A model generated the notes under the pieces. The model was not told where the DNA came from. It made no database searches and saw only the letters and a program-made list of their open reading frames with translations. A stretch of 60,395 nt of DNA from a virus. How positions within the stretch are numbered: the stretch's first letter is position 1; the number at the start of each line of letters is the position of its first letter. The stretch covers positions 1 through 60,395 of IMG/VR virus record IMGVR_UViG_3300025647_000037, one strand, 5' to 3'. This document shows positions 1 through 60,395 of the stretch, one piece after another. A program made the translations under genes and the position numbers.

Positions 1-2
1 AT

Positions 3-974
3 ATTGTTTCTATTGGGGCAAAGACATACCTTAAGAACGAAAGGGAGAGCCTTAAGGGAGATCCTTCGGAACTTAACGAAGTAACGAGGCAGTTTCCGTT
101 CAGCACCGACGAGGCGTTCAGGGATAGCATCGACGGTAGCCTGTTCAACATCGGCCAGATCTACGAGCAGATACAGTACAATGACGACCTGTTCCCCAAC
201 CCTGTCGTCAGGGGTAACTTCGTCTGGAAAAACGGTGAGCAGGACACAGAGGTTCTCTTCGATCCAGACCCTAACGGTAGGTTCAGGGTTGCATGGATGC
301 CACCATCTGAGCTGAGAAACAGAAAGCTAGAGGAAAGAGGGAAGAGAATAGCACCGAATGCAGAGCTGGGGGTAGGCGGGGTTGACTCCTACGACCTTGA
401 CGCCACCGTCGACGGACGAGGGTCTAAGGGAGCGCTACACCTGTACAACAAGTTTCACATGGAGCATCCATCGAACATGTTCGTCGTGGAGTACGCATCC
501 CGCCCGCCTCTAGCCAAGATATTCTATGAAGACGTCCTCAAGGCTGCCTTCTTCTATGGGTACCCTATCTTAATTGAAAACAATAAGTACGGCATCGCAA
601 GATACTTTGAATCAAGAGGTTACGACGGATACTTAATGGATAGGCCAGATCACTTGACGAGCGGTGGCAGTGCGAAGACTAAGACGAAGGGGATACCGTC
701 AAACTCTCAGGATGTGATTCAATCTCACGCTCACGCTATCGAAGCTTACATACACGATCACGTGGGCATCAACAGGGAGACTGGTGAGCACGGGAAGATG
801 TATTTCAACAACACACTTGAGGACTGGATAGGCTACAAGATCGACAACAGGACGAAGTTTGACCTGACCATCAGCTCTGGCTTAGCTCTACTTGCTGCTC
901 AGAAAGCAAAGCCCAAGATTGAACTGGCTGACTTCTCAGACAAGGTGTTCCTTAGGAGATACAAGCGAAGATAG
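3..974 (+). CDS. terL: Terminase large subunit, C-terminal part (5' end outside window)
   Basis: The open frame runs in from the left edge with no start, so only the last 323 residues are present. The large terminase is the ATP-driven motor that packages DNA into the prohead and cuts the concatemer. The visible part begins near the end of the ATPase region (QFPFSTDEAFRDS, a segment typical of the ATPase-to-nuclease junction) and then carries the RNase H-like nuclease, with GGVDSYDLDA supplying an acidic metal ligand and GALHLYNKF the next strand. The ATG at 297 is internal, not a start. The portal gene follows after 46 bases, the usual terminase-portal order. The Walker motifs lie outside the window and could not be checked. 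Confidence 0.9.
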   Translation: MVSIGAKTYLKNERESLKGDPSELNEVTRQFPFSTDEAFRDSIDGSLFNIGQIYEQIQYNDDLFPNPVVRGNFVWKNGEQDTEVLFDPDPNGRFRVAWMPPSELRNRKLEERGKRIAPNAELGVGGVDSYDLDATVDGRGSKGALHLYNKFHMEHPSNMFVVEYASRPPLAKIFYEDVLKAAFFYGYPILIENNKYGIARYFESRGYDGYLMDRPDHLTSGGSAKTKTKGIPSNSQDVIQSHAHAIEAYIHDHVGINRETGEHGKMYFNNTLEDWIGYKIDNRTKFDLTISSGLALLAAQKAKPKIELADFSDKVFLRRYKRR

Positions 975-983
975 GATTTCCAT

Positions 984-991
984 TATATTTG
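984..991 (+). promoter_or_regulatory. Candidate -7 promoter element upstream of the portal gene
   Basis: TATATTTG matches the Bacteroidota TAnnTTTG -7 consensus. It lies in the short gap after the terminase stop and ends 30 bases before the portal ATG. No clear TTG at -33 is visible. The following bases (GCAACTGCATGCAATTC) resemble those after the 28118 element. Confidence 0.5.
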
Positions 992-1020
992 CAACTGCAT
1001 GCAATTCATGACTTCGCGGA

Positions 1021-3432
1021 ATGTACAATAACAACAAGCGGTATTCGAAGAACTTCCCCGATCCCCTAGCGTCAAGGGAGACGAAGATGTCCAATGACTA
1101 CGGGATGAAGTACGCGAAGGCTATTGAGAATCAATGGGGAAAGATCCAGGACGAGCAGTCGCTGTACAAGAAGAGAGCTAGGAACTTTGAGAGGAACAGG
1201 GACTATGCCAACGGAGTCCAGGACACGAACATCTACAAGCAGATTCTTACGTCCCTCGATCCCAACAACGGTGACGGGTCGTTGGTGAACTTGGACTACA
1301 CCCCAGTTCCAATCCTTCCTAAGTTCGCTCGCATCGTGGTGAACAAGATCCTGTCGAGATCCCCATACCCCAACCTTGAGGCCATCGATCCAATCTCCAC
1401 GTCTGCCAAGAACGCGCAGAAGCAGAGGATCATGAACCAGGTTCAGCTCAAGGAGCAACTCAAGCAGGTGAAGGACATGACTGGTGGCCTTGTTCTCGAT
1501 CAGGATCCAGACAGTCTTCCAGACTCCGTAGAGGAGGCGGAAATTTTCCTGGACACGAACATCAAGACTGATGCCGAGGTAGCTGGACAGATCGCTACGA
1601 ACCTCACCCTTGAGTGGAACGACTTTTCTGACAACATCTACAGAAGATGCATTCAGGATTTGGTTTCATGTGGCATGGCTGTTGTCAAGAGGGATAACGA
1701 TCCAAACTACGGTATCAAGACCTCTTACGTCGACCCAGTGAAGTTCATTCACAGCTCCACTGACGATCCAAACTTCTCTGACCTTGTGTACGCAGGTCAC
1801 ATCAGAACGATCTCCATTCAGGAGCTGAAGAGAATTGCAGGCGACGAGCTCGACGAGGATCAGTACAAGAAGATTGCTGAGAAGTCAAAGAGCCACAACA
1901 GTGACTACAACAAGATGAACCAGGTGTACTATGATGATACGCTTGGTAGAAACGTGTACGGGTATGAGGAGTACATGGTTGACGTACTTGACTTTGAGTT
2001 CATCTCTGTGGATTGCATGTACTTCGAAGAGAAGGAGAACCAGTACGGTAACACTGGATTTTTCTACGAAGGGTTTGAGTACAAGGAGAAGTCTGGCAAG
2101 GGCGTGTACGAGAGAACGCCACACAAGATGGAGATCAGCTCCGTCTACGGCGGTATGCTCATCCTCGACTGCGACTACCTGATTAACTACGGGCTCAAGA
2201 GCAACGTGCCTCGCAACATGCACGACGTGACGAGAGCTCGCATGTCTTACTCTGTCGTTGCCACGAACCTCCGCGACTCTATGCCAAAGAGCATGGTGGA
2301 GAGCTGCATTGGTTTTGCAGATATGTTGCAGATCACGCATCTCAAGATCCAGCAATCCATCGCCAAGGCTAAGCCAGACGGGTTGATCATCGACATCGAA
2401 GGCCTTGAGAACGTTCAGCTCGGAAAGGGTGGAGAGCTTCAACCGCTTGAGCTCCACGACATCTACGAGCAGACAGGTGTGTTCTACTACAGAAGCAAGA
2501 ATGCTGAGGGTGGATTCCAAGGGGCTCCGATACAACAGATTCCTAACAGCATCAGGAACATCAACGAGCTCATCACTCTTTACAACCACTACCTCGGCAT
2601 GATCCGTGACACCACGGGTATCAACGAGATGATGGATGCATCCACTCCTAAGGGTGACACATTGGTGGGGGTTCAGCAGCAGGCTATTGCCGCAGGCAAC
2701 AACGCCACCTACGACATCACAAACGCCTCGACGATACTGTTCAAGCAGGTGTGTCAGGACATCGTCAGATGTCTTCAAATCATTCCGCCAGACTCTCTCC
2801 TCATGGAGATCTACAAGAACGCCATCGGCAGAGAGAACATGGACGCGCTGTCTAGTTTCTCAGATCTTCCTATGTACAACTTCGGTGTCATCATCAAGAA
2901 GGACATGGAGGATCAGGAGAAGGTCTATCTTGAACAGAACATACAGCAGTCCTTGGCCCAGAGAGAGATTGATCTTGAGGATGCCATGGCGATCAGATCT
3001 CTGAAGGATATCAACCAGGCAGAGAGACTCCTGATCGTCAGGAGAAAGAAGCGCATGAAGGAGCAGCAGGAGGCTGCTCAGCAGAACTCTCAGATGCAAG
3101 CTCAGCAAGCACAGCAGGCTCAGCAGGCAGCTTCACAGGCCGAGCAGCAGAGGATGCAGCTTGAGTTCCAGATAGAGCAGCAGAAGATGCAGATGAAGAC
3201 TCAGATGGAGATTCAGCTTGAGGAGGTTAGACATCAATACAGAAAAGAGATCGAGCTTATCAGAGCTCAGGCCACGCTTGGATTCAAGACCGATGATCAG
3301 GACTTCAGGGAGAAGCTTGAGGTGTTCAAGGAGACCAAGAAGGATGACAGGGTGAAGAAGCAGGCCGAAGAGCAAGCCAAACTAATCGACAAGAGAAAGG
3401 GTAAGCAACCATTTGATATATCAATAATCTAA
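1021..3432 (+). CDS. Portal protein
   Basis: Encodes 803 residues. The portal is the dodecameric ring at the capsid vertex through which DNA is packaged and ejected; terminase docks on it and the adaptor proteins bind below. Identification rests on position directly after terL, on size, and on the overall look of large crAss-like or Bacteroidota podovirus portals: an N-terminal DxxxYxNG-like segment (RDYANGVQD), a mixed alpha/beta core and a long C-terminal tail. The last 150 residues form a Gln/Glu/Lys-rich coiled coil with QQAQQAQQA runs, expected of a portal barrel or clip extension. ATG 1021 is used; ATG 1087 is possible. The next gene follows after one base. Confidence 0.82.
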   Translation: MYNNNKRYSKNFPDPLASRETKMSNDYGMKYAKAIENQWGKIQDEQSLYKKRARNFERNRDYANGVQDTNIYKQILTSLDPNNGDGSLVNLDYTPVPILPKFARIVVNKILSRSPYPNLEAIDPISTSAKNAQKQRIMNQVQLKEQLKQVKDMTGGLVLDQDPDSLPDSVEEAEIFLDTNIKTDAEVAGQIATNLTLEWNDFSDNIYRRCIQDLVSCGMAVVKRDNDPNYGIKTSYVDPVKFIHSSTDDPNFSDLVYAGHIRTISIQELKRIAGDELDEDQYKKIAEKSKSHNSDYNKMNQVYYDDTLGRNVYGYEEYMVDVLDFEFISVDCMYFEEKENQYGNTGFFYEGFEYKEKSGKGVYERTPHKMEISSVYGGMLILDCDYLINYGLKSNVPRNMHDVTRARMSYSVVATNLRDSMPKSMVESCIGFADMLQITHLKIQQSIAKAKPDGLIIDIEGLENVQLGKGGELQPLELHDIYEQTGVFYYRSKNAEGGFQGAPIQQIPNSIRNINELITLYNHYLGMIRDTTGINEMMDASTPKGDTLVGVQQQAIAAGNNATYDITNASTILFKQVCQDIVRCLQIIPPDSLLMEIYKNAIGRENMDALSSFSDLPMYNFGVIIKKDMEDQEKVYLEQNIQQSLAQREIDLEDAMAIRSLKDINQAERLLIVRRKKRMKEQQEAAQQNSQMQAQQAQQAQQAASQAEQQRMQLEFQIEQQKMQMKTQMEIQLEEVRHQYRKEIELIRAQATLGFKTDDQDFREKLEVFKETKKDDRVKKQAEEQAKLIDKRKGKQPFDISII

Positions 3433-3433
3433 C

Positions 3434-3901
3434 ATGGCGAAGAGAGTAAACCTAGATGTAAGCGAGAGACTTGACATCACGTGCAAGAAGGGTGACACCT
3501 TCTCGCTCACCGTCACGCTTAAGGATTCTAATGGCGACCCATTGCCTCTGGCTACTGACAAGTATAGCTTCGTCATGCAGGTTAGAGCTGACGCTAAGTC
3601 AGCTGTTAACAAGGGTTCTTCTGGGTTGGTCATAGGGTCACCAAGCATTGGAAGCAAGGCTGTTGATGAGAAGGGAGAGGAGGTAAGCTTTGAGCCGTTC
3701 GTAACCGACGATCTAGGAAACGTGACGATCACTGCTACCGCCGCTACGATGAGAAGAGTTCCTTCTGGATCTTACCTCTACGACCTGCAGCAGATCAAGC
3801 CAAACACAACGACTGGTGTTGATGAGCACAAGACGATTATTGATGGATCGTTTGTGGTCAACCAGGATATATCTGAAGCCACTCTGACCGAATCACGATG
3901 A
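3434..3901 (+). CDS. Structural protein, baseplate/fibre-attachment Ig-like domain
   Basis: Encodes 155 residues that are almost entirely beta-strand. The phrase CKKGDTFSLTVTLKDSNGDP followed by FVMQVRAD and a late YDLQ segment resembles the N-terminal domain of BppU-type baseplate upper proteins, which anchor receptor-binding proteins to the virion. It sits between the portal and a collagen-containing fibre and overlaps the fibre start by ATGA, so the two are probably translated together and may interact. Family assignment is by eye and moderate; the structural role follows from context. Confidence 0.6.
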   Translation: MAKRVNLDVSERLDITCKKGDTFSLTVTLKDSNGDPLPLATDKYSFVMQVRADAKSAVNKGSSGLVIGSPSIGSKAVDEKGEEVSFEPFVTDDLGNVTITATAATMRRVPSGSYLYDLQQIKPNTTTGVDEHKTIIDGSFVVNQDISEATLTESR

Positions 3902-5889
3902 GCGATATCACAGTAACAGTACAGGATGGGGTTACTGTTGATGTCACTGTTGTCGACGGAAACTCTGTGACAGTTGAGTCACCAGCTTCCTCTTCCATAA
4001 CCGTAACAAACAAAGGCCCTAAGGGAGACACTGGTCTAACTGGCGCTACTGGCGCTACTGGTCCAGCTGGAGCTGACGGTGAGGGTGTAATTGCTGGTGG
4101 CACTGAGGATCAGTTTCTTCAGAAGAATAGTGCAACTGACTACGACACGAAGTGGAGTGCATATACATTGCCAGCTGCTGACGGAGACGAAGGGCAAGTG
4201 CTTACAACTGATGGGGCTGGGGTCGTTACATTTGCATACCCTCAGACGATCTCTGAAAACGTAAAGAACGTAAGTGGTGGGATCCTATACAAGGGAACAC
4301 CTGTTCACGTCACTGGCTCTGTTGGGAACCAAGCCGAAGTTATCGCGGCTGATGCAGCCACTAACTACCCAGCCCACTTCGTGCTCGATCAGGATCTTGC
4401 CGATGAAGGAGAGGGTCAGGGTATTGCTCTTGGGTTTATCAACAACGTAGATGTCCCTGATGCTTCTATATACTCAGAAGGCCAGACTGTTTACCTAGGC
4501 GCCTCTGGTGGATGGGTTACGACAAAGCCTACTGGAACGAATGCCATACAGAACCTTGGGATTATCATCAAGGTCAATGTAAGCGGCAACAAGATCTCTG
4601 GTATCGTCATGGGTGCTGGGAGAGCGAACGACGTCCCCAACATCCCTAACGGTCAGACCTGGATCGGAAACGCTTCGGGGGTTGCGACGCCTACTGCACT
4701 GGCTACAGTAGCTACAACAGGTGCATACTCTGATTTGAGCGGCACCCCAACCATTCCGTCTGGCAATCTTGTAGATGATACAACACCACAACTTGGGGGT
4801 GACCTTGATGTCAACGGAAACAAGATTACGTCTGCTTCTAACGGAGATATTACCATTGACCCTGACGGTACTGGAGCTATCATATTTAAGTCAGACGACA
4901 TCCAGTTCGACGGTGCAGGCGGCCTAGGTGTTGGGAAGATAAAGCTTTATGAAACTGACATACTAGGTAGCAACTTCATTGCGCTATCGGCTCCACTCAG
5001 CGTGACATCTGACGTTACGCTCACCCTTCCAGACGGAGATGGAACAAGTGGTCAAGCCCTGACAACAAACGGAGCTGGGACTCTGTCATGGGGGACTGTA
5101 CTTGACGGGAACTCGGATACACTCAACGGAGTTACATCGTTTAGACCGCAAGGAGCCACTGCTGCTCAGCTGGCCATCTATGACAACGATGAGAGCAACT
5201 ATGTAATCCTCAGGGCTCCTGCTAACCTGACGTCAAATACCACTTACTACCTCCCTGCTATTGACGGGAGTTCTGGACAAGTTCTTCAGACAAACGGTAG
5301 TGGCAGCACGAGCTGGACTAGCGTCGGCACTGTAGACACTAGCGGAACCCCCGCCGTTCAACAGCTAGCGGTTTTTACGGACTCAGACACTGTTGAGGGT
5401 GACGCGAATCTTACCTGGACTGGAATCAAGCTAGTACTTAGAGGTACGCTAGATGCAGACAGAATAACTAGCAGCGCAAAGACTTCCTTGGCCAGTGCAG
5501 GGAATTATGCAGTTGGCTCAGAAATACTCGGCACGGTATATTCTTCTTCCGCCCTTACAGGCGATGCTGGGGAGGTTCACTACTTGGGTAGCGCTACCTC
5601 TGTGGCGGCCAACGCATCGACCGAAGCCAGCGGCTCTGGTATGCTCGTTGTGGTAACTGACGCGGAGGACAGAGACGAACTTCTCACAAGAGGAGTGGTG
5701 AGAGTATCGACTACGCTCACGTCAGCCTCTATTGGTGACATAGTGTACCTGGATACCACTGCAGGAGCGGTTACGACAACGGCACCTACAGGGAGCGGAA
5801 ATGTCGTCAGGGTTGTGGGTCACGTAGTAAAGCCATCGGCAAACATGATTTACTTCAACCCATCATCTGATTGGATTGTTGTGGCATGA
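3898..5889 (+). CDS. Tail fibre / appendage protein with collagen-like segment
   Basis: Encodes 663 residues. A short beta-rich head (residues 1-38) is followed by a collagen-like Gly-X-Y stretch (about 39-61, starting KGPKGDTGLTGATG), which forms trimeric rods in phage fibres. The rest is Gly/Ser/Thr-rich beta-structure with repeated phrases such as GQVLTTDGAG, GQALTTNGAG and GQVLQTNGSG at about 100, 395 and 465, suggesting a repeated fibre module. Likely an adhesin or fibre shaft on the capsid or tail. It overlaps the upstream gene by ATGA and the next by ATGA, so it is part of a coupled fibre operon. Confidence 0.72.
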   Translation: MSDITVTVQDGVTVDVTVVDGNSVTVESPASSSITVTNKGPKGDTGLTGATGATGPAGADGEGVIAGGTEDQFLQKNSATDYDTKWSAYTLPAADGDEGQVLTTDGAGVVTFAYPQTISENVKNVSGGILYKGTPVHVTGSVGNQAEVIAADAATNYPAHFVLDQDLADEGEGQGIALGFINNVDVPDASIYSEGQTVYLGASGGWVTTKPTGTNAIQNLGIIIKVNVSGNKISGIVMGAGRANDVPNIPNGQTWIGNASGVATPTALATVATTGAYSDLSGTPTIPSGNLVDDTTPQLGGDLDVNGNKITSASNGDITIDPDGTGAIIFKSDDIQFDGAGGLGVGKIKLYETDILGSNFIALSAPLSVTSDVTLTLPDGDGTSGQALTTNGAGTLSWGTVLDGNSDTLNGVTSFRPQGATAAQLAIYDNDESNYVILRAPANLTSNTTYYLPAIDGSSGQVLQTNGSGSTSWTSVGTVDTSGTPAVQQLAVFTDSDTVEGDANLTWTGIKLVLRGTLDADRITSSAKTSLASAGNYAVGSEILGTVYSSSALTGDAGEVHYLGSATSVAANASTEASGSGMLVVVTDAEDRDELLTRGVVRVSTTLTSASIGDIVYLDTTAGAVTTTAPTGSGNVVRVVGHVVKPSANMIYFNPSSDWIVVA

Positions 5890-6842
5890 GCATAGACAAA
5901 GTAACTGGAGTTTCTTGGTCGTCTATCAACAAGGTTGACGGAGTTGCTGTTGCAAACATCTCTAAGGTCGCAGGCGTTGATGTGCCAGTAGACTACTTCC
6001 TTGACACCCATGCGGGCGCTGTTGCAGCCTACAGCTTGAGAAAGCTTTCCTCTACAGCCACTACAGCCATCACCGTAGAGAACTCGTCTGGTACGACAGC
6101 TGACATAGGCTTTGATTCTAACGGCGACCTCGATACATCTGCACTCACGACTCACTGCGGTAGCAACTACGGGAGGGTGAGCAAGTGGTGGGACCAAAGC
6201 GGAAACGGGAACCACATGGAGCAGACAACGGCTGCCTCTAGACCATACATAGTCGACGCTTCAGGTAACCTCATCACCACAACCACAAACTCCATCCCAG
6301 CTCTAGACTTTTATTTCAGCTCTACAGCTAGGTGGCTAGAGGATACGTTCGTTTCTAACAACGGAGACCACTTCCTGATATCATATCTAGGTGAGTTTAG
6401 AACCGTTACTACAGGACAGATGATAGTTAGTCAGTGGACAGCGAGCACCTCGACTCAATGTTTTCAAGTAACCATATTGGGAGCATCTCAATTGCTTAGG
6501 GCGGCTGGGAGATATAATGACGCTTCAAAGTCTCTTGGCAGGGCGGACACCTCCTTCACCGTCTCTACAAACACAGAGTACATTGTAACTAACTATATGT
6601 CGGCATCACCATACACGGGAGATATTGATGTAAATGGCGACACTGCTAACAGCCTAACTGGTTTCCCAGCTACTGGGTCCTTAAACAACGGGAATCTTAA
6701 GGCGGCTATCGGGAGAAGGTCTGACAATGGGGCTGCTCAATACCAAGGCTTCTTGTCTGAAGCAATCATATGGTCTGACACAACACTTCCAGATAGGGAT
6801 GATGTCATGACTGACACCAATACATACTACTCTGTTTTCTGA
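5886..6842 (+). CDS. Concanavalin-A/LamG-like structural protein (probable receptor-binding)
   Basis: Encodes 318 residues from the ATG that overlaps the previous stop (ATGA); an in-frame ATG 15 bases upstream is less likely. The N-terminus has two short repeats (KVTGVSW, KVDGVAV, KVAGVDV) that look like a virion-attachment peptide. Residues from about 45 on have the lectin/glucanase-like signature AAYSLRKLSS...DIGFDSNGDLDT...SKWWDQSGNGNHM, seen in arabinofuranosidase-type and LamG-like domains of phage and Bacteroidota surface proteins. It probably binds or trims host surface polysaccharide. No catalytic residue could be assigned. Confidence 0.62.
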   Translation: MSIDKVTGVSWSSINKVDGVAVANISKVAGVDVPVDYFLDTHAGAVAAYSLRKLSSTATTAITVENSSGTTADIGFDSNGDLDTSALTTHCGSNYGRVSKWWDQSGNGNHMEQTTAASRPYIVDASGNLITTTTNSIPALDFYFSSTARWLEDTFVSNNGDHFLISYLGEFRTVTTGQMIVSQWTASTSTQCFQVTILGASQLLRAAGRYNDASKSLGRADTSFTVSTNTEYIVTNYMSASPYTGDIDVNGDTANSLTGFPATGSLNNGNLKAAIGRRSDNGAAQYQGFLSEAIIWSDTTLPDRDDVMTDTNTYYSVF

Positions 6843-7066
6843 TGGCAAAGACAGCAACGGATACAGGCAACAAGATTGCTGCTGGGTATGTGGTAAGGAT
6901 AGACAGCATCGAAGAGTACTTCGAAACTGAGGCTGGAGCTCTTGCTTGGGCTAAGGCTGGTAACATCCCGTCTGTTTCTTTCTACACAGACCCTACCATT
7001 TCCGATGAAGCAAAGCTCGACGACTTGACCTATGGGAACCTAATGGAGTATTCGTCAAATCTTTGA
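6842..7066 (+). CDS. Small protein of unknown function
   Basis: Encodes 74 residues and starts on the last base of the upstream stop (TGATG), so it is translationally coupled to the lectin-like gene. The sequence is acidic and soluble, with an IEEYFETEAGALAWAKAGN segment that reads like a small alpha/beta fold. No family recognised. Position argues for a virion or assembly accessory role. Confidence 0.6.
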   Translation: MAKTATDTGNKIAAGYVVRIDSIEEYFETEAGALAWAKAGNIPSVSFYTDPTISDEAKLDDLTYGNLMEYSSNL

Positions 7067-7078
7067 TAACTTTACAGC

Positions 7079-7348
7079 ATGGCATCAGACGGAAGACTAA
7101 AGGGATTGCTCAAGAGAGCTGGAGTAAGTGGCGTGAACAAGGCCAAGCGAACTCCCAACCACCCAAAGAAGTCGCACGTAGTTGTGGCAAAGAAGGGCGA
7201 TAAGTTTAAGCTTATCAGGTTCGGAGAGCAGGGGGCTAAAACCAATCAGAGCGCAAAGCAGCGCAAGGCTTTCAAGAGTCGCCATGCAAAGAACATAGCC
7301 AGAGGAATCTTCAGCGCAGCGTATTGGGCGAACAAAGTTAAGTGGTGA
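7079..7348 (+). CDS. Small basic phage protein (KKSHVVVAKKGDKFKLIRFG family)
   Basis: Encodes 89 residues, strongly basic. The order KKSHVVVAKKGDKFKLIRFG, then a KQRKAFKSRHAKNI segment and an AAYWANKVKW terminus, is a pattern I recognise from small proteins in many marine phages, whose function is not established. Charge suggests nucleic-acid binding, for example in the packaged chromosome, but this is inference. It opens a run of four overlapping small basic genes and overlaps the next by TGATG. Confidence 0.68.
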   Translation: MASDGRLKGLLKRAGVSGVNKAKRTPNHPKKSHVVVAKKGDKFKLIRFGEQGAKTNQSAKQRKAFKSRHAKNIARGIFSAAYWANKVKW

Positions 7349-7533
7349 TGAATGCTGTCAAGAAGAACAAAGGCGGTAAGCTGAACATCTCACAGAAGTC
7401 TGTGGAGGTAGCGCCTCCTGAAGGATACCACTGGATGGAGGATAGGGGCAGGTACTTCCTTATGAAGGGGGAGTACAAGCCTCACCCTGGTGCTGTAGCT
7501 AAGGCTAAGTTTAAGCAAGTCAGTCATGCCTAA
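7348..7533 (+). CDS. Small phage protein (PPEGYHWMEDRGRYFLMKG type)
   Basis: Encodes 61 residues from the ATG overlapping the previous stop; two in-frame GTGs lie just upstream and are less likely. The core PPEGYHWMEDRGRYFLMKG followed by YKPHPGAVAKAKF resembles short proteins found in marine phages near capsid genes. Function unknown. The conserved order with its neighbours suggests a co-inherited set of minor virion or DNA-associated proteins. Confidence 0.62.
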   Translation: MNAVKKNKGGKLNISQKSVEVAPPEGYHWMEDRGRYFLMKGEYKPHPGAVAKAKFKQVSHA

Positions 7534-7699
7534 GGTTGTGAAGAAATACAAGAAGGGCGGGTCTGTAAAGGATGCTTGCTACACCAAGGTTAAATCTCGA
7601 TACAAGATCTGGCCATCGGCGTACGCTTCTGGAGCTCTGGCTAAGTGCCGTAAGGTTGGTGCAAAAAACTGGGGAAGTGGGAAGAGTAAGAAAGACTAA
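7526..7699 (+). CDS. Small Cys-containing basic protein (57 residues)
   Basis: A short frame of 57 residues overlapping the upstream gene by 8 bases and the downstream one by about 20. The sequence KDACYTKVKSRYKIWPSAYA, then SGALAKCRKVGAKNWG, is a recurrent phage motif with two cysteines and a conserved WPSAYASG core. Conservation of such a pattern in so short a frame, and the tight overlaps, support it as a real gene. Function unknown. Confidence 0.65.
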   Translation: MPKVVKKYKKGGSVKDACYTKVKSRYKIWPSAYASGALAKCRKVGAKNWGSGKSKKD

Positions 7700-7952
7700 G
7701 GCAGGCCTCAACCTGAAGCGATGGTTCAAGGAGAAGTGGACTGACGAGAAGGGTAACGAGTGCGGAAGTTCAGACAACAAGGGGGTTAAGAAGTGCAGGC
7801 CCTCAAGGAAGGTCTCTGGCAAAACTCCGAAGACGTGGTCTCAGCTAGGTCCTTCGGGTAGGAGAAGAGTCGTTCGTGAGAAGAGAAGAGTCGGGATGGG
7901 GAGAAATGCTCCACGAGCTGCCAACGGGATGAAAGTTGTAAAGACCCAATAA
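7677..7952 (+). CDS. Small basic protein, RWFKEKWTDE / CRPSRKVSGKTPKT family (DUF5872-like)
   Basis: Encodes 91 residues from a GTG at 7677; the frame stays open upstream, so this start is a judgement based on where the family sequence begins. Motifs in order: LKRWFKEKWTDEKGNECG, KKCRPSRKVSGKTPKTWSQL and a basic RRVVREKRRVGMGRN tail. This pairing of RWFKEKW with C...CRPS is typical of a small domain found in phages and large DNA viruses (I believe DUF5872). Basic, Cys-containing, possibly metal- and nucleic-acid-binding. It ends the run of small basic genes. Confidence 0.62.
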   Translation: MGRVRKTKAGLNLKRWFKEKWTDEKGNECGSSDNKGVKKCRPSRKVSGKTPKTWSQLGPSGRRRVVREKRRVGMGRNAPRAANGMKVVKTQ

Positions 7953-7964
7953 TTGCTATATTTG
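7936..7964 (+). promoter_or_regulatory. Candidate promoter (TTG-N18-TATATTTG) for the minor-virion/capsid operon
   Basis: TATATTTG at 7957-7964 fits TAnnTTTG, with a TTG at 7936-7938 spaced by 18 bases, close to the Bacteroidota -33/-7 arrangement. It ends 30 bases before the ATG at 7994, the same distance as at the portal gene. It would drive the genes from 7994 through the major capsid protein. Confidence 0.6.
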
Positions 7965-7993
7965 CAACAAACTTTTCAAGATACAACTAAGCA

Positions 7994-8455
7994 ATGGCAA
8001 CTACAAACGCAACTATTACGCTATCTAGCTCAGACCTGACTGGTGATGCTTTGGCGCTCTCAACGTCGTCAACACTGACCAAGGGAGGCACCGTCACTGG
8101 ACTTGACCAGACTACTGGTGTGGCTAGAAAAACCTTTACGTCTCAAAATGAGGTCATCATCTTTGACGCAGCTGAATACAACGCTGGCGGTACCGCCGTC
8201 ACTAATCCAGGATTCAAGGTTTACTTGAGAAACCCAAGCACTGTGGCTACCGAGTACTTCACCATCAAGATTGCAGACGGATCTGGAATCACAGGCTCTC
8301 CAGCTGCGAGTGTGGCGGGTGAGAACATGGGTAGGCTCTACGCTGGAGACTGGACCTTCTTTCCTTGGGACGCTTCGGCCGACGCTGACATTACCGTCTC
8401 TCCAAGTGTGGCGACTGCCATGACCTTGGAGTACATGATCATCTACCACGTATAA
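7994..8455 (+). CDS. Probable minor virion protein
   Basis: Encodes 153 residues, Ser/Thr/Ala-rich and predicted beta, without signal peptide or membrane segment. Composition and place, first in the operon that ends with scaffold and capsid, suggest a capsid decoration or head-fibre protein. No family recognised. It abuts the next gene with a stop/start overlap (TAATG), and the three genes 7994-9392 look like a set of similarly sized beta proteins. Confidence 0.6.
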   Translation: MATTNATITLSSSDLTGDALALSTSSTLTKGGTVTGLDQTTGVARKTFTSQNEVIIFDAAEYNAGGTAVTNPGFKVYLRNPSTVATEYFTIKIADGSGITGSPAASVAGENMGRLYAGDWTFFPWDASADADITVSPSVATAMTLEYMIIYHV

Positions 8456-8862
8456 TGGGTACAGTTAGAGTAGGCGTAACGATAGGCACGGACAACGTGC
8501 TAACAACCCCTGTGACCATATCGTCAGGTAAGTCGTTTACCGCTGACTCTGGCAGTGTCACTAGGGTGAAGCTCGCTCCCGTTGCTACCGATCCATCCAA
8601 CCCCATCATCTACAAGGCCACTGACAAGCTGGATAGAACATACCTGTACGTCAGAAACCTTGCCACTGAACTTGAAAAGTTTGTTTACCTGTGGGTCGAT
8701 GGGAGTTCTGAGGACATTGTGATAGCAAAGCTTGGGGGAGGGGAGTTCACATTCATCCCAGTTCCAAGCGACAAAACATTCAGGGCCTACGGAACGGATG
8801 TCGATCAGCTGATCGAGTACGCTGTCTTTGGGCTCGACAACTCATCTACAACACTAGGATAA
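8455..8862 (+). CDS. Probable minor virion protein
   Basis: Encodes 135 residues, beta-rich, beginning at the TAATG overlap with the previous gene. Segments such as DRTYLYVRNLATELEKFVYL resemble small capsid-surface proteins of the type that bind symmetry axes, but no specific family is recognised. It is overlapped in the same way by the next gene. Role inferred from the operon. Confidence 0.58.
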   Translation: MGTVRVGVTIGTDNVLTTPVTISSGKSFTADSGSVTRVKLAPVATDPSNPIIYKATDKLDRTYLYVRNLATELEKFVYLWVDGSSEDIVIAKLGGGEFTFIPVPSDKTFRAYGTDVDQLIEYAVFGLDNSSTTLG

Positions 8863-9392
8863 TGGCATACGATATTATAGAGGTAACAGTTGCCGTTGAC
8901 GGCGACGCTGCTTATGCTCCCAACGACGTTCTTTTTCAAATGACAGAGGTACCCTTGCCAGCCAGATCCTGCAAGATTGTAGACGCATATTTTGAAGGGG
9001 CAGCAACAGGAGTGGCAAACCACCTCATTTCTCTGCTTTTCTTTAAGTCGAACGCAGGTGGTGAGCTTGGGTCGCTGAACTCCGCAGCCAACATAACCGC
9101 TGCCAACTTTGCTCTAAACAAGTTTATTGGGTCTACTCAGCTTTTGAACGACGACAACGCGAATCTCAACGATGTAGTGCCAACGATGCTTATTGCAAGA
9201 AGAATCAATGGAGTTGCAGGTGATACTGGCGGAAACTACGGAGGTGGTACTAGTAACATGGTTCTAAAAGGAGATGTCGATTACAACGGATCTACTCAGC
9301 ACGGAGTGTACATGTCTGGTCTAAACGTAGTAGGCGTTCCAGATTTTGTCTCTGACAAGGACTGCAAGGTTATCCTTCACGTAGAATACTAA
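8862..9392 (+). CDS. Probable minor virion protein
   Basis: Encodes 176 residues, beta-rich with a Gly/Asn loop near residue 125 (TGGNYGGGTSN). Starts on the stop of the previous gene. No family recognised. The position immediately before the scaffold gene suggests a head-associated protein. Confidence 0.58.
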   Translation: MAYDIIEVTVAVDGDAAYAPNDVLFQMTEVPLPARSCKIVDAYFEGAATGVANHLISLLFFKSNAGGELGSLNSAANITAANFALNKFIGSTQLLNDDNANLNDVVPTMLIARRINGVAGDTGGNYGGGTSNMVLKGDVDYNGSTQHGVYMSGLNVVGVPDFVSDKDCKVILHVEY

Positions 9393-9407
9393 TAGAAAAC
9401 AAATACA

Positions 9408-10502
9408 ATGGAAGAGCAAATTCAATCCAACGAAGCTCCTCAGGTGGAGCAACCAGAAGTCCAGGAATCATCACCTGGGCTTCAGTTCTTTGACAACGTA
9501 AACGATCTGGCCGCTAGCTTTGAGCAGCAACCACAGCAGGAAGAACCTGTCGTGGAGGAGCCTCAGCAGTACGAAGAGTCTGCATACGTAGACCCTGAGG
9601 CCTCGCCAGTTCAAACCAACGACGAAGTAATCTCCGACGAAGAGGCGGAGCGTATGATGCTGCAGTACATGGGCGAGAAGCTCGGTAGGCAGTTCGGATC
9701 GTTCGACGACTTCAACACGTCGGAGCCAACCCAACAACAACTTGACGAGCGTGTAGAGGCTATCGCTCGCTTCGTTAATGAGACAGGACGCTCACCAGAG
9801 GACTGGTTTGCATATCAGCGACTCAACCCATCCGAGATGGATGACTACAACGCTGTACGTGTGCACATGGCCACTGAGTACGCATCACTGTCTGCTGACG
9901 AGGTGAACACTCTCATGCAAGGAAAGTACAAGCTGAATCCTGACATGTATAGTGAGGACGAGGTTAAGATGGCACAGCTTCAGCTGAAGATCGATGCCCA
10001 GAATGCTAAGGAGGCTATTGGTAGAATGAGAGATTCTTACAAGCTCCCAGCACAGCAGGCTCAGGTCTCAGATGATGACGACCCCATCATTACGGACGAG
10101 TGGATCAACAACATGAGCAAGGAGGTAGACTCCCTGACGGGTCTTGAGTTTGACCTTGGTCAGGGTAAGACCTGGACGTTCGGGTTGAACGATCAGTACA
10201 AGTCCACACTAAAGGAGAAGAACGCAAGGCTTGACGAGTTCTTCGACCCATACGTACGAGATGACGGAAGCTGGGATTATGACACGCTCTCGTCTCACCG
10301 CGCTGTAATTGACAACATCGATCAAATCGTCTCGTCTGTTTACAGACAGGGGTTGAGCGACGGTCAACGAGGTGTGGTGAGCAAGGCAGCGAATATCTCA
10401 ACGAAGTCACCAGTACAAAGTCAAGCACCAACTTCTAACCCGCTTACCGATCAACTAAGAACTATTCTCGGTAACGGAAACAAAATGACTTTTAACATCT
10501 AA
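9408..10502 (+). CDS. Capsid scaffolding protein
   Basis: Encodes 364 residues. Scaffolds guide capsid-protein assembly inside the prohead and then leave. Identification rests on position directly before the capsid gene and on composition. The first 70 residues are extremely Gln/Glu/Pro-rich and disordered, the middle is acidic and helical with many charged heptads (AEEAERMMLQYMGE-like and EVKMAQLQLKIDAQNAKEA), and the C-terminus is short with a basic/aromatic tail (NGNKMTFNI), the part that usually contacts the shell. No protease signature is seen in it or beside it. Confidence 0.72.
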   Translation: MEEQIQSNEAPQVEQPEVQESSPGLQFFDNVNDLAASFEQQPQQEEPVVEEPQQYEESAYVDPEASPVQTNDEVISDEEAERMMLQYMGEKLGRQFGSFDDFNTSEPTQQQLDERVEAIARFVNETGRSPEDWFAYQRLNPSEMDDYNAVRVHMATEYASLSADEVNTLMQGKYKLNPDMYSEDEVKMAQLQLKIDAQNAKEAIGRMRDSYKLPAQQAQVSDDDDPIITDEWINNMSKEVDSLTGLEFDLGQGKTWTFGLNDQYKSTLKEKNARLDEFFDPYVRDDGSWDYDTLSSHRAVIDNIDQIVSSVYRQGLSDGQRGVVSKAANISTKSPVQSQAPTSNPLTDQLRTILGNGNKMTFNI

Positions 10503-10514
10503 GACTAAGAAATT

Positions 10515-11861
10515 ATGGCTACAGTAGGAACTCCTGGAGTCGGTACGCAACCAACCTTTGCTACTGATCCCAGTAAGTATACAACCATCCACGATCTGTT
10601 GGATGTAAACAAGCATGACAACAGAGACCTGTTGATCAAGACGTACGGTGATCAGGGTATCACTGGATTTTTGGAATTGACTGGCGCAACCAAGTCCGCT
10701 GGCACGAACGACTTCGTTCAGTACTGGGAGGAGGAGCGTCGTCACAGACTTGTCGCCCTGACTGGAACAGCACCTTCTGGCACAGGTGGCACTGTCACTC
10801 TGGGTACACCTCTCTCTGGAGACAACATTCTCGAAGGGCAAACCGTTGTCATGAATGCTGAGTCAGGTGAAGTATTCATCTGCACCACTGCAAGCACAGT
10901 GTTTAAGCGTTTGGATGGAACTACATCTAACACTGCATGGGCCGCTACAGACAGCTTGATCATCCTGGGCAACATGTACGATCAAGGTTCACCAGCGCCT
11001 GAAAACTTCATGAAGACGGACGCCACCAAGCGTAACAACTCCTTCATGATCATCAAGGACTTGTACGAAGTAAACGGTTCACAGGCTACCAACATCGGTT
11101 GGGTGAATGTCGGTGGCGATTACAGATGGTACATCCACGGTGAGCAGGAGACTCGTAAGCGCTTCTTGGACAAGAGAGAGATGATGATGCTCTTCGGTCA
11201 GTTGACTGGAGCGGATTCTTCTACCATCGCTACAAACAACGGTGGTGTTGCTGGTTCTGAAGGTTACTTCGCAGCTATCAATGACAGAGGTATCGAGGTT
11301 ACCAACGGCAGCGCTAATCCTCTCGACTCTTTTGCTGAGTTCGACAACATCATCCTTGAGCTCGACAAGCAGGGCGCTCCTTCTGAGTACGCCATGTACG
11401 TCAACAGAACTCAGGACTTGGCTATCGACGACATGCTTGCTTCTGGTATCTCTTCTGCTGTTACCGCTGGTCTCCCAGGTCAGTTCGGTGCATTCCAGAA
11501 CTCACCAGATATGGCCGTTCAGCTTGGATTCAAGAGCTTCACTCGCGGTGGATACACGTTCCACAAGCACGACTGGAAGTTGTTGAACGATCCTACTTTG
11601 TTGGGTGCTTCTACTAAGTACATGGGTGCTATGGTTCCTTTGACTCAGGTCACTGATCCACGCACTGGTACTAAGGCCCCATCATTGGAGTTGAACTACA
11701 AGGAGGCAAACGGTTACAGCCGTGAGCTTGAGCACTGGGTACGCGGTGGTGGTGTCTTCGGACACAACGAGTTGTCTAAGGACGTTGCAGAGATGCACTA
11801 CCGTTCTGAGATCTGCTTGATCACTCGCGCTGCTAACCAGCACGTTGCTCTTAAGGGATAA
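10515..11861 (+). CDS. Major capsid protein
   Basis: Encodes 448 residues, expected to form the icosahedral shell with an HK97-like fold. Support: the only mid-sized protein straight after a scaffold-type gene, followed immediately by a strong terminator. Its codon usage also shifts toward a restricted high-expression set (for example repeated GGT, GCT, TTG, GTT), unlike the neighbours. The order from the N-terminus is a flexible arm, a helical segment (DNRDLLIKTYGDQGITGF), a beta-rich stretch at about 80-150 that could be an inserted domain, and the core with ETRKRFLDKREMMMLFGQ, a long-helix candidate. No direct family match can be computed here. Confidence 0.78.
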   Translation: MATVGTPGVGTQPTFATDPSKYTTIHDLLDVNKHDNRDLLIKTYGDQGITGFLELTGATKSAGTNDFVQYWEEERRHRLVALTGTAPSGTGGTVTLGTPLSGDNILEGQTVVMNAESGEVFICTTASTVFKRLDGTTSNTAWAATDSLIILGNMYDQGSPAPENFMKTDATKRNNSFMIIKDLYEVNGSQATNIGWVNVGGDYRWYIHGEQETRKRFLDKREMMMLFGQLTGADSSTIATNNGGVAGSEGYFAAINDRGIEVTNGSANPLDSFAEFDNIILELDKQGAPSEYAMYVNRTQDLAIDDMLASGISSAVTAGLPGQFGAFQNSPDMAVQLGFKSFTRGGYTFHKHDWKLLNDPTLLGASTKYMGAMVPLTQVTDPRTGTKAPSLELNYKEANGYSRELEHWVRGGGVFGHNELSKDVAEMHYRSEICLITRAANQHVALKG

Positions 11862-11876
11862 TTAACCTGAAGTGAC

Positions 11877-11904
11877 GAGAGAGCCCTTCGGGGCTTTCTC
11901 TTAG
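11877..11904 (+). terminator. Rho-independent-type terminator after the capsid gene
   Basis: A 10-bp stem (GAGAGAGCCC with GGGCTTTCTC, one G-T pair) closed by a TTCG tetraloop, 15 bases after the capsid stop. The T-run is short (CTTAG), so it may act partly as an mRNA-stabilising 3' hairpin that limits read-through and sets high capsid levels. Confidence 0.75.
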
Positions 11905-11923
11905 CTTCATAATCTTTCAAGAC

Positions 11924-12334
11924 ATGGCACTTATTCCAGTTTTTGTTCCAGACGGATCTGCAACAACTCAAGCGTTCACGACGTCAACGAGTGAGATCGA
12001 TCCAGCTGGAGCTTACGAGGTGAAGGCTAGTAACACTGGGGCTGCGGTAGCGACCCTCCCAACTCCAGTCGCTAAGCACACAAAGCTGAAGGACAGCAAT
12101 GATCAGATTATTGACCCTTCAGTTGTTTACGGACAGTACATCAAGTTGTCAATTGCGACCCTTGGCACTAGCTGGACCGTTACTTACTACGACGCATCCG
12201 AAGGAGCTTCTTATGAAGCAGCCTTCAACAACGCAGCTGATGAGCTTGTTTTGGTTGCAGTACCAGTATCAGGCGATCAGCTCGGTGGCTACATGGTTGT
12301 TGAGAACAACTCAGTTGTCCTGACTGCCGCATAA
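11924..12334 (+). CDS. Probable head decoration / structural protein
   Basis: Encodes 136 residues, small, Ala/Thr/Val-rich and beta, free of membrane segments. It lies just after the capsid terminator, with no clear promoter of its own, so it is probably read by leak-through. Size and place fit a capsid cement or head-completion protein. No family recognised. Confidence 0.58.
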   Translation: MALIPVFVPDGSATTQAFTTSTSEIDPAGAYEVKASNTGAAVATLPTPVAKHTKLKDSNDQIIDPSVVYGQYIKLSIATLGTSWTVTYYDASEGASYEAAFNNAADELVLVAVPVSGDQLGGYMVVENNSVVLTAA

Positions 12335-12342
12335 GCTGTAAC

Positions 12343-13638
12343 GTGAAGCGTAAGTACTTTCTCTTTAGGAAGGAAGACCTAAGTCTGCTAAGCTCCTCCT
12401 CGTCTGACACGGGGAAGGGGCTTAGCGTCTTTGGAGTGAATGCAGACTCTATGTCCTACATCACCGCCATTCAAGGTGGTGTCGTCATGTATTTCAACAA
12501 CGCCACGCCATACGAGCAGAGCGCACTCACTGACGGTGAGTCATTCGAGAAGGCAGAGGTTACTGTCAACTGCGAGGAGGGTAGAGAGGTTGACCTGATA
12601 GAGTCTATCATGAAGTTCCTCGGAAGCGACAACTCTGACACCATCATGAGGTTTGACTCTGTTGATCAGAGATCGGACATCAAGGAGGTGAAGACGTCTC
12701 TGTCTGTTGGGGCAACCATTAAATCCCACCCAATCAATAGGGTTACTAGGGAGGTCAGCTTCCAGTCAGACAACTCCTTCACCCCTAGCACTGGCAATGT
12801 CATAAACGACATAGACTTCTACGTCGCTTCAAATAAGCCCATCCTAGATCTTGAAGCGGAGAACGCAACCTACAATGCATCATCTCCATTTGAGCTCACC
12901 GCTTGGGCTAACAGCGGAACAGGCGGATCTGACTATGACGTCAACGCGGCAGGATCTGTAGGCTCAAACATCGTAAACGTTTCGGCTGGTTCATCGACTG
13001 GGCTGTCCAAGGATTCAGCCAGCTTTGCTCTTAACAGCTACACCGTTCTCTCCAACACCCTCACGGTTAAGGATGACTACACCATGTATGTGGTTTACTC
13101 ACCGAATGTAGGGAGTACCGCAGAGACGCACGGGGTGCTCTACGGGAGCACCTCTGGTAACAGCATGGGGTTGAACGTGGTCAACGAGGACGCCACGAAG
13201 AGCTCCAGTCAGCTCAGCACATTTGGCGTTAGACACGAGGGCAGCACGGCCACCCCAGCCATTTCCAGAACAGATACGACAGAGTTTAACACTGTCTCTT
13301 ACACCTACCCAGTTCTTGACAGCGACAACCCTGACTATCAGCAGTGCTACGTGTTTGTGATCAGGAGGGACGCTTACAACAACCTCTTCATGTACAATCA
13401 CAATGGCGATGTTGTGGCCGCCATAAAAGAGAACTACGACAAAAAGTTTTCTCCGCTTGGCACACTGCCAGGGGATACCACTGGAAACCTTGTGCTAGAT
13501 CAGATAGGAAGCGCAGGCGGGAACACTCAGTCGTCCTTCAAGGGTAGACTTGCTAGGTTGGGTGTTATTGAGAAGGACATTGGTGATGCTCAATGTCGTA
13601 AATTAGCAGAGGACTTATTTAATCTATACAAATTCTAA
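12343..13638 (+). CDS. LamG/concanavalin-A-like virion protein
   Basis: Encodes 431 residues from a GTG start (KRKYFLFRKEDLSLL follows). Residues 1-140 are a separate alpha/beta head. From about 165 the sequence reads as a jelly-roll: PILDLEAENATYNASSP...LTAWANSGTGGSDYD, then DDYTMYVVYSP and a late FKGRLARLGVIEKDIGDAQ. This order (LDLEA...WxNxG...FTMYVV...xGxxAEIxVYxR) is typical of LamG-like domains in phage structural proteins. It may display a glycan-binding domain on the head. Ends with TAATG overlap to the next gene. Confidence 0.62.
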   Translation: MKRKYFLFRKEDLSLLSSSSSDTGKGLSVFGVNADSMSYITAIQGGVVMYFNNATPYEQSALTDGESFEKAEVTVNCEEGREVDLIESIMKFLGSDNSDTIMRFDSVDQRSDIKEVKTSLSVGATIKSHPINRVTREVSFQSDNSFTPSTGNVINDIDFYVASNKPILDLEAENATYNASSPFELTAWANSGTGGSDYDVNAAGSVGSNIVNVSAGSSTGLSKDSASFALNSYTVLSNTLTVKDDYTMYVVYSPNVGSTAETHGVLYGSTSGNSMGLNVVNEDATKSSSQLSTFGVRHEGSTATPAISRTDTTEFNTVSYTYPVLDSDNPDYQQCYVFVIRRDAYNNLFMYNHNGDVVAAIKENYDKKFSPLGTLPGDTTGNLVLDQIGSAGGNTQSSFKGRLARLGVIEKDIGDAQCRKLAEDLFNLYKF

Positions 13639-14468
13639 TGGAACAAACAACTAAGCGTCGTGCCACGAGCACGGCCAAGACCGAGGATTCGGTCAAGGAA
13701 GCGCCTGCCAAGCAGGTGAAGAAGAGCGCCCCCATCAAGCGCAAGGTAGAGGCCCCAACGTCTCGTGTCTATCAGACCGTGAACGGAGGTGGTATCGTAC
13801 ACATGATCCAGTCGAAGGGGATTACAATCTTTGACGAGGAGAGCGGTCAGGTGAGAGAGATGCGCTACTGCCCTAACGAGCCCTCTATCTGGAGGGACGA
13901 GCAGAGCGACAGCGCTCGAAAGGAGGCCGTTGTGTTTCGAAACGGAAACCTTATCGTACCTCGCACCAAGCCCAACCTGATGGAGTATCTCGACCGTCAC
14001 CCTGGGAACCAGGCGAACGGTGGCAACAACTTCAAGCTCGTCGACAATAAGAAGGATGCAGAGGTAAACCTCCAGAACGAGTTCTCCGTGAGCGAGGCTA
14101 TCATCGCTGTGCGCGACAAGTCGATTGAGGAGCTCCTCCCTATCGCCATCTACTTCGGAATGAACATCGATCGCAACGCCTCTGAGATTCGATTTGACTT
14201 GCTCCAGAGAGCTAAGAAGAATCCATCGGAGTTCCTTGGTGCCTTCGACTCACCGATCGTGAAAGTCAGAGCTCTGGTTAAGCAGTGCCAGTCTTACCAG
14301 ATCATCGCGCTGAAAGAGGACGGTGCTTACTGGTTTGACAGCAACAAGATGATCGTGGCCAACCCAGCTGGTCATGACTGCGACGACACGCTATCTCGAT
14401 TCCTCATGACAGAGAAGGGGGCAACGACCCACTCGTCTCTAGAGGAGAGGTTAGAGAAGCTCGGTTAA
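13638..14468 (+). CDS. Probable structural protein of unknown function
   Basis: Encodes 276 residues. The first 45 are a Lys/Ala/Pro-rich basic arm. The middle carries EAVVFRNGNLIVPRTKPNLMEYLDRHPGN, a phrase I associate with uncharacterised proteins in the capsid-neck region of large Bacteroidota phages. The C-terminal half is helical with paired cysteines but no recognisable metal site. It is closed by a terminator. Function not assigned. Confidence 0.6.
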   Translation: MEQTTKRRATSTAKTEDSVKEAPAKQVKKSAPIKRKVEAPTSRVYQTVNGGGIVHMIQSKGITIFDEESGQVREMRYCPNEPSIWRDEQSDSARKEAVVFRNGNLIVPRTKPNLMEYLDRHPGNQANGGNNFKLVDNKKDAEVNLQNEFSVSEAIIAVRDKSIEELLPIAIYFGMNIDRNASEIRFDLLQRAKKNPSEFLGAFDSPIVKVRALVKQCQSYQIIALKEDGAYWFDSNKMIVANPAGHDCDDTLSRFLMTEKGATTHSSLEERLEKLG

Positions 14469-14473
14469 GAGCG

Positions 14474-14504
14474 GAGGGGGCCAACAGGTCCCCTCTTTCT
14501 TTTT
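14474..14504 (+). terminator. Rho-independent terminator
   Basis: Stem GAGGGGGCC / GGTCCCCTC (9 bp, one G-T pair) with an AACA loop, followed by TTTCTTTTT. It begins 5 bases after the stop of the upstream gene and ends right where the next promoter element starts. Confidence 0.85.
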
Positions 14505-14505
14505 G

Positions 14506-14513
14506 TATATTTG
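14506..14513 (+). promoter_or_regulatory. Leaderless-type -7 element (TATATTTG, 4 nt before ATG)
   Basis: TATATTTG ends 4 bases before the ATG at 14518. With the usual 4-6 base distance from the -7 element to +1, transcription would start on or next to the start codon. It directly follows a terminator, which makes an independent transcription unit credible. Confidence 0.65.
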
Positions 14514-14517
14514 CTAC

Positions 14518-15285
14518 ATGATTAGTGTAGTTAGGGTGTTCAACGCGATCCGTGATCTCTGCAACGAGGATCAGAGAGGTTTTGTTACGCCTGAGGTATT
14601 CAACTCCTTTGCCGAGATTGCTCAGGAGGCTGTGTACGAGGACATGAAGGCTGAAGTCCTTGCGACTGACAGACTCAGGAAGTCCAACGCAGATCTTGGT
14701 GGTGTAGATTCCGCCAAGAGGGGTGGTAAGGATATTATGTCTGACTACTTGATTGAGGACGATCTCGTGGCTGGAGTTAAGGACTTAAGTGAGTTTCGTC
14801 TGATCTTCGAGAAGCCAAAGGACCTGGATAGGATAATTTCTATCACAACGAACATCATGGGCAACAGGGGTAAGACAAGCTACTGCGAGGTGCTGTACGA
14901 CGTGGAGAAGGTTGGGGCCATACTGAGAAGTAACCTCTCTGCCCCCACAGAGGAGTATCCTATTGCCATCATAACCAGCGACATAGAAGTCATCCCAGAT
15001 GATACCACAGGCATCAAGGTCACCCACTACAGGAGGCCTAGTTCTGTGTACGTGGCTGGGGTAAATGCTGGGGAACTTGACAGACAATCCTTTCCAAGAT
15101 ACGTCCCATTGCAGACCTCGGCTGCCACTGGACTCGTAGTACTTGATTCTATTAACTCAAGGAACTTTGATCTCCCTAGGGATAAGTTCCAGGATCTGGT
15201 CAACGAGATCGCTGGCATGATGGGGGTCAGACTCAGAGATCCGATGATTGCTGGATACTCTGCTCAACAACAAGCACAAGCGTAA
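14518..15285 (+). CDS. Head-tail adaptor / ring protein 1
   Basis: Encodes 255 residues from ATG 14518; an upstream TTG at 14503 would overlap the promoter element. Helical N-terminus, then a beta domain. Together with the next gene it forms the pair that lies between capsid and giant neck proteins in crAss-like and T7-like podoviruses, where these products stack as rings under the portal. The Gln/Ala-rich C-terminus is a usual feature of adaptor tails. Identification is by position and general look, not a motif. Confidence 0.58.
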   Translation: MISVVRVFNAIRDLCNEDQRGFVTPEVFNSFAEIAQEAVYEDMKAEVLATDRLRKSNADLGGVDSAKRGGKDIMSDYLIEDDLVAGVKDLSEFRLIFEKPKDLDRIISITTNIMGNRGKTSYCEVLYDVEKVGAILRSNLSAPTEEYPIAIITSDIEVIPDDTTGIKVTHYRRPSSVYVAGVNAGELDRQSFPRYVPLQTSAATGLVVLDSINSRNFDLPRDKFQDLVNEIAGMMGVRLRDPMIAGYSAQQQAQA

Positions 15286-15288
15286 TAC

Positions 15289-16149
15289 ATGGCAAGGAAC
15301 TACGTAACACTTAAGCAGGTCTTAGATGACTACAAGATCACGATGGATGCCGACGACTTTGTCAGCACCGCATCCGATGTGGCCATCAGGAACGTAGCTC
15401 TTCGAGGAATAAGAGAGATCGGGTTTGACGCTGGGAAGAAGGTCAAGTCACTGAAGCTTGACGTCGCCACCGCCAACGACACGGTGCCATTGCCAGATGA
15501 CTTTGTCGATCTCATCAAGATCGGAGGGGTGGGGTCTGATGGACTTGTATATGTCTTTGGCCACAACAAGAACATCAACTACTCCCAGGTAGACGGTACG
15601 ACTTACACAAACTCAGAGGACGATCCTCTGTACAGAGTCGGTGAGGAAATAACTGAGTTCAGCCCTGAGAACCGTGTGCTTGACAGGACTGACTCTAAGT
15701 CAGCCACCCCTGGGGTTTCTGACGAGGCCAACCCAACGAACGGGTTCGACTCATATCTGTTTAGGAACTACCTGTACGGTAGCAACGTCAGGACTCTGTA
15801 CGGCGTCGGTGGTGGACACATGAACGGGGAGTACAGACTCAACCTCGATCAGAACAGAATCGAGCTCAAGACTAACTCAAGCGTGACTCAGGTTGTGATT
15901 GAGTACGTCGCAGACGAGGCTAGGTCCTCCAACCCCATGGTTCACGTGTACTGCGAAGAAGCCCTTAGGTGCTACATATACTACAAGCTCTGCGAGAGAA
16001 AGTCCAGCGTACATGCTGGGGAGAAAGCTAGAGCCAGGACTGAGTACTACAACGAGCTCAGAAAGGCTAAGGCTAGGATGAACAACTTCACAAAGGAAGA
16101 GGCTCTCAAGACGATTAGAAAGAACTACAAGCAAGCTCCTAAGTACTAA
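15289..16149 (+). CDS. Neck ring protein 2 / tail tubular-like protein
   Basis: Encodes 286 residues. The start (YVTLKQVLDDYKITMDADDF) and the VPLPDDFVDLIKIGGV segment resemble ring proteins of crAss-like phages, which extend the portal channel. A phage adaptor of this type would be helical at both ends (C-terminal KARTEYYNELRKAKARMN) around a beta core, which is what is seen. It lies 3 bases after the previous gene and overlaps the next by TAATG, in one unit with it. Confidence 0.62.
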   Translation: MARNYVTLKQVLDDYKITMDADDFVSTASDVAIRNVALRGIREIGFDAGKKVKSLKLDVATANDTVPLPDDFVDLIKIGGVGSDGLVYVFGHNKNINYSQVDGTTYTNSEDDPLYRVGEEITEFSPENRVLDRTDSKSATPGVSDEANPTNGFDSYLFRNYLYGSNVRTLYGVGGGHMNGEYRLNLDQNRIELKTNSSVTQVVIEYVADEARSSNPMVHVYCEEALRCYIYYKLCERKSSVHAGEKARARTEYYNELRKAKARMNNFTKEEALKTIRKNYKQAPKY

Positions 16150-19100
16150 TGATTAACAAGGTAACGCCTAGGAAGAGAAACTCAGAGACAGACAAAAGAC
16201 TCGTAGCTCCAGATCAGTACACTGACGCTATCAACATCAGAGTCGAAAACTCTTTCTCAGAGTCTGGTGAAAACGCTAGCGGTAACGTAGGCGTTGTCAA
16301 GCCTGTTAGAGGAAACGAGGTGGCCAACATAAGTCTGGAGGACAACATGGTTGGCTATGACATACTCGGTAGAGTTCTTGACGTCCCAACCAACTGCCTA
16401 TACTTTGCTGCCGCCAACCCTAACGCTAACCTCAACGGTGTGTTCAAGGTCGACCCTTCGACTTCGGAGATATCGCCGATAGTTCAAACCAATTACTTTG
16501 GATGGAGCGCAGGTCCTCTGGGCGAGGGGCTTCCTCATGTCGACATGTGTCTCGCAAGGGACAAGAACGACAACGTGATCATATACATGACCGACGGTGT
16601 AAATGCACCATACAAGGTTGATGTGAACTTTCACCAAGATAACTCAACGATCAGCGGCGAGCAACTTTACGATGCGATCACGGTGTGCCAGCTCACACCT
16701 CACCAACCCATTTCGGCTCAGTTCACGTCGTCCGCCTCAGGGAAGCCATCCAACTTCAAGAGAATCAACGGGGTTCAGTTTGCATATCAGAACATCTATG
16801 AGACTGGAGAGATATCCGCTGTGTCATCGTATTCCAAGCTTCTCGTTCCACCACCTTACCTAGAGCAAGGCGCTGGTGATTTGAGTCAACTCGATGCGTA
16901 CGACACGATTGAGATAACAATCCCAGCTCAGCCGTCTTCTGTTGAAAGCGTTAGACTTCTTGTGAGGTTTGGTGAATCGGATCCGTTCTATGTGATCGAC
17001 GAACTTGCCAGCAATGGGTCTGCAATAACCAAGTCGTTTGACAACGATGAGGTTCTCAACACGCTACCAGAGAAGGAGTCGAACAGGCTGTATGACGCTG
17101 TTCCTATCAAGGCTCTGACAAACGAGATACAGGAGGACAGGCTGTTCTATGGCAACTACACGGAGGGCAGGTACAACACCCTCACAGCTGACAACACCGC
17201 TACGACAACTGCGACTCTAACCGTAGAGTACGCCGAGAGGCCTAATGACTTCAAATCTCTTGCGATAGACGTCGAACCCATGGTTCTTAGGCTAGACAAA
17301 GACGACGGTCTCCTGACAAAGGTTGGCATCAGTGAGGGAAGTGACGAGTCATACTACTGCAAGAATAGGATTGCTGGGTTTAGAGTCAAGCTACAGGGGG
17401 GAGTTGATGAAACCATAGAGGCTGGATCAATATTCTCCTTTGACCTAACCTTTCAGCCAGACAAGAACTGGCACCTGTACGAATCTTCGTCCTCGTTTCA
17501 TGGCAACAACGAGTTGTATGGATTTAACCCATCAGACGCTGATCACAAGTTCGCTAGTAATTTTAACTACAAGTATCTGTCGAGTCAAAGCAATTTCGGT
17601 AGCGGTAGCGTTAACCTTGACGCTGGAAATACAACAGCAACAAATGCAGAGTTTTACTGGCCAAGGTCTGCCTATGGATTTCCAGGTGTATCACCATCCA
17701 ACGGATCTCTAAACAACGCGCCGAGAAGAGCGCTAAGCGATGTCTTGTTCGCCGACGAAGAGCCAGCCAAGTGGATCCCAAAGACTGGTCCTTACAAGAA
17801 CCAAGCTATGGAGTGCATCTACGGCGCTTCACCAGCCAGCCCAGTCATACTGCGCGGTGGAGACATATACTTCTCCGTTAGGTTTAAGACGAATGTTGAC
17901 ATGTCTGCTTCGGAAGCGGTCAAGAAGCTTGCTGAAATTCTCTCTGAGAGCTCTGGAATTGACCCTGAAATTGAGGTTCTTCGAGAGATCACTAGGGGAG
18001 GTTATCAGATAGACCTGGGAGTCGGTGCTGATGCAAAGAAAAGGTTCAGCAGAACGGACAGCTTCTCAGATCTAGTCTGTCAAGTTGGGTTGAAAAATAT
18101 TTACGGCGCGGGCGACGACACCTACCTTGATGACAACATTCTCGGCGGCGGGGACATGAAGCCGTGCGGCTTCTTCGCCGTCAACAAGGCCGACCTTGAG
18201 TTTAGGCTGAGGGATCTATCCTCAGTCCCTCCTCACACATCCACATTCCTTTCTGAAGGTAGTGATTCAGACTCAGATAGCTACTTTCTAGCGATAGACC
18301 TCTCATCGATTAAGAACGTGGAGTTGGTCACGTGCGTTCCAGTTTTTGAGCACGAAACTAGTGGCTTTGATTGGTTCAACGCGTTTGATTACAGGCCCTT
18401 CTCAAATGAGAACAATCTCGATCTAAAGGCATCGTTAAGATATGCGGTTGCGTATGGTTTTGACGGCAATAATGAAGAAACAAATTACATAAACTTCGTC
18501 AGAGAGTATCAGATAGACGGTGAGCCAACGCTTGGTAATGGAGTGTGGCAAGGTAATGCAACACAAACTAAACTAGTTGGTGAGGATGTTTCTAACGACG
18601 CCCTGCATGTTCTTAGTCACAACACGACAGTTCATGGGTGGGTAGCTCACGGTGTAAACATACAAACGCCTCAAGACTTTCGTCTTACAGAGTCTGAGGC
18701 CAAAAACCTTTTCTACTCTCTTTACATCCCAGCAGCAGACAACTCTATAGGCAGCATTTACAATGCCGCTTCAGGGGCTACTACAACGATAGCCAATGTC
18801 TATCACCTGATGGCGAACTGGGGGCTTAATGAGTTTTCAGCAACAAACATCTTGGCCGAAGGCAATGGCGTGGGGGCTCTTCAAGAGCTAGCGGATAGCA
18901 ATACCCTCAACGCTATCTCACCCATGACTATGTGGTTCGGTAGGTTGAGTACACCTGGGACACCAGCAGGAAGCGGAGGTGACGATGGAAATGGAAACGA
19001 CGGTCAAAGCGGTGGCGCTCGACTGTCCATCAAGCTTCCCTACGAAGAGAACCCCCTGTTCAGAACTTTCGACGACTACGTCGCCAAGCTCAATGCGAAT

Positions 19101-21791
19101 AACGAATTTCAGGATAACCAAGATACTCCTCTGACTTCACCGCAAGCATTTGTAAACTTCAGCTCCTCGATGGTCGATGGTGAGGGTGGCATTGGTGGAT
19201 GGAAGGGATCTCTTTCTGCTACAGCCAATCAGTATGCTGGCGTCTCTAGGAACGGAGCCTTCTTCAACCCTGGTGTAGGTGAGTCTGAGTGGAATGATCT
19301 GTATCAATCTTACCTGTCTCAAGGTCTTGACGGGTACGAGCAGCCAGAACTCAGCTTCACCACGGAGGAGGTCGACGAAGCATTTAGAAGGTTCACTGGC
19401 AAGATAGAGGGTAGCGTCCCTAGCAGCATAGTGATCAATGGAACTTGGGGGGTTGGAGTGAGGATCGTTGTTGACACCTATCTAAAGGACACAGGATCGG
19501 GGTATCTGTCTCCACTAGGAGACAACTCAAATGGAGACCTAGAGTTTTTCCTTGCGACTGTTTATGCAGCTCAATCAGATTCGTCGTTTTTTAGCAGATA
19601 CTCCGAGCAGCCGTTCTACCCACCTGACAAGGCCTTTGGAGGTCCGACGCTGCTGGGATTTCACTTTCCTTTCCAGTACCTGTTCCCTGGGATTCTAAGG
19701 CCGAACACCAGGATGTCTTCCACAATAGACAATTGTGAGCTACTGGGTAAGCCTAACGGCACCGATCAAGACCTCGCTCCAATTGTTAACTCTGTAATTC
19801 AGGGGTATAGCCAGCTCGGTAGTTATGACATAGATAACGGAGTGAGTAGGCTTGTGAGCACAGCTCCTGGTTACTTGACGATCAACAGCGACGCATCGCT
19901 TCAAGATGAAAGGCCTTCGGCAGTTGAAATTCTCTCAGAGAACACCTTTGTCGTTCAAGGTAATGAGTTTGAATCCTCTTACAAGAGCTTCAAGAGATAT
20001 GCAAACCACAACCTAGGGATACTTTATTATGACTACTTCGGTAGGCCTGGGTCTGTCCTACCATTTGATCCAGTGTATGTGGGTGGATACGGCCAGGATG
20101 TTAACAACGGAAAGACTTCTATTAAGGTCACGTTTGACACCGAGGCGCCACCAGACTGGGCTCACAGCTACAGGTTCGTTTATGGTGGCAACAGCTCAAT
20201 CAGTGACTTCATACAGTACACTGCAGGCGGAGCCTTCATAGGGTATCAGGCTTTTGATGGCACAACCGAAGAGACGGAGGCAAACATATACGTGTCATTG
20301 AACTACCTGCAGGAAAACTCTGACGTGTCTTACACCAAAGCCTTTGGAGCTGTATCAAATGCCAACGAGGACTTCCTGTACAGGTACAGTCCAGGAGACA
20401 AGCTAAGGATTATATCGTACTTCGATGGTGACGACATAGACACCAGACAGTTCCCAGTAAACTACGAGTTCGACATACTTGATGTTGTAACCCTTGACGA
20501 CAACTCTCAAAACCCAATACACAACCCTAACGACGGTACGGTGCCTAAGTTCAAGAGGGGACAGTTCCTAGTTCTTAAGAACAATCCGTTGGCATCAGGG
20601 TTCACGTATGGTTCTGTCAAGGCTGGAGGTAACGCAGAAAGCACACAGTCTCACAGGTGGAACAACAGGGCTGTGGTTGAGATCTACACGCCAAGGGCGC
20701 TGAGGGATTCTGACGAGATTCTGTACAGAGAGATAGGTCCATCTTATGATCTATACGACTCAGGTGGTGGTGCTGCGGTTCATGCGGCTGCCTCTCACGT
20801 CGTGACTGATGGGGATGTGTGGTTCAGAAGCGCAGCGCTAAACATGCCAGCCTTTCAGGGCAACAAGTTTGCCAACATAATTAAAGGCAGCACAGGCTCT
20901 AACCCAAGGTTCAGGGATTACTACGTGGAGTCGTTCAGATTCACAGACTCGTTCCCTAACACCAGAGTTTCTGGAAAGGGCAAGCCGTTCATATACTCGC
21001 CAGATGCTAGACAACTCAACAAGTCGTCTTCAATCATCTTCTCTGACATCAACGCTAGGTCGTCCAAGTACAACAGATTCTCCACGTTCGACGCAACGAC
21101 AGCGAATTTCAAGAACATACCCAACGATCATGGGTCAATTCAGATGATCATCAAGGATGGAGATTCACTTGCCGCGTTTCAGGAGTCTAAGATGAGTATG
21201 CTTCCAGTAAACAGAAGTGTTTTGTCGGATGCATCGAACAGCGCCACGCTGTTAGCATCGTCTCAAACAATTGGAAACCAAGTATTTGTACCTGGAAACT
21301 ATGGTGTTGGAACTAACCCAGAGTCTGTCCTCTACGTCGATGGATTCATCTACTTCGCCAACCCAAAGAGAGGGGAGTTGTATCGATACGCTCCATCTAG
21401 GGGCGTCGAGGTCATCTCTGATTCTGGTATGAAGGACTATTTCAACAACCTGTTCGCTAACGTCAACGAGAGCAGCAAGGTTGTTTCTGGATTCGACTAC
21501 AAGAACTCAGAGTACTTGATGGACTTCCTTGAGTACACTGACGCTATAGCTTACAACAAGGGACAAGAGCCAGTTGAGCCTTCTCTTCCAGCAGCCCCAG
21601 CAGCCAGGTCTAGTAAGAGTATGATCGGTCAACCGCTCGTGGTTACAAGAAAGCCTAAGACTGTCAAGCCTGCTAACTACAACACTAAGAGTACATCAGT
21701 GAAGCCAATAAGTGCTGCAACGAGAAAGGCTCTTAATAAGTTGGCTGGGAGACTCTTGCCCTCGGCAAGAAGATCAAACAGGTCTTACTGA
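16149..21791 (+). CDS. Giant neck/tail hub protein (muzzle / stabilisation-type)
   Basis: Encodes 1880 residues. It begins INKVTPRKRNSETDKRLVAP, DQYTDAINIRVENSFSESGE, a start that in crAss-like phages belongs to the large tail-hub or muzzle protein. The body is beta-rich with several propeller-like stretches. The last third contains DGFIYFANPKRGELYRYAPS and then VISDSGMKDYFNNLF, a blade-like sequence. The C-terminus is a basic Pro/Lys/Ser tail. It probably forms the tail tube wall and gate below the ring proteins. A Gly/Asp loop at about 942-958 (GSGGDDGNGNDG) is low-complexity. The next gene begins 17 bases later and looks like a continuation of the same protein family. Confidence 0.66.
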   Translation: MINKVTPRKRNSETDKRLVAPDQYTDAINIRVENSFSESGENASGNVGVVKPVRGNEVANISLEDNMVGYDILGRVLDVPTNCLYFAAANPNANLNGVFKVDPSTSEISPIVQTNYFGWSAGPLGEGLPHVDMCLARDKNDNVIIYMTDGVNAPYKVDVNFHQDNSTISGEQLYDAITVCQLTPHQPISAQFTSSASGKPSNFKRINGVQFAYQNIYETGEISAVSSYSKLLVPPPYLEQGAGDLSQLDAYDTIEITIPAQPSSVESVRLLVRFGESDPFYVIDELASNGSAITKSFDNDEVLNTLPEKESNRLYDAVPIKALTNEIQEDRLFYGNYTEGRYNTLTADNTATTTATLTVEYAERPNDFKSLAIDVEPMVLRLDKDDGLLTKVGISEGSDESYYCKNRIAGFRVKLQGGVDETIEAGSIFSFDLTFQPDKNWHLYESSSSFHGNNELYGFNPSDADHKFASNFNYKYLSSQSNFGSGSVNLDAGNTTATNAEFYWPRSAYGFPGVSPSNGSLNNAPRRALSDVLFADEEPAKWIPKTGPYKNQAMECIYGASPASPVILRGGDIYFSVRFKTNVDMSASEAVKKLAEILSESSGIDPEIEVLREITRGGYQIDLGVGADAKKRFSRTDSFSDLVCQVGLKNIYGAGDDTYLDDNILGGGDMKPCGFFAVNKADLEFRLRDLSSVPPHTSTFLSEGSDSDSDSYFLAIDLSSIKNVELVTCVPVFEHETSGFDWFNAFDYRPFSNENNLDLKASLRYAVAYGFDGNNEETNYINFVREYQIDGEPTLGNGVWQGNATQTKLVGEDVSNDALHVLSHNTTVHGWVAHGVNIQTPQDFRLTESEAKNLFYSLYIPAADNSIGSIYNAASGATTTIANVYHLMANWGLNEFSATNILAEGNGVGALQELADSNTLNAISPMTMWFGRLSTPGTPAGSGGDDGNGNDGQSGGARLSIKLPYEENPLFRTFDDYVAKLNANNEFQDNQDTPLTSPQAFVNFSSSMVDGEGGIGGWKGSLSATANQYAGVSRNGAFFNPGVGESEWNDLYQSYLSQGLDGYEQPELSFTTEEVDEAFRRFTGKIEGSVPSSIVINGTWGVGVRIVVDTYLKDTGSGYLSPLGDNSNGDLEFFLATVYAAQSDSSFFSRYSEQPFYPPDKAFGGPTLLGFHFPFQYLFPGILRPNTRMSSTIDNCELLGKPNGTDQDLAPIVNSVIQGYSQLGSYDIDNGVSRLVSTAPGYLTINSDASLQDERPSAVEILSENTFVVQGNEFESSYKSFKRYANHNLGILYYDYFGRPGSVLPFDPVYVGGYGQDVNNGKTSIKVTFDTEAPPDWAHSYRFVYGGNSSISDFIQYTAGGAFIGYQAFDGTTEETEANIYVSLNYLQENSDVSYTKAFGAVSNANEDFLYRYSPGDKLRIISYFDGDDIDTRQFPVNYEFDILDVVTLDDNSQNPIHNPNDGTVPKFKRGQFLVLKNNPLASGFTYGSVKAGGNAESTQSHRWNNRAVVEIYTPRALRDSDEILYREIGPSYDLYDSGGGAAVHAAASHVVTDGDVWFRSAALNMPAFQGNKFANIIKGSTGSNPRFRDYYVESFRFTDSFPNTRVSGKGKPFIYSPDARQLNKSSSIIFSDINARSSKYNRFSTFDATTANFKNIPNDHGSIQMIIKDGDSLAAFQESKMSMLPVNRSVLSDASNSATLLASSQTIGNQVFVPGNYGVGTNPESVLYVDGFIYFANPKRGELYRYAPSRGVEVISDSGMKDYFNNLFANVNESSKVVSGFDYKNSEYLMDFLEYTDAIAYNKGQEPVEPSLPAAPAARSSKSMIGQPLVVTRKPKTVKPANYNTKSTSVKPISAATRKALNKLAGRLLPSARRSNRSY

Positions 21792-21807
21792 CAAAGACAG
21801 ATACAAG

Positions 21808-24363
21808 ATGATAATATCGTTCGGACATAATGACGGTGAGTGGAAATCTAAGTACTCTTTCACGCCGAAGAGTATGATGAACAGTGCCACTGAGCTCTTC
21901 TCTAAGGCTGACGATGTGGCCATACACATTCACAACAAGGGTGATATAAACTCCTTCTACGATCAGGTCAGCAGCTCAGCCATTGCGGTGGCGTTCAACG
22001 ACAACCCATCGTCGAACAAGATCTTCAAGACGATCTCAATAGAAGGGTCCGAGCCGATATCAACCAGGCTACACAACTTCACGCCTAAGAAGTCAACAGA
22101 CCTACCTCTACAGAACAACTTCGTGTCGACCACAGAGGGACAGGTTAGGGGCGGGATAATCTACCACGGACTAGAGAAGTCCAGTGAATTGAGAAACGGA
22201 GCGACGATGCACTACGTTGGTGAGATATCTAACGTTTCTCAAGATGGAAACCTGGAAAACGGGCTGCAGGTAACCTTGGATAACACGTCCAGCGACTACA
22301 TCCCAACCTATGATGCAGTCTATGCAGTTTATTTGCCAGACACCAACGAGTTTTACTTCGGCGAGTCGGACATTACCCAGGAAGATCTGTCAATTTGCGA
22401 CATAATCAGCCTGTTTGTGTTGACAAGCTCCTATGACGTCTCGACTGGCGTTGATGATGATGGTGTGATAGACTCCATAACAGTTTCTATACCAGTCATT
22501 CCGAACTCCGATCCGTCTGACATCTCTGTAAGAGCAGTTAAAAACCTTGAACCCATAGAGGGGGTGCTGAACTTTCAAGCTAACAACATATACTCTTGGA
22601 CCATTCAGCTTCCAGATATTGACTCAAGGATTGGTACGTGGAATGTGCAAATAGATGCCGTAGATGAATCGGGTCAGCCATGCGGTTTGACAAGCCTAGG
22701 CTCCATCTCTATCTTACCGCCAAAGCCTCAGGACGATGAAGGTGACGGTCCAGAACCAGTAAGCTGTGAGGAATTTGTCAGTCAAGATTTTTCAGTGGAG
22801 TACGGATGGCTTTTGCCGACTGAAGGTATTACAGGCCAAGTTCAAATTTCTGACGAGTATGTTCAGAACCAAGGTGCGCTGTTGGTAGGCTTTGATTCTT
22901 CGCTCGGAACATCTCCATACAGCTCTGCGTTAATTGAAGTCGAAAGCGGAGCTACCGTATATCCAGAAGCTCAGAACGGATCGTCTAATGGTAATCTTAC
23001 GACATTCACTTTCTTAAACATTCCAGACGGAGTGTACAGGCTGTACGTCATAGACTCAAACACATCGCCTGATGGTTTTTCTCAGGTCGAAATTTCAGGA
23101 GTTACTGGGTGCATATATGAGAGCGACATTTTCGACTTCACTGGCGAACCTCCATCCACCCTCCCTACATGTGAGGAGCTTGAGAGCTACATACTTCAAA
23201 ACTCGACTCCAGGCGCAGCGGCGGGTGGTGTTGGCAACGGCTTCACCTACACCATCGACTTAGGAGAAGATTTATTTAATCAATTTCCTACTGAACAAGC
23301 ATGGGCAGAATTTAATACCCAGCTTGTTGTCGTTGGAAATGTTTTTTACAATGCGGACGGATCACAGTTCGTCGACAGCCTCGGTCTTGATGGGTATGTA
23401 GCGAAAGCTGGTACCTTTTCTCCGACAGGAGCTTCGGCAATTGAGTTATTTGCAGGTGCATTCGGTGGAGTTCCAGACGGAGATTATTACTTTGATATTG
23501 CATACGGCGTCGACGGTCAGACTTGCCCGCCAACACGGATAAACTTCACCCTTTCTGACAACGGTGGAACTGGTACCGTGACAGACCCAACTGACTTTAT
23601 CCCCCGCTTTGGAAGTTATTGGGTGGGACGACTCTTTGACACAGACTACAACGGTCAAATAGGGACAAGCGACCTACTGACTTTTCTGTCTTCATTTGGC
23701 CAAACCTTAGATCCAAACGATCCATTCGATCCCGTTTATGGCGTTCAAAAAGGTAGCGACTCGAACTACGACGGCAGTGTTAGCGCGGCTGATCTGCTAA
23801 ATATATTGTCTTCTTTTGGCCTGGCTGATGAGAATCACTTAGGGCCAGGAAGCCTTAAGTATCCAGATCTTGGAGAATCTTTGGAGGCGTACGTTGGCCC
23901 AGACGAGCTCATAAACCCAACATACTTCTTTGACGATTTTGGTAACTTAATCCAAGGAGCTCCTAATCCAAATGACTTCGGTCCAGTTGAGGGATCTGTT
24001 GAGTTTCAGCAGCAAAATCAAAGGTCATTAAAAATGGTGGATGGCCTAGTAAGCTTTGCCGATCTGAATAACTTGGTCGGCTTGAATCCTTCGCTAACTC
24101 CACCGCAGGCAGGCACCTTTCCAGCAGTGAGTGCTAACAATCCATCTCAGTACTTTATCCAAACCCTTTCATCTGGGGCGCTTCAGTATATGCAGAACCT
24201 TCCAGCCAACGCTCAGCTGTACGCCTTCAAGAATCCAGAGGTGTACGGTGACGACCTAAGGGGCCAGACGGCAGAGATGTTGTTGGATCTTGGGTCAGAA
24301 GATTTTGAGCTGTTCGCTGTCAATCTAAACTATGAGCTAGTAAACGCCGACCACACCAGGTGA
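21808..24363 (+). CDS. Tail protein with muzzle-like head and paired dockerin-like Ca-binding repeats
   Basis: Encodes 851 residues from ATG 21808; the frame is open upstream within the previous gene. Residues 1-140 (ISFGHNDGEWKSKYSFTPKS, then VAFNDNPSSNKIFKTISIEG) match the style of the C-terminal part of crAss-like muzzle proteins, so this may be the second half of a protein that is single elsewhere. Residues 340-600 hold two similar Ig-like modules each opening with CEEF/CEEL. At about 611-634 and 650-673 are two DxNxDGxxxxxDLLxxLxxFG motifs (FDTDYNGQIGTSDLLTFLSS and DSNYDGSVSAADLLNILSSF), the calcium-loop pattern of dockerin/EF-hand pairs. It probably sits at the tail tip. Confidence 0.62.
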   Translation: MIISFGHNDGEWKSKYSFTPKSMMNSATELFSKADDVAIHIHNKGDINSFYDQVSSSAIAVAFNDNPSSNKIFKTISIEGSEPISTRLHNFTPKKSTDLPLQNNFVSTTEGQVRGGIIYHGLEKSSELRNGATMHYVGEISNVSQDGNLENGLQVTLDNTSSDYIPTYDAVYAVYLPDTNEFYFGESDITQEDLSICDIISLFVLTSSYDVSTGVDDDGVIDSITVSIPVIPNSDPSDISVRAVKNLEPIEGVLNFQANNIYSWTIQLPDIDSRIGTWNVQIDAVDESGQPCGLTSLGSISILPPKPQDDEGDGPEPVSCEEFVSQDFSVEYGWLLPTEGITGQVQISDEYVQNQGALLVGFDSSLGTSPYSSALIEVESGATVYPEAQNGSSNGNLTTFTFLNIPDGVYRLYVIDSNTSPDGFSQVEISGVTGCIYESDIFDFTGEPPSTLPTCEELESYILQNSTPGAAAGGVGNGFTYTIDLGEDLFNQFPTEQAWAEFNTQLVVVGNVFYNADGSQFVDSLGLDGYVAKAGTFSPTGASAIELFAGAFGGVPDGDYYFDIAYGVDGQTCPPTRINFTLSDNGGTGTVTDPTDFIPRFGSYWVGRLFDTDYNGQIGTSDLLTFLSSFGQTLDPNDPFDPVYGVQKGSDSNYDGSVSAADLLNILSSFGLADENHLGPGSLKYPDLGESLEAYVGPDELINPTYFFDDFGNLIQGAPNPNDFGPVEGSVEFQQQNQRSLKMVDGLVSFADLNNLVGLNPSLTPPQAGTFPAVSANNPSQYFIQTLSSGALQYMQNLPANAQLYAFKNPEVYGDDLRGQTAEMLLDLGSEDFELFAVNLNYELVNADHTR

Positions 24364-24370
24364 TATTGAT

Positions 24371-24378
24371 TAAATTTG
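24371..24378 (+). promoter_or_regulatory. Leaderless-type -7 element (TAAATTTG, 5 nt before ATG)
   Basis: TAAATTTG ends 5 bases before ATG 24384. It lies just after the previous stop. No TTG is visible about 20 bases upstream. Confidence 0.5.
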
Positions 24379-24383
24379 CAACC

Positions 24384-25376
24384 ATGAGATCATTAAAAGA
24401 CCAGAAAAAAGTAAGGATGTACCAGGACGGTGGGTTCCTTGGCAACGTGCTTGGTGATGTTAGCGGAGGCGATCTACTCAACGTCGGGATGTCTATCTAT
24501 TCTGGCATACGGGCGGGCAAGCAGGCAAAAGAGCAGAAAGATTACTACCAGGGTCTGGCGGCAAGCGAGGCTGACAAGTACAAGCAGGCAGAGGGGTTGT
24601 ACAACAGAACCCTTCAGGATCTCATGAACACAGAGAAGTACGGTAAGGAGGAGTTCGAGATGGGTCCAGAGGCAGCCGAGGCTAGGGACGCTGTCAACAG
24701 AGCTGCCGAGATGATGGTCGACAACGCCAGAGAGAAGGGTGAGCAAGACACAGCCTCCATCCTCAACGTGCTTGACGGAGGGGATCCAGCTCAAGCAGCT
24801 CTGGCCATAAGTCAACTTGATGACATCAGCGGAGGAGTTTCCGAGGCTGAGCAGAAGGCGGCCATGATGTCCAACCAGGCCAACCAAGCGTACGGTGCTG
24901 AGGCGTCACGGATCAGAGAGAACAACGTGGGGGTAAGAAACGACAACAGGGCAAGACTCGCTGCCCTTGCAGGACTTGAGATGCAACGAGGTGCCGCAGG
25001 CATGGATGACACCAGACAGATACAGGCTGAGATGACAGCCGCTGGAATAGATCCAGCCATGGAAGGACTGGCCACTGGCATGTCCACTTACCAGTCTTTC
25101 GCTGAGGACGGCCTCAAGGTGCCAGATGACTTTCAGTTTGTAGGCAGAGAGGGTGGTATGTCTTCATCCACCACTGACGGGAGAAAGTTTTCACACGACG
25201 AAAACCCAATCCACATGATCGACAAGGATGGTCAGAAGGTTGGTGAGCTCACTGGAGGCGAAGGCATTCTCAATCCAAAGCACTTTGGAACCATCAAGGG
25301 GTTCATCGAGGACAAGAATCCTCGTGGGCTCTTCAACTTCCTTGACGAGCTTCTCTCTCAACCAAGATTTCAATAA
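24384..25376 (+). CDS. Virion protein with C-terminal TGGEGIL motif
   Basis: Encodes 330 residues from ATG 24384; an upstream in-frame start would place the promoter inside the gene. The protein is helical and Gln/Ala/Glu-rich over residues 50-240, with a small Gly-rich hydrophobic segment near the start (GGFLGNVLGDVSGGDLLNVG). The C-terminal region carries KVGELTGGEGILNPKHF, a phrase of the type often seen in internal virion proteins of Bacteroidota phages. Likely ejected or neck-associated. It stops 2 bases before the GH19 protein starts, and the two are probably co-translated. Confidence 0.58.
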   Translation: MRSLKDQKKVRMYQDGGFLGNVLGDVSGGDLLNVGMSIYSGIRAGKQAKEQKDYYQGLAASEADKYKQAEGLYNRTLQDLMNTEKYGKEEFEMGPEAAEARDAVNRAAEMMVDNAREKGEQDTASILNVLDGGDPAQAALAISQLDDISGGVSEAEQKAAMMSNQANQAYGAEASRIRENNVGVRNDNRARLAALAGLEMQRGAAGMDDTRQIQAEMTAAGIDPAMEGLATGMSTYQSFAEDGLKVPDDFQFVGREGGMSSSTTDGRKFSHDENPIHMIDKDGQKVGELTGGEGILNPKHFGTIKGFIEDKNPRGLFNFLDELLSQPRFQ

Positions 25377-25378
25377 GC

Positions 25379-28099
25379 ATGGCTCAAGAGTTCAACATTC
25401 AATTTCCATCTAAAGGACAGGGGGGTCTGCCTCAGCCGCTGCAGACAGGCAAGAGTGCGCAGGAGAGGATCATAGGTGCTGCTCAGATACGACAGCAAAG
25501 GCTGAACGAGAAGAGAAGGAGAATTGAAAGAGCTCAGCAGATTGACAGACAGGACCTGCAGGCTACAGCTGGGTACGATGTTGGATCTCTTGCAGACTCT
25601 TTGAGACCGCTGTTTCAGCAAGACGTTCAGGAGGTCAGGGACTTAATCTTGAAGAGCGACGACATAGTGGCTCAACAGCAAGCCCTTAACGAGCTGGCCT
25701 CTACGTGGCAGTGGATGAGCGATCACAACAACGAGACCGTCCAGGCCGCGAGGAAGGCGCAGAAGGGTGTTGCGTTCTCAGACCCAGCACAGCAGAGGGC
25801 TGCGTCAGCAGGCCTTGACGTCGGCATGGAGTTCGATGAGGACCCAACGCACTTCGCAGAGGTGGAGATGAAGTTTAACAACTTCTTTGATCCATCCAAG
25901 GCGAGAAAGATGGACGGTGTCTGGAAGGTTGAAAAAGAACCTGGCGTATTCGTTGACATCAGAGAGCTTGAGGAGTATGGTAATGCAGAGATCTACACTC
26001 CTAGAACTAAGAACGTTGATGTCGGCACGATCACGGACTGGGCTACGGATCAAAACATCCAGCGCGTAGTAAACCTTGACGGAGAGTACAGCGAGGACAG
26101 GGCCAAGCAACTCTATCAGGAGCAGGTGAGGCTCAAGAACAAGGACGGTAAGACGCACAGGGCTCAGATACTTGTGACATTGAACCAGAGAGGGTTGTCT
26201 CCATTCATCAATCCAGAGCAGGAGAGAGCGTTCATCGAGGGAGTACCTATGAACAAGGAGGACGAAAGCTTTGACCGCATGTTCGCCGAGGCTGTCGATA
26301 TGGGGGAGCAGATCTTTATGTCCTCTGTGGCGGGCAAGCCCAAGCCTAGCCAGCAAGAGACAATGAAGAACAGATTCATGGAGTCTGGTCAGCAGACCCA
26401 GTTCTCTGACGACAGTGGTTTTGCTCACACAGGAACGGTGAGATCTTTGTCTGGGGTTGGCGAGATGGTTATTCAAGACGAAGCTGGCAGCGCGATCAAG
26501 GTCACACCCACTCATGTTTATGTTGACGAGAACAACACCCCGTACCTGGAGTACGCTTCTATGAGCGAAACTGGTGACCAAAGAAGCCACGTTGTACCGC
26601 TTGAAGGCAAGGCTCTTGCCGAGATTGACTTGGCCCTGAGAACCAAGCACAACGTCTCGATCTCAGATCTGTACACGGAGAAGAAAGAGGGTGAGCAGAA
26701 GACTGGTGCTGGCATGCTGGATGACATAGGTGTTCAGGAGGCTCCTGAGGGGTCTACAATCATCTCAAATCAGAAGGATGTGGTTGAGGTCCAGGACACA
26801 CCAGAAGTCATCCAGGAGGCCACCGCAGAGGCTGCATCAGAGACGCCAGAGCCAGTGAAGGAGTCTGGAGTTATGACGTCTGGAGTGAGACTACCTATTG
26901 ATTCCCCTCTAGTGACCATGGATACCACCATGAAACAGCCAAGCTCAAGGAGCGGGGTGTTCGATAAGGTAGCCCAAGAGCAGGCGAAGCTGGGTAGCCT
27001 TGGCCTGAACAGGGGTCAGCTGGCTGAGTTCTTCTCCATTCCGTCTGTTAACAACAAGATCAAAGAGCTTGGGCTTGATACGACTACGGTTGGTCAGGAC
27101 AGACCTCTGATCGGTGGAGCTCTTGAGACTGTCTTCGGGGGTCTTGGATACAAGACAGCTGTCACAAAGAACGCTGAGAAGGTTTTGGCATTCCTTGACT
27201 CTGAAGAGGGTATGGACATGCAAAGAAAGTACATGCTAATGGGAGCTCCTGGTCAAGCGCAAGATGGCGCCATGGATGTCTACCCTACTGAACCTACAGC
27301 AGTTCCAGAGATGCCAACTCAGGGTCCAGGGCAACAAGGTATGTCACCGTCAACAGCTCAAGAGGCTGCAGACATGGCAGCGCCACCAGTAGTCCAACCA
27401 CCTCAGCAGCCACCCGTTGTAGAGGAGCCACCAATCAGACGAATGTTTACCATCACCCCAGAGGCGCTCACGTCTGGGCAGAAGGCCATGGTGTCAGGAC
27501 TCGTCAGCGAGGGAGCTTCGGAGCCTGTCGCTACGGCGATCACGTCCGTAACTGAGAAGGAGTCTAAGGGCAAGCACGACGCAGTGGAGAAGTCGTACGA
27601 GAGCAGTTCTCCAGACAGGATCAGAGAGATCTTCAGCAGAGCAAGAGGCTTGAGTGACGCAGAGATCAACAGGCTCAAGGCCAAGCCAGAGGAGTTCTTT
27701 GAGTTCGTATACGGGGGGCGCATGGGTAACAACGAGCCTGGAGATGGATACAAGTTCCGAGGCAGAGGTTTGATTCAGTTGACTGGAAAGGACAACTACG
27801 CGGATGCGAGCCTTGCTGTCTTTGGCGATGACACGCTGATTCAGAACCCAGACCTGATTGTTAAGAACCCAGAGGTTGCAGCTCAAGTCGCAAACTGGTA
27901 CTTGATGTCCAGAGGTCTTGAGCAGTACATCCCAGCAGATACGCTGTCAAACCCTAACCCTTCAGAGCAGGAAATCCAACAGATTCTCGATGCGACGTAT
28001 GCGATCGTAGCTGGGGTGTCACCAGACGAGGTGCAAGGACGCCCTCTGTACCAGCAGGGAATGGGCAAGATGCAGACCTGGTTGACTGGAAGTCGCTAA
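25379..28099 (+). CDS. Virion protein with C-terminal GH19 chitinase/lysozyme-like domain
   Basis: Encodes 906 residues. Residues 1-600 are helical and virion-like without a known domain. A Pro/Gln linker (about 640-690) leads to a GH19 domain at about 700-906. That domain holds VTEKESKGKHD with the candidate catalytic Glu (about 726/728), then YGGRMGNNEPGDGYKFRGRG followed by LIQLTGKDNYADA, which is diagnostic of GH19 muramidase/chitinase-like folds in phages. It most likely digests peptidoglycan locally during DNA entry, since it is built onto a long structural N-terminus and lies among virion genes rather than with the holin. It could also help lysis. Confidence 0.82.
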   Translation: MAQEFNIQFPSKGQGGLPQPLQTGKSAQERIIGAAQIRQQRLNEKRRRIERAQQIDRQDLQATAGYDVGSLADSLRPLFQQDVQEVRDLILKSDDIVAQQQALNELASTWQWMSDHNNETVQAARKAQKGVAFSDPAQQRAASAGLDVGMEFDEDPTHFAEVEMKFNNFFDPSKARKMDGVWKVEKEPGVFVDIRELEEYGNAEIYTPRTKNVDVGTITDWATDQNIQRVVNLDGEYSEDRAKQLYQEQVRLKNKDGKTHRAQILVTLNQRGLSPFINPEQERAFIEGVPMNKEDESFDRMFAEAVDMGEQIFMSSVAGKPKPSQQETMKNRFMESGQQTQFSDDSGFAHTGTVRSLSGVGEMVIQDEAGSAIKVTPTHVYVDENNTPYLEYASMSETGDQRSHVVPLEGKALAEIDLALRTKHNVSISDLYTEKKEGEQKTGAGMLDDIGVQEAPEGSTIISNQKDVVEVQDTPEVIQEATAEAASETPEPVKESGVMTSGVRLPIDSPLVTMDTTMKQPSSRSGVFDKVAQEQAKLGSLGLNRGQLAEFFSIPSVNNKIKELGLDTTTVGQDRPLIGGALETVFGGLGYKTAVTKNAEKVLAFLDSEEGMDMQRKYMLMGAPGQAQDGAMDVYPTEPTAVPEMPTQGPGQQGMSPSTAQEAADMAAPPVVQPPQQPPVVEEPPIRRMFTITPEALTSGQKAMVSGLVSEGASEPVATAITSVTEKESKGKHDAVEKSYESSSPDRIREIFSRARGLSDAEINRLKAKPEEFFEFVYGGRMGNNEPGDGYKFRGRGLIQLTGKDNYADASLAVFGDDTLIQNPDLIVKNPEVAAQVANWYLMSRGLEQYIPADTLSNPNPSEQEIQQILDATYAIVAGVSPDEVQGRPLYQQGMGKMQTWLTGSR

Positions 28100-28117
28100 T
28101 ACCTAGTTGGAATGGGG

Positions 28118-28125
28118 TATATTTG
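28118..28125 (+). promoter_or_regulatory. Candidate -7 element upstream of the polyvalent protein
   Basis: TATATTTG ends 31 bases before ATG 28156. The next bases (GCAAGTGAGTGCAACTC) parallel those after the 984 element, giving a shared leader start. No convincing -33 TTG. Confidence 0.5.
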
Positions 28126-28155
28126 CAAGTGAGTGCAACTCGCTAGCATTTATAC

Positions 28156-31100
28156 ATGGATCCAGTAAGACAGCTATACGATCAGCTCCTACAGCAGGGG
28201 CTGTATACGAAATCATTTGAAGAGTTTCAGGGGCAGTTCGCTACTGCTGGCGCACAGCAACAACTGTACGACAACCTGCACAATCAGAACCTGTACACCA
28301 AGTCATTGGATGACTTTCAGTCTCAGTTCTTTACGCCAGCTCAGCCTAAGCCAGACCCAACTAGAGATGACTTCATGGCTGAGGCCGTCAAGACCATGAC
28401 TAAGCAGCAAGCTGAGCAGGCCTGGGATTTGACTCAGCCCAAGAAGAAGGAGGAGCAGTTTATACAAGGAGGCGTCGGGGACGCAATCAATAGCCTTGGA
28501 TGGTTTGGCGATTTTATTGACGACATGTATGGGTACGTCAAGTCTGGTCAAAAGATAGGTGCGTCACAGGATGAGGTTCTTGAGGCTGCGTTTGCTGCGC
28601 CAGAGGAGTTGACCGAGGACATGATCTCAGACTTTTACAGTCAGACTTACGATCAAGGAGCCAAGACTGAGGAGATGCAAGCCTTCCAGAAACAAATTCA
28701 GGAGGGTGGTGATACGTTTGGGAACACACTTTACGCTTACTTTCAGAACCCATCAGTCATTGTAGGTCAAGCGTTGGAGTCCGTGTCGATGCTTGCCAAC
28801 AAGCAATCCCTGTCAACCGTAGCAGGATCTACCGCCACGGGTGCTGGGGCTGGCGCCACTGCTGGTGCTATAGGTGGATCGGTTGTAGTGCCAGGGATTG
28901 GCACTGGTGTCGGTGCTGGAGGGGGAGCTACTGTCGGAGCATTGGGAGGATTAAGAGTTGGGATTGGATTGGCTAGCGGAGCGGTTGAATCTTCTGCTAT
29001 TGTTGTAGACGCATTCAGAGATAGAGCTCAACGGGAGGGAAGAGAATACAACGAAGACACTCTGGCAGAATACCTGACAGACAGAGAGTTCATGAAGAAA
29101 GTTCGCCGCGATGCAGTTGCTGGGGGAGCGACCGTTGCTGTGATTGACGCAGTAACTGGTGGGCTGGGCAGCGCAGTTGCAAAGAAGCAGGTTGCAAAGG
29201 GTGCTAGCAAGACTGCTGTTGCTGTAACACAGGCTGTCGTAGAAGGTACTGGAGGTGCTGTTGGTGAAGCAACAAAGCAGAAGGTGATTGGCAAGGATCT
29301 GTCTCCATCCGAGATTGTCGGAGAGTTTCTTGGAAGTACGCCAGGGTCAGCGGTCAACGTTCTGATTAACGCAGCCACACCAGGACAGTACACCATCACA
29401 TCAAAGGATGGTAAGACTGTTGCTCACGATCGTCAGACGATGGCTGAGTTCATCGAGAACTCTACGCCAGAACAACTGCAAGAGGTTGACATTAGCATTG
29501 ACAAGGACAAGGACCTTCTCGATGTGTACAACAAGAAGAAAGGATTGGTACAGGGACCAAGGGTTTCCACGGATGGTGAGGGTGAGCAAGTCTCCGAGGA
29601 GATGCAGGCGAAGCAACAGGTCCTTGAACAGCACCGCAACGGACAGATCACTGAGGATGAAAGGGATCAGATGATCGCTAGCATCACAGACGCATTCACA
29701 AAGAAGCAGGATGAAGAACTACGTAAGCCACCTAGAGGCCGCCGCCTTTTTAGCGAACCAGCCAAGCCTGCTGTCAACGCTGCTCGAAAGTTCAGAGAGG
29801 CAGCAACAGAAGCTCCAGAGGAAGGGACTCCGATAAGAAAGATTGACAAGACATTCGCCATGCGCATTGCTGATGCGTTCGAAGCGCTTGAGCACAGGCC
29901 AGATGACCCCGAAGTTAGAGAGGCGTATCAAGCCATGGCTGATGAGACGGAGGGTCAGTTTGAACTTCTTCTTCAGGAAGGTGTGGAGGTAGAGATCTAC
30001 GAGGGAGAGGGCGAGCCGTATGCCAACTCGCAGGAGATGCTTGAGGATCTCAACAAGAACAACCACATGTACATCCTGTCCACCGAAAAGGACTTTGGTC
30101 AGGCAGGAATCACTGAAGCACAGAGAGCAGAGAACGCATTGCTTAATGAGTCCAAGTTCACGGACAAGAACGGCAAGCCAATGCTGATCAACGACGTGTT
30201 CAGGGCGGTGCACGATTTCTTCGGACACGGAGAGAGGGGGAACAGCTTCGGACCTATAGGTGAGGAGAACGCCTGGGATGTTCACGCTCGCATGTACTCT
30301 GACAAGGCTCGCAGGGCTATGACCACTGAGACTAGAGGTCAGAACAGCTGGGTGAACTTCGGACCTCAGATGAGGAACGAGCAGGGGGAGCTTATCGCCC
30401 CAAACGACCCCAACTATTTGTCCGCTAAGGACAGAGCATTTGCTGAGCAGAAGATGGGGTTGCTCCCTGAAGAGTTCTCTAACCTGCCAGAAAGAGCAGA
30501 GCCTAGGACAGAGACAAGTCAGGTAGCGGATCAAGCGGGTGTGTCACCAAGGAACTTGAGGGAGCTGACCAAGACCTATCAAAATGTCTTCGGGTTAGAG
30601 CTTGAGCAGGCCATGGCTGCAGCCGTCGTGTCTGACAGGATGGTGGGTACCATGGCTGAAAGAAACGGCATATCTAAGGAGGAGCAGTACTCTCAGTTCG
30701 AGTTCGTGCAGTCGCCTGACGGATTGCCAAAAGAAGTTAACGAATCCAGCGTCTTGTTTCAAGGCAACTTCAGCGAGCCTAAGTCTAGGATCACATTCTC
30801 TTACGACAAGAACGGTGATCTGTTTGCCAACCTTGAGAAGGAGGGGAAGATCACTCGCAACATGACGCTCAGCGAGTTCCCTGACGGGTCTCAGTTTGTG
30901 TTGCACTCACCAGACGATGCGTTCTCTGGGGAGATCTACAAGGATGGGGAGTTGCTTGTCGAGGGCCAAGGTGGTGTGTACTATCCAATCAAGTACAACG
31001 ACAAGGGCTTTGTGTGGGCTGGGACTGGAAAGGGAACAGCGAGTAAGCTTGCTGACCTTATCAACGAGTCCGCAGCTAAGTCAAAGGATGGGAAGGCTAG

Positions 31101-34100
31101 GTTGGCCTTGGCCACAGGAGCCCCAACAAAGAATCTGTCAACGCTAAAGTCTGCTAACGCTGTCGTTGAAACCTTGATGGGATTTGCTAAGGACCCTAAG
31201 TTTGGTGTCACGAGAGGGCAGGTGGAGAGGGCCATTAAGAGTGCAGCCAAGAAAGCCAAGAACCAAAAAGGAAACAAGGCCCTACCGTTTGATGTCCCTG
31301 CCATGCTCACTGACAAGGAGTTAGTGAGCTTCCTGAGAGATGCGCTAAGACCCCCACTGTCCTTCGAGGATCGAAGAGCATTTGTGCTACAGGTCTTGAC
31401 TGAGTTTACAAACGAAGTAAAATCACAGAAGACTCAGGATCAACTTGTTGAGTTCTTTGGGGAGGGCATTAGAAACAAGTCACCCTTTTTCAAGGCCAAG
31501 AAGGGGCGCAAGTTTTCATCAACAGCATTGAGAGAAGGGTTTGCGTACATGCTTGGTGAGCCCATGCTCAGGGATATAACAAGAGACGGAAAGGCTGGTA
31601 GGGTGTACGCTGTGGTAGAGGTCGAAAGACCAGAGGGCATGGCGAAGAATAAGGATCTGGTAACAGTCAAGGAGGACAGCACTCACGAATCATACCCGTT
31701 TGCTATCCAGGCTGTTGAGGGGGCGACTGTCAGACTTCACGTCCTCGACGAGGTGACCATGTGGAACGATGCGTTTCAAGATCCATTGAGTGGTGGCGAC
31801 ATCAACCAGTCAGATCTCAAGCGAATCTTCCCAAGCAGCGGGCTAGCGTTTAACACGCTCAGACTGAAGGACAAGACATTGTTCCAGTCAGCTAGAAGAG
31901 ATAAGACTGACGAGGAGATTAGCCAGGAGTTCGCTCTCAAGAGAATGAAGGGCCAACGTAGAGCTGACCTTGAAGAGGCCGACCTGTTCTTGCTTCAGCA
32001 AATGGAGGAATCCAAGGGTCGTGAGATGACAATCGAAGAGTTCAAGGCAGAGAAGAAGGCTGCATTAGCTTCAGGTAAGATCACGTCAGATCGAAAGAGA
32101 CTTAAGGATAGGTTAGAGGGGAGGCCAGTGGAGTGGGAGGAGACTCCTGTCAAAAACATGAGGGACTCTGAGATCTCAGTTAGAAAGGATGTAATAAGCG
32201 AGGCCGCTGCAGATCTTAAGAACGGTAAGATCACTACAGAGGAGTACATTGCCAAGGTCAGAGAGTACGACAGGACTGGGCCAATCGGTCAGTTCTTCGC
32301 TGCTGTCACGGAGGATCACATGAATCAAGCCCTGAACAAGAGGCAGATGGAGAAGGTGATGGCTCCGCTTCAGGATAAGGATGGTAATCCTATAGAAAAG
32401 GTAGGGTTAAGACTGGACATCCCTGCATACCTGAACGCCAACGCTTGGATTGTCAGCATGCACGACGGACCTGACGGAGCGCCTGTAAGCTACAGGCCAG
32501 CTGCTAGGATTAGAGACGTAGAGTTCTCCACTGACCCAAGACTAGCCATCCAAGTTGCGTCTAACGCCATGAACAAGGCGACGTTCGCTCGCATGGTTGG
32601 TGACAACGTAGAGATCCCAGGGGCAACCGTAGAAGAGGTTGGTCGTAACGGTGAGAAGCTTATCGAGGCAGTGATGGATGACCCAGCATGGGTTCAGGTC
32701 GGGATGAATCCTTTCCGTCACTCGTACTTCTACGATCGAGCTACCATGCAGCCCGTGGTCGCGGCAGAGGAGGTGATCCAGGTGGGCGGCCTGGTTTATG
32801 CGAAGAACGTTGAGTACGCATCACCAACAGATGATCGGTTTATGGTCATGGCAGAGCCATCTGGCAAGACCATGAAGGGTAAGACGGAGGAATCACTCAA
32901 GGCTTCTGATCAACCACTGCTCGACAAGAACGGTGATCCTGTGTACTTCCAAGACAAGAAGGCTGCGATCGTGATGCAGAACGGAAAGTTCGTGATTCAT
33001 GCCATGACGTCTCCAGACGTGTCGTCACCAGTGCACGAGATGGCACACGCCTACGAGACGGTGCTCAACCAAGGGGAGCGCAGGGAGGTGCTCAAGTGGG
33101 CAGGAGCCGAGGAGTGGACGAGAGATGTGAGCGAGAAGTTCGCTCGTGGATTCGAGAGCTACCTAGCAACAGAGACCGCTCCAACCCCAGGATTGAAGGC
33201 TGTTTTTGAGAGCTTTAAGAAGTTCATGGTTGAGATCTACAACGGAATTACTGGAAGTGAGATCGACATCGAGCTCAACGATCCGATGAAGCGCATCTAT
33301 GAGAAGATGCTGGGTGCTGATGCCGTAGCTGACACGTCTACAACCAGGACGAACAGAGCTAACAAAGCTGCTGATGGAGGGAATAAGGGCGGTAGACTGC
33401 GCAGGTTTGCAAAGCGTGTGGCTACGGACATGCCAGGTGTCAGAAAGGACATCATGGAAAACCCACAGAACTACTTTGAACCTCAAGTTCTTGAGGAGAT
33501 AAAAGAAAGTCTTGAGGGTATGGACATGGAGGACTTGATCGGTATGGTCAGAGAGACCTCCCTAGTAAACCTGTCCAAGGCTCAGAACGAGGTTGGTGTT
33601 CTGGCTGGAATCGAGCTCATCAACAGGGCTGCAGCCAAGGGCGACATGGCTATGGTTAGTCAGATAACAGCAGACCTTGCTGAGATCGGAACCTCAGCTG
33701 GTAGAATCTTGCGTCACTTCGGAGAACTTAAGAGCTCAACACCTATCGCCATGTACGAGGTGATCAGGGATGCGGTTGAAAAGAATGGTCGCACGTTGTC
33801 AGAAAAAGATTCAGCCACGGTAATGGCCAAGGTGACTGCTGTTCTTGAGAACATGAGGGCTATCAAGGACATCAACAAGAGACTAAGGGATGGTGTAGAT
33901 CTTACTGACGTAGATTACAACAACCTTGAGAAAGCTCTTGAGGTTGCTCAAAGAAAGCTAACGGATTCTGACAGGGACTTGATCAGGCTCACGAATGTTC
34001 TTGTCGAAGATGGTTGGGGCCAGATAGGAACTCAGCTCATGCAGGGTAACCTCATGACAACCATGTCTCAGGTAACCAACGTGTTTGCCAACCTATTCAA

Positions 34101-36099
34101 CCTTGGCGTTGTACTTCCAGTGAACTTCATCTCTAGCCTTACTGAGGGTGCTATGACCACCATCTCTAGGGCCATGGGTAGCGACGTGAAGAACTCTAGA
34201 CCACTCAGCCTTGGTGCGTTGTACCACGGAATGAAGGGTGTGTCTCAGGGTGTGAAGGAGGCCATGTTTGAAGTTCAGACAGGACAAAGCAAGGGGGATA
34301 CGGAGTGGAGAATCCAAAGAGGCTTCTTCCCGCTCATGTCCTTGTACGCTGCGATGGGTAGCAACGGGGCTCTTACAAAGCTTGGACTGGACAGCGACAT
34401 GTCTAACATGCAGAGAGCTAAGCTGTTCATCAAGGGCACTGTAGGTATCCCAGCTGAGATCATGTTCAGGCTGCTGTCGCTGGGTGATGCACCATTCAGG
34501 AAGTTCTCTGAGAACTACGCGGTATACAAGGAGGCTAAGAGGAGAGGGTTGAGTGGAAGGGCGTTTGAAAGATTTGTCAAGCATCCACCGTTCGCCGTCA
34601 TGGAGCAAGCAGCTAAGGAAGGTAGAGAGCTTACGTTCCAGGAGCAGACTGCAGCAGCCAAGGTTGTTGAGGGTGGTATAGGAAATTTGAGAAGGGCTTT
34701 CGAACAGGCATTCGGACCCAAGGTTGCTAGTGCTCTCAACTTTGTGCTCATCAGATCTCAAGTTCCGTTCATAAGAACTCCAGTCAACATCATGGTTGAG
34801 AGTGTTAAATACACTGTGCCTGCGTTTGCAATTGTTGACGCCGTCACCAAGTTCGCTAGAGGTGATAAGCCTGGCGGACACCAATCAATTGCCAAAGCTA
34901 TCATTGGAATCACCGTAGCTAAGATGGCTGAAGAGATGATGAAGGAGGGCTTGATGAGCGGTGAGATCGAGTGGGAACCCAAGGAGTCTCAGAAGAACAT
35001 CGCTTACGATCAGTTCCCTCCGAACTCAATTAACATCTCTGCCCTTCAGAGATACAGGAATGGTGGCGATCCAACAGCGCAACCAGGAGACAGATTCTGG
35101 TCGTACCAAAAGATGGGGTTGATAGGGGTTATGCTCGGAGCGACTGCTGCTTCATACGATGGTGAGGAATCAATGGCTGAACAGAATCAGTCGCTTCTTG
35201 GATCAGTGGTTGGTATCAAGCCTGCAACAACTGTTAACTACGTCCTCAACCAGGGCTTCCTTACTGGTGTAAACAACCTGTCCAAGATCCTTGGGGAGAC
35301 TGATGAGGAGAGACTTGAGAAGGCTATTGAGAATTGGTTGGGAGGTATGTTCAACGCGCTCACAGCCACCGTACTTCCGAACACTACCGCTGCTGCGCAC
35401 AGGGCTAGAAGAACCTACATGCCAGACTACAGGGTGACGAAGGACATGACCCCATCAGAGAGGGTGGCTCAAAGGCTTAAGTACACCATACTCGACAGGA
35501 CTTACGGCATGGCATCAGGACTGTGGGAGGACCTTGAATCTGTCCCTGTCAGGGTTAACTGGAAGGGTGAGCCGATCAGACAGACGCCTGAGGGTTCAGA
35601 CCCTATCGCATACAACTTGTTCGACGTCACGAAGGCCAGGAACTCAGAGAGCGACCCAGTGTCTAACGAGATCTATAGGCTGTACGTAGAGACAGATCAG
35701 CTTAGCGATGTAGTGTCAACGCCTTACTACGCAAGAAACAGGAAGGTCACTGTACCCAGCTCGTTCTCCAGAAAGGACATCGTCTTCCTCAGAAGAGCGG
35801 GCAGAGAGTACAGTTTCATCAAGGATCCAACGTTTGCTGGATCAAGACTCTACCTGACCACTGACATCATCTCAGAGCTCATGATGACGTCTGGTAGGCA
35901 GAGATACAAAGAGGTTCAGGAACTTATGCAGTCACCTGAATACGCATCGATGACTAACGAGCAGAAGCTTTCGGCGCTCGACACAATATCTAACGAGTAC
36001 AACGGAGTCTTGGAGTACACGCGCACTGGCATGAAAGACCACAGCCTGCTTCTCCTCGACGCAATGCAGATGATCTATGAGCAAAGACAAGGAAGGTAA
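28156..36099 (+). CDS. Giant polyvalent protein with zincin metallopeptidase domain
   Basis: Encodes 2647 residues, the largest gene here. N-terminus: two tandem copies of an LYDxLxxxxLYTKSxxxFQxQF repeat (about 7-28 and 37-58). Residues 220-290 are a Gly/Ala-rich membrane-active stretch. At 590-790 is a domain with HDFFGH (686-691) and RRAMTTETRGQNSWVNFGPQ, recurrent in polyvalent proteins. At about 1505-1555 comes WVQVGMNPFRHSYFYDRAT followed by a GGLVYAKNV strand, also typical of these proteins. HEMAH (1627-1631) with a downstream GFESYLATE glutamate gives a zincin metallopeptidase. The last 700 residues are helical with membrane-like segments. Polyvalent proteins are packaged and injected with DNA to act against host defences or to process co-injected proteins. 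A tape-measure role seems unlikely, as no long-tail genes are present. Confidence 0.75.
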   Translation: MDPVRQLYDQLLQQGLYTKSFEEFQGQFATAGAQQQLYDNLHNQNLYTKSLDDFQSQFFTPAQPKPDPTRDDFMAEAVKTMTKQQAEQAWDLTQPKKKEEQFIQGGVGDAINSLGWFGDFIDDMYGYVKSGQKIGASQDEVLEAAFAAPEELTEDMISDFYSQTYDQGAKTEEMQAFQKQIQEGGDTFGNTLYAYFQNPSVIVGQALESVSMLANKQSLSTVAGSTATGAGAGATAGAIGGSVVVPGIGTGVGAGGGATVGALGGLRVGIGLASGAVESSAIVVDAFRDRAQREGREYNEDTLAEYLTDREFMKKVRRDAVAGGATVAVIDAVTGGLGSAVAKKQVAKGASKTAVAVTQAVVEGTGGAVGEATKQKVIGKDLSPSEIVGEFLGSTPGSAVNVLINAATPGQYTITSKDGKTVAHDRQTMAEFIENSTPEQLQEVDISIDKDKDLLDVYNKKKGLVQGPRVSTDGEGEQVSEEMQAKQQVLEQHRNGQITEDERDQMIASITDAFTKKQDEELRKPPRGRRLFSEPAKPAVNAARKFREAATEAPEEGTPIRKIDKTFAMRIADAFEALEHRPDDPEVREAYQAMADETEGQFELLLQEGVEVEIYEGEGEPYANSQEMLEDLNKNNHMYILSTEKDFGQAGITEAQRAENALLNESKFTDKNGKPMLINDVFRAVHDFFGHGERGNSFGPIGEENAWDVHARMYSDKARRAMTTETRGQNSWVNFGPQMRNEQGELIAPNDPNYLSAKDRAFAEQKMGLLPEEFSNLPERAEPRTETSQVADQAGVSPRNLRELTKTYQNVFGLELEQAMAAAVVSDRMVGTMAERNGISKEEQYSQFEFVQSPDGLPKEVNESSVLFQGNFSEPKSRITFSYDKNGDLFANLEKEGKITRNMTLSEFPDGSQFVLHSPDDAFSGEIYKDGELLVEGQGGVYYPIKYNDKGFVWAGTGKGTASKLADLINESAAKSKDGKARLALATGAPTKNLSTLKSANAVVETLMGFAKDPKFGVTRGQVERAIKSAAKKAKNQKGNKALPFDVPAMLTDKELVSFLRDALRPPLSFEDRRAFVLQVLTEFTNEVKSQKTQDQLVEFFGEGIRNKSPFFKAKKGRKFSSTALREGFAYMLGEPMLRDITRDGKAGRVYAVVEVERPEGMAKNKDLVTVKEDSTHESYPFAIQAVEGATVRLHVLDEVTMWNDAFQDPLSGGDINQSDLKRIFPSSGLAFNTLRLKDKTLFQSARRDKTDEEISQEFALKRMKGQRRADLEEADLFLLQQMEESKGREMTIEEFKAEKKAALASGKITSDRKRLKDRLEGRPVEWEETPVKNMRDSEISVRKDVISEAAADLKNGKITTEEYIAKVREYDRTGPIGQFFAAVTEDHMNQALNKRQMEKVMAPLQDKDGNPIEKVGLRLDIPAYLNANAWIVSMHDGPDGAPVSYRPAARIRDVEFSTDPRLAIQVASNAMNKATFARMVGDNVEIPGATVEEVGRNGEKLIEAVMDDPAWVQVGMNPFRHSYFYDRATMQPVVAAEEVIQVGGLVYAKNVEYASPTDDRFMVMAEPSGKTMKGKTEESLKASDQPLLDKNGDPVYFQDKKAAIVMQNGKFVIHAMTSPDVSSPVHEMAHAYETVLNQGERREVLKWAGAEEWTRDVSEKFARGFESYLATETAPTPGLKAVFESFKKFMVEIYNGITGSEIDIELNDPMKRIYEKMLGADAVADTSTTRTNRANKAADGGNKGGRLRRFAKRVATDMPGVRKDIMENPQNYFEPQVLEEIKESLEGMDMEDLIGMVRETSLVNLSKAQNEVGVLAGIELINRAAAKGDMAMVSQITADLAEIGTSAGRILRHFGELKSSTPIAMYEVIRDAVEKNGRTLSEKDSATVMAKVTAVLENMRAIKDINKRLRDGVDLTDVDYNNLEKALEVAQRKLTDSDRDLIRLTNVLVEDGWGQIGTQLMQGNLMTTMSQVTNVFANLFNLGVVLPVNFISSLTEGAMTTISRAMGSDVKNSRPLSLGALYHGMKGVSQGVKEAMFEVQTGQSKGDTEWRIQRGFFPLMSLYAAMGSNGALTKLGLDSDMSNMQRAKLFIKGTVGIPAEIMFRLLSLGDAPFRKFSENYAVYKEAKRRGLSGRAFERFVKHPPFAVMEQAAKEGRELTFQEQTAAAKVVEGGIGNLRRAFEQAFGPKVASALNFVLIRSQVPFIRTPVNIMVESVKYTVPAFAIVDAVTKFARGDKPGGHQSIAKAIIGITVAKMAEEMMKEGLMSGEIEWEPKESQKNIAYDQFPPNSINISALQRYRNGGDPTAQPGDRFWSYQKMGLIGVMLGATAASYDGEESMAEQNQSLLGSVVGIKPATTVNYVLNQGFLTGVNNLSKILGETDEERLEKAIENWLGGMFNALTATVLPNTTAAAHRARRTYMPDYRVTKDMTPSERVAQRLKYTILDRTYGMASGLWEDLESVPVRVNWKGEPIRQTPEGSDPIAYNLFDVTKARNSESDPVSNEIYRLYVETDQLSDVVSTPYYARNRKVTVPSSFSRKDIVFLRRAGREYSFIKDPTFAGSRLYLTTDIISELMMTSGRQRYKEVQELMQSPEYASMTNEQKLSALDTISNEYNGVLEYTRTGMKDHSLLLLDAMQMIYEQRQGR

Positions 36100-36523
36100 G
36101 AGAATAAGAGACACCAAACTCGGCCAGTGGCTCAAGGACAAGGCACCAAATATCCTAGACACTGTGGGTGATCTTCTGCCAGACAGCGGCGGACTTGGTG
36201 TTGTAAAGAACCTGCTGGACAGGGATCCTGACGTGGATCCTGAAGAGGCGAAAGCCATGCTTGAGGCTGAGGTTCAGTTCCAGAACAACGTCACCGAGAG
36301 ATGGAAAGCCGACATGGGTGGCGACGTAAAGCTAGCTAAGTACATAAGACCAGTGACATTGATAGCGTTGATGCTGATGTTCATGGCCACAATGGTCATG
36401 GATTCCCTTGACAACCTGCCATTTAATGTAAAGAATAGTTATGTATCTTTGCTAGAAATTCTTATGCTCACTGTGTTCGGCGCTTACTTCGCTGGCAGAA
36501 CAGTAGAAAAGTCAAGACGATGA
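36077..36523 (+). CDS. Holin (Holin-3TM-like)
   Basis: Encodes 148 residues, starting 23 bases inside the previous gene. A soluble, acidic N-terminal half is followed by TERWKADMGGDVKLAKYIRP and two hydrophobic segments (about 91-108 and 122-140), ending in a basic tail (RTVEKSRR). The ERWxADM...IRP phrase before paired membrane helices is a family pattern I recognise from phage holins. It would assemble in the inner membrane and open it to endolysin at the end of infection. Neighbours downstream are small membrane-anchored proteins, completing a lysis cassette. Confidence 0.75.
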   Translation: MSKDKEGKRIRDTKLGQWLKDKAPNILDTVGDLLPDSGGLGVVKNLLDRDPDVDPEEAKAMLEAEVQFQNNVTERWKADMGGDVKLAKYIRPVTLIALMLMFMATMVMDSLDNLPFNVKNSYVSLLEILMLTVFGAYFAGRTVEKSRR

Positions 36524-36888
36524 GGATCTTAAGTAACAGAACACCAGGTCAGTTTTATGGCAACCTAGCAAGAGCGTCGGAGGGGAGGCGCGATGTTCTG
36601 TCGGGGATGGCAGAGAGGGACAGAATCGCCGCCGCTACTCAGGCTCAAGATGCAGCCGACATCGACGCAAGGATAGACAAGGAAAAGATGTTCGGGTTGA
36701 GGGGTGAAGGTGTTGACACCTTCGGCGATGTCATCAGGCAGAGAAGATCAAACAGGAGAAAGAATAGATCTGAAAGGAATGAGGAGCAAGCCATGAGCAG
36801 AGACGAAAGGGCTGACATCATGAGACGTCTTGGAGAGTTCTTCAGAAGAAGACAGGAAGCTAAACTTCGAAGAGCAGAAAGAAGATGA
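36520..36888 (+). CDS. Small highly basic protein in lysis cassette
   Basis: Encodes 122 residues, overlapping the holin stop by ATGA and the next start by ATGA. Rich in Arg and Glu, wholly helical, with RRSNRRKNRSERNEE and a terminal RRRQEAKLRRAERR run; no membrane segment or signal. Function unknown. Coupling to holin and membrane proteins could point to lysis control, but its charge equally fits nucleic-acid binding. Confidence 0.6.
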   Translation: MRILSNRTPGQFYGNLARASEGRRDVLSGMAERDRIAAATQAQDAADIDARIDKEKMFGLRGEGVDTFGDVIRQRRSNRRKNRSERNEEQAMSRDERADIMRRLGEFFRRRQEAKLRRAERR

Positions 36889-37097
36889 TTGAAGAGTATC
36901 TATCTCACTTTGAGTTTCTTGTTGTGGCAGGCACACTGATTGGAGGGTGGATCAAGTTCCAAGCGGATTACAACAAGCTTAGCTCTAGGGTTTACACGCT
37001 CGAAGCGGACAACAAGGAGTTCAAGGACGACGTCAAACAACTCCTCAAGGACATACAAGAGATTAAACTTCTGTTAGCCAAGAACAAGGTTGAATGA
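36885..37097 (+). CDS. Small membrane-anchored coiled-coil protein (XhlA/spanin-like)
   Basis: Encodes 70 residues: one hydrophobic segment near the N-terminus (FEFLVVAGTLIGGWIKF), then a coiled coil (SSRVYTLEADNKEFKDDVKQ and following LLKDIQEIKLLL). This layout matches XhlA-type accessory lysis proteins and inner-membrane spanin subunits. Overlaps both neighbours by ATGA, so it is translated with them. The exact class cannot be decided from sequence alone. Confidence 0.62.
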   Translation: MIEEYLSHFEFLVVAGTLIGGWIKFQADYNKLSSRVYTLEADNKEFKDDVKQLLKDIQEIKLLLAKNKVE

Positions 37098-37402
37098 AAC
37101 TAGACGATAGCACCAGCGTAGGTATTAACATCAAGTGGTTGATACAGATTGTCGTAGGTGTTGGTGGTGCAGTTACGCTGTACTTCACGATCATGTCATC
37201 GTTGTCGCAACTTGAGATAGAGACAATGCGCCACAATCAGGAGATTGAACTTAACTCAGAGTTCAGAGTCAAATGGCCGAGGGGTGAGATGGGTAGCCTT
37301 CCTGATGACGCAGAGCAGAACCTACGACTAGATCATGTCGAGAAACGCATAGATCACGTCGAGATTCTTGTAGATGAATTACGTCAGAAGGGTTGCAATT
37401 AA
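37094..37402 (+). CDS. Small membrane protein of lysis cassette
   Basis: Encodes 102 residues: a short polar start, one strong transmembrane segment (WLIQIVVGVGGAVTLYFTIM, residues about 15-34), then a soluble helical part ending in DHVEKRIDHVEILVDELRQ. Topology and length resemble a recurring small protein beside holins in Bacteroidota phages; a spanin or antiholin role is plausible. Overlaps the previous gene by ATGA. A palindromic TTAAC-ATCT-GTTAA follows its stop. Confidence 0.6.
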   Translation: MKLDDSTSVGINIKWLIQIVVGVGGAVTLYFTIMSSLSQLEIETMRHNQEIELNSEFRVKWPRGEMGSLPDDAEQNLRLDHVEKRIDHVEILVDELRQKGCN

Positions 37403-37421
37403 CATCTGTTAACACATTTCA

Positions 37422-37453
37422 TTTGGATTGAATCAACTTCTGTCCTATGTTTG
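37422..37453 (+). promoter_or_regulatory. Promoter (TTTG-N20-TATGTTTG) in front of a candidate small RNA
   Basis: TTTG at 37422-37425, a 20-base spacer, and TATGTTTG at 37446-37453: the best full -33/-7 match to the Bacteroidota consensus in the window. Transcription would start near 37457, with no open reading frame downstream before a terminator. Confidence 0.68.
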
Positions 37454-37456
37454 TGT

Positions 37457-37624
37457 CAACAAGAGAGCGCAGTCGGTGCGTACGTCCATAGATTGCATGA
37501 CCACTCAGGTCGGACGGCAGTTGTGTTCGAATCCCAACCTCTCTCTACTGCAAAGGGTGGTATCTTTGTGGGTTATTGTGTGTGGGGGATAAGGGGGTTC
37601 GCCATCTTGGCGGCCCCCTTTCTT
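37457..37624 (+). ncRNA. Candidate structured small RNA with tRNA-like fold
   Basis: About 165 bases without a credible reading frame, framed by its own promoter and terminator. The 5' part folds like a degenerate tRNA: AGAGAG (37462-37467) pairs with CTCTCT (37539-37544). GCGC-AGTCGGT-GCGT (37467-37481) resembles a D arm, CGTCC (37483-37487) pairs with GGACG (37512-37516), and TTGTG-TTCGAAT-CCCAA (37521-37537) is a T-arm with the canonical loop but one mismatch. The anticodon position is replaced by a 24-base loop that can itself form GACC-ACTCA-GGTC, and the linker between acceptor and D arm is missing, so it should not charge as a normal tRNA. A second hairpin, CAAAG/CTTTG, lies at 37551-37568. 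Class unknown. Confidence 0.45.
37591..37624 (+). terminator. Strong terminator
   Basis: AAGGGGG (37591-37597) pairs with CCCCCTT, with an inner CGCC-ATCTT-GGCG stem, followed by TTTCTT. It closes the lysis operon and the candidate small RNA and isolates the following secretion cassette. Confidence 0.85.
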
Positions 37625-37652
37625 ATGTAAATACCTCATCCAGAGATAGTGG

Positions 37653-37660
37653 TATCTTTG
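37653..37660 (+). promoter_or_regulatory. Leaderless-type -7 element (TATCTTTG, 4 nt before ATG)
   Basis: TATCTTTG ends 4 bases before ATG 37665 of the M43 protease gene. It lies 28 bases after a strong terminator, so the cassette must have its own promoter. A TTG at -33 is not seen. Confidence 0.65.
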
Positions 37661-37664
37661 GTGT

Positions 37665-39581
37665 ATGAAATATTTCTTGTTTGTATTAACCATCTTATCA
37701 AGTCTCTTGGGCGTTGCTCAAGAGTGTGTAGTCATTAGACCTGAGGTAAAAACCATGGGTCTTTCTAATAGGGTCGAGGTCAATCTTGACGATGTCGAGG
37801 CTGTTACTCTGCCCATCGTGTTCCACATTATGCACACTGGTCAGGCGATCGGAGAGGGTGCAAATATTACTGATGAGCAGATCATAGAGATGCTCGGTCA
37901 AGCTAACGAGATGTTCCGAAAGGTTCCTGGGTCTGTTGGTGATGGGGAAGGGGTGGACACAAAGATTGATTTCTGTATAGCGCAACGTGATCCCGACGGG
38001 AACCCTACTACAGGGGTTACTCGTCACGACCTATCTGGTATTCCAGCATACGTACAGGATGGGGTGGCTACAAATAGTTTGCAGTCAGGGATGGACGATT
38101 TGCAGATGAAGGAGATTGCTTGCTGGGATGTAGATAGGTACGTCAACATTTATGTCGTGACGGAGATTGGAGGCAACAACGGAGGCGGTGGCATCCAAGG
38201 GTACGCTTACCTTGGGCCAACCAACGACTGTCGTGACGGGGTGGTCATGCTTTCGAATAAGATGGTTGTGTCTACGTTCAACCTTGGGAAGACATTCGTT
38301 CATGAACTGGGTCACTACCTGACCATCGATCACACCTTCGCCAACACCCTGTCATGTACTCAGGAGACCAACTGCGAGACCCAGGGTGATAAGATTTGCG
38401 ACACTCCTCCGACATCAACAAACTACTTCTGTAGTCAGCCCGCTTGCCCCGATGCCATCACAGAGAATTACATGGATTACACTGGAGAGCAGTGCAGAAA
38501 CATGTACACTACTGGTCAGGCAGAGCGTATGCATGAGTGTTTGTTGGATGGGAGGTATGACCTGTGGAACAACAACTTCGCATGCGTTCCACCTGTTGAC
38601 TACGATGCTGCTGTATCCAACGTGGAGTACAACACGCCATTCTGCCTGCCTGATCAGGACGTGACGGTGACAGTGACTGGTGTTGGTCCAGCCACCATCC
38701 CATCGGCAACAGTTATTCTAGAGGCAGGGGGTGTTTCGTACGAGTACATGCTTCATGACATAGCATACGGACAGACTTATGAAGCTTTGTTCGAGGGAGT
38801 TACACTGCAAGGAGATTTCTCTGTGACTCTGTTTTCAAACGATGACGAATACGCAGGCAACGACACGGCTTACGGTAGCGTCGTCTACGAACCAGGAGCC
38901 TTGTGGGAGATGGAGTTCACTAGCGATTTCTTCGCAGCAGAAACAGAGTGGGTGTTGCTTCCGCAGGATGATAAGACTCCTGTCATTGAGGATGGTCCAT
39001 GGCCATCAGGGATCACTACAAGGAGCTACGAGACGTGTGTCCCTAACGGTTGCTACAACTTCATCATATATGACGCTGGTGGGGATGGTATTCCTTACGG
39101 AGGAGAGGTGCTTATGTGGGTCAATGGGGAGCCACTGTCTGTCGACGTCTCTGGAGACTGGAGTGAATTTGTGTTTGAGTTCTGCGTAGAGACAGAAGCT
39201 ACAAACACTTGTCCAGCTGACTTTGACAACGATGGTGTAGTAGGTGTAGAGGACGTGGCTCTGCTCATCAACAGCTACAACTGTCAGGGATCCTGCCAAG
39301 CAGACCTTGACGGCAATGGTGTGGTTAACGTCCTTGACTTGTTGGAGTTCTTGGTGTACTTCGGGCAGTCAGACTGCATCGTAACGTCAGAGGCAAGCTT
39401 TCAGGTCTCGGAGATTACAGAGGTAGCTGACCAAGTGATTGACCACAATAGCCAGAGTTATGGTCCGCCAGTCTACTACGACATGTCTGGAAGGATAGTG
39501 CCTGGACCAATAGAGGGTTTGGCACCTGGTATTTACATTCAGCTTTTGAACAAGAAGGCTAAGAAAATATTCGTTCAATGA
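37665..39581 (+). CDS. Secreted M43 (pappalysin/cytophagalysin-type) metalloprotease with dockerin-like repeats and T9SS type A signal
   Basis: Encodes 638 residues. Signal peptide at 1-18 (KYFLFVLTILSSLLGVAQ). The peptidase domain (about 45-310) carries zinc motif HELGHYLTIDH at 213-223 (T replaces the usual Gly) and Met-turn NYMDY at 268-272; many paired cysteines suit an extracytoplasmic enzyme. A beta-sandwich region at 320-510 follows. Two dockerin-like calcium loops are at about 516-541 (DFDNDGVVGVEDVALLINS) and 545-572 (DLDGNGVVNVLDLLEFLVYF). The last 35 residues (YYDMSGRIVPGPIEGLAPGI and a KKIFVQ end) look like a type A T9SS sorting domain. It is a host-style exported protease carried by a phage, probably acting at or outside the infected cell surface. 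Overlaps the next gene by ATGA. Confidence 0.85.
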   Translation: MKYFLFVLTILSSLLGVAQECVVIRPEVKTMGLSNRVEVNLDDVEAVTLPIVFHIMHTGQAIGEGANITDEQIIEMLGQANEMFRKVPGSVGDGEGVDTKIDFCIAQRDPDGNPTTGVTRHDLSGIPAYVQDGVATNSLQSGMDDLQMKEIACWDVDRYVNIYVVTEIGGNNGGGGIQGYAYLGPTNDCRDGVVMLSNKMVVSTFNLGKTFVHELGHYLTIDHTFANTLSCTQETNCETQGDKICDTPPTSTNYFCSQPACPDAITENYMDYTGEQCRNMYTTGQAERMHECLLDGRYDLWNNNFACVPPVDYDAAVSNVEYNTPFCLPDQDVTVTVTGVGPATIPSATVILEAGGVSYEYMLHDIAYGQTYEALFEGVTLQGDFSVTLFSNDDEYAGNDTAYGSVVYEPGALWEMEFTSDFFAAETEWVLLPQDDKTPVIEDGPWPSGITTRSYETCVPNGCYNFIIYDAGGDGIPYGGEVLMWVNGEPLSVDVSGDWSEFVFEFCVETEATNTCPADFDNDGVVGVEDVALLINSYNCQGSCQADLDGNGVVNVLDLLEFLVYFGQSDCIVTSEASFQVSEITEVADQVIDHNSQSYGPPVYYDMSGRIVPGPIEGLAPGIYIQLLNKKAKKIFVQ

Positions 39582-40726
39582 AGAAACTCATCTGGTTCCT
39601 GATCCCACTAATGTCTTGGGGTCAGTGCGACATGGAGATCATAGGCTTTAACCCGATCTCTACTGACATCACCATAGGTATTAACGGCGGGTACTGTGGA
39701 ACACAGACAGACAGTATCGGCGAGTTCATCCTGGCGATGAGCTTCAATCCACCTGTTGATCCATCACCATTTCAGTGTCTGCAGGATGGCACCGAATGGG
39801 CCTTCCTTCTGTACCCACTCAACTTCCCTGGGTTCGACATCGGAGAGGGCGCTGATAACATTCTACAATCAGGTGATACAATCACCTTTAACATACTGGA
39901 AGACACTGAGTTAGCTGGCAGCGGTACCCTCATGTGCTGGCAGAATGCAATGCAGATAGGATCGTACTTCGAGGAGTGCATCATCCTCACTATCTGGCAG
40001 ATCAATGACAGTGAGACTCTGCTCGGTGGGCCTGGTCTTGGAGGCTTCCCATACCCAGACACTGACGTCACCAACAACTGGATTCAGTTCTCACTTTCTG
40101 GATCATGCAACCCACCACCGCCACCGATCGTTTATGGATGCGTCGATCCAAGTGCTTACAACTACAACGAGTTCGCCACAGTCAGCGACGGTAGCTGTGA
40201 GTATGCAGGATGCACCGACCCAGAGGCAAACAACTACGACGAGATCGCCACCATTGACGATGGAAGCTGTTCGTATGGTGGGTGTACAAACCCGCAGGCC
40301 TACAACTACGATCCACAAGCCACCGTGGACGACGGGAGCTGTATCTACCAAGGGTGCCTGGATCCAGTCGCCTTGAACTACTGTGAAGATTGTGACGTAG
40401 AGGGTGAGTGCATCTATGGCCCCGCAGACCCCTACTGCAACGATCCATGCATCAAGGTTCCTAACACCTTTAGTCCTAATGGCGACTTTGTCAACGACTA
40501 CTGGCAACCGATTACACTCAGTGAGTGCTGGCTTGAGTGGGAGTGCCGAGTGTACAACAGGTGGGGTGAGACAATCTGGTGGAGCGTAGAGCCTAACGAC
40601 AAGTGGCTGGGTAACAGGCTCGACACATACGTTGCTGATGGAGTGTATGTCTGGACCATCAAGGCCACCTCGCTTGAGTCAAGGAAGGTTGTCGACATGG
40701 CTGGACATGTGACTATCTTTAGATAA
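39578..40726 (+). CDS. Secreted repeat protein with gliding-motility C-terminal (T9SS type B) domain
   Basis: Encodes 382 residues. Signal peptide at about 1-16 (KKLIWFLIPLMSWGQ). Residues 17-180 are a beta domain with cysteines. At 187-275 come four 24-residue Cys repeats of the GCxDPxAxNYxxxATxxDGSC type, common in Bacteroidota surface proteins. From residue 294, VPNTFSPNGDFVNDYWQPI, then YNRWGETIWW and DGVYVWTIKA give a CHU_C/gliding-motility-associated C-terminal domain, the type B T9SS signal, usually leading to surface attachment or release. It is coupled to the protease gene and closed by a terminator. Likely a cell-surface adhesin or decoy, or a partner of the protease. Confidence 0.85.
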   Translation: MKKLIWFLIPLMSWGQCDMEIIGFNPISTDITIGINGGYCGTQTDSIGEFILAMSFNPPVDPSPFQCLQDGTEWAFLLYPLNFPGFDIGEGADNILQSGDTITFNILEDTELAGSGTLMCWQNAMQIGSYFEECIILTIWQINDSETLLGGPGLGGFPYPDTDVTNNWIQFSLSGSCNPPPPPIVYGCVDPSAYNYNEFATVSDGSCEYAGCTDPEANNYDEIATIDDGSCSYGGCTNPQAYNYDPQATVDDGSCIYQGCLDPVALNYCEDCDVEGECIYGPADPYCNDPCIKVPNTFSPNGDFVNDYWQPITLSECWLEWECRVYNRWGETIWWSVEPNDKWLGNRLDTYVADGVYVWTIKATSLESRKVVDMAGHVTIFR

Positions 40727-40730
40727 AGAA

Positions 40731-40748
40731 AGGGGGCCGAAGCCCCCT
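40731..40748. terminator. Terminator between converging operons
   Basis: Perfect 7-bp stem AGGGGGC / GCCCCCT with a CGAA loop, 4 bases after the stop of the rightward cassette. The T-run is weak on the + strand (CTCAG); on the - strand the stem is followed by TTTCTTTA, so it could also end leftward transcription that has passed the reductase gene. Confidence 0.75.
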
Positions 40749-40834
40749 CTCAGTAGCGAAGTTCCACAGCTACTATCCCTGTGTAACGGTGCCAAGATAA
40801 TACATCTGAGACACCCAGCATTGATCCATCCTCT

Positions 40835-42727
40835 TCATCGAACTGGACATGCCCCCGTGTCACAATCCAAGATCTCAACATCGTCCATGCTGATCTGACT
40901 CAGAGCGGTGATCGGCTTAACCTTTGCTGACATCTCCAGGTACTGCTCCTTGGTGATCTCCTCCATCGGGGCCTGGTCAAAACCATGATCGTTGTGAAGC
41001 AAGAAGCTGACACTCTTTACGTTAGAGTAGTTTAGATCAAGCCAAGCTTTAATCGCATCGAGCTCTTCCTTTCTGTAGTAGATAGTTACAGACACGGAGT
41101 TGTCAGACCACTCAGCCTGCAGCCTGCGGATCACGTTGAGCTGATCTACAGCGGTCATGTCGTTGGCAAACATGGTGTCCTCAGGGAATGAACACGGGAA
41201 GCTTACCACAACAGTGGAGTGATCCTCGGTTCCATCGAAGTTTCGTACGTACTCTACGTGATACCCATTGTCTCGGCACACGCTGACCAGCTCACTATCT
41301 GTAGCCATTCGGATTCGTCGAATGTAGTAAGGTCCGTACCCTGGATGTGCTCCTGGTGTAACGCCAGCAAGTAGAGACAGCGTTCCACTGGGCTTGACTG
41401 TTGTAAGCTTAATAGAGTTAGGAAATCCACAGAGAAGTGAGTACTCTTTGTCATAGGCTCGAAGGTATGAATAAACAGAAGACAGCCACCCCTGTTGCTC
41501 AGGAGAAGCCTGAAGGTATCCAGTCACGCCGATACCCATGCGCATGTTCTTGTGCACAATATCCTCCGTCTCCTTGACAGCACACTTGATTGCTAGGCTG
41601 TGCTTGTTGATTCGATAGAGGTACCGTGCTACCTTCTTCAGCTCGTCCTCGGACTCGATGTTAGGTAGATAGATTTCAGCCAAGCAGCACGTCTCAAATG
41701 GAGCGAGAGACTGCTCAGCACATGGGTTGTACCCCATGACATCTGGATCTGGGTACTCTGTCTCACCAGTCCTCCCCATGCGACGAGATGATTCGAGATT
41801 GATCAAGCCATAAGGCTCACCATTCCCCTTGTACCCCTCCCAGAACTCATCAGGCAACAGACTCACGTCATCACACACGACAGAGTTGTTGGACATAGCT
41901 CTCCAGTTAGGGATACCACCAAGATCCCAACGCTTGGCCCGCAAGTATTCGATGTCGTCGTGATCACCGAGTGCGATCTGAGCCGATCTGCGTACGTTAC
42001 CAGCCACCACGATCTTGCCGATGATGTTCATGATGTCGAGGCAGTCGATAGGACGAAGGCGCTTCCCACTACGCTCGTTGAGGATGCGGTTGATCTCCTG
42101 CATACCCCAGATCAAATCGTTAGGTCCACTTGCAGTACCACCAAACCCCTTGATCGGAGATCCAGCTGGACGAACAAGCGATGTGTCATAGGTGAATCCC
42201 TCGCCTGTAAAAAAGCTAGCCTCAAGGACACGCTTCAACAGCTCAGTCCATCCCTCTCTTGAGTCGGGTACAATGAAGTCAGCACCGTGATCATCGACAT
42301 GCTGCACCTTGACCTTGCGCTTAACCTTGGGGAGCTGGTACACATGCTCTCGTTGGATGTTGTAACCAACGCCACTGCCAAGCATGAGCATCTCAAATGC
42401 CCATGTGAACGGTCTGATTGGTTGGTCAACAACTGTGAACGCACAGTTCTGAAGGGATGGCAGTCCGAGCCTGTCCACCGTCTTGGTGCCAAGCTGCCAG
42501 AGGAATCGGCCAGCCACCGTACCCTTCAGGTTCATCATGATGTCCTTTACATCTGCTTGTTCTTGTGGTGTGAAGTCACACCCAAGTTGTTTGTTGCAGG
42601 CCTCGACGACCCGATCAACTGTCTCCTCCCACTCCTCGGTTCTGCCCTTAGTTGGGCGTGAGTAGGTTCTTTTGAAGGTGGCGTAGCCGACCTCTCCCCA
42701 GGGGATGTCCTCTGGACGATAGTTCAT
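40835..42727 (-). CDS. nrdJ: Monomeric class II (adenosylcobalamin-dependent) ribonucleotide reductase
   Basis: Encodes 630 residues, shorter than the 739 of the Lactobacillus enzyme. It reduces ribonucleoside triphosphates to deoxy forms using a cobalamin-generated thiyl radical and no second subunit. Visible residues: C95 in LQNCAF; N334-P-C336-A-E338 (thiyl cysteine and acid); C347 in FETCCLAE, 11 residues after the radical cysteine as in the family, forming the redox pair with C95; and a C-terminal CDTGACPVR shuttle pair. It supplies dNTPs to the replication genes upstream on the same strand. No cobalamin riboswitch or B12 synthesis gene is seen, so cofactor must come from the host. A candidate promoter lies near 42766. 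Confidence 0.92.
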   Translation of the reverse strand: MNYRPEDIPWGEVGYATFKRTYSRPTKGRTEEWEETVDRVVEACNKQLGCDFTPQEQADVKDIMMNLKGTVAGRFLWQLGTKTVDRLGLPSLQNCAFTVVDQPIRPFTWAFEMLMLGSGVGYNIQREHVYQLPKVKRKVKVQHVDDHGADFIVPDSREGWTELLKRVLEASFFTGEGFTYDTSLVRPAGSPIKGFGGTASGPNDLIWGMQEINRILNERSGKRLRPIDCLDIMNIIGKIVVAGNVRRSAQIALGDHDDIEYLRAKRWDLGGIPNWRAMSNNSVVCDDVSLLPDEFWEGYKGNGEPYGLINLESSRRMGRTGETEYPDPDVMGYNPCAEQSLAPFETCCLAEIYLPNIESEDELKKVARYLYRINKHSLAIKCAVKETEDIVHKNMRMGIGVTGYLQASPEQQGWLSSVYSYLRAYDKEYSLLCGFPNSIKLTTVKPSGTLSLLAGVTPGAHPGYGPYYIRRIRMATDSELVSVCRDNGYHVEYVRNFDGTEDHSTVVVSFPCSFPEDTMFANDMTAVDQLNVIRRLQAEWSDNSVSVTIYYRKEELDAIKAWLDLNYSNVKSVSFLLHNDHGFDQAPMEEITKEQYLEMSAKVKPITALSQISMDDVEILDCDTGACPVR

Positions 42728-42765
42728 GTTTTGTTACGTTTCGGATTAGAAAAAAAGGACTCCGA

Positions 42766-42773
42766 AGATACTC
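42766..42773 (-). promoter_or_regulatory. Weak candidate -7 element for nrdJ
   Basis: On the - strand TATCTTCG (one mismatch to TAnnTTTG) ends 38 bases before the nrdJ ATG. The gap also contains TTCGGA...TCCGAA (42742-42768), a 6-bp inverted repeat around an A-rich (T-rich on - strand) loop. Confidence 0.3.
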
Positions 42774-43272
42774 AATAATTCCTCTCGTATCTCCAGACGC
42801 GGTACGATTCCAACTGCTTGATATCCTTGAGATTAACTTTCGTTATCTCATCAAGCCTGTCTTTCCTCGTGTATCTCTTGAGGTATGCATCGGTCTTGTT
42901 GGACACCTTCTCGTCGGAGACCTTGTCCTCACACCAAGTGCATAGCTCATCTCTGTTTACTATGCAGAAGCCACCCTCTTCTGGCATGTCAAAGGCGATG
43001 ATCGTTGCACCACCATACATCCATCCAGGTTTGCCCTGCACATTCTTAAACTCACACCAAATCTCATTGGGCATGTTGTTGCCTTTGACATCAACTCCCC
43101 ACTTAGTTCCGTTGTCTTCGACGGCTAGCCAGTAGTCCACGTGGTCGTGTATATCCTCCCTCGGATTGGACTTCCTAACCTTCAAGCCAAGCCTCTCAGC
43201 TGCCTTGACGAACCTAGCCTCAGACATCCTCCCAATGCTAAAGCTTCTTGATCTCCTAGCCTTGTTAACCAC
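42772..43272 (-). CDS. PD-(D/E)XK nuclease-like protein
   Basis: Encodes 166 residues. After a basic start comes RMSEARFVKAAERLGLKVRK, a helix with E19, then HVDYWLA (D46) and WGVDVKGNN (D61, K63). The order Glu-Asp-(D)xK over about 45 residues is the core of the restriction-endonuclease fold. Two later Cys (WCEFKN, LCTWCED) are present. It could be a recombination or host-DNA-degrading nuclease or a nick-repair enzyme. Overlaps the next upstream gene by 8 bases within the replication operon. Exact activity unknown. Confidence 0.62.
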   Translation of the reverse strand: MVNKARRSRSFSIGRMSEARFVKAAERLGLKVRKSNPREDIHDHVDYWLAVEDNGTKWGVDVKGNNMPNEIWCEFKNVQGKPGWMYGGATIIAFDMPEEGGFCIVNRDELCTWCEDKVSDEKVSNKTDAYLKRYTRKDRLDEITKVNLKDIKQLESYRVWRYERNY

Positions 43273-43489
43273 GGGAGTCTGAGAACTCTAGCGCCATGTC
43301 AATGATCATTTGGATCTCGCTTATCACGCGAGCCTTCAGGACTGACGACTTCTTAATCACATCATCGACATCATCAACAGCATCGCCGTTGGAGTCGTGT
43401 ATGTCCTCGTAGAAGTCTGTCACTGCGTCGTGCATCATTAACGTACACATAGAGAACGCATCGCTCAGTTTAGATTTCTCCATCTTCAA
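43265..43489 (-). CDS. Small acidic protein of unknown function
   Basis: Encodes 74 residues, acidic and helical, no recognisable motif (DSNGDAVDDVDDVIKKSS in the middle). It lies between two nuclease genes and overlaps both by 8-20 bases, suggesting it is co-translated and perhaps modulates one of them. Confidence 0.58.
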   Translation of the reverse strand: MKMEKSKLSDAFSMCTLMMHDAVTDFYEDIHDSNGDAVDDVDDVIKKSSVLKARVISEIQMIIDMALEFSDSRG

Positions 43490-43919
43490 TTGATTTAAGT
43501 ATTTCCTGGATCGCTTGATCCACTTGTTGACTGTTCTTCGCTAAAAATACAATGGAGTTGGACTTGCTTGATGTCAAATGCCTGAGAAAAAGTTTCCACC
43601 TCATCGGAAAGTCATGATGCGATGGAAGATATCCCTTGGTTTCGATGATCCAGTTGTGATCCTTACCCATGAAGTCTGGGGTGTACGTGATGGGGAGTAC
43701 GACAGAGTCAGATCTATCTGACATCGTCTTCCCCTTCGCTGTCATCTTAAAGTACTTGTTCGGGAACCTGAACCTCTCAACCAATTCAAAAGTCTTTTCC
43801 TCGTAGGCAAAAGCTAGGCCGAATTGTTTCAGTTGGTCAGCGCAATACTTTTCAATACCGCTCTTGTACTTACCCAGATGTTTTTTGCGAGAACGCTTGC
43901 GTGTTGCTTTCTTTCTCAC
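43470..43919 (-). CDS. T7 endonuclease I-like Holliday junction resolvase
   Basis: Encodes 149 residues from a GTG start that lies 4 bases from a -7 element. The basic N-terminus is followed by KSGIEKYCADQL (E23), then ITYTPDF (D82) and WIIETKGY (E93, K95). T7 endonuclease I uses E20, D55, E65 and K67 in the same order, with the identical YTPDF...ETKG phrase. It resolves branched DNA before packaging and may degrade host DNA. The spacing between E and D is longer than in T7 because of an insertion at about 45-75. Confidence 0.8.
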   Translation of the reverse strand: MRKKATRKRSRKKHLGKYKSGIEKYCADQLKQFGLAFAYEEKTFELVERFRFPNKYFKMTAKGKTMSDRSDSVVLPITYTPDFMGKDHNWIIETKGYLPSHHDFPMRWKLFLRHLTSSKSNSIVFLAKNSQQVDQAIQEILKSIEDGEI

Positions 43920-43923
43920 CTAG

Positions 43924-43954
43924 CAAAGTTAGTTACCAGACCTTAGAAAATCAA
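43924..43954 (-). promoter_or_regulatory. Promoter (TTG-N20-TAACTTTG), leaderless-type, for the resolvase gene
   Basis: On the - strand TTG (43954-43952), 20 bases, then TAACTTTG (43931-43924), ending 4 bases before the GTG start at 43919. Both elements and spacing fit the Bacteroidota consensus. It lies at the 3' end of the helicase gene and would give the resolvase, nuclease and perhaps nrdJ a second, internal promoter. Confidence 0.6.
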
Positions 43955-45743
43955 CATTCATCTTAATATTTAATTCACCTTGCGTAGACTCCTGCAAACC
44001 AATAGGTTGGAACAGTGACTTGTGTGTTGTCATTGCCTTGAAGCCAGTCCTTGAGATGTCCATGATGAATCTGAACGGGTTCTCAAGCCCTGTTGGTTCA
44101 CCGCCTGTCTCGGTGTTCCTGACCTTTCGAACATGTAACTCACTCATACAGCGCACACTAGGGTCTGGGTGTTGAACCTTTCGGTGAATAGTTAGGAAGC
44201 AATCCGCTCTGTTCACGAACTTTCCACCACCCTCTGTATCCTCAGCATACGGCGCGATCGGCAAACCCTCGCTGTCCTTTCGACGCTGTGCTTCAGTCAC
44301 GGCATGCATGTTCAACCACACGGCTACGTTGTTGCTTGTGCTGAACGTAAGGAACTCACTAGCAGCCTCATAGTGGTAGTCATGTACACCAATGCTTGAG
44401 TTGCGCATGTCTAACTTCAATGAGTTGTAGGGATCTACGAAGATTGCATCAACTGGCTGTTGTCGCATGACCTTCTCCATGAATAGGATGATGTCTGAGT
44501 AGCTGTACACTTGGTTGTTGCTGATGACAGTGAAGTGCTTCTGCACCCACTTGTACGCTTGCTTGCGCTCAGAGTACGTCATGTTACCAGCCTTCTTGTT
44601 GCAGGCGAACTGCATCAAGGACATCTTCACGGATGCGGTTCTGTTCTCCGAGGAGTACACGATCCACTTCCATCCATGCCTGATGGATGCGTTCACCATC
44701 AAGTACAAAGCAGTCGTAGTCTTACCCACGTTAGAGTGTCCGTTGATGATGACGAACTCCTTCTTGTACCTGAAGTGTTCATCAAGTAGCTGGTCGCCTG
44801 TGTCAAGACCAAGCTCAATCAAACCCTGAGCGTAGTCATCAATCCACCTGAAGTCCTCATCGTCAGACGAGATAAACGACATGTCGCCATCATTCAACAG
44901 CATCTCACGCTGGGCTGATTTCTCCTCATCGATTACATCTCTGATGGGCATGGTCTTGCCCTTCTCGATGCCGTCTCGGATAGTGCTCATAGCCTGAGAC
45001 TCTGAGTCAATGTCTCGCTTTGAGATCTCCCTGAACAGAACACGAACCACCTCGTCCTCCTCCATCTTTCCTGCAGCTATGTACCCTCCACACAACGTGG
45101 CGGCTTTGATGAGAGCCATGTGCTTCTCACCGTCCTCAGCATTGCGTATCATACGCGCAGCTAGGTTTAGCTTCATGTAGTCAGTGTACTCGTAACCATC
45201 GTTGGTCGGAGCCTGTTGCTGAGCCTGCTCAGTGAGGAAGGCGCCGAACCTCTTGACGTCATCCTTGATGATGATGTCTGGATCGTGCGATTCAAAGCAT
45301 GCTCGTGACTCGTTGATGCCAGTCTCGTCGACTTGCAGTCCATACTGCTTGTCGAAGTACGAGATCAGAGATCGGAAGTGATCCCTGTGTCTCTCTGGAT
45401 TCGTGATCTTGACCAGCGCCTTGATCCCATCCCCACTCGGTGACGTCCAGCAAGCAAGAACAAAATCATCCGTGGCCAGAGCCTGCTTGGTCTTCTCAAC
45501 ATCGACGTGATCGAAGTCCAGAACAACCAATCCGCTATGTTCGAAGAGCGCATCATCCTTGCGAGATGCAAACTCCCCGCTGAACAGTACAACGGGGAGC
45601 TTCTTCTTGGCCTCTTTATTGCCCTCACGAACGTCAGCAATGAGAGTAGATGATCTCCCACTCTGAATCCTCTTCAGTGCTTGAGATAGGTGTACGTGAT
45701 GTGGTGTCTCCGAGAACAGACTTTCGAATACGGTTACTTTCAT
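43929..45743 (-). CDS. Primase-helicase (BT4734/VirE-N-like primase domain + RecA-type replicative helicase)
   Basis: Encodes 604 residues from ATG 45743; an upstream in-frame ATG at 45755 is possible. Residues 1-170 resemble the BT4734/VirE N-terminal domain of Bacteroidota: VVLDFDHV (D76, D78) and WTSPSGDGIKALVKI followed by YGLQVDETGINESRACF, the acid pair and basic motif of archaeo-eukaryotic-type primases. Residues 310-560 are a DnaB/Twinkle-like motor with Walker A GHSNVGKTT (335-343) and Walker B AIFVDPYNS (D437). It would prime and unwind at the fork. No zinc-finger DnaG primase is seen, so this probably serves as the phage's only primase in the window. Confidence 0.82.
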   Translation of the reverse strand: MKVTVFESLFSETPHHVHLSQALKRIQSGRSSTLIADVREGNKEAKKKLPVVLFSGEFASRKDDALFEHSGLVVLDFDHVDVEKTKQALATDDFVLACWTSPSGDGIKALVKITNPERHRDHFRSLISYFDKQYGLQVDETGINESRACFESHDPDIIIKDDVKRFGAFLTEQAQQQAPTNDGYEYTDYMKLNLAARMIRNAEDGEKHMALIKAATLCGGYIAAGKMEEDEVVRVLFREISKRDIDSESQAMSTIRDGIEKGKTMPIRDVIDEEKSAQREMLLNDGDMSFISSDDEDFRWIDDYAQGLIELGLDTGDQLLDEHFRYKKEFVIINGHSNVGKTTTALYLMVNASIRHGWKWIVYSSENRTASVKMSLMQFACNKKAGNMTYSERKQAYKWVQKHFTVISNNQVYSYSDIILFMEKVMRQQPVDAIFVDPYNSLKLDMRNSSIGVHDYHYEAASEFLTFSTSNNVAVWLNMHAVTEAQRRKDSEGLPIAPYAEDTEGGGKFVNRADCFLTIHRKVQHPDPSVRCMSELHVRKVRNTETGGEPTGLENPFRFIMDISRTGFKAMTTHKSLFQPIGLQESTQGELNIKMNVDFLRSGN

Positions 45744-45996
45744 TGTCCTTTGCAATCATGAGGAGGATAAGATATCCTGCGAGGTCTTGCAACGTATCCT
45801 CCGTTGCGTCAACGAGACCTGCGTTCTTGATTCTCTTAAGCTTGTGGTCTATCTGCATCTTCAAGCCAGCTACAGGCCCAGCCTCTGAGAATATGTTGAG
45901 TGGCTCTAGTGCTGAGTTCCCATACTTCTCGTTCTTCTCAAGCAGAAGATCTTGTATCTGCTTGCACTTATTTTTTATACTGCTCCTTGTGTTCAT
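45634..45996 (-). CDS. Nucleotide-modification-associated (DUF1599/Nmad1-like) protein
   Basis: Encodes 120 residues. The order LLLEKNEKYGNSAL, QIDHKLKRIKN and DTLQDLAGYLILLMIA is the pattern of the Nmad1/DUF1599 family, small helical proteins met in phages next to nucleotide-modification or dNTP-metabolism genes, related in look to MazG-type NTP pyrophosphohydrolases (EKYG and acidic helix). Its 3' end overlaps the helicase gene by 110 bases or more in another frame, an unusually long overlap. Substrate unknown; no base-modifying enzyme is seen in the window. Confidence 0.7.
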   Translation of the reverse strand: MNTRSSIKNKCKQIQDLLLEKNEKYGNSALEPLNIFSEAGPVAGLKMQIDHKLKRIKNAGLVDATEDTLQDLAGYLILLMIAKDNESNRIRKSVLGDTTSRTPISSTEEDSEWEIIYSHC

Positions 45997-46261
45997 CGAT
46001 AGTTAGATTTGAATTTGAAATGAACTTCTTATCCAACACCTCCCTCACTATCACTTGCTTCTGGGACTTGTATGTCTTGCCGTAGAGGTGATCTTCTAGG
46101 GTTTTCATGGTGTGCTTCCCATACTCCATGATGTCGTGAGGGGTGTTGAATGACGTCACTACCTGGACGACACGTTCGTATGTACGCTTAGCTTTCTTAA
46201 ACGCCACACGAACGGTCGCCAGATAGATCGGTGCCTTGTCCTTAGAAGGGCAGGGCTTCAT
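45968..46261 (-). CDS. Small basic protein of unknown function
   Basis: Encodes 97 residues from ATG 46261; the frame stays open upstream but that part overlaps the SSB-like gene. Lys/Arg-rich (VAFKKAKRTYERVVQV, KTYKSQKQVIVREVL), alpha/beta, no motif recognised. It overlaps the upstream gene by 20 bases and the downstream one by 29, so it is embedded in the replication operon. Possibly DNA-binding. Confidence 0.6.
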   Translation of the reverse strand: MKPCPSKDKAPIYLATVRVAFKKAKRTYERVVQVVTSFNTPHDIMEYGKHTMKTLEDHLYGKTYKSQKQVIVREVLDKKFISNSNLTIDEHKEQYKK

Positions 46262-46541
46262 CAGCAGTTTGAGATTGCTTCTGTTGACGCTTATCCTTGG
46301 CAGCTTCGCTGTTAGGATCGAAGACACGACAGCAAGGTTTCCCATTCTTGCTCATGAACATAGTGAAGTAGACGTTACCGCCTTGACCCTGTTCGTTACG
46401 CTTGGTTGCGTAAGTCTCAGCGATCTCCTTCAACTCATGATCCTTGAGACGGAGACTCCATCCCATGATCTTACCATCATCGCCGTAACGTGGCTCTTCC
46501 GCGTACCCTACGAGTACTGAATCATACTTCTGTTCGCTCAT
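46242..46541 (-). CDS. Possible single-stranded-DNA-binding protein (acidic DEALPF tail)
   Basis: Encodes 99 residues. A compact beta-rich domain (KYDSVLVGYAEEP, WSLRLKDHELKEIAE, VYFTMFMSKNGKPCCRVFDP) is followed by a Gln/Lys linker and the C-terminal tail DEALPF, which resembles the acidic-LPF tip by which SSBs recruit partner proteins. It sits with recombination and primase-helicase genes. The domain itself is smaller than a classic OB-fold SSB, so the call rests on tail and context. Confidence 0.5.
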   Translation of the reverse strand: MSEQKYDSVLVGYAEEPRYGDDGKIMGWSLRLKDHELKEIAETYATKRNEQGQGGNVYFTMFMSKNGKPCCRVFDPNSEAAKDKRQQKQSQTADEALPF

Positions 46542-46625
46542 GCGAGTAAAAGATTTAAGAGGTTAGAAAGAATAAACAGGCAGACTACATAGATGGCCCC
46601 TGCCTTTAGGCCGTTATACCATTGC

Positions 46626-47387
46626 TTATACGATGAACTCCGCATACTCTTCTTGTTTTTGGTGGCCGTCGTAAGACAACCATGACTTGATATTCTCTAG
46701 AGCCTGATGAAACTTCATCTCACCTGAGAAGAGCGTCTCTTCAGAGCACTTGACGTCGGCAGGATAGAACGGATACGCCTTCTCCTGCACCACCCAGTAG
46801 AAGTCCTTGATGTCGAACACCTTGGTGTACACATAGGCTTGGATGTCGTAGCTGAATGAGCGCACGTCATACCTGAACTTGTCGATCGAACGTGAGGACT
46901 TAGAATCAATGATACTATCATCCTGCAGGCAGTCGAGGAATCCTTTGAGAGGAACTCCGTCGATGTCCACGTTGAACTCTACTTGGTACTTACCACCAGC
47001 AAACCTCTTGTCGTATAGACCAGACTGCTTCAGTCGCTCGATCATTTCGTGCGCCTTCTTCCAGTCCTCTTGGCTTGCCAGTTTCTTGTTCTGGTTGGCC
47101 TGCTCTTGCTCGGCCTTCCACTCCTTGTAACGCTTAGTACTGCGAGGATACTTGCCCCCGATACTAGCAACGATATCGCTATCGTCCAATACATAGTAAG
47201 TGTCATGTGCTTTCTCTGGTTCAAACAACAACATATCGTACAGGCTACCGAAGTACAGAGCCTCTGACTCCTTCTTCAGCTGACCCTTCATGTACATCTC
47301 CCACAATCGCATGTCGCCTAGCGCATACTTGAGGGATGAGTACGAGAGGTGTGGCTTACCCACTGCCTCGGTTAAGATGTCTCTCAT
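46626..47387 (-). CDS. RecE-type PD-(D/E)XK exonuclease (DUF3799/Cas4-like)
   Basis: Encodes 253 residues. HLSYSSLK near the start and YFGSLYDMLLFEP are the family opening. The catalytic core is VEFNVDIDGVPLKGFLDCLQ (D152), IIDSKSSRS (D161, K163) and the QAYVY motif (Q183...Y187) in a YDIQAYVYTKVF helix. It should degrade double-stranded DNA to leave single-stranded tails. The partner annealing protein is the next gene upstream, overlapping by ATGA, which is the classic two-gene phage recombination system. No helicase domain is fused. Confidence 0.85.
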   Translation of the reverse strand: MRDILTEAVGKPHLSYSSLKYALGDMRLWEMYMKGQLKKESEALYFGSLYDMLLFEPEKAHDTYYVLDDSDIVASIGGKYPRSTKRYKEWKAEQEQANQNKKLASQEDWKKAHEMIERLKQSGLYDKRFAGGKYQVEFNVDIDGVPLKGFLDCLQDDSIIDSKSSRSIDKFRYDVRSFSYDIQAYVYTKVFDIKDFYWVVQEKAYPFYPADVKCSEETLFSGEMKFHQALENIKSWLSYDGHQKQEEYAEFIV

Positions 47388-47938
47388 CGAACAAACTTCT
47401 TGAGTCCAGCAACCTGCTTCTCAGTCAGCTGGTCTCCGTACTTCTTGGTGATGGCGTCGAAAGCTTTGCGCTTATCGCTTTGACCTTTGATGTACTCGAC
47501 TGCCTTGTCCATGATATTTTCGACAGGGGCATCGAGTTTCTCTGCAAGCCGTTTAACCTGAGGGTTGTCAACGAGTGCTTGTTGCTTTGCGATTGCATCT
47601 TCGACTTCATTAGCTGACGCAATAGACGTTTCGATTCCGATTCCGAGCATCGCCAGAGCTCGTCCGACGGCAGATGTTTCGCAGTTCTCGACATAGCTAG
47701 TCTTGTTAATGTTAGAAGAGGTTCGCTCCTCGTGAGCGTGACCTTGAGCGACCACAGAACCATCTGGTGTGGTGATTGTACACCGACACAGGCATTGCTC
47801 TGAGTCAATAATTGGAAAGTCAGTGTGGATGCCCCAGTTCTTATACTGATTCTCTTGACGAAAGAACTTGATGCGCTCATTGACTTCTACGTATTGTTTG
47901 CCACGGATGTTCGTGGTCTTAAACTGATGTTTCTTCAT
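47384..47938 (-). CDS. Single-strand annealing recombinase (Rad52/ERF-like)
   Basis: Encodes 184 residues. KYVEVNERIKFFR opens a beta-rich domain with VAQGHAHEERTSS and then SYVENCETSAVGRALAMLGI, the E-x-x-E/S-A-x-GRAL helix diagnostic of phage annealing proteins of this group. After it comes a Glu/Lys-rich helical C-terminus. It pairs complementary single strands made by the coupled exonuclease for recombination-dependent replication or repair. It overlaps the upstream gene by 20 bases. Confidence 0.75.
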   Translation of the reverse strand: MKKHQFKTTNIRGKQYVEVNERIKFFRQENQYKNWGIHTDFPIIDSEQCLCRCTITTPDGSVVAQGHAHEERTSSNINKTSYVENCETSAVGRALAMLGIGIETSIASANEVEDAIAKQQALVDNPQVKRLAEKLDAPVENIMDKAVEYIKGQSDKRKAFDAITKKYGDQLTEKQVAGLKKFVR

Positions 47939-48425
47939 GAATGTTTTTTTGAATTTGATTCTTTCTATTGTTTAGCATGTCTATGTGTCTGTCGATGAAT
48001 CGGATCTGCATCTCCTTGCTCTTGATCCAACCTTCCACGTTCAGCTTGATGGCAATGTCCTCCATCAGAGGCCACAACTTCATGAATCCAATGCCAGGTT
48101 CAGAGATTGCAACCTTCTTGCCTCGAATCATGTCGTCAGCAGATCTCATGTGATAGCCAGCAGTGGCTCGGTCTATCTTGAAGAACTCTGCTAGGAACAA
48201 CTTCTTTCTAGGGTCTTGGTACTTGTGCAACTTACGAGCTATGAAAGCACATGTAAGCTTGACAGCACACGTCACCTCTTGAGTCCTAGTGTTTAGGTTG
48301 TCCATCACATCCCAGTCTTCAGGTAGTCTGTAGTAAGTGCGAACCAAAGCGACAGCTTCAGTACACACCTCTGTAAATTCAGACATCCATTCATCTCGGT
48401 TCTCTTCGTATGTCTTAACGGGCAT
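47919..48425 (-). CDS. DNA-binding protein with DnaA domain-IV-like helix-turn-helix
   Basis: Encodes 168 residues, all helical. The middle segment AVKLTCAFIARKLHKYQDPR followed by LFLAEFFKIDRATAGYHMRS and ADDMI has the layout of the C-terminal DnaA helix-turn-helix (a basic entry helix, then a recognition helix after an F/G turn). The typical DHTTV is replaced by RATAGYH. There is no AAA+ domain. A role in phage origin recognition or regulation is plausible from the position in the replication operon, but the similarity is by eye. Confidence 0.48.
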   Translation of the reverse strand: MPVKTYEENRDEWMSEFTEVCTEAVALVRTYYRLPEDWDVMDNLNTRTQEVTCAVKLTCAFIARKLHKYQDPRKKLFLAEFFKIDRATAGYHMRSADDMIRGKKVAISEPGIGFMKLWPLMEDIAIKLNVEGWIKSKEMQIRFIDRHIDMLNNRKNQIQKNIHEETSV

Positions 48426-48951
48426 CGAATAGAATTTTACTTGTCTCCATCATCAACTCCTTGCTAACGTCTGGAATCTCTTTGTCCAACTTCGTGGTGT
48501 TCAAGAACTTCCCTCGAAAGTCAGCTAGGCCTTGATTGTAACCCCAAGCGTATGACGTGACAACCATGTCCTTAAGGCGTTCCTTGTGATGATTCGAGAG
48601 GTTGGTGATAAGCTTGTGATGGTCAGACACTTTCATCATTCGCTCATCGCTCATCAATGCCTTGACTGCTTGAGAGATTCTGTCCTTGATGCTTCGACCA
48701 TTCGTCAGCTTCTTGTCCTTCACATACTGACCTAGAGCTCTCACCCCTTCTTCGGTCTTGAGGAACCTTGATGTTCCACTTCGAATGGTGTAGAAGTGTC
48801 TTTCAATACCCCTGACTGGTCGATCAAGTTTCTCGCTCAACCTGATTACGTCAGGGTCGTTGATTGAAAACTTCTTCTTGTTCCGTAGCGTATGAGCTAC
48901 GCACTTGACATCATCTAGACTCCATGATGTCGCGCCCTTTGTTTTTGGCAT
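48415..48951 (-). CDS. Possible Myb/SANT-like DNA-binding protein
   Basis: Encodes 178 residues. The start SWSLDDVKCVAHTL...FSINDPDVIRLSEKLDRPVRGIERHF reads like a Myb/SANT-type helix-turn-helix: a tryptophan, an acidic helix and an 'R..GIE.H' recognition helix. The remainder is helical and basic. It overlaps the next gene by 11 bases. Likely DNA-binding; function unknown. Confidence 0.48.
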   Translation of the reverse strand: MPKTKGATSWSLDDVKCVAHTLRNKKKFSINDPDVIRLSEKLDRPVRGIERHFYTIRSGTSRFLKTEEGVRALGQYVKDKKLTNGRSIKDRISQAVKALMSDERMMKVSDHHKLITNLSNHHKERLKDMVVTSYAWGYNQGLADFRGKFLNTTKLDKEIPDVSKELMMETSKILFDAR

Positions 48952-48960
48952 GATTATGAA

Positions 48961-49134
48961 TTAAGAATTAAACGTGTTACCCTTTGGTACTAGTCCGTAG
49001 TTGTCGCACAATGCGTACACATCTGACATACGCTTCCGCAGGTCTGTGCTGTTGTGGTTCTTGTAGTGATAGATGAATGCGTTGATGCATGTCAGTGCAT
49101 CCAAGCACTTCAGTTCAGATTTCTGTTTCTCCAT
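48961..49134 (-). CDS. Small protein (57 residues), unknown
   Basis: Starts at ATG 49134, inside the end of the preceding small gene (20-base overlap); an alternative in-frame start at 49203 would lie deep in that gene. Alpha-helical with CLDALTCINAFIYHYKNH. No family recognised. Confidence 0.5.
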   Translation of the reverse strand: MEKQKSELKCLDALTCINAFIYHYKNHNSTDLRKRMSDVYALCDNYGLVPKGNTFNS

Positions 49135-49288
49135 CCTTGAGTAGTAGTTTTTGTTTTGATACATAGTCTCTGAGCATGCAGTCAAGAACCATCTTGTTGT
49201 CATGAGATGGGTCTGACTCTAGCTTACTCTCCATCAATTCGATCCGCTTCCATAGCTTGTCGATGTGTTGCCTCAGGTCGTAGCTCAT
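49115..49288 (-). CDS. Small charged helical protein (57 residues), unknown
   Basis: Starts at ATG 49288, which overlaps the stop of the coiled-coil gene (ATGA). Sequence begins SYDLRQHIDKLWKRIELMES and is helical throughout. The stop/start overlap and fit to the gene chain support it. Function unknown. Confidence 0.52.
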   Translation of the reverse strand: MSYDLRQHIDKLWKRIELMESKLESDPSHDNKMVLDCMLRDYVSKQKLLLKDGETEI

Positions 49289-49827
49289 GGGCGCTCGTAT
49301 CCAATGGTGTCGAGGTAGTCGAGGAAGTCGTTGACACCTTGGCGCACCTCCTCGTCGAACTCACGCTGGTCTTTGAGTTCAATCTTCAAGTTCTCTACCT
49401 CGTCGAGTAACGACCTGTTCTCGTTCCTGAATCCTTCGATGCGTTGGCGCAACACCTGCTCGTCATCGGCCTGCCCCTGAATTATTGCTTCGAGTCCTTG
49501 AATCTCGTCTTTCTGCTGTGCCAACTCGTTGTACTTCTGGGTGTAGAACTCGACCTGCTTGTTGAGTTCAGCAACCTCACGTTCGAGGGTGGCCTCACGA
49601 TTTGTTTGTTCGACGATTTGGATATTGAGCTCGTCGTTGCGCTCTTCGAGCTCCTGCACCTGCTTGGTTAGTGCCTCTTCACGACCTGTCTGATCGGCGT
49701 ACTGCTTCTTGGCCATCTCTTGGCGGAACTCCATCGACGCGATGGCTTTCTTGGCAGAGGAGATAGCGTTCTCTGCGTAGCGGATAGCCGCTTCAAGCTC
49801 TTGCTTGGATTCTTGTGCTGATTGCAT
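49285..49827 (-). CDS. Long coiled-coil protein
   Basis: Encodes 180 residues, almost entirely heptad coiled coil (QVQELEERNDELNIQIVEQ, REVAELNKQVEFYTQKYNEL), with a short acidic C-terminus. Codon usage and composition (Gln/Glu/Leu) differ from neighbours mainly because of this. It is likely a dimeric or trimeric rod acting as scaffold or spacer in an early complex. An A/C-rich leader precedes the ATG. No family can be named. Confidence 0.62.
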   Translation of the reverse strand: MQSAQESKQELEAAIRYAENAISSAKKAIASMEFRQEMAKKQYADQTGREEALTKQVQELEERNDELNIQIVEQTNREATLEREVAELNKQVEFYTQKYNELAQQKDEIQGLEAIIQGQADDEQVLRQRIEGFRNENRSLLDEVENLKIELKDQREFDEEVRQGVNDFLDYLDTIGYERP

Positions 49828-49839
49828 GGTGTGGTAGGT

Positions 49840-50085
49840 TTAGAGGTTATTAAATTCTGCTGACTGCTCGAAGCCCTCATAGAAGTGGTCAGGGAAGTCG
49901 CATGGTTCTGATGTGTATTCGCAGTATGGACAGGTGATGTCATACATGTCACCAACTCTCGTCATTGTCTCGTGGATGAGGGTGCTTCCGCAGTCAGGGC
50001 AGTCAACAAGGTTGAGTCCTGCCTTCTGCATCTCGTGTTGCAGGTCAGTCTGCTTGGCGAGTAGTTCTTTCTGCTTGTCTGTCAT
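49840..50085 (-). CDS. Small zinc-ribbon protein
   Basis: Encodes 81 residues from ATG 50085. A helical start is followed by LVDCPDCGSTLIHE and DITCPYCEYTSEPCDFPDHF: two CxxC knuckles 28 residues apart form a zinc ribbon. Acidic tail. Such early phage ribbons often bind host RNA polymerase or nucleic acid; here that is inference. Preceded by an A/C-rich leader. Confidence 0.6.
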   Translation of the reverse strand: MTDKQKELLAKQTDLQHEMQKAGLNLVDCPDCGSTLIHETMTRVGDMYDITCPYCEYTSEPCDFPDHFYEGFEQSAEFNNL

Positions 50086-50168
50086 GGTGGTGGTATTAAG
50101 GGGTTTGTATCTGTGTGCAATGTGGGGAGATACTTTCACTCTCGCAAGTTTTTTAACACTTTTAACAT

Positions 50169-50369
50169 TTAGTTGAATCCATCACTCATACAGATTCTGT
50201 TGTACTCCCCCATCGTAACTCTCCTGAAGGAAGACTCGTCGATGGTGAGTCTCTTTGAGTCAGCCCAACGCTCTCGCGCTTGCTTGCGAGCGGATCGGAT
50301 GTTGGTTGCCCACTCGGAGTTCCATCCCCCCTGATTCCAGTTGAAGACGTAGCAGTGTTTCTTGCTCAT
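50169..50369 (-). CDS. Small protein (66 residues), unknown
   Basis: Basic, Trp-rich start (HCYVFNWNQGGWNSEWATNI) and a helix SARKQARERWADSKR. No family recognised. Overlaps the upstream zinc-ribbon gene by ATGA. Followed by about 80 bases of non-coding leader before the next gene. Confidence 0.58.
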   Translation of the reverse strand: MSKKHCYVFNWNQGGWNSEWATNIRSARKQARERWADSKRLTIDESSFRRVTMGEYNRICMSDGFN

Positions 50370-50551
50370 GACTCCTCGTTTGTTCGTGCAACAGGGACTC
50401 CATCCACGTCAACCATCCAACTGCCATCGCAGTCAAAGCATTCGTAGTGGTACGTGTGCAGGGGTAGTCCGTACCCTCCGTATCCATTCTCGTGGGCTTC
50501 CATTAGCATGCCCTCTCCGCCACACTTGTGGCACGTTTCGTGTTCGTTCAT
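50366..50551 (-). CDS. Small zinc-ribbon protein
   Basis: Encodes 61 residues with CHKCGGEG near the start and CFDCDGSW later, two CxxC pairs about 27 residues apart, the first CGG-type resembling DnaJ/ribbon knuckles. Coupled by ATGA on both sides. Likely a zinc-binding adaptor of unknown target. Confidence 0.6.
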   Translation of the reverse strand: MNEHETCHKCGGEGMLMEAHENGYGGYGLPLHTYHYECFDCDGSWMVDVDGVPVARTNEES

Positions 50552-50700
50552 TCCTTGATGATTTGAAATTCGTCTGAAGTGTTAGTGGCAAACTGCTTGA
50601 TGCGTGGGAGGACTCGCTCGCACTGCTTCTTCGTGCCTACGAACCAAGTGATGTACTCTGACATGGACTGGTCGCTTGTGCTGATTACTCTGTGTGTCAT
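50548..50700 (-). CDS. Small protein (50 residues), unknown
   Basis: Starts at ATG 50700, overlapping the upstream stop (ATGA), and ends overlapping the next start the same way. Sequence SEYITWFVGTKKQCERVLPR is a small alpha/beta piece. The frame is open further upstream but no better start exists. Confidence 0.52.
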   Translation of the reverse strand: MTHRVISTSDQSMSEYITWFVGTKKQCERVLPRIKQFATNTSDEFQIIKE

Positions 50701-50906
50701 TTGTCTGTGTTGAATGTTACTCGTTCGATGATGATGCTCGATGGTCGTCCATCGTTCTTCTCCCACCACTTGTATGCTTCCTCTCTCGTCTCGAAGTTGG
50801 GAGTCCCTTCGTAGATGCGTTGGTCTATCTCGTTCCATATCGTGTACGTTGTGGTGTACTCGACGCTTTCGAGAAAGTTCTGGAAGTGCTTCATGTCTCT
50901 GCTCAT
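50697..50906 (-). CDS. Small protein (69 residues), unknown
   Basis: Acidic/aromatic, with the segment YTIWNEIDQRIYEGTPNF followed by ETREEAYKWWEKNDGR, reminiscent of small single-domain phage proteins where a strand pair precedes an EEAYKWWE helix. ATGA overlaps on both sides. No known family. Confidence 0.58.
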   Translation of the reverse strand: MSRDMKHFQNFLESVEYTTTYTIWNEIDQRIYEGTPNFETREEAYKWWEKNDGRPSSIIIERVTFNTDK

Positions 50907-51118
50907 ATCTCCATTAGGAATGCGATGTTGATACTGCCCTTGCCAAGTGGGTTGGGGATGGTTGATGCTTGGAAGAATAGCTTCTCGTCAAGCGCATCAC
51001 GCACCCAGTTCATGGCTTCGGTGTCTAGTGTTCCATCCTCTCGTGGTAGTGAGAAGATTTCCCATGCTACTGCAAGTTCGTCGAGTGTGCAGTCGAGGAA
51101 GGGGTTGGGGATGTTCAT
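50903..51118 (-). CDS. Small protein (71 residues), unknown
   Basis: Starts at ATG 51118 (overlapping the upstream stop). Sequence NIPNPFLDCTLDELAVAWEI is acidic and helical; the C-terminus IPNPLGKGSINIAFLMEI may be a strand. Function unknown. Confidence 0.54.
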   Translation of the reverse strand: MNIPNPFLDCTLDELAVAWEIFSLPREDGTLDTEAMNWVRDALDEKLFFQASTIPNPLGKGSINIAFLMEI

Positions 51119-51354
51119 GAGTCGTAGATGAATGAGAAGTGTTCTCGAATAGCCCTGCCGTACGCAGTGTGGAATCCGTAGCTGTGTGTACCTGCCATGG
51201 GCTCGTTGGCAAGCATGAACCGAAGCAGATTCCACTCGTCGAGTTCGAATGCGTTTGCTGTCTCTTGCACTGCCTCCAGAACCATGTCTGGGTCGTGTCG
51301 CAAGGCACAACCGAGGTCAATCTCGATGTAGTTTTTGATGTCTTTACTCGTCAT
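51115..51354 (-). CDS. Small protein (79 residues), unknown
   Basis: Starts at ATG 51354. Helical, acidic (DMVLEAVQETANAFELDEWN) with LLRFMLANEP. Overlaps the upstream gene by 11 bases and the next by ATGA. No family. Confidence 0.54.
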   Translation of the reverse strand: MTSKDIKNYIEIDLGCALRHDPDMVLEAVQETANAFELDEWNLLRFMLANEPMAGTHSYGFHTAYGRAIREHFSFIYDS

Positions 51355-51568
51355 CGTCTGTAAATTTTGGTGAGTTCTCCATGATGTGTCGCGCCACCAT
51401 CTCTTCGATTTCAAATGCAAGGGCATCTACGTCGTTGTGGTCGAGGTCGTACTCTTCAAGCATCAGCTTGGTGAGCCTCATGTATGCGCTGTCTGCGCCA
51501 GCTCCTTCGCGGTGGTTGAAGCAGTCGCTGACGTAGCCTCGGATATCTGATTCTGTTTCGTTACTCAT
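51344..51568 (-). CDS. Small acidic protein (74 residues), unknown
   Basis: Strongly acidic, helical (KLMLEEYDLDHNDVDALAFE), with a DDDE terminus. It could mimic DNA charge or act as an inhibitor, like many early phage proteins, but nothing specific is visible. Overlaps its neighbours. Confidence 0.56.
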   Translation of the reverse strand: MSNETESDIRGYVSDCFNHREGAGADSAYMRLTKLMLEEYDLDHNDVDALAFEIEEMVARHIMENSPKFTDDDE

Positions 51569-51741
51569 TGTTGTGGTGTTGTTGTGTTGTTGTAGTAAAG
51601 GTTTGAAAGGCTTGTGTACAGGTCGTCTATTTCGACGGCTACGTCGAAGTCAGGGTCGTCCTGACGCGCCATGTAGTCGTCCATGATTTCCATGAACTGC
51701 TTGCCTACGTGGGATGTGGTGTTGATGATTGCGTTACTCAT
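51565..51741 (-). CDS. Small acidic protein (58 residues), unknown
   Basis: ATG 51741, ending in an ATGA overlap with the next gene. Sequence contains VGKQFMEIMDDYMARQDDPD and a Asn/Thr-rich tail. Chain position and overlaps support it. Function unknown. Confidence 0.52.
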   Translation of the reverse strand: MSNAIINTTSHVGKQFMEIMDDYMARQDDPDFDVAVEIDDLYTSLSNLYYNNTTTPQQ

Positions 51742-51745
51742 TGTT

Positions 51746-51937
51746 TTATTTTGTTGAGAATTGAAATTCGAAATGGGCGTTCATGATGACAGCTTTGACG
51801 TGGCTGTGTACGAAGCTGTACACCTCGTCATCCAAGTCGCAGTCCGTGTCAGTGATGCCCAAGTAAGGGCGCATGATTTCATCCATCAGGATGTTCACTG
51901 CTTCGTCGATGTGTTCTATTTTTTGTGTCATGCTCAT
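51746..51937 (-). CDS. Small protein (63 residues), unknown
   Basis: Helical and acidic (EHIDEAVNILMDEIMRPYLG), ending in an aromatic strand NAHFEFQF. Starts at 51937 or two codons later; the first overlaps the upstream stop by ATGA. No family. Confidence 0.54.
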   Translation of the reverse strand: MSMTQKIEHIDEAVNILMDEIMRPYLGITDTDCDLDDEVYSFVHSHVKAVIMNAHFEFQFSTK

Positions 51938-52101
51938 CGTGGTTGTGTTTGGTTATTGAACATGGTGTTGAGTTGCTCCATCGACAGGCTCATAGCGGGA
52001 TCGATTTGTTCCTGTGCGCGTTGCTTGAGGATGGTGGTCTTGGCGCGAGCCATTGCATCTTGGATGGACTCGCCTTCTCGGAGGATGATTGATACTGACA
52101 T
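51934..52101 (-). CDS. Small protein (55 residues), unknown
   Basis: ATG 52101. Sequence SVSIILREGESIQDAMARAK is amphipathic: a short strand, then a helix, then a Met-rich MSLSMEQLNTMF helix, possibly a ribbon-helix-helix-like dimer. That fold suggestion is weak. Preceded by a long A/C-rich leader. Confidence 0.52.
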   Translation of the reverse strand: MSVSIILREGESIQDAMARAKTTILKQRAQEQIDPAMSLSMEQLNTMFNNQTQPR

Positions 52102-52119
52102 TGTGTTGTGGGTTTGGGG

Positions 52120-52383
52120 TTATCGGTTTGTTACTGATGCTTCGTAGTGCTTGTCGACTAGTTCTCTTGCCTCATCAGTCGTCACGACCTGCACTCCTAG
52201 TTGCGTTACGTCAGCGAACCTGATGCGGATGGCAAGGTTTTTGACAACGTGTGGGCAGTGTAGTGCTAGGTAGTTCAACTTGTATAGGTAGTTGGATGGG
52301 TCTCCGCACCTGTCGTTGACCACTAGTGTTGCTCGACCAACAGGTTGAGACTCGATGTTCTTAACTACTTCTTCGAATGTCAT
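52120..52383 (-). CDS. Small protein (87 residues), unknown
   Basis: Alpha/beta with TFEEVVKNIESQPVGRATLV and LGVQVVTTDEARELVDKHY, two strand-helix units. No family recognised. Overlaps the preceding small gene by ATGA. Confidence 0.56.
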   Translation of the reverse strand: MTFEEVVKNIESQPVGRATLVVNDRCGDPSNYLYKLNYLALHCPHVVKNLAIRIRFADVTQLGVQVVTTDEARELVDKHYEASVTNR

Positions 52384-52535
52384 GTGTTCTTGAGTTTGTT
52401 GATGGACAGGTTGATGAGAGAGATGTTGTAGGCTCGCTTGTACTTATTGAACGAGTCCTCGTTAGACTTATTGCGTTCCGCTAGTAATTTTTCTTGGGCG
52501 CGGAGCATACCCTGCTTGATTTCTTCGTGTGTCAA
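52380..52535 (-). CDS. Small helical protein (51 residues), TTG start
   Basis: Begins with TTG at 52535, overlapping the stop of the upstream gene (TTGA), and ends overlapping the next start (ATGA). Sequence THEEIKQGMLRAQEKLLAER is a long charged helix. The overlap on both sides is the main support. Confidence 0.48.
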   Translation of the reverse strand: MTHEEIKQGMLRAQEKLLAERNKSNEDSFNKYKRAYNISLINLSINKLKNT

Positions 52536-52726
52536 TGTAGTATTTCGTTTGAGTAGTATTCGATTTCTTCGTCGTGAAGACGGAAACTCGTAGCACGTTG
52601 CAGGTCAGCGTTCCACACGCTGTCCAACCACACTCCGTGGTCGTCAGGTGCGCCTTGTACGTGGGAGGCTTCAAAGCCTTCTTTTTGCAGAGCCTTGACT
52701 GCACGTTCGCATTGTTCTTGTGTCAT
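52532..52726 (-). CDS. Small protein (64 residues), unknown
   Basis: Starts at ATG 52726. TQEQCERAVKALQKEGFEAS, then VWLDSVWNADLQRATSFRLH: helix-strand pattern of a small alpha/beta fold. Unknown function; continuous with the chain. Confidence 0.55.
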   Translation of the reverse strand: MTQEQCERAVKALQKEGFEASHVQGAPDDHGVWLDSVWNADLQRATSFRLHDEEIEYYSNEILH

Positions 52727-52742
52727 GATTCGATCGATTTTG

Positions 52743-53012
52743 TTAGTCAATTTGAAAGTCTTCTGGTGTGGTCTCGCAGTTGAGGACGAACAGGTCTGTG
52801 CCATTCCCCACTACCGAAGCGAAGGGGATGAGTTCCTCGATGTCCTCAATCATGTCGTTGATGTCATACGCGTCACCAAACTCACACAGGAGTTGGTCGG
52901 AGATGTTCCGCTCGTTGCCGAGGATGATGGCGAAGTTCACGTTGACCAAGTCGTCGGTCAGTCCTGCGATGTCAACGCAGTCGTGGATGTGCATAAGGTT
53001 GTCGATGTTCAT
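52743..53012 (-). CDS. Small acidic protein (89 residues), unknown
   Basis: Starts at ATG 53012 after an A/C-rich leader; an in-frame extension upstream is not credible. Acidic, hydrophobic core segments LVNVNFAIILGNERN and IEELIPFASVVGNGTDLFVL. No motif. Confidence 0.56.
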   Translation of the reverse strand: MNIDNLMHIHDCVDIAGLTDDLVNVNFAIILGNERNISDQLLCEFGDAYDINDMIEDIEELIPFASVVGNGTDLFVLNCETTPEDFQID

Positions 53013-53053
53013 GGTGGTATAACGTTTGTGGTTTGGGGTTATTGTGTGCGCTG

Positions 53054-53263
53054 TCAAATTTCTTCGTCCTCGTCCACGTCCTCCCACTCGGTGTAGTAGT
53101 AGTAGCCATCCTCGTAGGCTTCCTCTAATGATTCATAGTCCGTGTCGTTGGTGATGTGTTCGCTGAGATGCTTGAAGCCCTTGATGTACATCTCTCCATC
53201 GCAGATGCAGTAGCCTGCATTCATGCCCTTGCCTGTTATGTCACACTTCCTTGCGTACTTCAT
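53054..53263 (-). CDS. Small acidic protein (69 residues), KYARKCDITGKGMNAGYC type
   Basis: A Cys pair (KCDITGKGMNAGYCICDG) followed by a very acidic, Tyr-rich C-terminus (SLEEAYEDGYYYYTEWEDVD). The K-CDITGKGM start looks like a short conserved phage/host family with a possible metal site. ATGA overlap with the upstream gene. Function unknown. Confidence 0.58.
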   Translation of the reverse strand: MKYARKCDITGKGMNAGYCICDGEMYIKGFKHLSEHITNDTDYESLEEAYEDGYYYYTEWEDVDEDEEI

Positions 53264-53427
53264 GACATGTACAGGATGTTCGATGTGTCGTAGCCGAGTT
53301 CGTCCAAGTGAGTCTCCATGTCCTCGATGGTCGATGGGTCTCGGTCAAGGTCAACGAAGGTTACTTCTCGTGTGTTGTAGTCGAGGATGGCTACTTGGTT
53401 TGGCTTCAATGGGATGGTAATGTCCAT
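53260..53427 (-). CDS. Small protein (55 residues), unknown
   Basis: ATG 53427. DITIPLKPNQVAILDYNTRE, then an acidic helix DPSTIEDMETHLDELG; strand-strand-helix layout. ATGA overlap with the next gene. Confidence 0.54.
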   Translation of the reverse strand: MDITIPLKPNQVAILDYNTREVTFVDLDRDPSTIEDMETHLDELGYDTSNILYMS

Positions 53428-53498
53428 GAGTTCTTGGTGTTTGTGTAATTAGAACGTTGGTATTCTCGTGGTATTGTCTGGTGATGTGTTAATCGGTG

Positions 53499-53705
53499 TT
53501 AACGTTCGATGTACGTCTCGTCGTACTTGAACCCAGACTTGGTGCGCTCGATGTAGTCAATGAAGGCATCGATGTGGCGCTCGCCATTGAACATCTTGGT
53601 GACTGACCATCCGCGCTTCTTCGTTGGTGTGTCGAAGACGATGGTCGCCTTGATTGGTGAGTGCGCCTCTGCAGTCAGGGCAAATGGTATGATTGTGAAG
53701 TTCAT
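53499..53705 (-). CDS. Small protein (68 residues), unknown
   Basis: Beta start NFTIIPFALTAEAHSPIKA and basic middle TPTKKRGWSVTKMFNGERH. Preceded by a leader nearly identical to that of the first gene of the operon and by a strong hairpin. No family. Confidence 0.56.
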   Translation of the reverse strand: MNFTIIPFALTAEAHSPIKATIVFDTPTKKRGWSVTKMFNGERHIDAFIDYIERTKSGFKYDETYIER

Positions 53706-53731
53706 GTGTGTATGGTTTTGAATGGTTTGTA

Positions 53732-53758
53732 GGGGAGGACAGCGTGTCCATCCTCCCC
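53732..53758. repeat. Perfect 8-bp inverted repeat (hairpin) between early genes
   Basis: GGGGAGGA (53732-53739) and TCCTCCCC (53751-53758) flank an 11-base loop that can also pair internally (GGACA/TGTCC). It lies between the first and second genes of the leftward operon. There is no T-run on the - strand, so it looks like an attenuator, RNA-processing or stability element rather than a plain terminator. Confidence 0.5.
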
Positions 53759-53765
53759 GATGGTT

Positions 53766-54062
53766 TCAGAATCGTGGCTCTCGACCTTCGATGTGTGCCT
53801 TGATGTCCTCTTCGAGCATTCGCAAGCCCATCAGGACTCTTTTCTTGTCTCCTTTCAGTCCGAAGAACTTCTTGACGTCACTCACTCGGTAGTTGCGTGA
53901 AGGCTTGATGCCATTGCACATCAGACGCATCATGGAGATGTGTGTGGTCAACAGCAACAAGGCTCGGTTGACGTCTCCTCCTCCTTCGCTGTGTCCAACG
54001 TACGTGGTGGCTCCTGATTCGAGCAACTCGTAGAAGGGTGCTGTGTGGTCGAACGTAATCAT
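53766..54062 (-). CDS. First gene of early leftward operon, unknown
   Basis: Encodes 98 residues from ATG 54062; the open frame extends upstream through the promoter and is not used. Helical, basic C-terminus (YRVSDVKKFFGLKGDKKRVL). The SDVKKFFGLKGDKKR segment could be a DNA- or RNA-binding helix pair. As the operon-first gene it should be expressed earliest. Confidence 0.58.
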   Translation of the reverse strand: MITFDHTAPFYELLESGATTYVGHSEGGGDVNRALLLLTTHISMMRLMCNGIKPSRNYRVSDVKKFFGLKGDKKRVLMGLRMLEEDIKAHIEGREPRF

Positions 54063-54102
54063 TGTGTGTATGGGTTTGAATGGTTTGATGAATGATTCGA
54101 TG

Positions 54103-54134
54103 CAAACATCCGACAGGGAACAAATACGAGTCAA
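54103..54134 (-). promoter_or_regulatory. Candidate early promoter of the leftward operon
   Basis: On the - strand TTGAC (54134-54130), 19 bases, then GATGTTTG (54110-54103, one mismatch to TAnnTTTG). Transcription would start about 36 bases before ATG 54062. Confidence 0.5.
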
Positions 54135-54635
54135 GTTTTTCTGTGTTAACGAAAGTGAAACCCAACAAGGACGCGGGATGCAGAGCCAAAAAAAAAGTTC
54201 CCATCCCATCCACAAGACGACAGCCTAAACCCCATCAGATTGATAGGTAATCGATGTGGTGCGCATATACCCATCGGCGTAGTAGGATTTGTATCGTAAG
54301 TTGGGGAGGGTTTGTTAATGCTCTGACTATGTGTGGGGAAAGTACGTCTCTGTTGCAGTCTTTGTACAAGTAACCCTAGCTTATGCCCTGTCAATCAAGC
54401 AGTTAGCAAAAACGTCAAATGTTTGGCGCGATTGCCAACATAATGCATGGGAGGGGGGTGCAGGATTCCGTTTCGGGTTGCGTATGCTCACGTCTATGTA
54501 GCACGATTATCCCCACCCTATACATTTCTGATCGCTTTTTTCAGATCCGCTGGTTCAGGTTTACTTTAGTGCGCATCTTTTAACTAGCTGGTTTACAGAC
54601 AGGTGAAGCTTGTTAATTGAATTGTAACTCCACTA

Positions 54636-54666
54636 TTGACTTTTGAGATTTTTGTTTATACCTTCG
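54636..54666 (+). promoter_or_regulatory. Candidate promoter TTG-N20-TACCTTCG
   Basis: TTG (54636-54638), 20-base spacer, TACCTTCG (54659-54666; one mismatch). It precedes the small gene at 54756 by a 90-base leader with a GTGTG hairpin. Confidence 0.45.
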
Positions 54667-54755
54667 CAATCATCAGACAGATCAGATGGGAAACATCCCA
54701 GATAGTTTGTGTGTGAACACACGAATCTGTTAGATGTTTATGTCAGAGGATAGCT

Positions 54756-54881
54756 ATGTCCAAGAAGAAGCACAACAAGAAGGTGTCCGACAAGATCAGG
54801 CTGTTGGTCAGGGAGGGTAAGCCCCTCAAGCAAGCCGTAGCCATAGCGCTGTCTATGCACGGGAAGGGTAATCGCAAGTAG
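54756..54881 (+). CDS. Small basic phage protein (41 residues, KxxRLLVREGKPLKQAVAIALSM type)
   Basis: Sequence SKKKHNKKVSDKIRLLVREG followed by KPLKQAVAIALSMHGKGNRK. The K-Q-A-(V/I)-A-I-A-L-S phrase after a basic helix is widespread in very small phage proteins, which supports a real gene despite its length. Function unknown; possibly nucleoprotein-associated. Ends 3 bases before the next -7 element. Confidence 0.62.
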   Translation: MSKKKHNKKVSDKIRLLVREGKPLKQAVAIALSMHGKGNRK

Positions 54882-54883
54882 AT

Positions 54884-54891
54884 TATCTTTG
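54884..54891 (+). promoter_or_regulatory. Leaderless-type -7 element (TATCTTTG, 5 nt before ATG)
   Basis: TATCTTTG ends 5 bases before ATG 54897, immediately after the stop of the small gene. No -33 TTG. Confidence 0.6.
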
Positions 54892-54896
54892 CTGTC

Positions 54897-56015
54897 ATGC
54901 GAATCAGGAAGTATCAAGGCAGCGGATCCGTGAAGGAGCAGATCGATGATATGATCATGGCTCAGTCTGGTAGGGATATGCCCCTCATCAGGAGGTTGAA
55001 CCTCGGTGACAACGTTTACTCCGCCCTGCTATCTGACTTCGAAGCAAACCCAGAGAGGAGAGAGACGCTCGTGGACCTAGGGTTATCTCTCGCCCCGAAG
55101 GATGGGGAGAGTGCAGACATCATGGGTAACAGGGGCAAGATCAAGGACAGCCTTCAGTACCTAGTTGACAAGGGTGTTAACATCTCGGACATCCTAGATC
55201 AGTCTGTCGATTTTCTCGCCGAAAGAGATGACCTAAGCTGGGCTCAGAAGAAGCTCAAGAGAGCAGCCATGGGTGCTGGTGTCACAGCGCTTGGGTTCAG
55301 AGACGGTGGTGTGTTCAAGGTTCTGAAGGGAGGGGTGTCTATGCAGGGGTACAAGAACGACTCCCCAGACAGGGACAACGACTTCAACATCATCCCATCT
55401 AACAGCATCACGATGGAGGACGTGGATCACGACGTTCTGGGTGTCAGCGACGACGGTGATGTCAAGCACATGAAGCCTGGTAGGACGTATAGGTTCAGCG
55501 GCAAGTCAGTGCTCGAAGTCCCCATGTACCAGGGTAGTGGTGAGGTAGACCCGATGAGGCTTGTGAAGGCCATCGCTGGTGTAGAGTCAGGCATGAACTA
55601 CAGAGCTCAGAACCCCACATCATCAGCCGTGGGTGCTCACCAGTTCCTCTGGAATCAGCTGAAGGACGACCCCATGCTCAAGGGTGTGACCAAGGAGGAG
55701 TACCTCATGGATGAGGATCTTCAGGACAGGGTGATGCTCAAGGCTCTGACGGAGTCCGTAGCTGGCGGCAACCCTTACGAGCAAGACGTCAAGGCCCTTA
55801 GGGAGGAGTACTCACCACAGATACCTGGATTCAATGACATGTTTTCTGACCTAGATCTCTATCTCCTCAGACACCTGAAGGGTCGGCAAGGCGGTAGAGA
55901 GTATCTTGGGTACACAGTTAGAGACAAACAGCCTGAGAATCTGAAGGGATTGAACATGCCCTTCCCTAAGTATCTAGAGAAGTTCTACGGGTATTACAAC
56001 AAAGAAGAAGACTGA
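54897..56015 (+). CDS. Virion protein with lytic transglycosylase-like domain
   Basis: Encodes 372 residues. Residues 1-215 are without a recognised domain. At about 220-290, VKAIAGVESGMNYRAQNP followed by SSAVGAHQFLWNQ is the SLT/goose-lysozyme pattern: the catalytic Glu in VESG, then the substrate-binding AVGAHQF strand, as in phage DNA-entry muramidases. It probably rides in the virion and locally opens the wall. It would be the third peptidoglycan enzyme in the window. Coupled to the next gene by TGATG. Confidence 0.72.
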   Translation: MRIRKYQGSGSVKEQIDDMIMAQSGRDMPLIRRLNLGDNVYSALLSDFEANPERRETLVDLGLSLAPKDGESADIMGNRGKIKDSLQYLVDKGVNISDILDQSVDFLAERDDLSWAQKKLKRAAMGAGVTALGFRDGGVFKVLKGGVSMQGYKNDSPDRDNDFNIIPSNSITMEDVDHDVLGVSDDGDVKHMKPGRTYRFSGKSVLEVPMYQGSGEVDPMRLVKAIAGVESGMNYRAQNPTSSAVGAHQFLWNQLKDDPMLKGVTKEEYLMDEDLQDRVMLKALTESVAGGNPYEQDVKALREEYSPQIPGFNDMFSDLDLYLLRHLKGRQGGREYLGYTVRDKQPENLKGLNMPFPKYLEKFYGYYNKEED

Positions 56016-56785
56016 TGGGAATATTTGGAACTAAGAAGGAACTTCTTGGCACTGGCGGCGCTGGTGACGTCACGCTTGCCTCAATAGGAGGGGAGATCAA
56101 GGGTAAGGGTTTCAGGGAGAGAAAGAGAGCAGCCAGGCAGATGGCTAGAGCCAACAGGAAGGCTCAGAGAAAGGTTGATAAGTTCGGTGGTAGCATTGAG
56201 GACTACGGTGGGCAGAAGCTCACAAGAATGCAGCAGAGGGAGGCCGACTACTTCAAGGATCTCAGGAAGGAGAGGGCTAAGGATATAGCAGCCACCACCG
56301 CCATAGCAGCCGCTGGTGTTGCCACAGCTGGCCTCGGTGTAGCCGCAGCCCAGGCTGGTGGGGTCGGTGCAGCCATCTCTGGAGCTGGAGGACTTGGTAG
56401 CGCAATCGGATCTGGTCTCGGCACGATAGGTAGTGCCGCTGGTAGTGCACTTGGAATCGGTGGTGGAGCTGGAACTGGTACTGGTGCTGGGTTTCTCGGA
56501 AAGGAGGGTGTGAAGCGTCTAGGTAAGCAGGCTCTCAAGGCTGGCATTAAGAGAGCGGTCGCTGGATCTGGCGGTGCTCAGGGGGCTTTCAACGTGGACC
56601 CAACGCAGCAAGCTCAGTTCGAGCAACAGATGCAACAGATGCAGATGGGACCAATGATGTTTGCCCCACCACAGCAGTACCAACAGCCACCAATGCCCAC
56701 TCAGAATTACCAGCCCCCTGGGTTCGTAGGGCCGCCTGAATACACGGCATCATCGGTGTACGACCCATTCGCCTACAACGAATAA
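56015..56785 (+). CDS. Gly/Ala-rich membrane-active virion protein
   Basis: Encodes 256 residues: a basic helical part (RKRAARQMARANRKAQRKVD), then residues 95-160 a Gly/Ala run with GxxxG zippers that could form membrane helices, and a Gln/Pro/Met-rich disordered tail. This layout fits internal proteins that are ejected and build a channel across the envelope. It follows the transglycosylase gene directly, as such pairs often do. Function inferred. Confidence 0.58.
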   Translation: MGIFGTKKELLGTGGAGDVTLASIGGEIKGKGFRERKRAARQMARANRKAQRKVDKFGGSIEDYGGQKLTRMQQREADYFKDLRKERAKDIAATTAIAAAGVATAGLGVAAAQAGGVGAAISGAGGLGSAIGSGLGTIGSAAGSALGIGGGAGTGTGAGFLGKEGVKRLGKQALKAGIKRAVAGSGGAQGAFNVDPTQQAQFEQQMQQMQMGPMMFAPPQQYQQPPMPTQNYQPPGFVGPPEYTASSVYDPFAYNE

Positions 56786-56797
56786 GAACAGCTTTAC

Positions 56798-56805
56798 TAT
56801 CTTTG
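56798..56805 (+). promoter_or_regulatory. Leaderless-type -7 element (TATCTTTG, 4 nt before ATG)
   Basis: TATCTTTG ends 4 bases before ATG 56810, in the 24-base gap after the upstream stop. Confidence 0.6.
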
Positions 56806-56809
56806 TCGC

Positions 56810-57265
56810 ATGGCTACACTGAGCGTACAGATTGACGAGAAGATCTCTCTCAACAGCAGAGACTTCGGTCAGACTAGAACAACTAGCATCACTGGCATCA
56901 ACACTGTTGACACCAGGGTGTTCGTGGCCACCTCAACGGAGATTGATCTCATCAAGTTTGACACTGCTGCTTCGGCAGGCCAATTCGTAGATGGATCACT
57001 GAAGTACATAAGAATCTCTCACCTGTCAGGTAGTGACGAACTTGAGGTGAGGGTCGTTGGGACTGACGAAGAGTATGCAGTCAACGTTCCTACAGGAGGG
57101 AGTCTCATACTCTTCAACCAGGACATGGACGCGAGGTCAACGTCAACAACCCCAGCCATCACCGCTGATGGTACGGTGGGTATTACATTTGCAAACATCA
57201 ACAAGATCTCAGTGGCATCTAGCTCCGCTGACATTACAGCAGAATACTTTGTAGCAACATCATGA
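56810..57265 (+). CDS. Probable small structural protein
   Basis: Encodes 151 residues, beta-rich, Ser/Thr/Ala, no membrane segment. Resembles in composition the minor virion proteins at 8-9 kb. Own promoter. Overlaps the next start by ATGA. No family recognised. Confidence 0.56.
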   Translation: MATLSVQIDEKISLNSRDFGQTRTTSITGINTVDTRVFVATSTEIDLIKFDTAASAGQFVDGSLKYIRISHLSGSDELEVRVVGTDEEYAVNVPTGGSLILFNQDMDARSTSTTPAITADGTVGITFANINKISVASSSADITAEYFVATS

Positions 57266-57957
57266 GAACAGTAAGCATGAAAGAGTTCCGTGGAGGCGGA
57301 ATGAACAACGAGTACGGTGACGGCGGCAGAATGCCTAAGCAACTCCTTGAGTACTTCAAGAGAAAGAACAAGGAGTACGCCATGGGCGGAGCTTACGAAG
57401 AGTATCAGGGTGGCGGTGCAGTAGATCCAAGTGAGTACCGACTCTTCAAAGAAGAGGGACAACCCATACAGTACTTCGTGAGAGGCGACGAAGGTTTTGA
57501 GCCAGCTGGTGGAGGTTCAGATCTCAGAAGGAGACTTGGTGACGAGGGTTATGCCAACGTGTTGAGCAGATTTGGAATCCAACCAGAGCTTAGTGCTGAA
57601 GGCGAACTCTTGGGGATCAAAGCATCACCAGAAGCTTACAGCGCTGCAACTGACGAATTTGCTAGAGAGCTTGCTGGATTCAGAAAGGAAGAGGATTCCA
57701 GAGGAATGGTCAGAAGCAGGTACGACGAGGATTTCTTGAACTACTTGGCTGAAGATTTGGGCGGCAGTGTTTCTAACCTCGCCTCTATGCGAGGAATGAG
57801 CGACATTGACGACGCAACGAGAAGACAGCTTGCACAGGACCTGTTCGAGAAAGAAGGACTGCCAGGTCTTGGAAGACCAGACAAGGCATTGGCGTACAGA
57901 GAATACGCTAAGAGAGTTCTGGGTCTTGGCCAGAGAGGTCCAGAGGGAGGATACTGA
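57262..57957 (+). CDS. Protein of unknown function, Gly-rich start
   Basis: Encodes 231 residues. Short Gly-rich repeats near the N-terminus (GGGMNNEYGDGG, GGAYEEYQGGGAVD) precede a soluble helical remainder with acidic and Arg-rich patches. ATGA-coupled to the upstream structural gene and ended by a perfect terminator. Likely virion-associated; no family recognised. Confidence 0.55.
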   Translation: MRTVSMKEFRGGGMNNEYGDGGRMPKQLLEYFKRKNKEYAMGGAYEEYQGGGAVDPSEYRLFKEEGQPIQYFVRGDEGFEPAGGGSDLRRRLGDEGYANVLSRFGIQPELSAEGELLGIKASPEAYSAATDEFARELAGFRKEEDSRGMVRSRYDEDFLNYLAEDLGGSVSNLASMRGMSDIDDATRRQLAQDLFEKEGLPGLGRPDKALAYREYAKRVLGLGQRGPEGGY

Positions 57958-57976
57958 TCTTATTGAATATCAAAAA

Positions 57977-58000
57977 AAAGAGGCCCTTCGGGGCCTCTTT
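57977..58000. terminator. Bidirectional terminator
   Basis: Perfect 10-bp stem AAAGAGGCCC/GGGCCTCTTT with TTCG loop, with A-run on the left (57972-57979) and T-run on the right. It serves both the rightward gene ending at 57957 and the leftward gene ending at 58004. Confidence 0.92.
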
Positions 58001-58003
58001 GCT

Positions 58004-58522
58004 TTACTTCATAAATGATACATGCACTGTTGCGTCTGTCTTCCTGGCTGTTCGTAGCGGACGACTTGCAATCGCCATACCCCCATCCATCGAAGCATCC
58101 CCATCCTCGATCAGCTTGTCCACCATCTCGTCGGTGATGCACACGGTTGTGGAGTTGCCGACCTGATTCATCTTCCCCCAGTCCCAGTACTGAAGAGTGT
58201 AGCAACGCTCCTCGAAGAACACGCATGGTGACCCGATGGGGATGTCTGCGTAAAGCACCTGCCCAAGGCTTTCGAAGGTCGCCTCTGGGTCATACCCAAA
58301 CTTATCGATGTGCGGCGAGTCTCCGTACAGTGTGCCAACGATCAGAGATCCGCTAACCTCTGTCTGAGGCTCGAAGATCATCATGATAGGACGCTCAAGG
58401 GCTACGGACTCCCTCACGAGTCGGTCACCGTTGATGAGGCTGTCAAGTGTCAGGTTTGTGAATCCCTGACCGATCGCTGCGAAGTTAATCGCGAGCATTG
58501 TGATTACAAAGTAGTTTCGCAT
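58004..58522 (-). CDS. Secreted protein of unknown function
   Basis: Encodes 172 residues. Signal peptide at about 1-19 (RNYFVITMLAINFAAIGQG). The mature part is soluble, acidic, with three to four cysteines (SPCVFFEERCYTLQY, TTVCITDE), fitting a periplasmic or extracellular protein; no lipobox and no T9SS tail. It is on the opposite strand from its neighbours and isolated by a terminator, which looks like an accessory (moron-type) gene. A promoter was not recognised. Role unknown. Confidence 0.62.
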   Translation of the reverse strand: MRNYFVITMLAINFAAIGQGFTNLTLDSLINGDRLVRESVALERPIMMIFEPQTEVSGSLIVGTLYGDSPHIDKFGYDPEATFESLGQVLYADIPIGSPCVFFEERCYTLQYWDWGKMNQVGNSTTVCITDEMVDKLIEDGDASMDGGMAIASRPLRTARKTDATVHVSFMK

Positions 58523-58535
58523 GTCTTTAATTGTT

Positions 58536-58543
58536 TATCTTTG
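58536..58543 (+). promoter_or_regulatory. Candidate -7 element upstream of the endolysin
   Basis: TATCTTTG (58536-58543) on the + strand, directly beyond the start of the opposing secreted gene, about 140 bases before the M15 peptidase ATG. Confidence 0.42.
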
Positions 58544-58607
58544 AACTCTGACGCTATGATATGTCGAATCCTTGTCTTTTCCAAATATCGACGGTTAACG
58601 AGTGTTA

Positions 58608-58739
58608 ATGAACAAGCACTACTTCAACCCCAAGAAGAAGAGAAAGGACTCAGCCATAGAGAATGAAAAGAGACGCCTTAACAATGAAGCTGTCAAAAAA
58701 TCTATCACTCGCCGAAGCAACCAAGAGCACAACAGCTAA
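58608..58739 (+). CDS. Possible small basic protein (43 residues)
   Basis: ATG 58608; sequence NKHYFNPKKKRKDSAIENEK, overlapping the start of the M15 gene in another frame. Basic, like the other tiny phage proteins here, but no family pattern. A competing frame (ATG 58556 to 58666, ending ATGA over 58663) exists, and only one can be real. Confidence 0.3.
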   Translation: MNKHYFNPKKKRKDSAIENEKRRLNNEAVKKSITRRSNQEHNS

Positions 58740-59154
58740 GAGGCTCGGCATAGACAACACGCCAGATGAATGGACAACGGAGAATCTTAGACAGATTGCT
58801 GTCAATGTATTTCAACCTCTTAGGGACGCTCTCGGATGCCCTATATACGTGTCGTCAGGCTATCGTGGACCTGAGCTCAACCGTGCTATCGGCGGTGCGA
58901 AGCGTAGTCAGCACATGGAAGGAAGAGCACTCGATCTGGACGCAGACGTATACGGAGGTTGTACAAACGCTGAGATCTTCCACTACATTAAAGACAATCT
59001 GGAGTTTGATCAGCTGGTGTGGGAGTTTGGTGATGAAGACAATCCTGATTGGGTTCACGTGTCTTTCGTTTACGATGGGGTTAATCGTAAGAGGTGCCTC
59101 AAGGCTTGTCGTGATGATCAAGGAAAGACTTACTACGAAGTAATCTTTGACTAA
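58684..59154 (+). CDS. M15-type peptidase endolysin (Peptidase_M15_3-like)
   Basis: Encodes 156 residues from ATG 58684 (an in-frame ATG at 58663 is possible). KLSKNLSLAEATKSTTAKRL opens the domain; zinc ligands are in SQHMEGRALDLDAD (H77, D84) and WVHVSF (H125), the D-Ala-D-Ala-peptidase-like HxxxxxxD...H set. SSGYRGPELNRAIGG is diagnostic. It cuts peptide cross-links of the host wall at lysis, together with the holin. No signal peptide, so release depends on the holin. It converges tail-to-tail with the regulator at 59151. Confidence 0.85.
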   Translation: MKLSKNLSLAEATKSTTAKRLGIDNTPDEWTTENLRQIAVNVFQPLRDALGCPIYVSSGYRGPELNRAIGGAKRSQHMEGRALDLDADVYGGCTNAEIFHYIKDNLEFDQLVWEFGDEDNPDWVHVSFVYDGVNRKRCLKACRDDQGKTYYEVIFD

Positions 59155-59579
59155 GATCTAGACTCTAGATCCCTGTAGAAGTCCTGCACCAGCAGTCTAG
59201 CCTTCTGGGTTATGGCGTACCTGACTCGGTAGTTATGCTTCGTCTCCTCCCTGAACAGGTGATCCTCTCTCGTCTGTGACGGCGTGAGTCTGTCGAAGTG
59301 CTTGTAGACATACCCCTCCTTCATGAGCGGATACAATGTCTTCTGAGCCATGGGTGCAGAGCTCTGCTCTAACTCCTTGGCCGCATGCTTGATTGTGAAG
59401 AACTCAAGGTCGTATGCCCACAGCAAAAACATGAGCTCTCTCTCGAAGATATCTCTGCTAACGCAGAAGTTTCTCACGGTAGTTCTCAGGTGCTTGAGGT
59501 AGTTTCTTTTGACGTACCTTTGGTCAAGAGGGGAGAACTCCCTGAAGAGACGCTTCTTGGATCCCTTCCTAATCGCCAT
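59151..59579 (-). CDS. Winged-helix-type transcriptional regulator
   Basis: Encodes 142 residues. Basic start RKGSKKRLFREFSPLDQR, then FFTIKHAAKELEQSSAPM...TLYPLMKEGYVYKHFDR: a helix-turn-helix followed by a wing (hairpin with KEGYV) as in PadR/MarR-type proteins; C-terminal helix for dimerisation. Start is ATG 59579, 5 bases past a -7 element. Convergent overlap of 4 bases with the endolysin, with inverted repeat GATCTAG-ACT-CTAGATC at 59155-59171. It could control the early-to-late switch. Target unknown. Confidence 0.58.
   Translation of the reverse strand: MAIRKGSKKRLFREFSPLDQRYVKRNYLKHLRTTVRNFCVSRDIFERELMFLLWAYDLEFFTIKHAAKELEQSSAPMAQKTLYPLMKEGYVYKHFDRLTPSQTREDHLFREETKHNYRVRYAITQKARLLVQDFYRDLESRS
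59494..59522 (+). promoter_or_regulatory. Promoter TTG-N18-TACCTTTG for the rightward small-gene operon
   Basis: TTG (59494-59496), 18 bases, TACCTTTG (59515-59522), a full TAnnTTTG match. It lies inside the opposing regulator gene and would give the operon starting at 59592 a leader of about 65 bases. Confidence 0.52.
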
Positions 59580-59584
59580 AAAAC

Positions 59585-59592
59585 CAAAGATA
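59585..59592 (-). promoter_or_regulatory. Leaderless-type -7 element for the regulator, overlapping a divergent start codon
   Basis: On the - strand TATCTTTG (59592-59585) ends 5 bases before ATG 59579. The same bases contain the first base of the + strand ATG at 59592, so RNA polymerase binding here could block the divergent gene. Confidence 0.58.
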
Positions 59593-59897
59593 TGGACAAA
59601 GAGGGTTTCTTGTTAGAGATACAGAGGGTTGCTTTCGAGGTTGAGCGCATCATTGAGAAGTACGGTGTGCGCGACGAGGTGTTGTCCTTGATGGTTACTG
59701 GACTGGTCGAAGAGGATCATGATGGCGACAAGAGGTTGAAGGCCATCTACAGTTACAACATGGATAGCGAGGATGAGATGCTTAGTCTTCTTAACTTTGT
59801 AGAAGAAACATTCATACCATCCTCAAAGGGAGATGACGACGAAGACGACCCAGACATCGACGATCTCCTGGATGGGCTGGGTATATCACTGAATTGA
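59592..59897 (+). CDS. Small acidic protein of unknown function
   Basis: Encodes 101 residues from ATG 59592 (the frame is open upstream but runs through the regulator). Helical, EIQRVAFEVERIIEKYGVRD at the start; very acidic C-terminus (GDDDEDDPDIDDLLDGLG). No family recognised. First of a chain of small genes. Confidence 0.58.
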   Translation: MDKEGFLLEIQRVAFEVERIIEKYGVRDEVLSLMVTGLVEEDHDGDKRLKAIYSYNMDSEDEMLSLLNFVEETFIPSSKGDDDEDDPDIDDLLDGLGISLN

Positions 59898-59898
59898 A

Positions 59899-60135
59899 AT
59901 GGAAGGACTTATTAGAAAGATCGTGATCGGTCAGAACCCAAAGGACGGGATGGCCTATTACATAGGCATGAAGGCTGGAAGCGGCAACGTGTCAGCCATA
60001 GTGCTTGACGAGGAGCATCTTCACAGACACAAGATGAAGAGGTACCTGGTTTATATCAAGCGAGAAGACGGTCAGGTCCTTTGGAAGGCTATCGACGAGA
60101 TGCCTTGCATGGTTGAGTTTGATCTTGACTTCTGA
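59899..60135 (+). CDS. Small conserved phage protein (EGLIRKIVIGQNPKDGMAYY type)
   Basis: Encodes 78 residues: beta-rich, EGLIRKIVIGQNPKDGMAYY, later KRYLVYIKREDGQVLWKAID. I recognise the pattern from Bacteroidota phages but not its function. Starts 1 base after the previous stop and ends in a TGATG overlap with the next gene. Confidence 0.65.
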   Translation: MEGLIRKIVIGQNPKDGMAYYIGMKAGSGNVSAIVLDEEHLHRHKMKRYLVYIKREDGQVLWKAIDEMPCMVEFDLDF

Positions 60136-60284
60136 TGAAAAGGATCCCCAAGGGTTTAGGCGATAGCATAGCCAGGTTCAACGAGATCATGGGGGTGACT
60201 AAGGTTGTCAACAAGGTTGTCAAGGACTGTGGCTGCAAGAAGAGGCAAGATAAATTGAACAAGCTCTTTCCTTACAAGAAATGA
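60135..60284 (+). CDS. Small protein with CGC motif (49 residues)
   Basis: ATG 60135 overlaps the previous stop. Sequence KRIPKGLGDSIARFNEIMGV, VVKDCGCKKRQDKLNKLFPY. The DCGC-KKRQDxLNxLFPY end is a recurrent short phage pattern with a paired-Cys turn. Possibly metal-binding; function unknown. Confidence 0.62.
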   Translation: MKRIPKGLGDSIARFNEIMGVTKVVNKVVKDCGCKKRQDKLNKLFPYKK

Positions 60285-60302
60285 AATTCAATCCAACATA
60301 TA

Positions 60303-60395
60303 ATGAAAACGTTCAACTTCTTTGTCGTAGAGCTGAAGAAGCTCATCAACGACACGATCAAGACTGACAGTGGGTTAGAGCTGTACATAGACACC
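60303..60395 (+). CDS. 5' part of a gene running off the right edge (possible GroES-like or structural protein)
   Basis: ATG 60303 opens a frame through the end of the window: KTFNFFVVELKKLINDTIKT then DSGLELYIDT. A strand, short loop and an acidic DTIKTDSGLELYID resemble the first part of phage GroES-like co-chaperonins, but only 31 residues are visible, so the call is open. Confidence 0.45.
   Translation, partial: MKTFNFFVVELKKLINDTIKTDSGLELYIDT

Follow-up and report, generated by a model that had tools for sequence, protein, structure and literature searches.

The window, a 60,395-nucleotide stretch of viral DNA, contains a plus-strand RNA (positions 37461-37546) whose predicted structure, derived by comparison with relatives, is a compact four-helix tRNA cloverleaf. 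We consider it probable that this is a phage non-coding RNA which keeps the upper part of the tRNA fold (acceptor, D-arm, T-arm and elbow), carries a dispensable hairpin in place of the anticodon and has, as we propose, a role in trans. The family to which it belongs, designated E1, has the look of a tRNA mimic not catalogued before, and not of a tRNA that has broken down.

Fold of the RNA and its conservation

The features of the locus are listed in Table 1. The AGAGAG/CTCTCT strands, the D-arm-like hairpin, the T-arm with the loop TTCGAAT and the missing linker (positions 8-9) that were described in an earlier sequence-only reading are all present.

Table 1. Coordinates of the features at the RNA locus in the window.
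Feature	Start	End	Strand	Details and basis
Promoter, Bacteroidota type	37422	37453	+	TTTG 37422-37425, 20-nt spacer, TATGTTTG 37446-37453
Whole tRNA-like RNA, family E1	37461	37546	+	Leave-out covariance model R2
Acceptor-like stem, 5' strand	37461	37467	+	AAGAGAG; pairs with 37539-37545
D-arm	37468	37480	+	CGC / loop AGTCGGT with invariant GG / GCG; model-fitted alignment
Junction pair around variable arm	37481	37519	+	T37481-A37519; alignments
Variable arm replacing anticodon arm	37483	37516	+	CGTCC/GGACG, 11-nt bulge, GACC-ACTCA-GGTC hairpin; sequence
T-arm	37520	37538	+	GTTGTG - TTCGAAT - CCCAAC; alignments
Acceptor-like stem, 3' strand	37539	37545	+	CTCTCTC; comparative alignments
Small 3' trailer hairpin	37548	37571	+	CTGCAAAG...CTTTGTGG; terminator scan
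Intrinsic terminator	37592	37623	+	AGGGGG..CCCCCTTTCTT; fold, inverted repeat

The acceptor stem of the window copy consists of six standard pairs and an A37461.C37545 mismatch at the first pair; in relatives the stem shows compensatory GC to AU and AU to GC changes. The discriminator position (37546) is T in the window and C in most members. GG is found in the D-loop of every aligned member except L269, and the loop varies solely before it (AGTTCGGT in L263, AGATGGT in L264), the exception again being L269 (6717-6839), in which an insert of ~40 nt takes the place of the short loop. One D-stem pair changes from C-G to U-A in L271/L279, and the Y-R junction pair changes from U-A to C-G among relatives. 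The T-stem has a conserved U.C (or C.C) mismatch beside the loop-closing G-C pair and becomes GAGG/CCTC in L271/L279 and L265. The T-loop reads TTCRANT in all members, with variation confined to R57 and N59. Both loops obey the tRNA rules in changing at these places only, and the D- and T-loop letters that a tRNA elbow requires are conserved in the aligned sequences.

Among the checks suggested in the sequence-only reading, ARAGORN did not call the RNA in the window and the single-sequence folding energy was not significant (z -1.39 for 168 nt and -0.53 for the core). Minimum-energy folding of the window copy does not recover the cloverleaf, and comparison was therefore needed; RNAalifold, given a MAFFT alignment of 22 sequences, returned it unaided. 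Counting sequences and not independent events, we found double-sided changes in six of the 20 pairs of alignment A1 (MAFFT, 22 sequences, not fitted to structure) and in nine of the 20 pairs of alignment A3, to which divergent members had been added (30 distinct sequences) and which was fitted to the model and is therefore biased toward it. The proportion of paired cells was 99.8% in A1 and 99.5% in A3. In neither case were any of 500 shuffles as good, and slid registers gave at most one pair for A1 and two for A3. Among the A3 double changes are CG to UA at one pair of the D-stem and, in the T-stem, UA to AU at one pair and UA to GC at another; every helix is therefore supported. The predicted cloverleaf is, on this comparison, kept by compensatory change in every helix.

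A covariance model (R2) built without the window copy and its closest relatives (L091, L082 and L094) gave a sole match in the window, at 37459-37546, with 75.5 bits and E ~3e-17, such E-values being rough. The covariance search that had been advised among related phages recovered members in other records as well as the window copy, and loss of pairing without compensation, which had been named as grounds for refutation, was looked for in relatives and did not refute the fold. The covariation and the R2 match thus uphold the claim that this phage RNA is structured and folds like a tRNA.

With its tRNA-like T-arm and acceptor and a 24-nt stretch at the place of the anticodon loop, the RNA could be taken for a decaying or pseudogene tRNA, or for a piece of a tRNA retained because an integrase uses it as attachment site; a decayed tRNA kept for its 3' end had indeed been proposed. 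We reject these readings as very improbable. Pairing is held by compensatory changes in all helices, the conserved D-arm included, across 30 distinct sequences, there is no match to the tRNA model in the window, and an attachment site would conserve one half alone, without compensatory pairs.

The arm in the anticodon position is variable. The 24-base loop that had been noted there is present, closed by CGTCC/GGACG, but holds a hairpin of its own (GACC-ACTCA-GGTC), which makes the arm a 9-bp helix carrying an 11-nt bulge. Arms in relatives range from 12 to ~80 nt, the shortest being CATC-UACG-GATG. Several members have a stem of just 4 bp closed by a UNCG tetraloop, and arms with a UNCG cap occur in L114, L122, L128, L129 and L139. 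These UNCG-capped arms show that no anticodon is needed; the arm varies freely and the 24-nt loop is one of its forms, and there is therefore no anticodon and none in decay. The earlier suggestion of a decoy for anticodon nucleases becomes unlikely, since an anticodon loop is missing from every member and UNCG caps the arm in several. That arms differ in sequence as well as length, and that the bulge at 37488-37498 could pair elsewhere, would suit a regulatory or antisense RNA with the arm as its working part and the tRNA core as a stabilizing scaffold. We regard this as improbable, as the conserved part of the family is the core and not the arm, and the several members with just a 4-bp UNCG hairpin have nothing left to pair.

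Predicted transcription unit, distribution and genomic setting

The full TTTG-N20-TATGTTTG promoter of the sequence-only reading is present, with TTTG at -33 and TATGTTTG, which fits TAnnTTTG, at -7; the consensus used is that of Bacteroidota (TTG, ~20 nt, TAnnTTTG). Across the window there are seven exact promoter matches (1.8 expected; simulation maximum 6, n = 100). TAnnTTTG occurs 20 times on the plus strand and six times on the minus strand, and plus-strand copies at 984, 28118, 54884 and 56798 lie just 5' of plus-strand ORFs (at 1021, 28156, 54897 and 56810, respectively). The promoter motif recurs at equal position and spacing 5' of the RNA in L002/L091, the closest relative of the window copy. 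The strong terminator that had been reported is also found (Table 1), and L002 has a terminator-like hairpin of different sequence at the equivalent position; at the position of the 3' trailer, an apparent hairpin of unlike sequence was read by eye in L002. The order lysis operon, promoter, RNA, terminator is common to the window and L002. In both, the RNA is predicted to lie alone between its own promoter and terminator as a unit without a gene, and the proposed tRNA-mimic function of an RNA with its own promoter and terminator is supported at the level of sequence.

A 31-codon ATG frame (window 37497-37592) begins inside the variable arm and runs past the RNA. The statement that ~165 bases hold no credible frame must be amended to this extent, but most members lack the frame. 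We also reject, as scarcely credible, a small mRNA for the 31-aa product: a frame of equal length exists in L091, but the C-terminal halves share little, there is no ribosome-binding context and most members lack the ATG.

Family E1 was traced to 43 IMG/VR contigs, the window included. The canonical form, AAGRGRG-CGC-AGTCGGT-GCG-YA-[arm]-GCR-GTTGTG-TTCRANT-CCCAAC-CTYCYYT, accounts for 40 of these (window included; counted from IMG/VR pattern scans) and a divergent form for the other three (L265, L271 and L279). Eighty relatives were reached via the 102-aa gene just upstream of the RNA, among them L002, which shares its contig with L091, and IMG/VR pattern scans found the same core at other genome places. 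A covariance search of 39 whole records gave a strong match in 27, with one copy in nearly all. The exception is G020, probably an assembly end, where two copies lie at inverted ends of the contig; another record (G010) has one divergent copy. An exact 24-mer search of viral contigs gave no match because the acceptor differs. No family member was present among the matches listed for bacterial genomes (17-mer D-arm scan, filtered; four chance-like sequences left), in the sequenced phages and plasmids searched, or in Cellulophaga phage phi38:1 and elemoF, which were searched whole. A 15-bit match in phi38:1 lies inside a tRNA cluster and is tRNA-like with a decoding-type loop, and so is not a member. 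The same cluster contains an apparently unannotated tRNA-like gene (L286, NC_021796.1, 36609-36679). The carrier phages are distantly related to Cellulophaga phi38:1 and to the Flavobacterium elemo phages (portal ~30% identical) and are probably uncultured viruses of marine Bacteroidota, all members coming from metagenomic contigs and hosts being assigned from T9SS-type genes and the distant phage relatives. We found no description of this RNA family in the literature covered, which was that outside subscription papers.

In the window lineage no partner gene is consistently linked to the RNA. L129 and L139 have another gene setting, with a putative terminator directly 3' of the RNA. In most other members the RNA lies on the same strand in a region of small genes, often 5' of a conserved gene of ~200 aa which has no Pfam or PHROG match. 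In some of these small-gene-region genomes a promoter lies between the RNA and the next gene, from which we conclude that the RNA is not simply a leader.

Other RNA-like elements share these regions, usually an E2 hairpin or E4 on the 5' side of E1 and sometimes E3, E4 or E5 on the 3' side. E2, directly before E1, is a hairpin with a conserved loop region TGAAACGTCA and a pyrimidine tail (L099, 9532-9588; L104, 4317-4370; ~20 other loci); it is terminator-like yet has conserved letters. E3 is a second tRNA-like RNA of ~130 nt with the T-arm GGTGG-TTCGAYT-CCACC, a conserved CCTTCYACCCTTTACCRAGGG and apparent covariation in its acceptor (L100, 10557-10690; L104, L110, L138, L263, L268, L270, L271, L273 and L094). 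No anticodon was seen in E3, and ARAGORN made no call where it was scanned. E4 is a conserved intergenic block of ~170 nt (GTCAGGTGTGGTGGGG ... GACTGACGGCTCGGAAAGACGAGC) located 5' or 3' of E1 (L098, 1740-1870; L113, L114, L128 and L265), with no Rfam match where tested. In L128 (3738-4675), and also in L131 and L133, a homing endonuclease gene (PHROG 314) lies directly 3' of the E1-E4 pair. Further conserved intergenic blocks, E5 and E7, occur at L098 (~1945-2160), L110 and L269 and as an upstream insert in L094 and L132; these join E1-E4 in differing orders, which suggests modular RNA arrays. E6, a conserved block of ~200 nt (GACCGGCCC...AGACATCGGGTT...AAGGCTATAGGCTGA), occupies the slot of the window's tRNA-like RNA just 3' of the 102-aa gene in L010-L013, L018-L021, L031 and L032, with no Rfam match in those scanned. 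Two tRNA-like sequences of other phages (L274, 9396-9468; L277, 1042-1109) look unrelated, have no clear anticodon and were not called by ARAGORN.

As the RNA lies on the sense strand between co-directional genes or beside other RNA elements in most relatives, a cis role is conceivable there: the tRNA shape would be an RNase P/Z cleavage signal or a 3'-end protector for polycistronic transcripts, and the excised RNA would have no job. The phage M3 RNA and C4 antisense RNA, also small and tRNA-like, are RNase P substrates (PMC11143913) and so have a tRNA-processing enzyme as reader, as is proposed for E1. We nevertheless consider a purely cis element rather unlikely. A predicted terminator follows the RNA in the window, L002, L129 and L139, the window and L002 units have their own promoter and no gene, the letter-for-letter conservation goes well past the need of a processing signal, and there is usually one copy per genome and not many punctuation copies. 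The stand-alone units argue for a trans-acting product, and we favour a trans role on these grounds, with a cis role possible in most genomes.

Relation to known RNA classes and proposed role

Rfam, including its tRNA, tmRNA and Y RNA models, gave no match at the gathering cut-off, and none for the locus at E 5. The tRNA model RF00005 had no window match even at E 10 (control positive in 14/14 genomes), and relatives match it solely at separate tRNA-like places. A relaxed ARAGORN call of a 'tRNA-Pro with 17-nt intron' was dismissed as noise, as the same setting gives 147 genes in the window. Of the features of a tRNA, the RNA has the D-loop GG (L269 apart) and the T-loop TTCRANY; where a tRNA has its 7-nt anticodon loop, with U33 and the anticodon itself, it has the 24-nt bulged arm, or UNCG in others. 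ARAGORN in tmRNA mode and Rfam were both negative for tmRNA. The tRNA-like domain of tmRNA is alike in having an acceptor and T-arm with another helix in the place of the anticodon arm, but the window RNA lacks a tag reading frame and pseudoknots, and its D-loop GG is normal.

T4 species 1 and 2 are phage stable RNAs found beside tRNAs, and resemble E1, as do GOLLD and ROOL, in being phage-encoded non-coding RNAs. GOLLD and ROOL, whose function is unknown, are often in tRNA/RNA clusters (PMC12286853); neither matches E1 in Rfam, and GOLLD is often over 800 nt, compared with 65-130 nt for E1, and differs in fold and sequence. Bacterial YrlA, a non-coding RNA of 90-150 nt, likewise contains a tRNA-like module, made up of D, T and acceptor arms, and this module can bind another machine, PNPase (PMC8394870). 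In YrlA, however, Rsr is bound by a long 5'/3' stem, and E1 has neither such a stem nor an Rfam match; the TROVE (Rsr) protein was found in none of 14 records, which were of phages and not hosts (control positive in Deinobacterium).

Our best reading of E1 is an anticodon-less tRNA mimic that is close in structure to human mascRNA/menRNA. Although those two RNAs have neither linkers nor an anticodon and their D-arm is reduced, the elbow still forms in them and both RNase P and RNase Z process them; mascRNA does not become aminoacylated (PMC11693755). E1 shares with them a linkerless cloverleaf of ~60 nt, a short D-arm, a predicted two-G elbow with the T-loop and the absence of an anticodon. 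In contrast to E1, they are eukaryotic and are cut from long nuclear RNAs (MALAT1 and MEN-beta); there is no sequence relation, and E1 is phage-encoded, with its own promoter in some genomes.

In the mechanism that we propose, the RNA would be transcribed and its ends then removed, either by the host's RNase P and RNase Z, suggested because they read the elbow and the acceptor/T stack, or by exonucleases. CCA-tailing is possible, and a stable RNA of 65-130 nt, unable to decode, would accumulate. More speculatively, it may serve in trans as a decoy or an adaptor for a factor of the host (or phage) with affinity for the tRNA elbow or acceptor end, which it would occupy or recruit. RNase P/Z, for which a decoy had been suggested in the sequence-only reading, may be among such factors. 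Several observations count against this explanation: the A.C mismatch at the first acceptor pair of the window copy, the want of a consistently linked partner gene in the window lineage and, for the CCA-tailing step, the C discriminator of most members, which the human CCA-adding enzyme, at any rate, uses poorly (PMC4477674). A broader reading, which we offer tentatively, is of a dedicated phage stable-RNA class in which anticodon-less mimics, in modular arrays with E3, block or redirect a host tRNA-binding factor, perhaps a processing enzyme, a decay machine or a tRNA-sensing defence.

Anticodon-less tRNA mimics are known from human lncRNAs and bacterial Y RNAs, but no phage family of the free-standing kind is known to us. 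From the strictly conserved elbow and the disposable fourth arm we predict that the target of E1 reads the tRNA core alone. The identity of this target would reveal which host tRNA activity these phages must engage, and the family marks a group of uncultured phages with intergenic regions full of uncatalogued conserved RNA-like elements.
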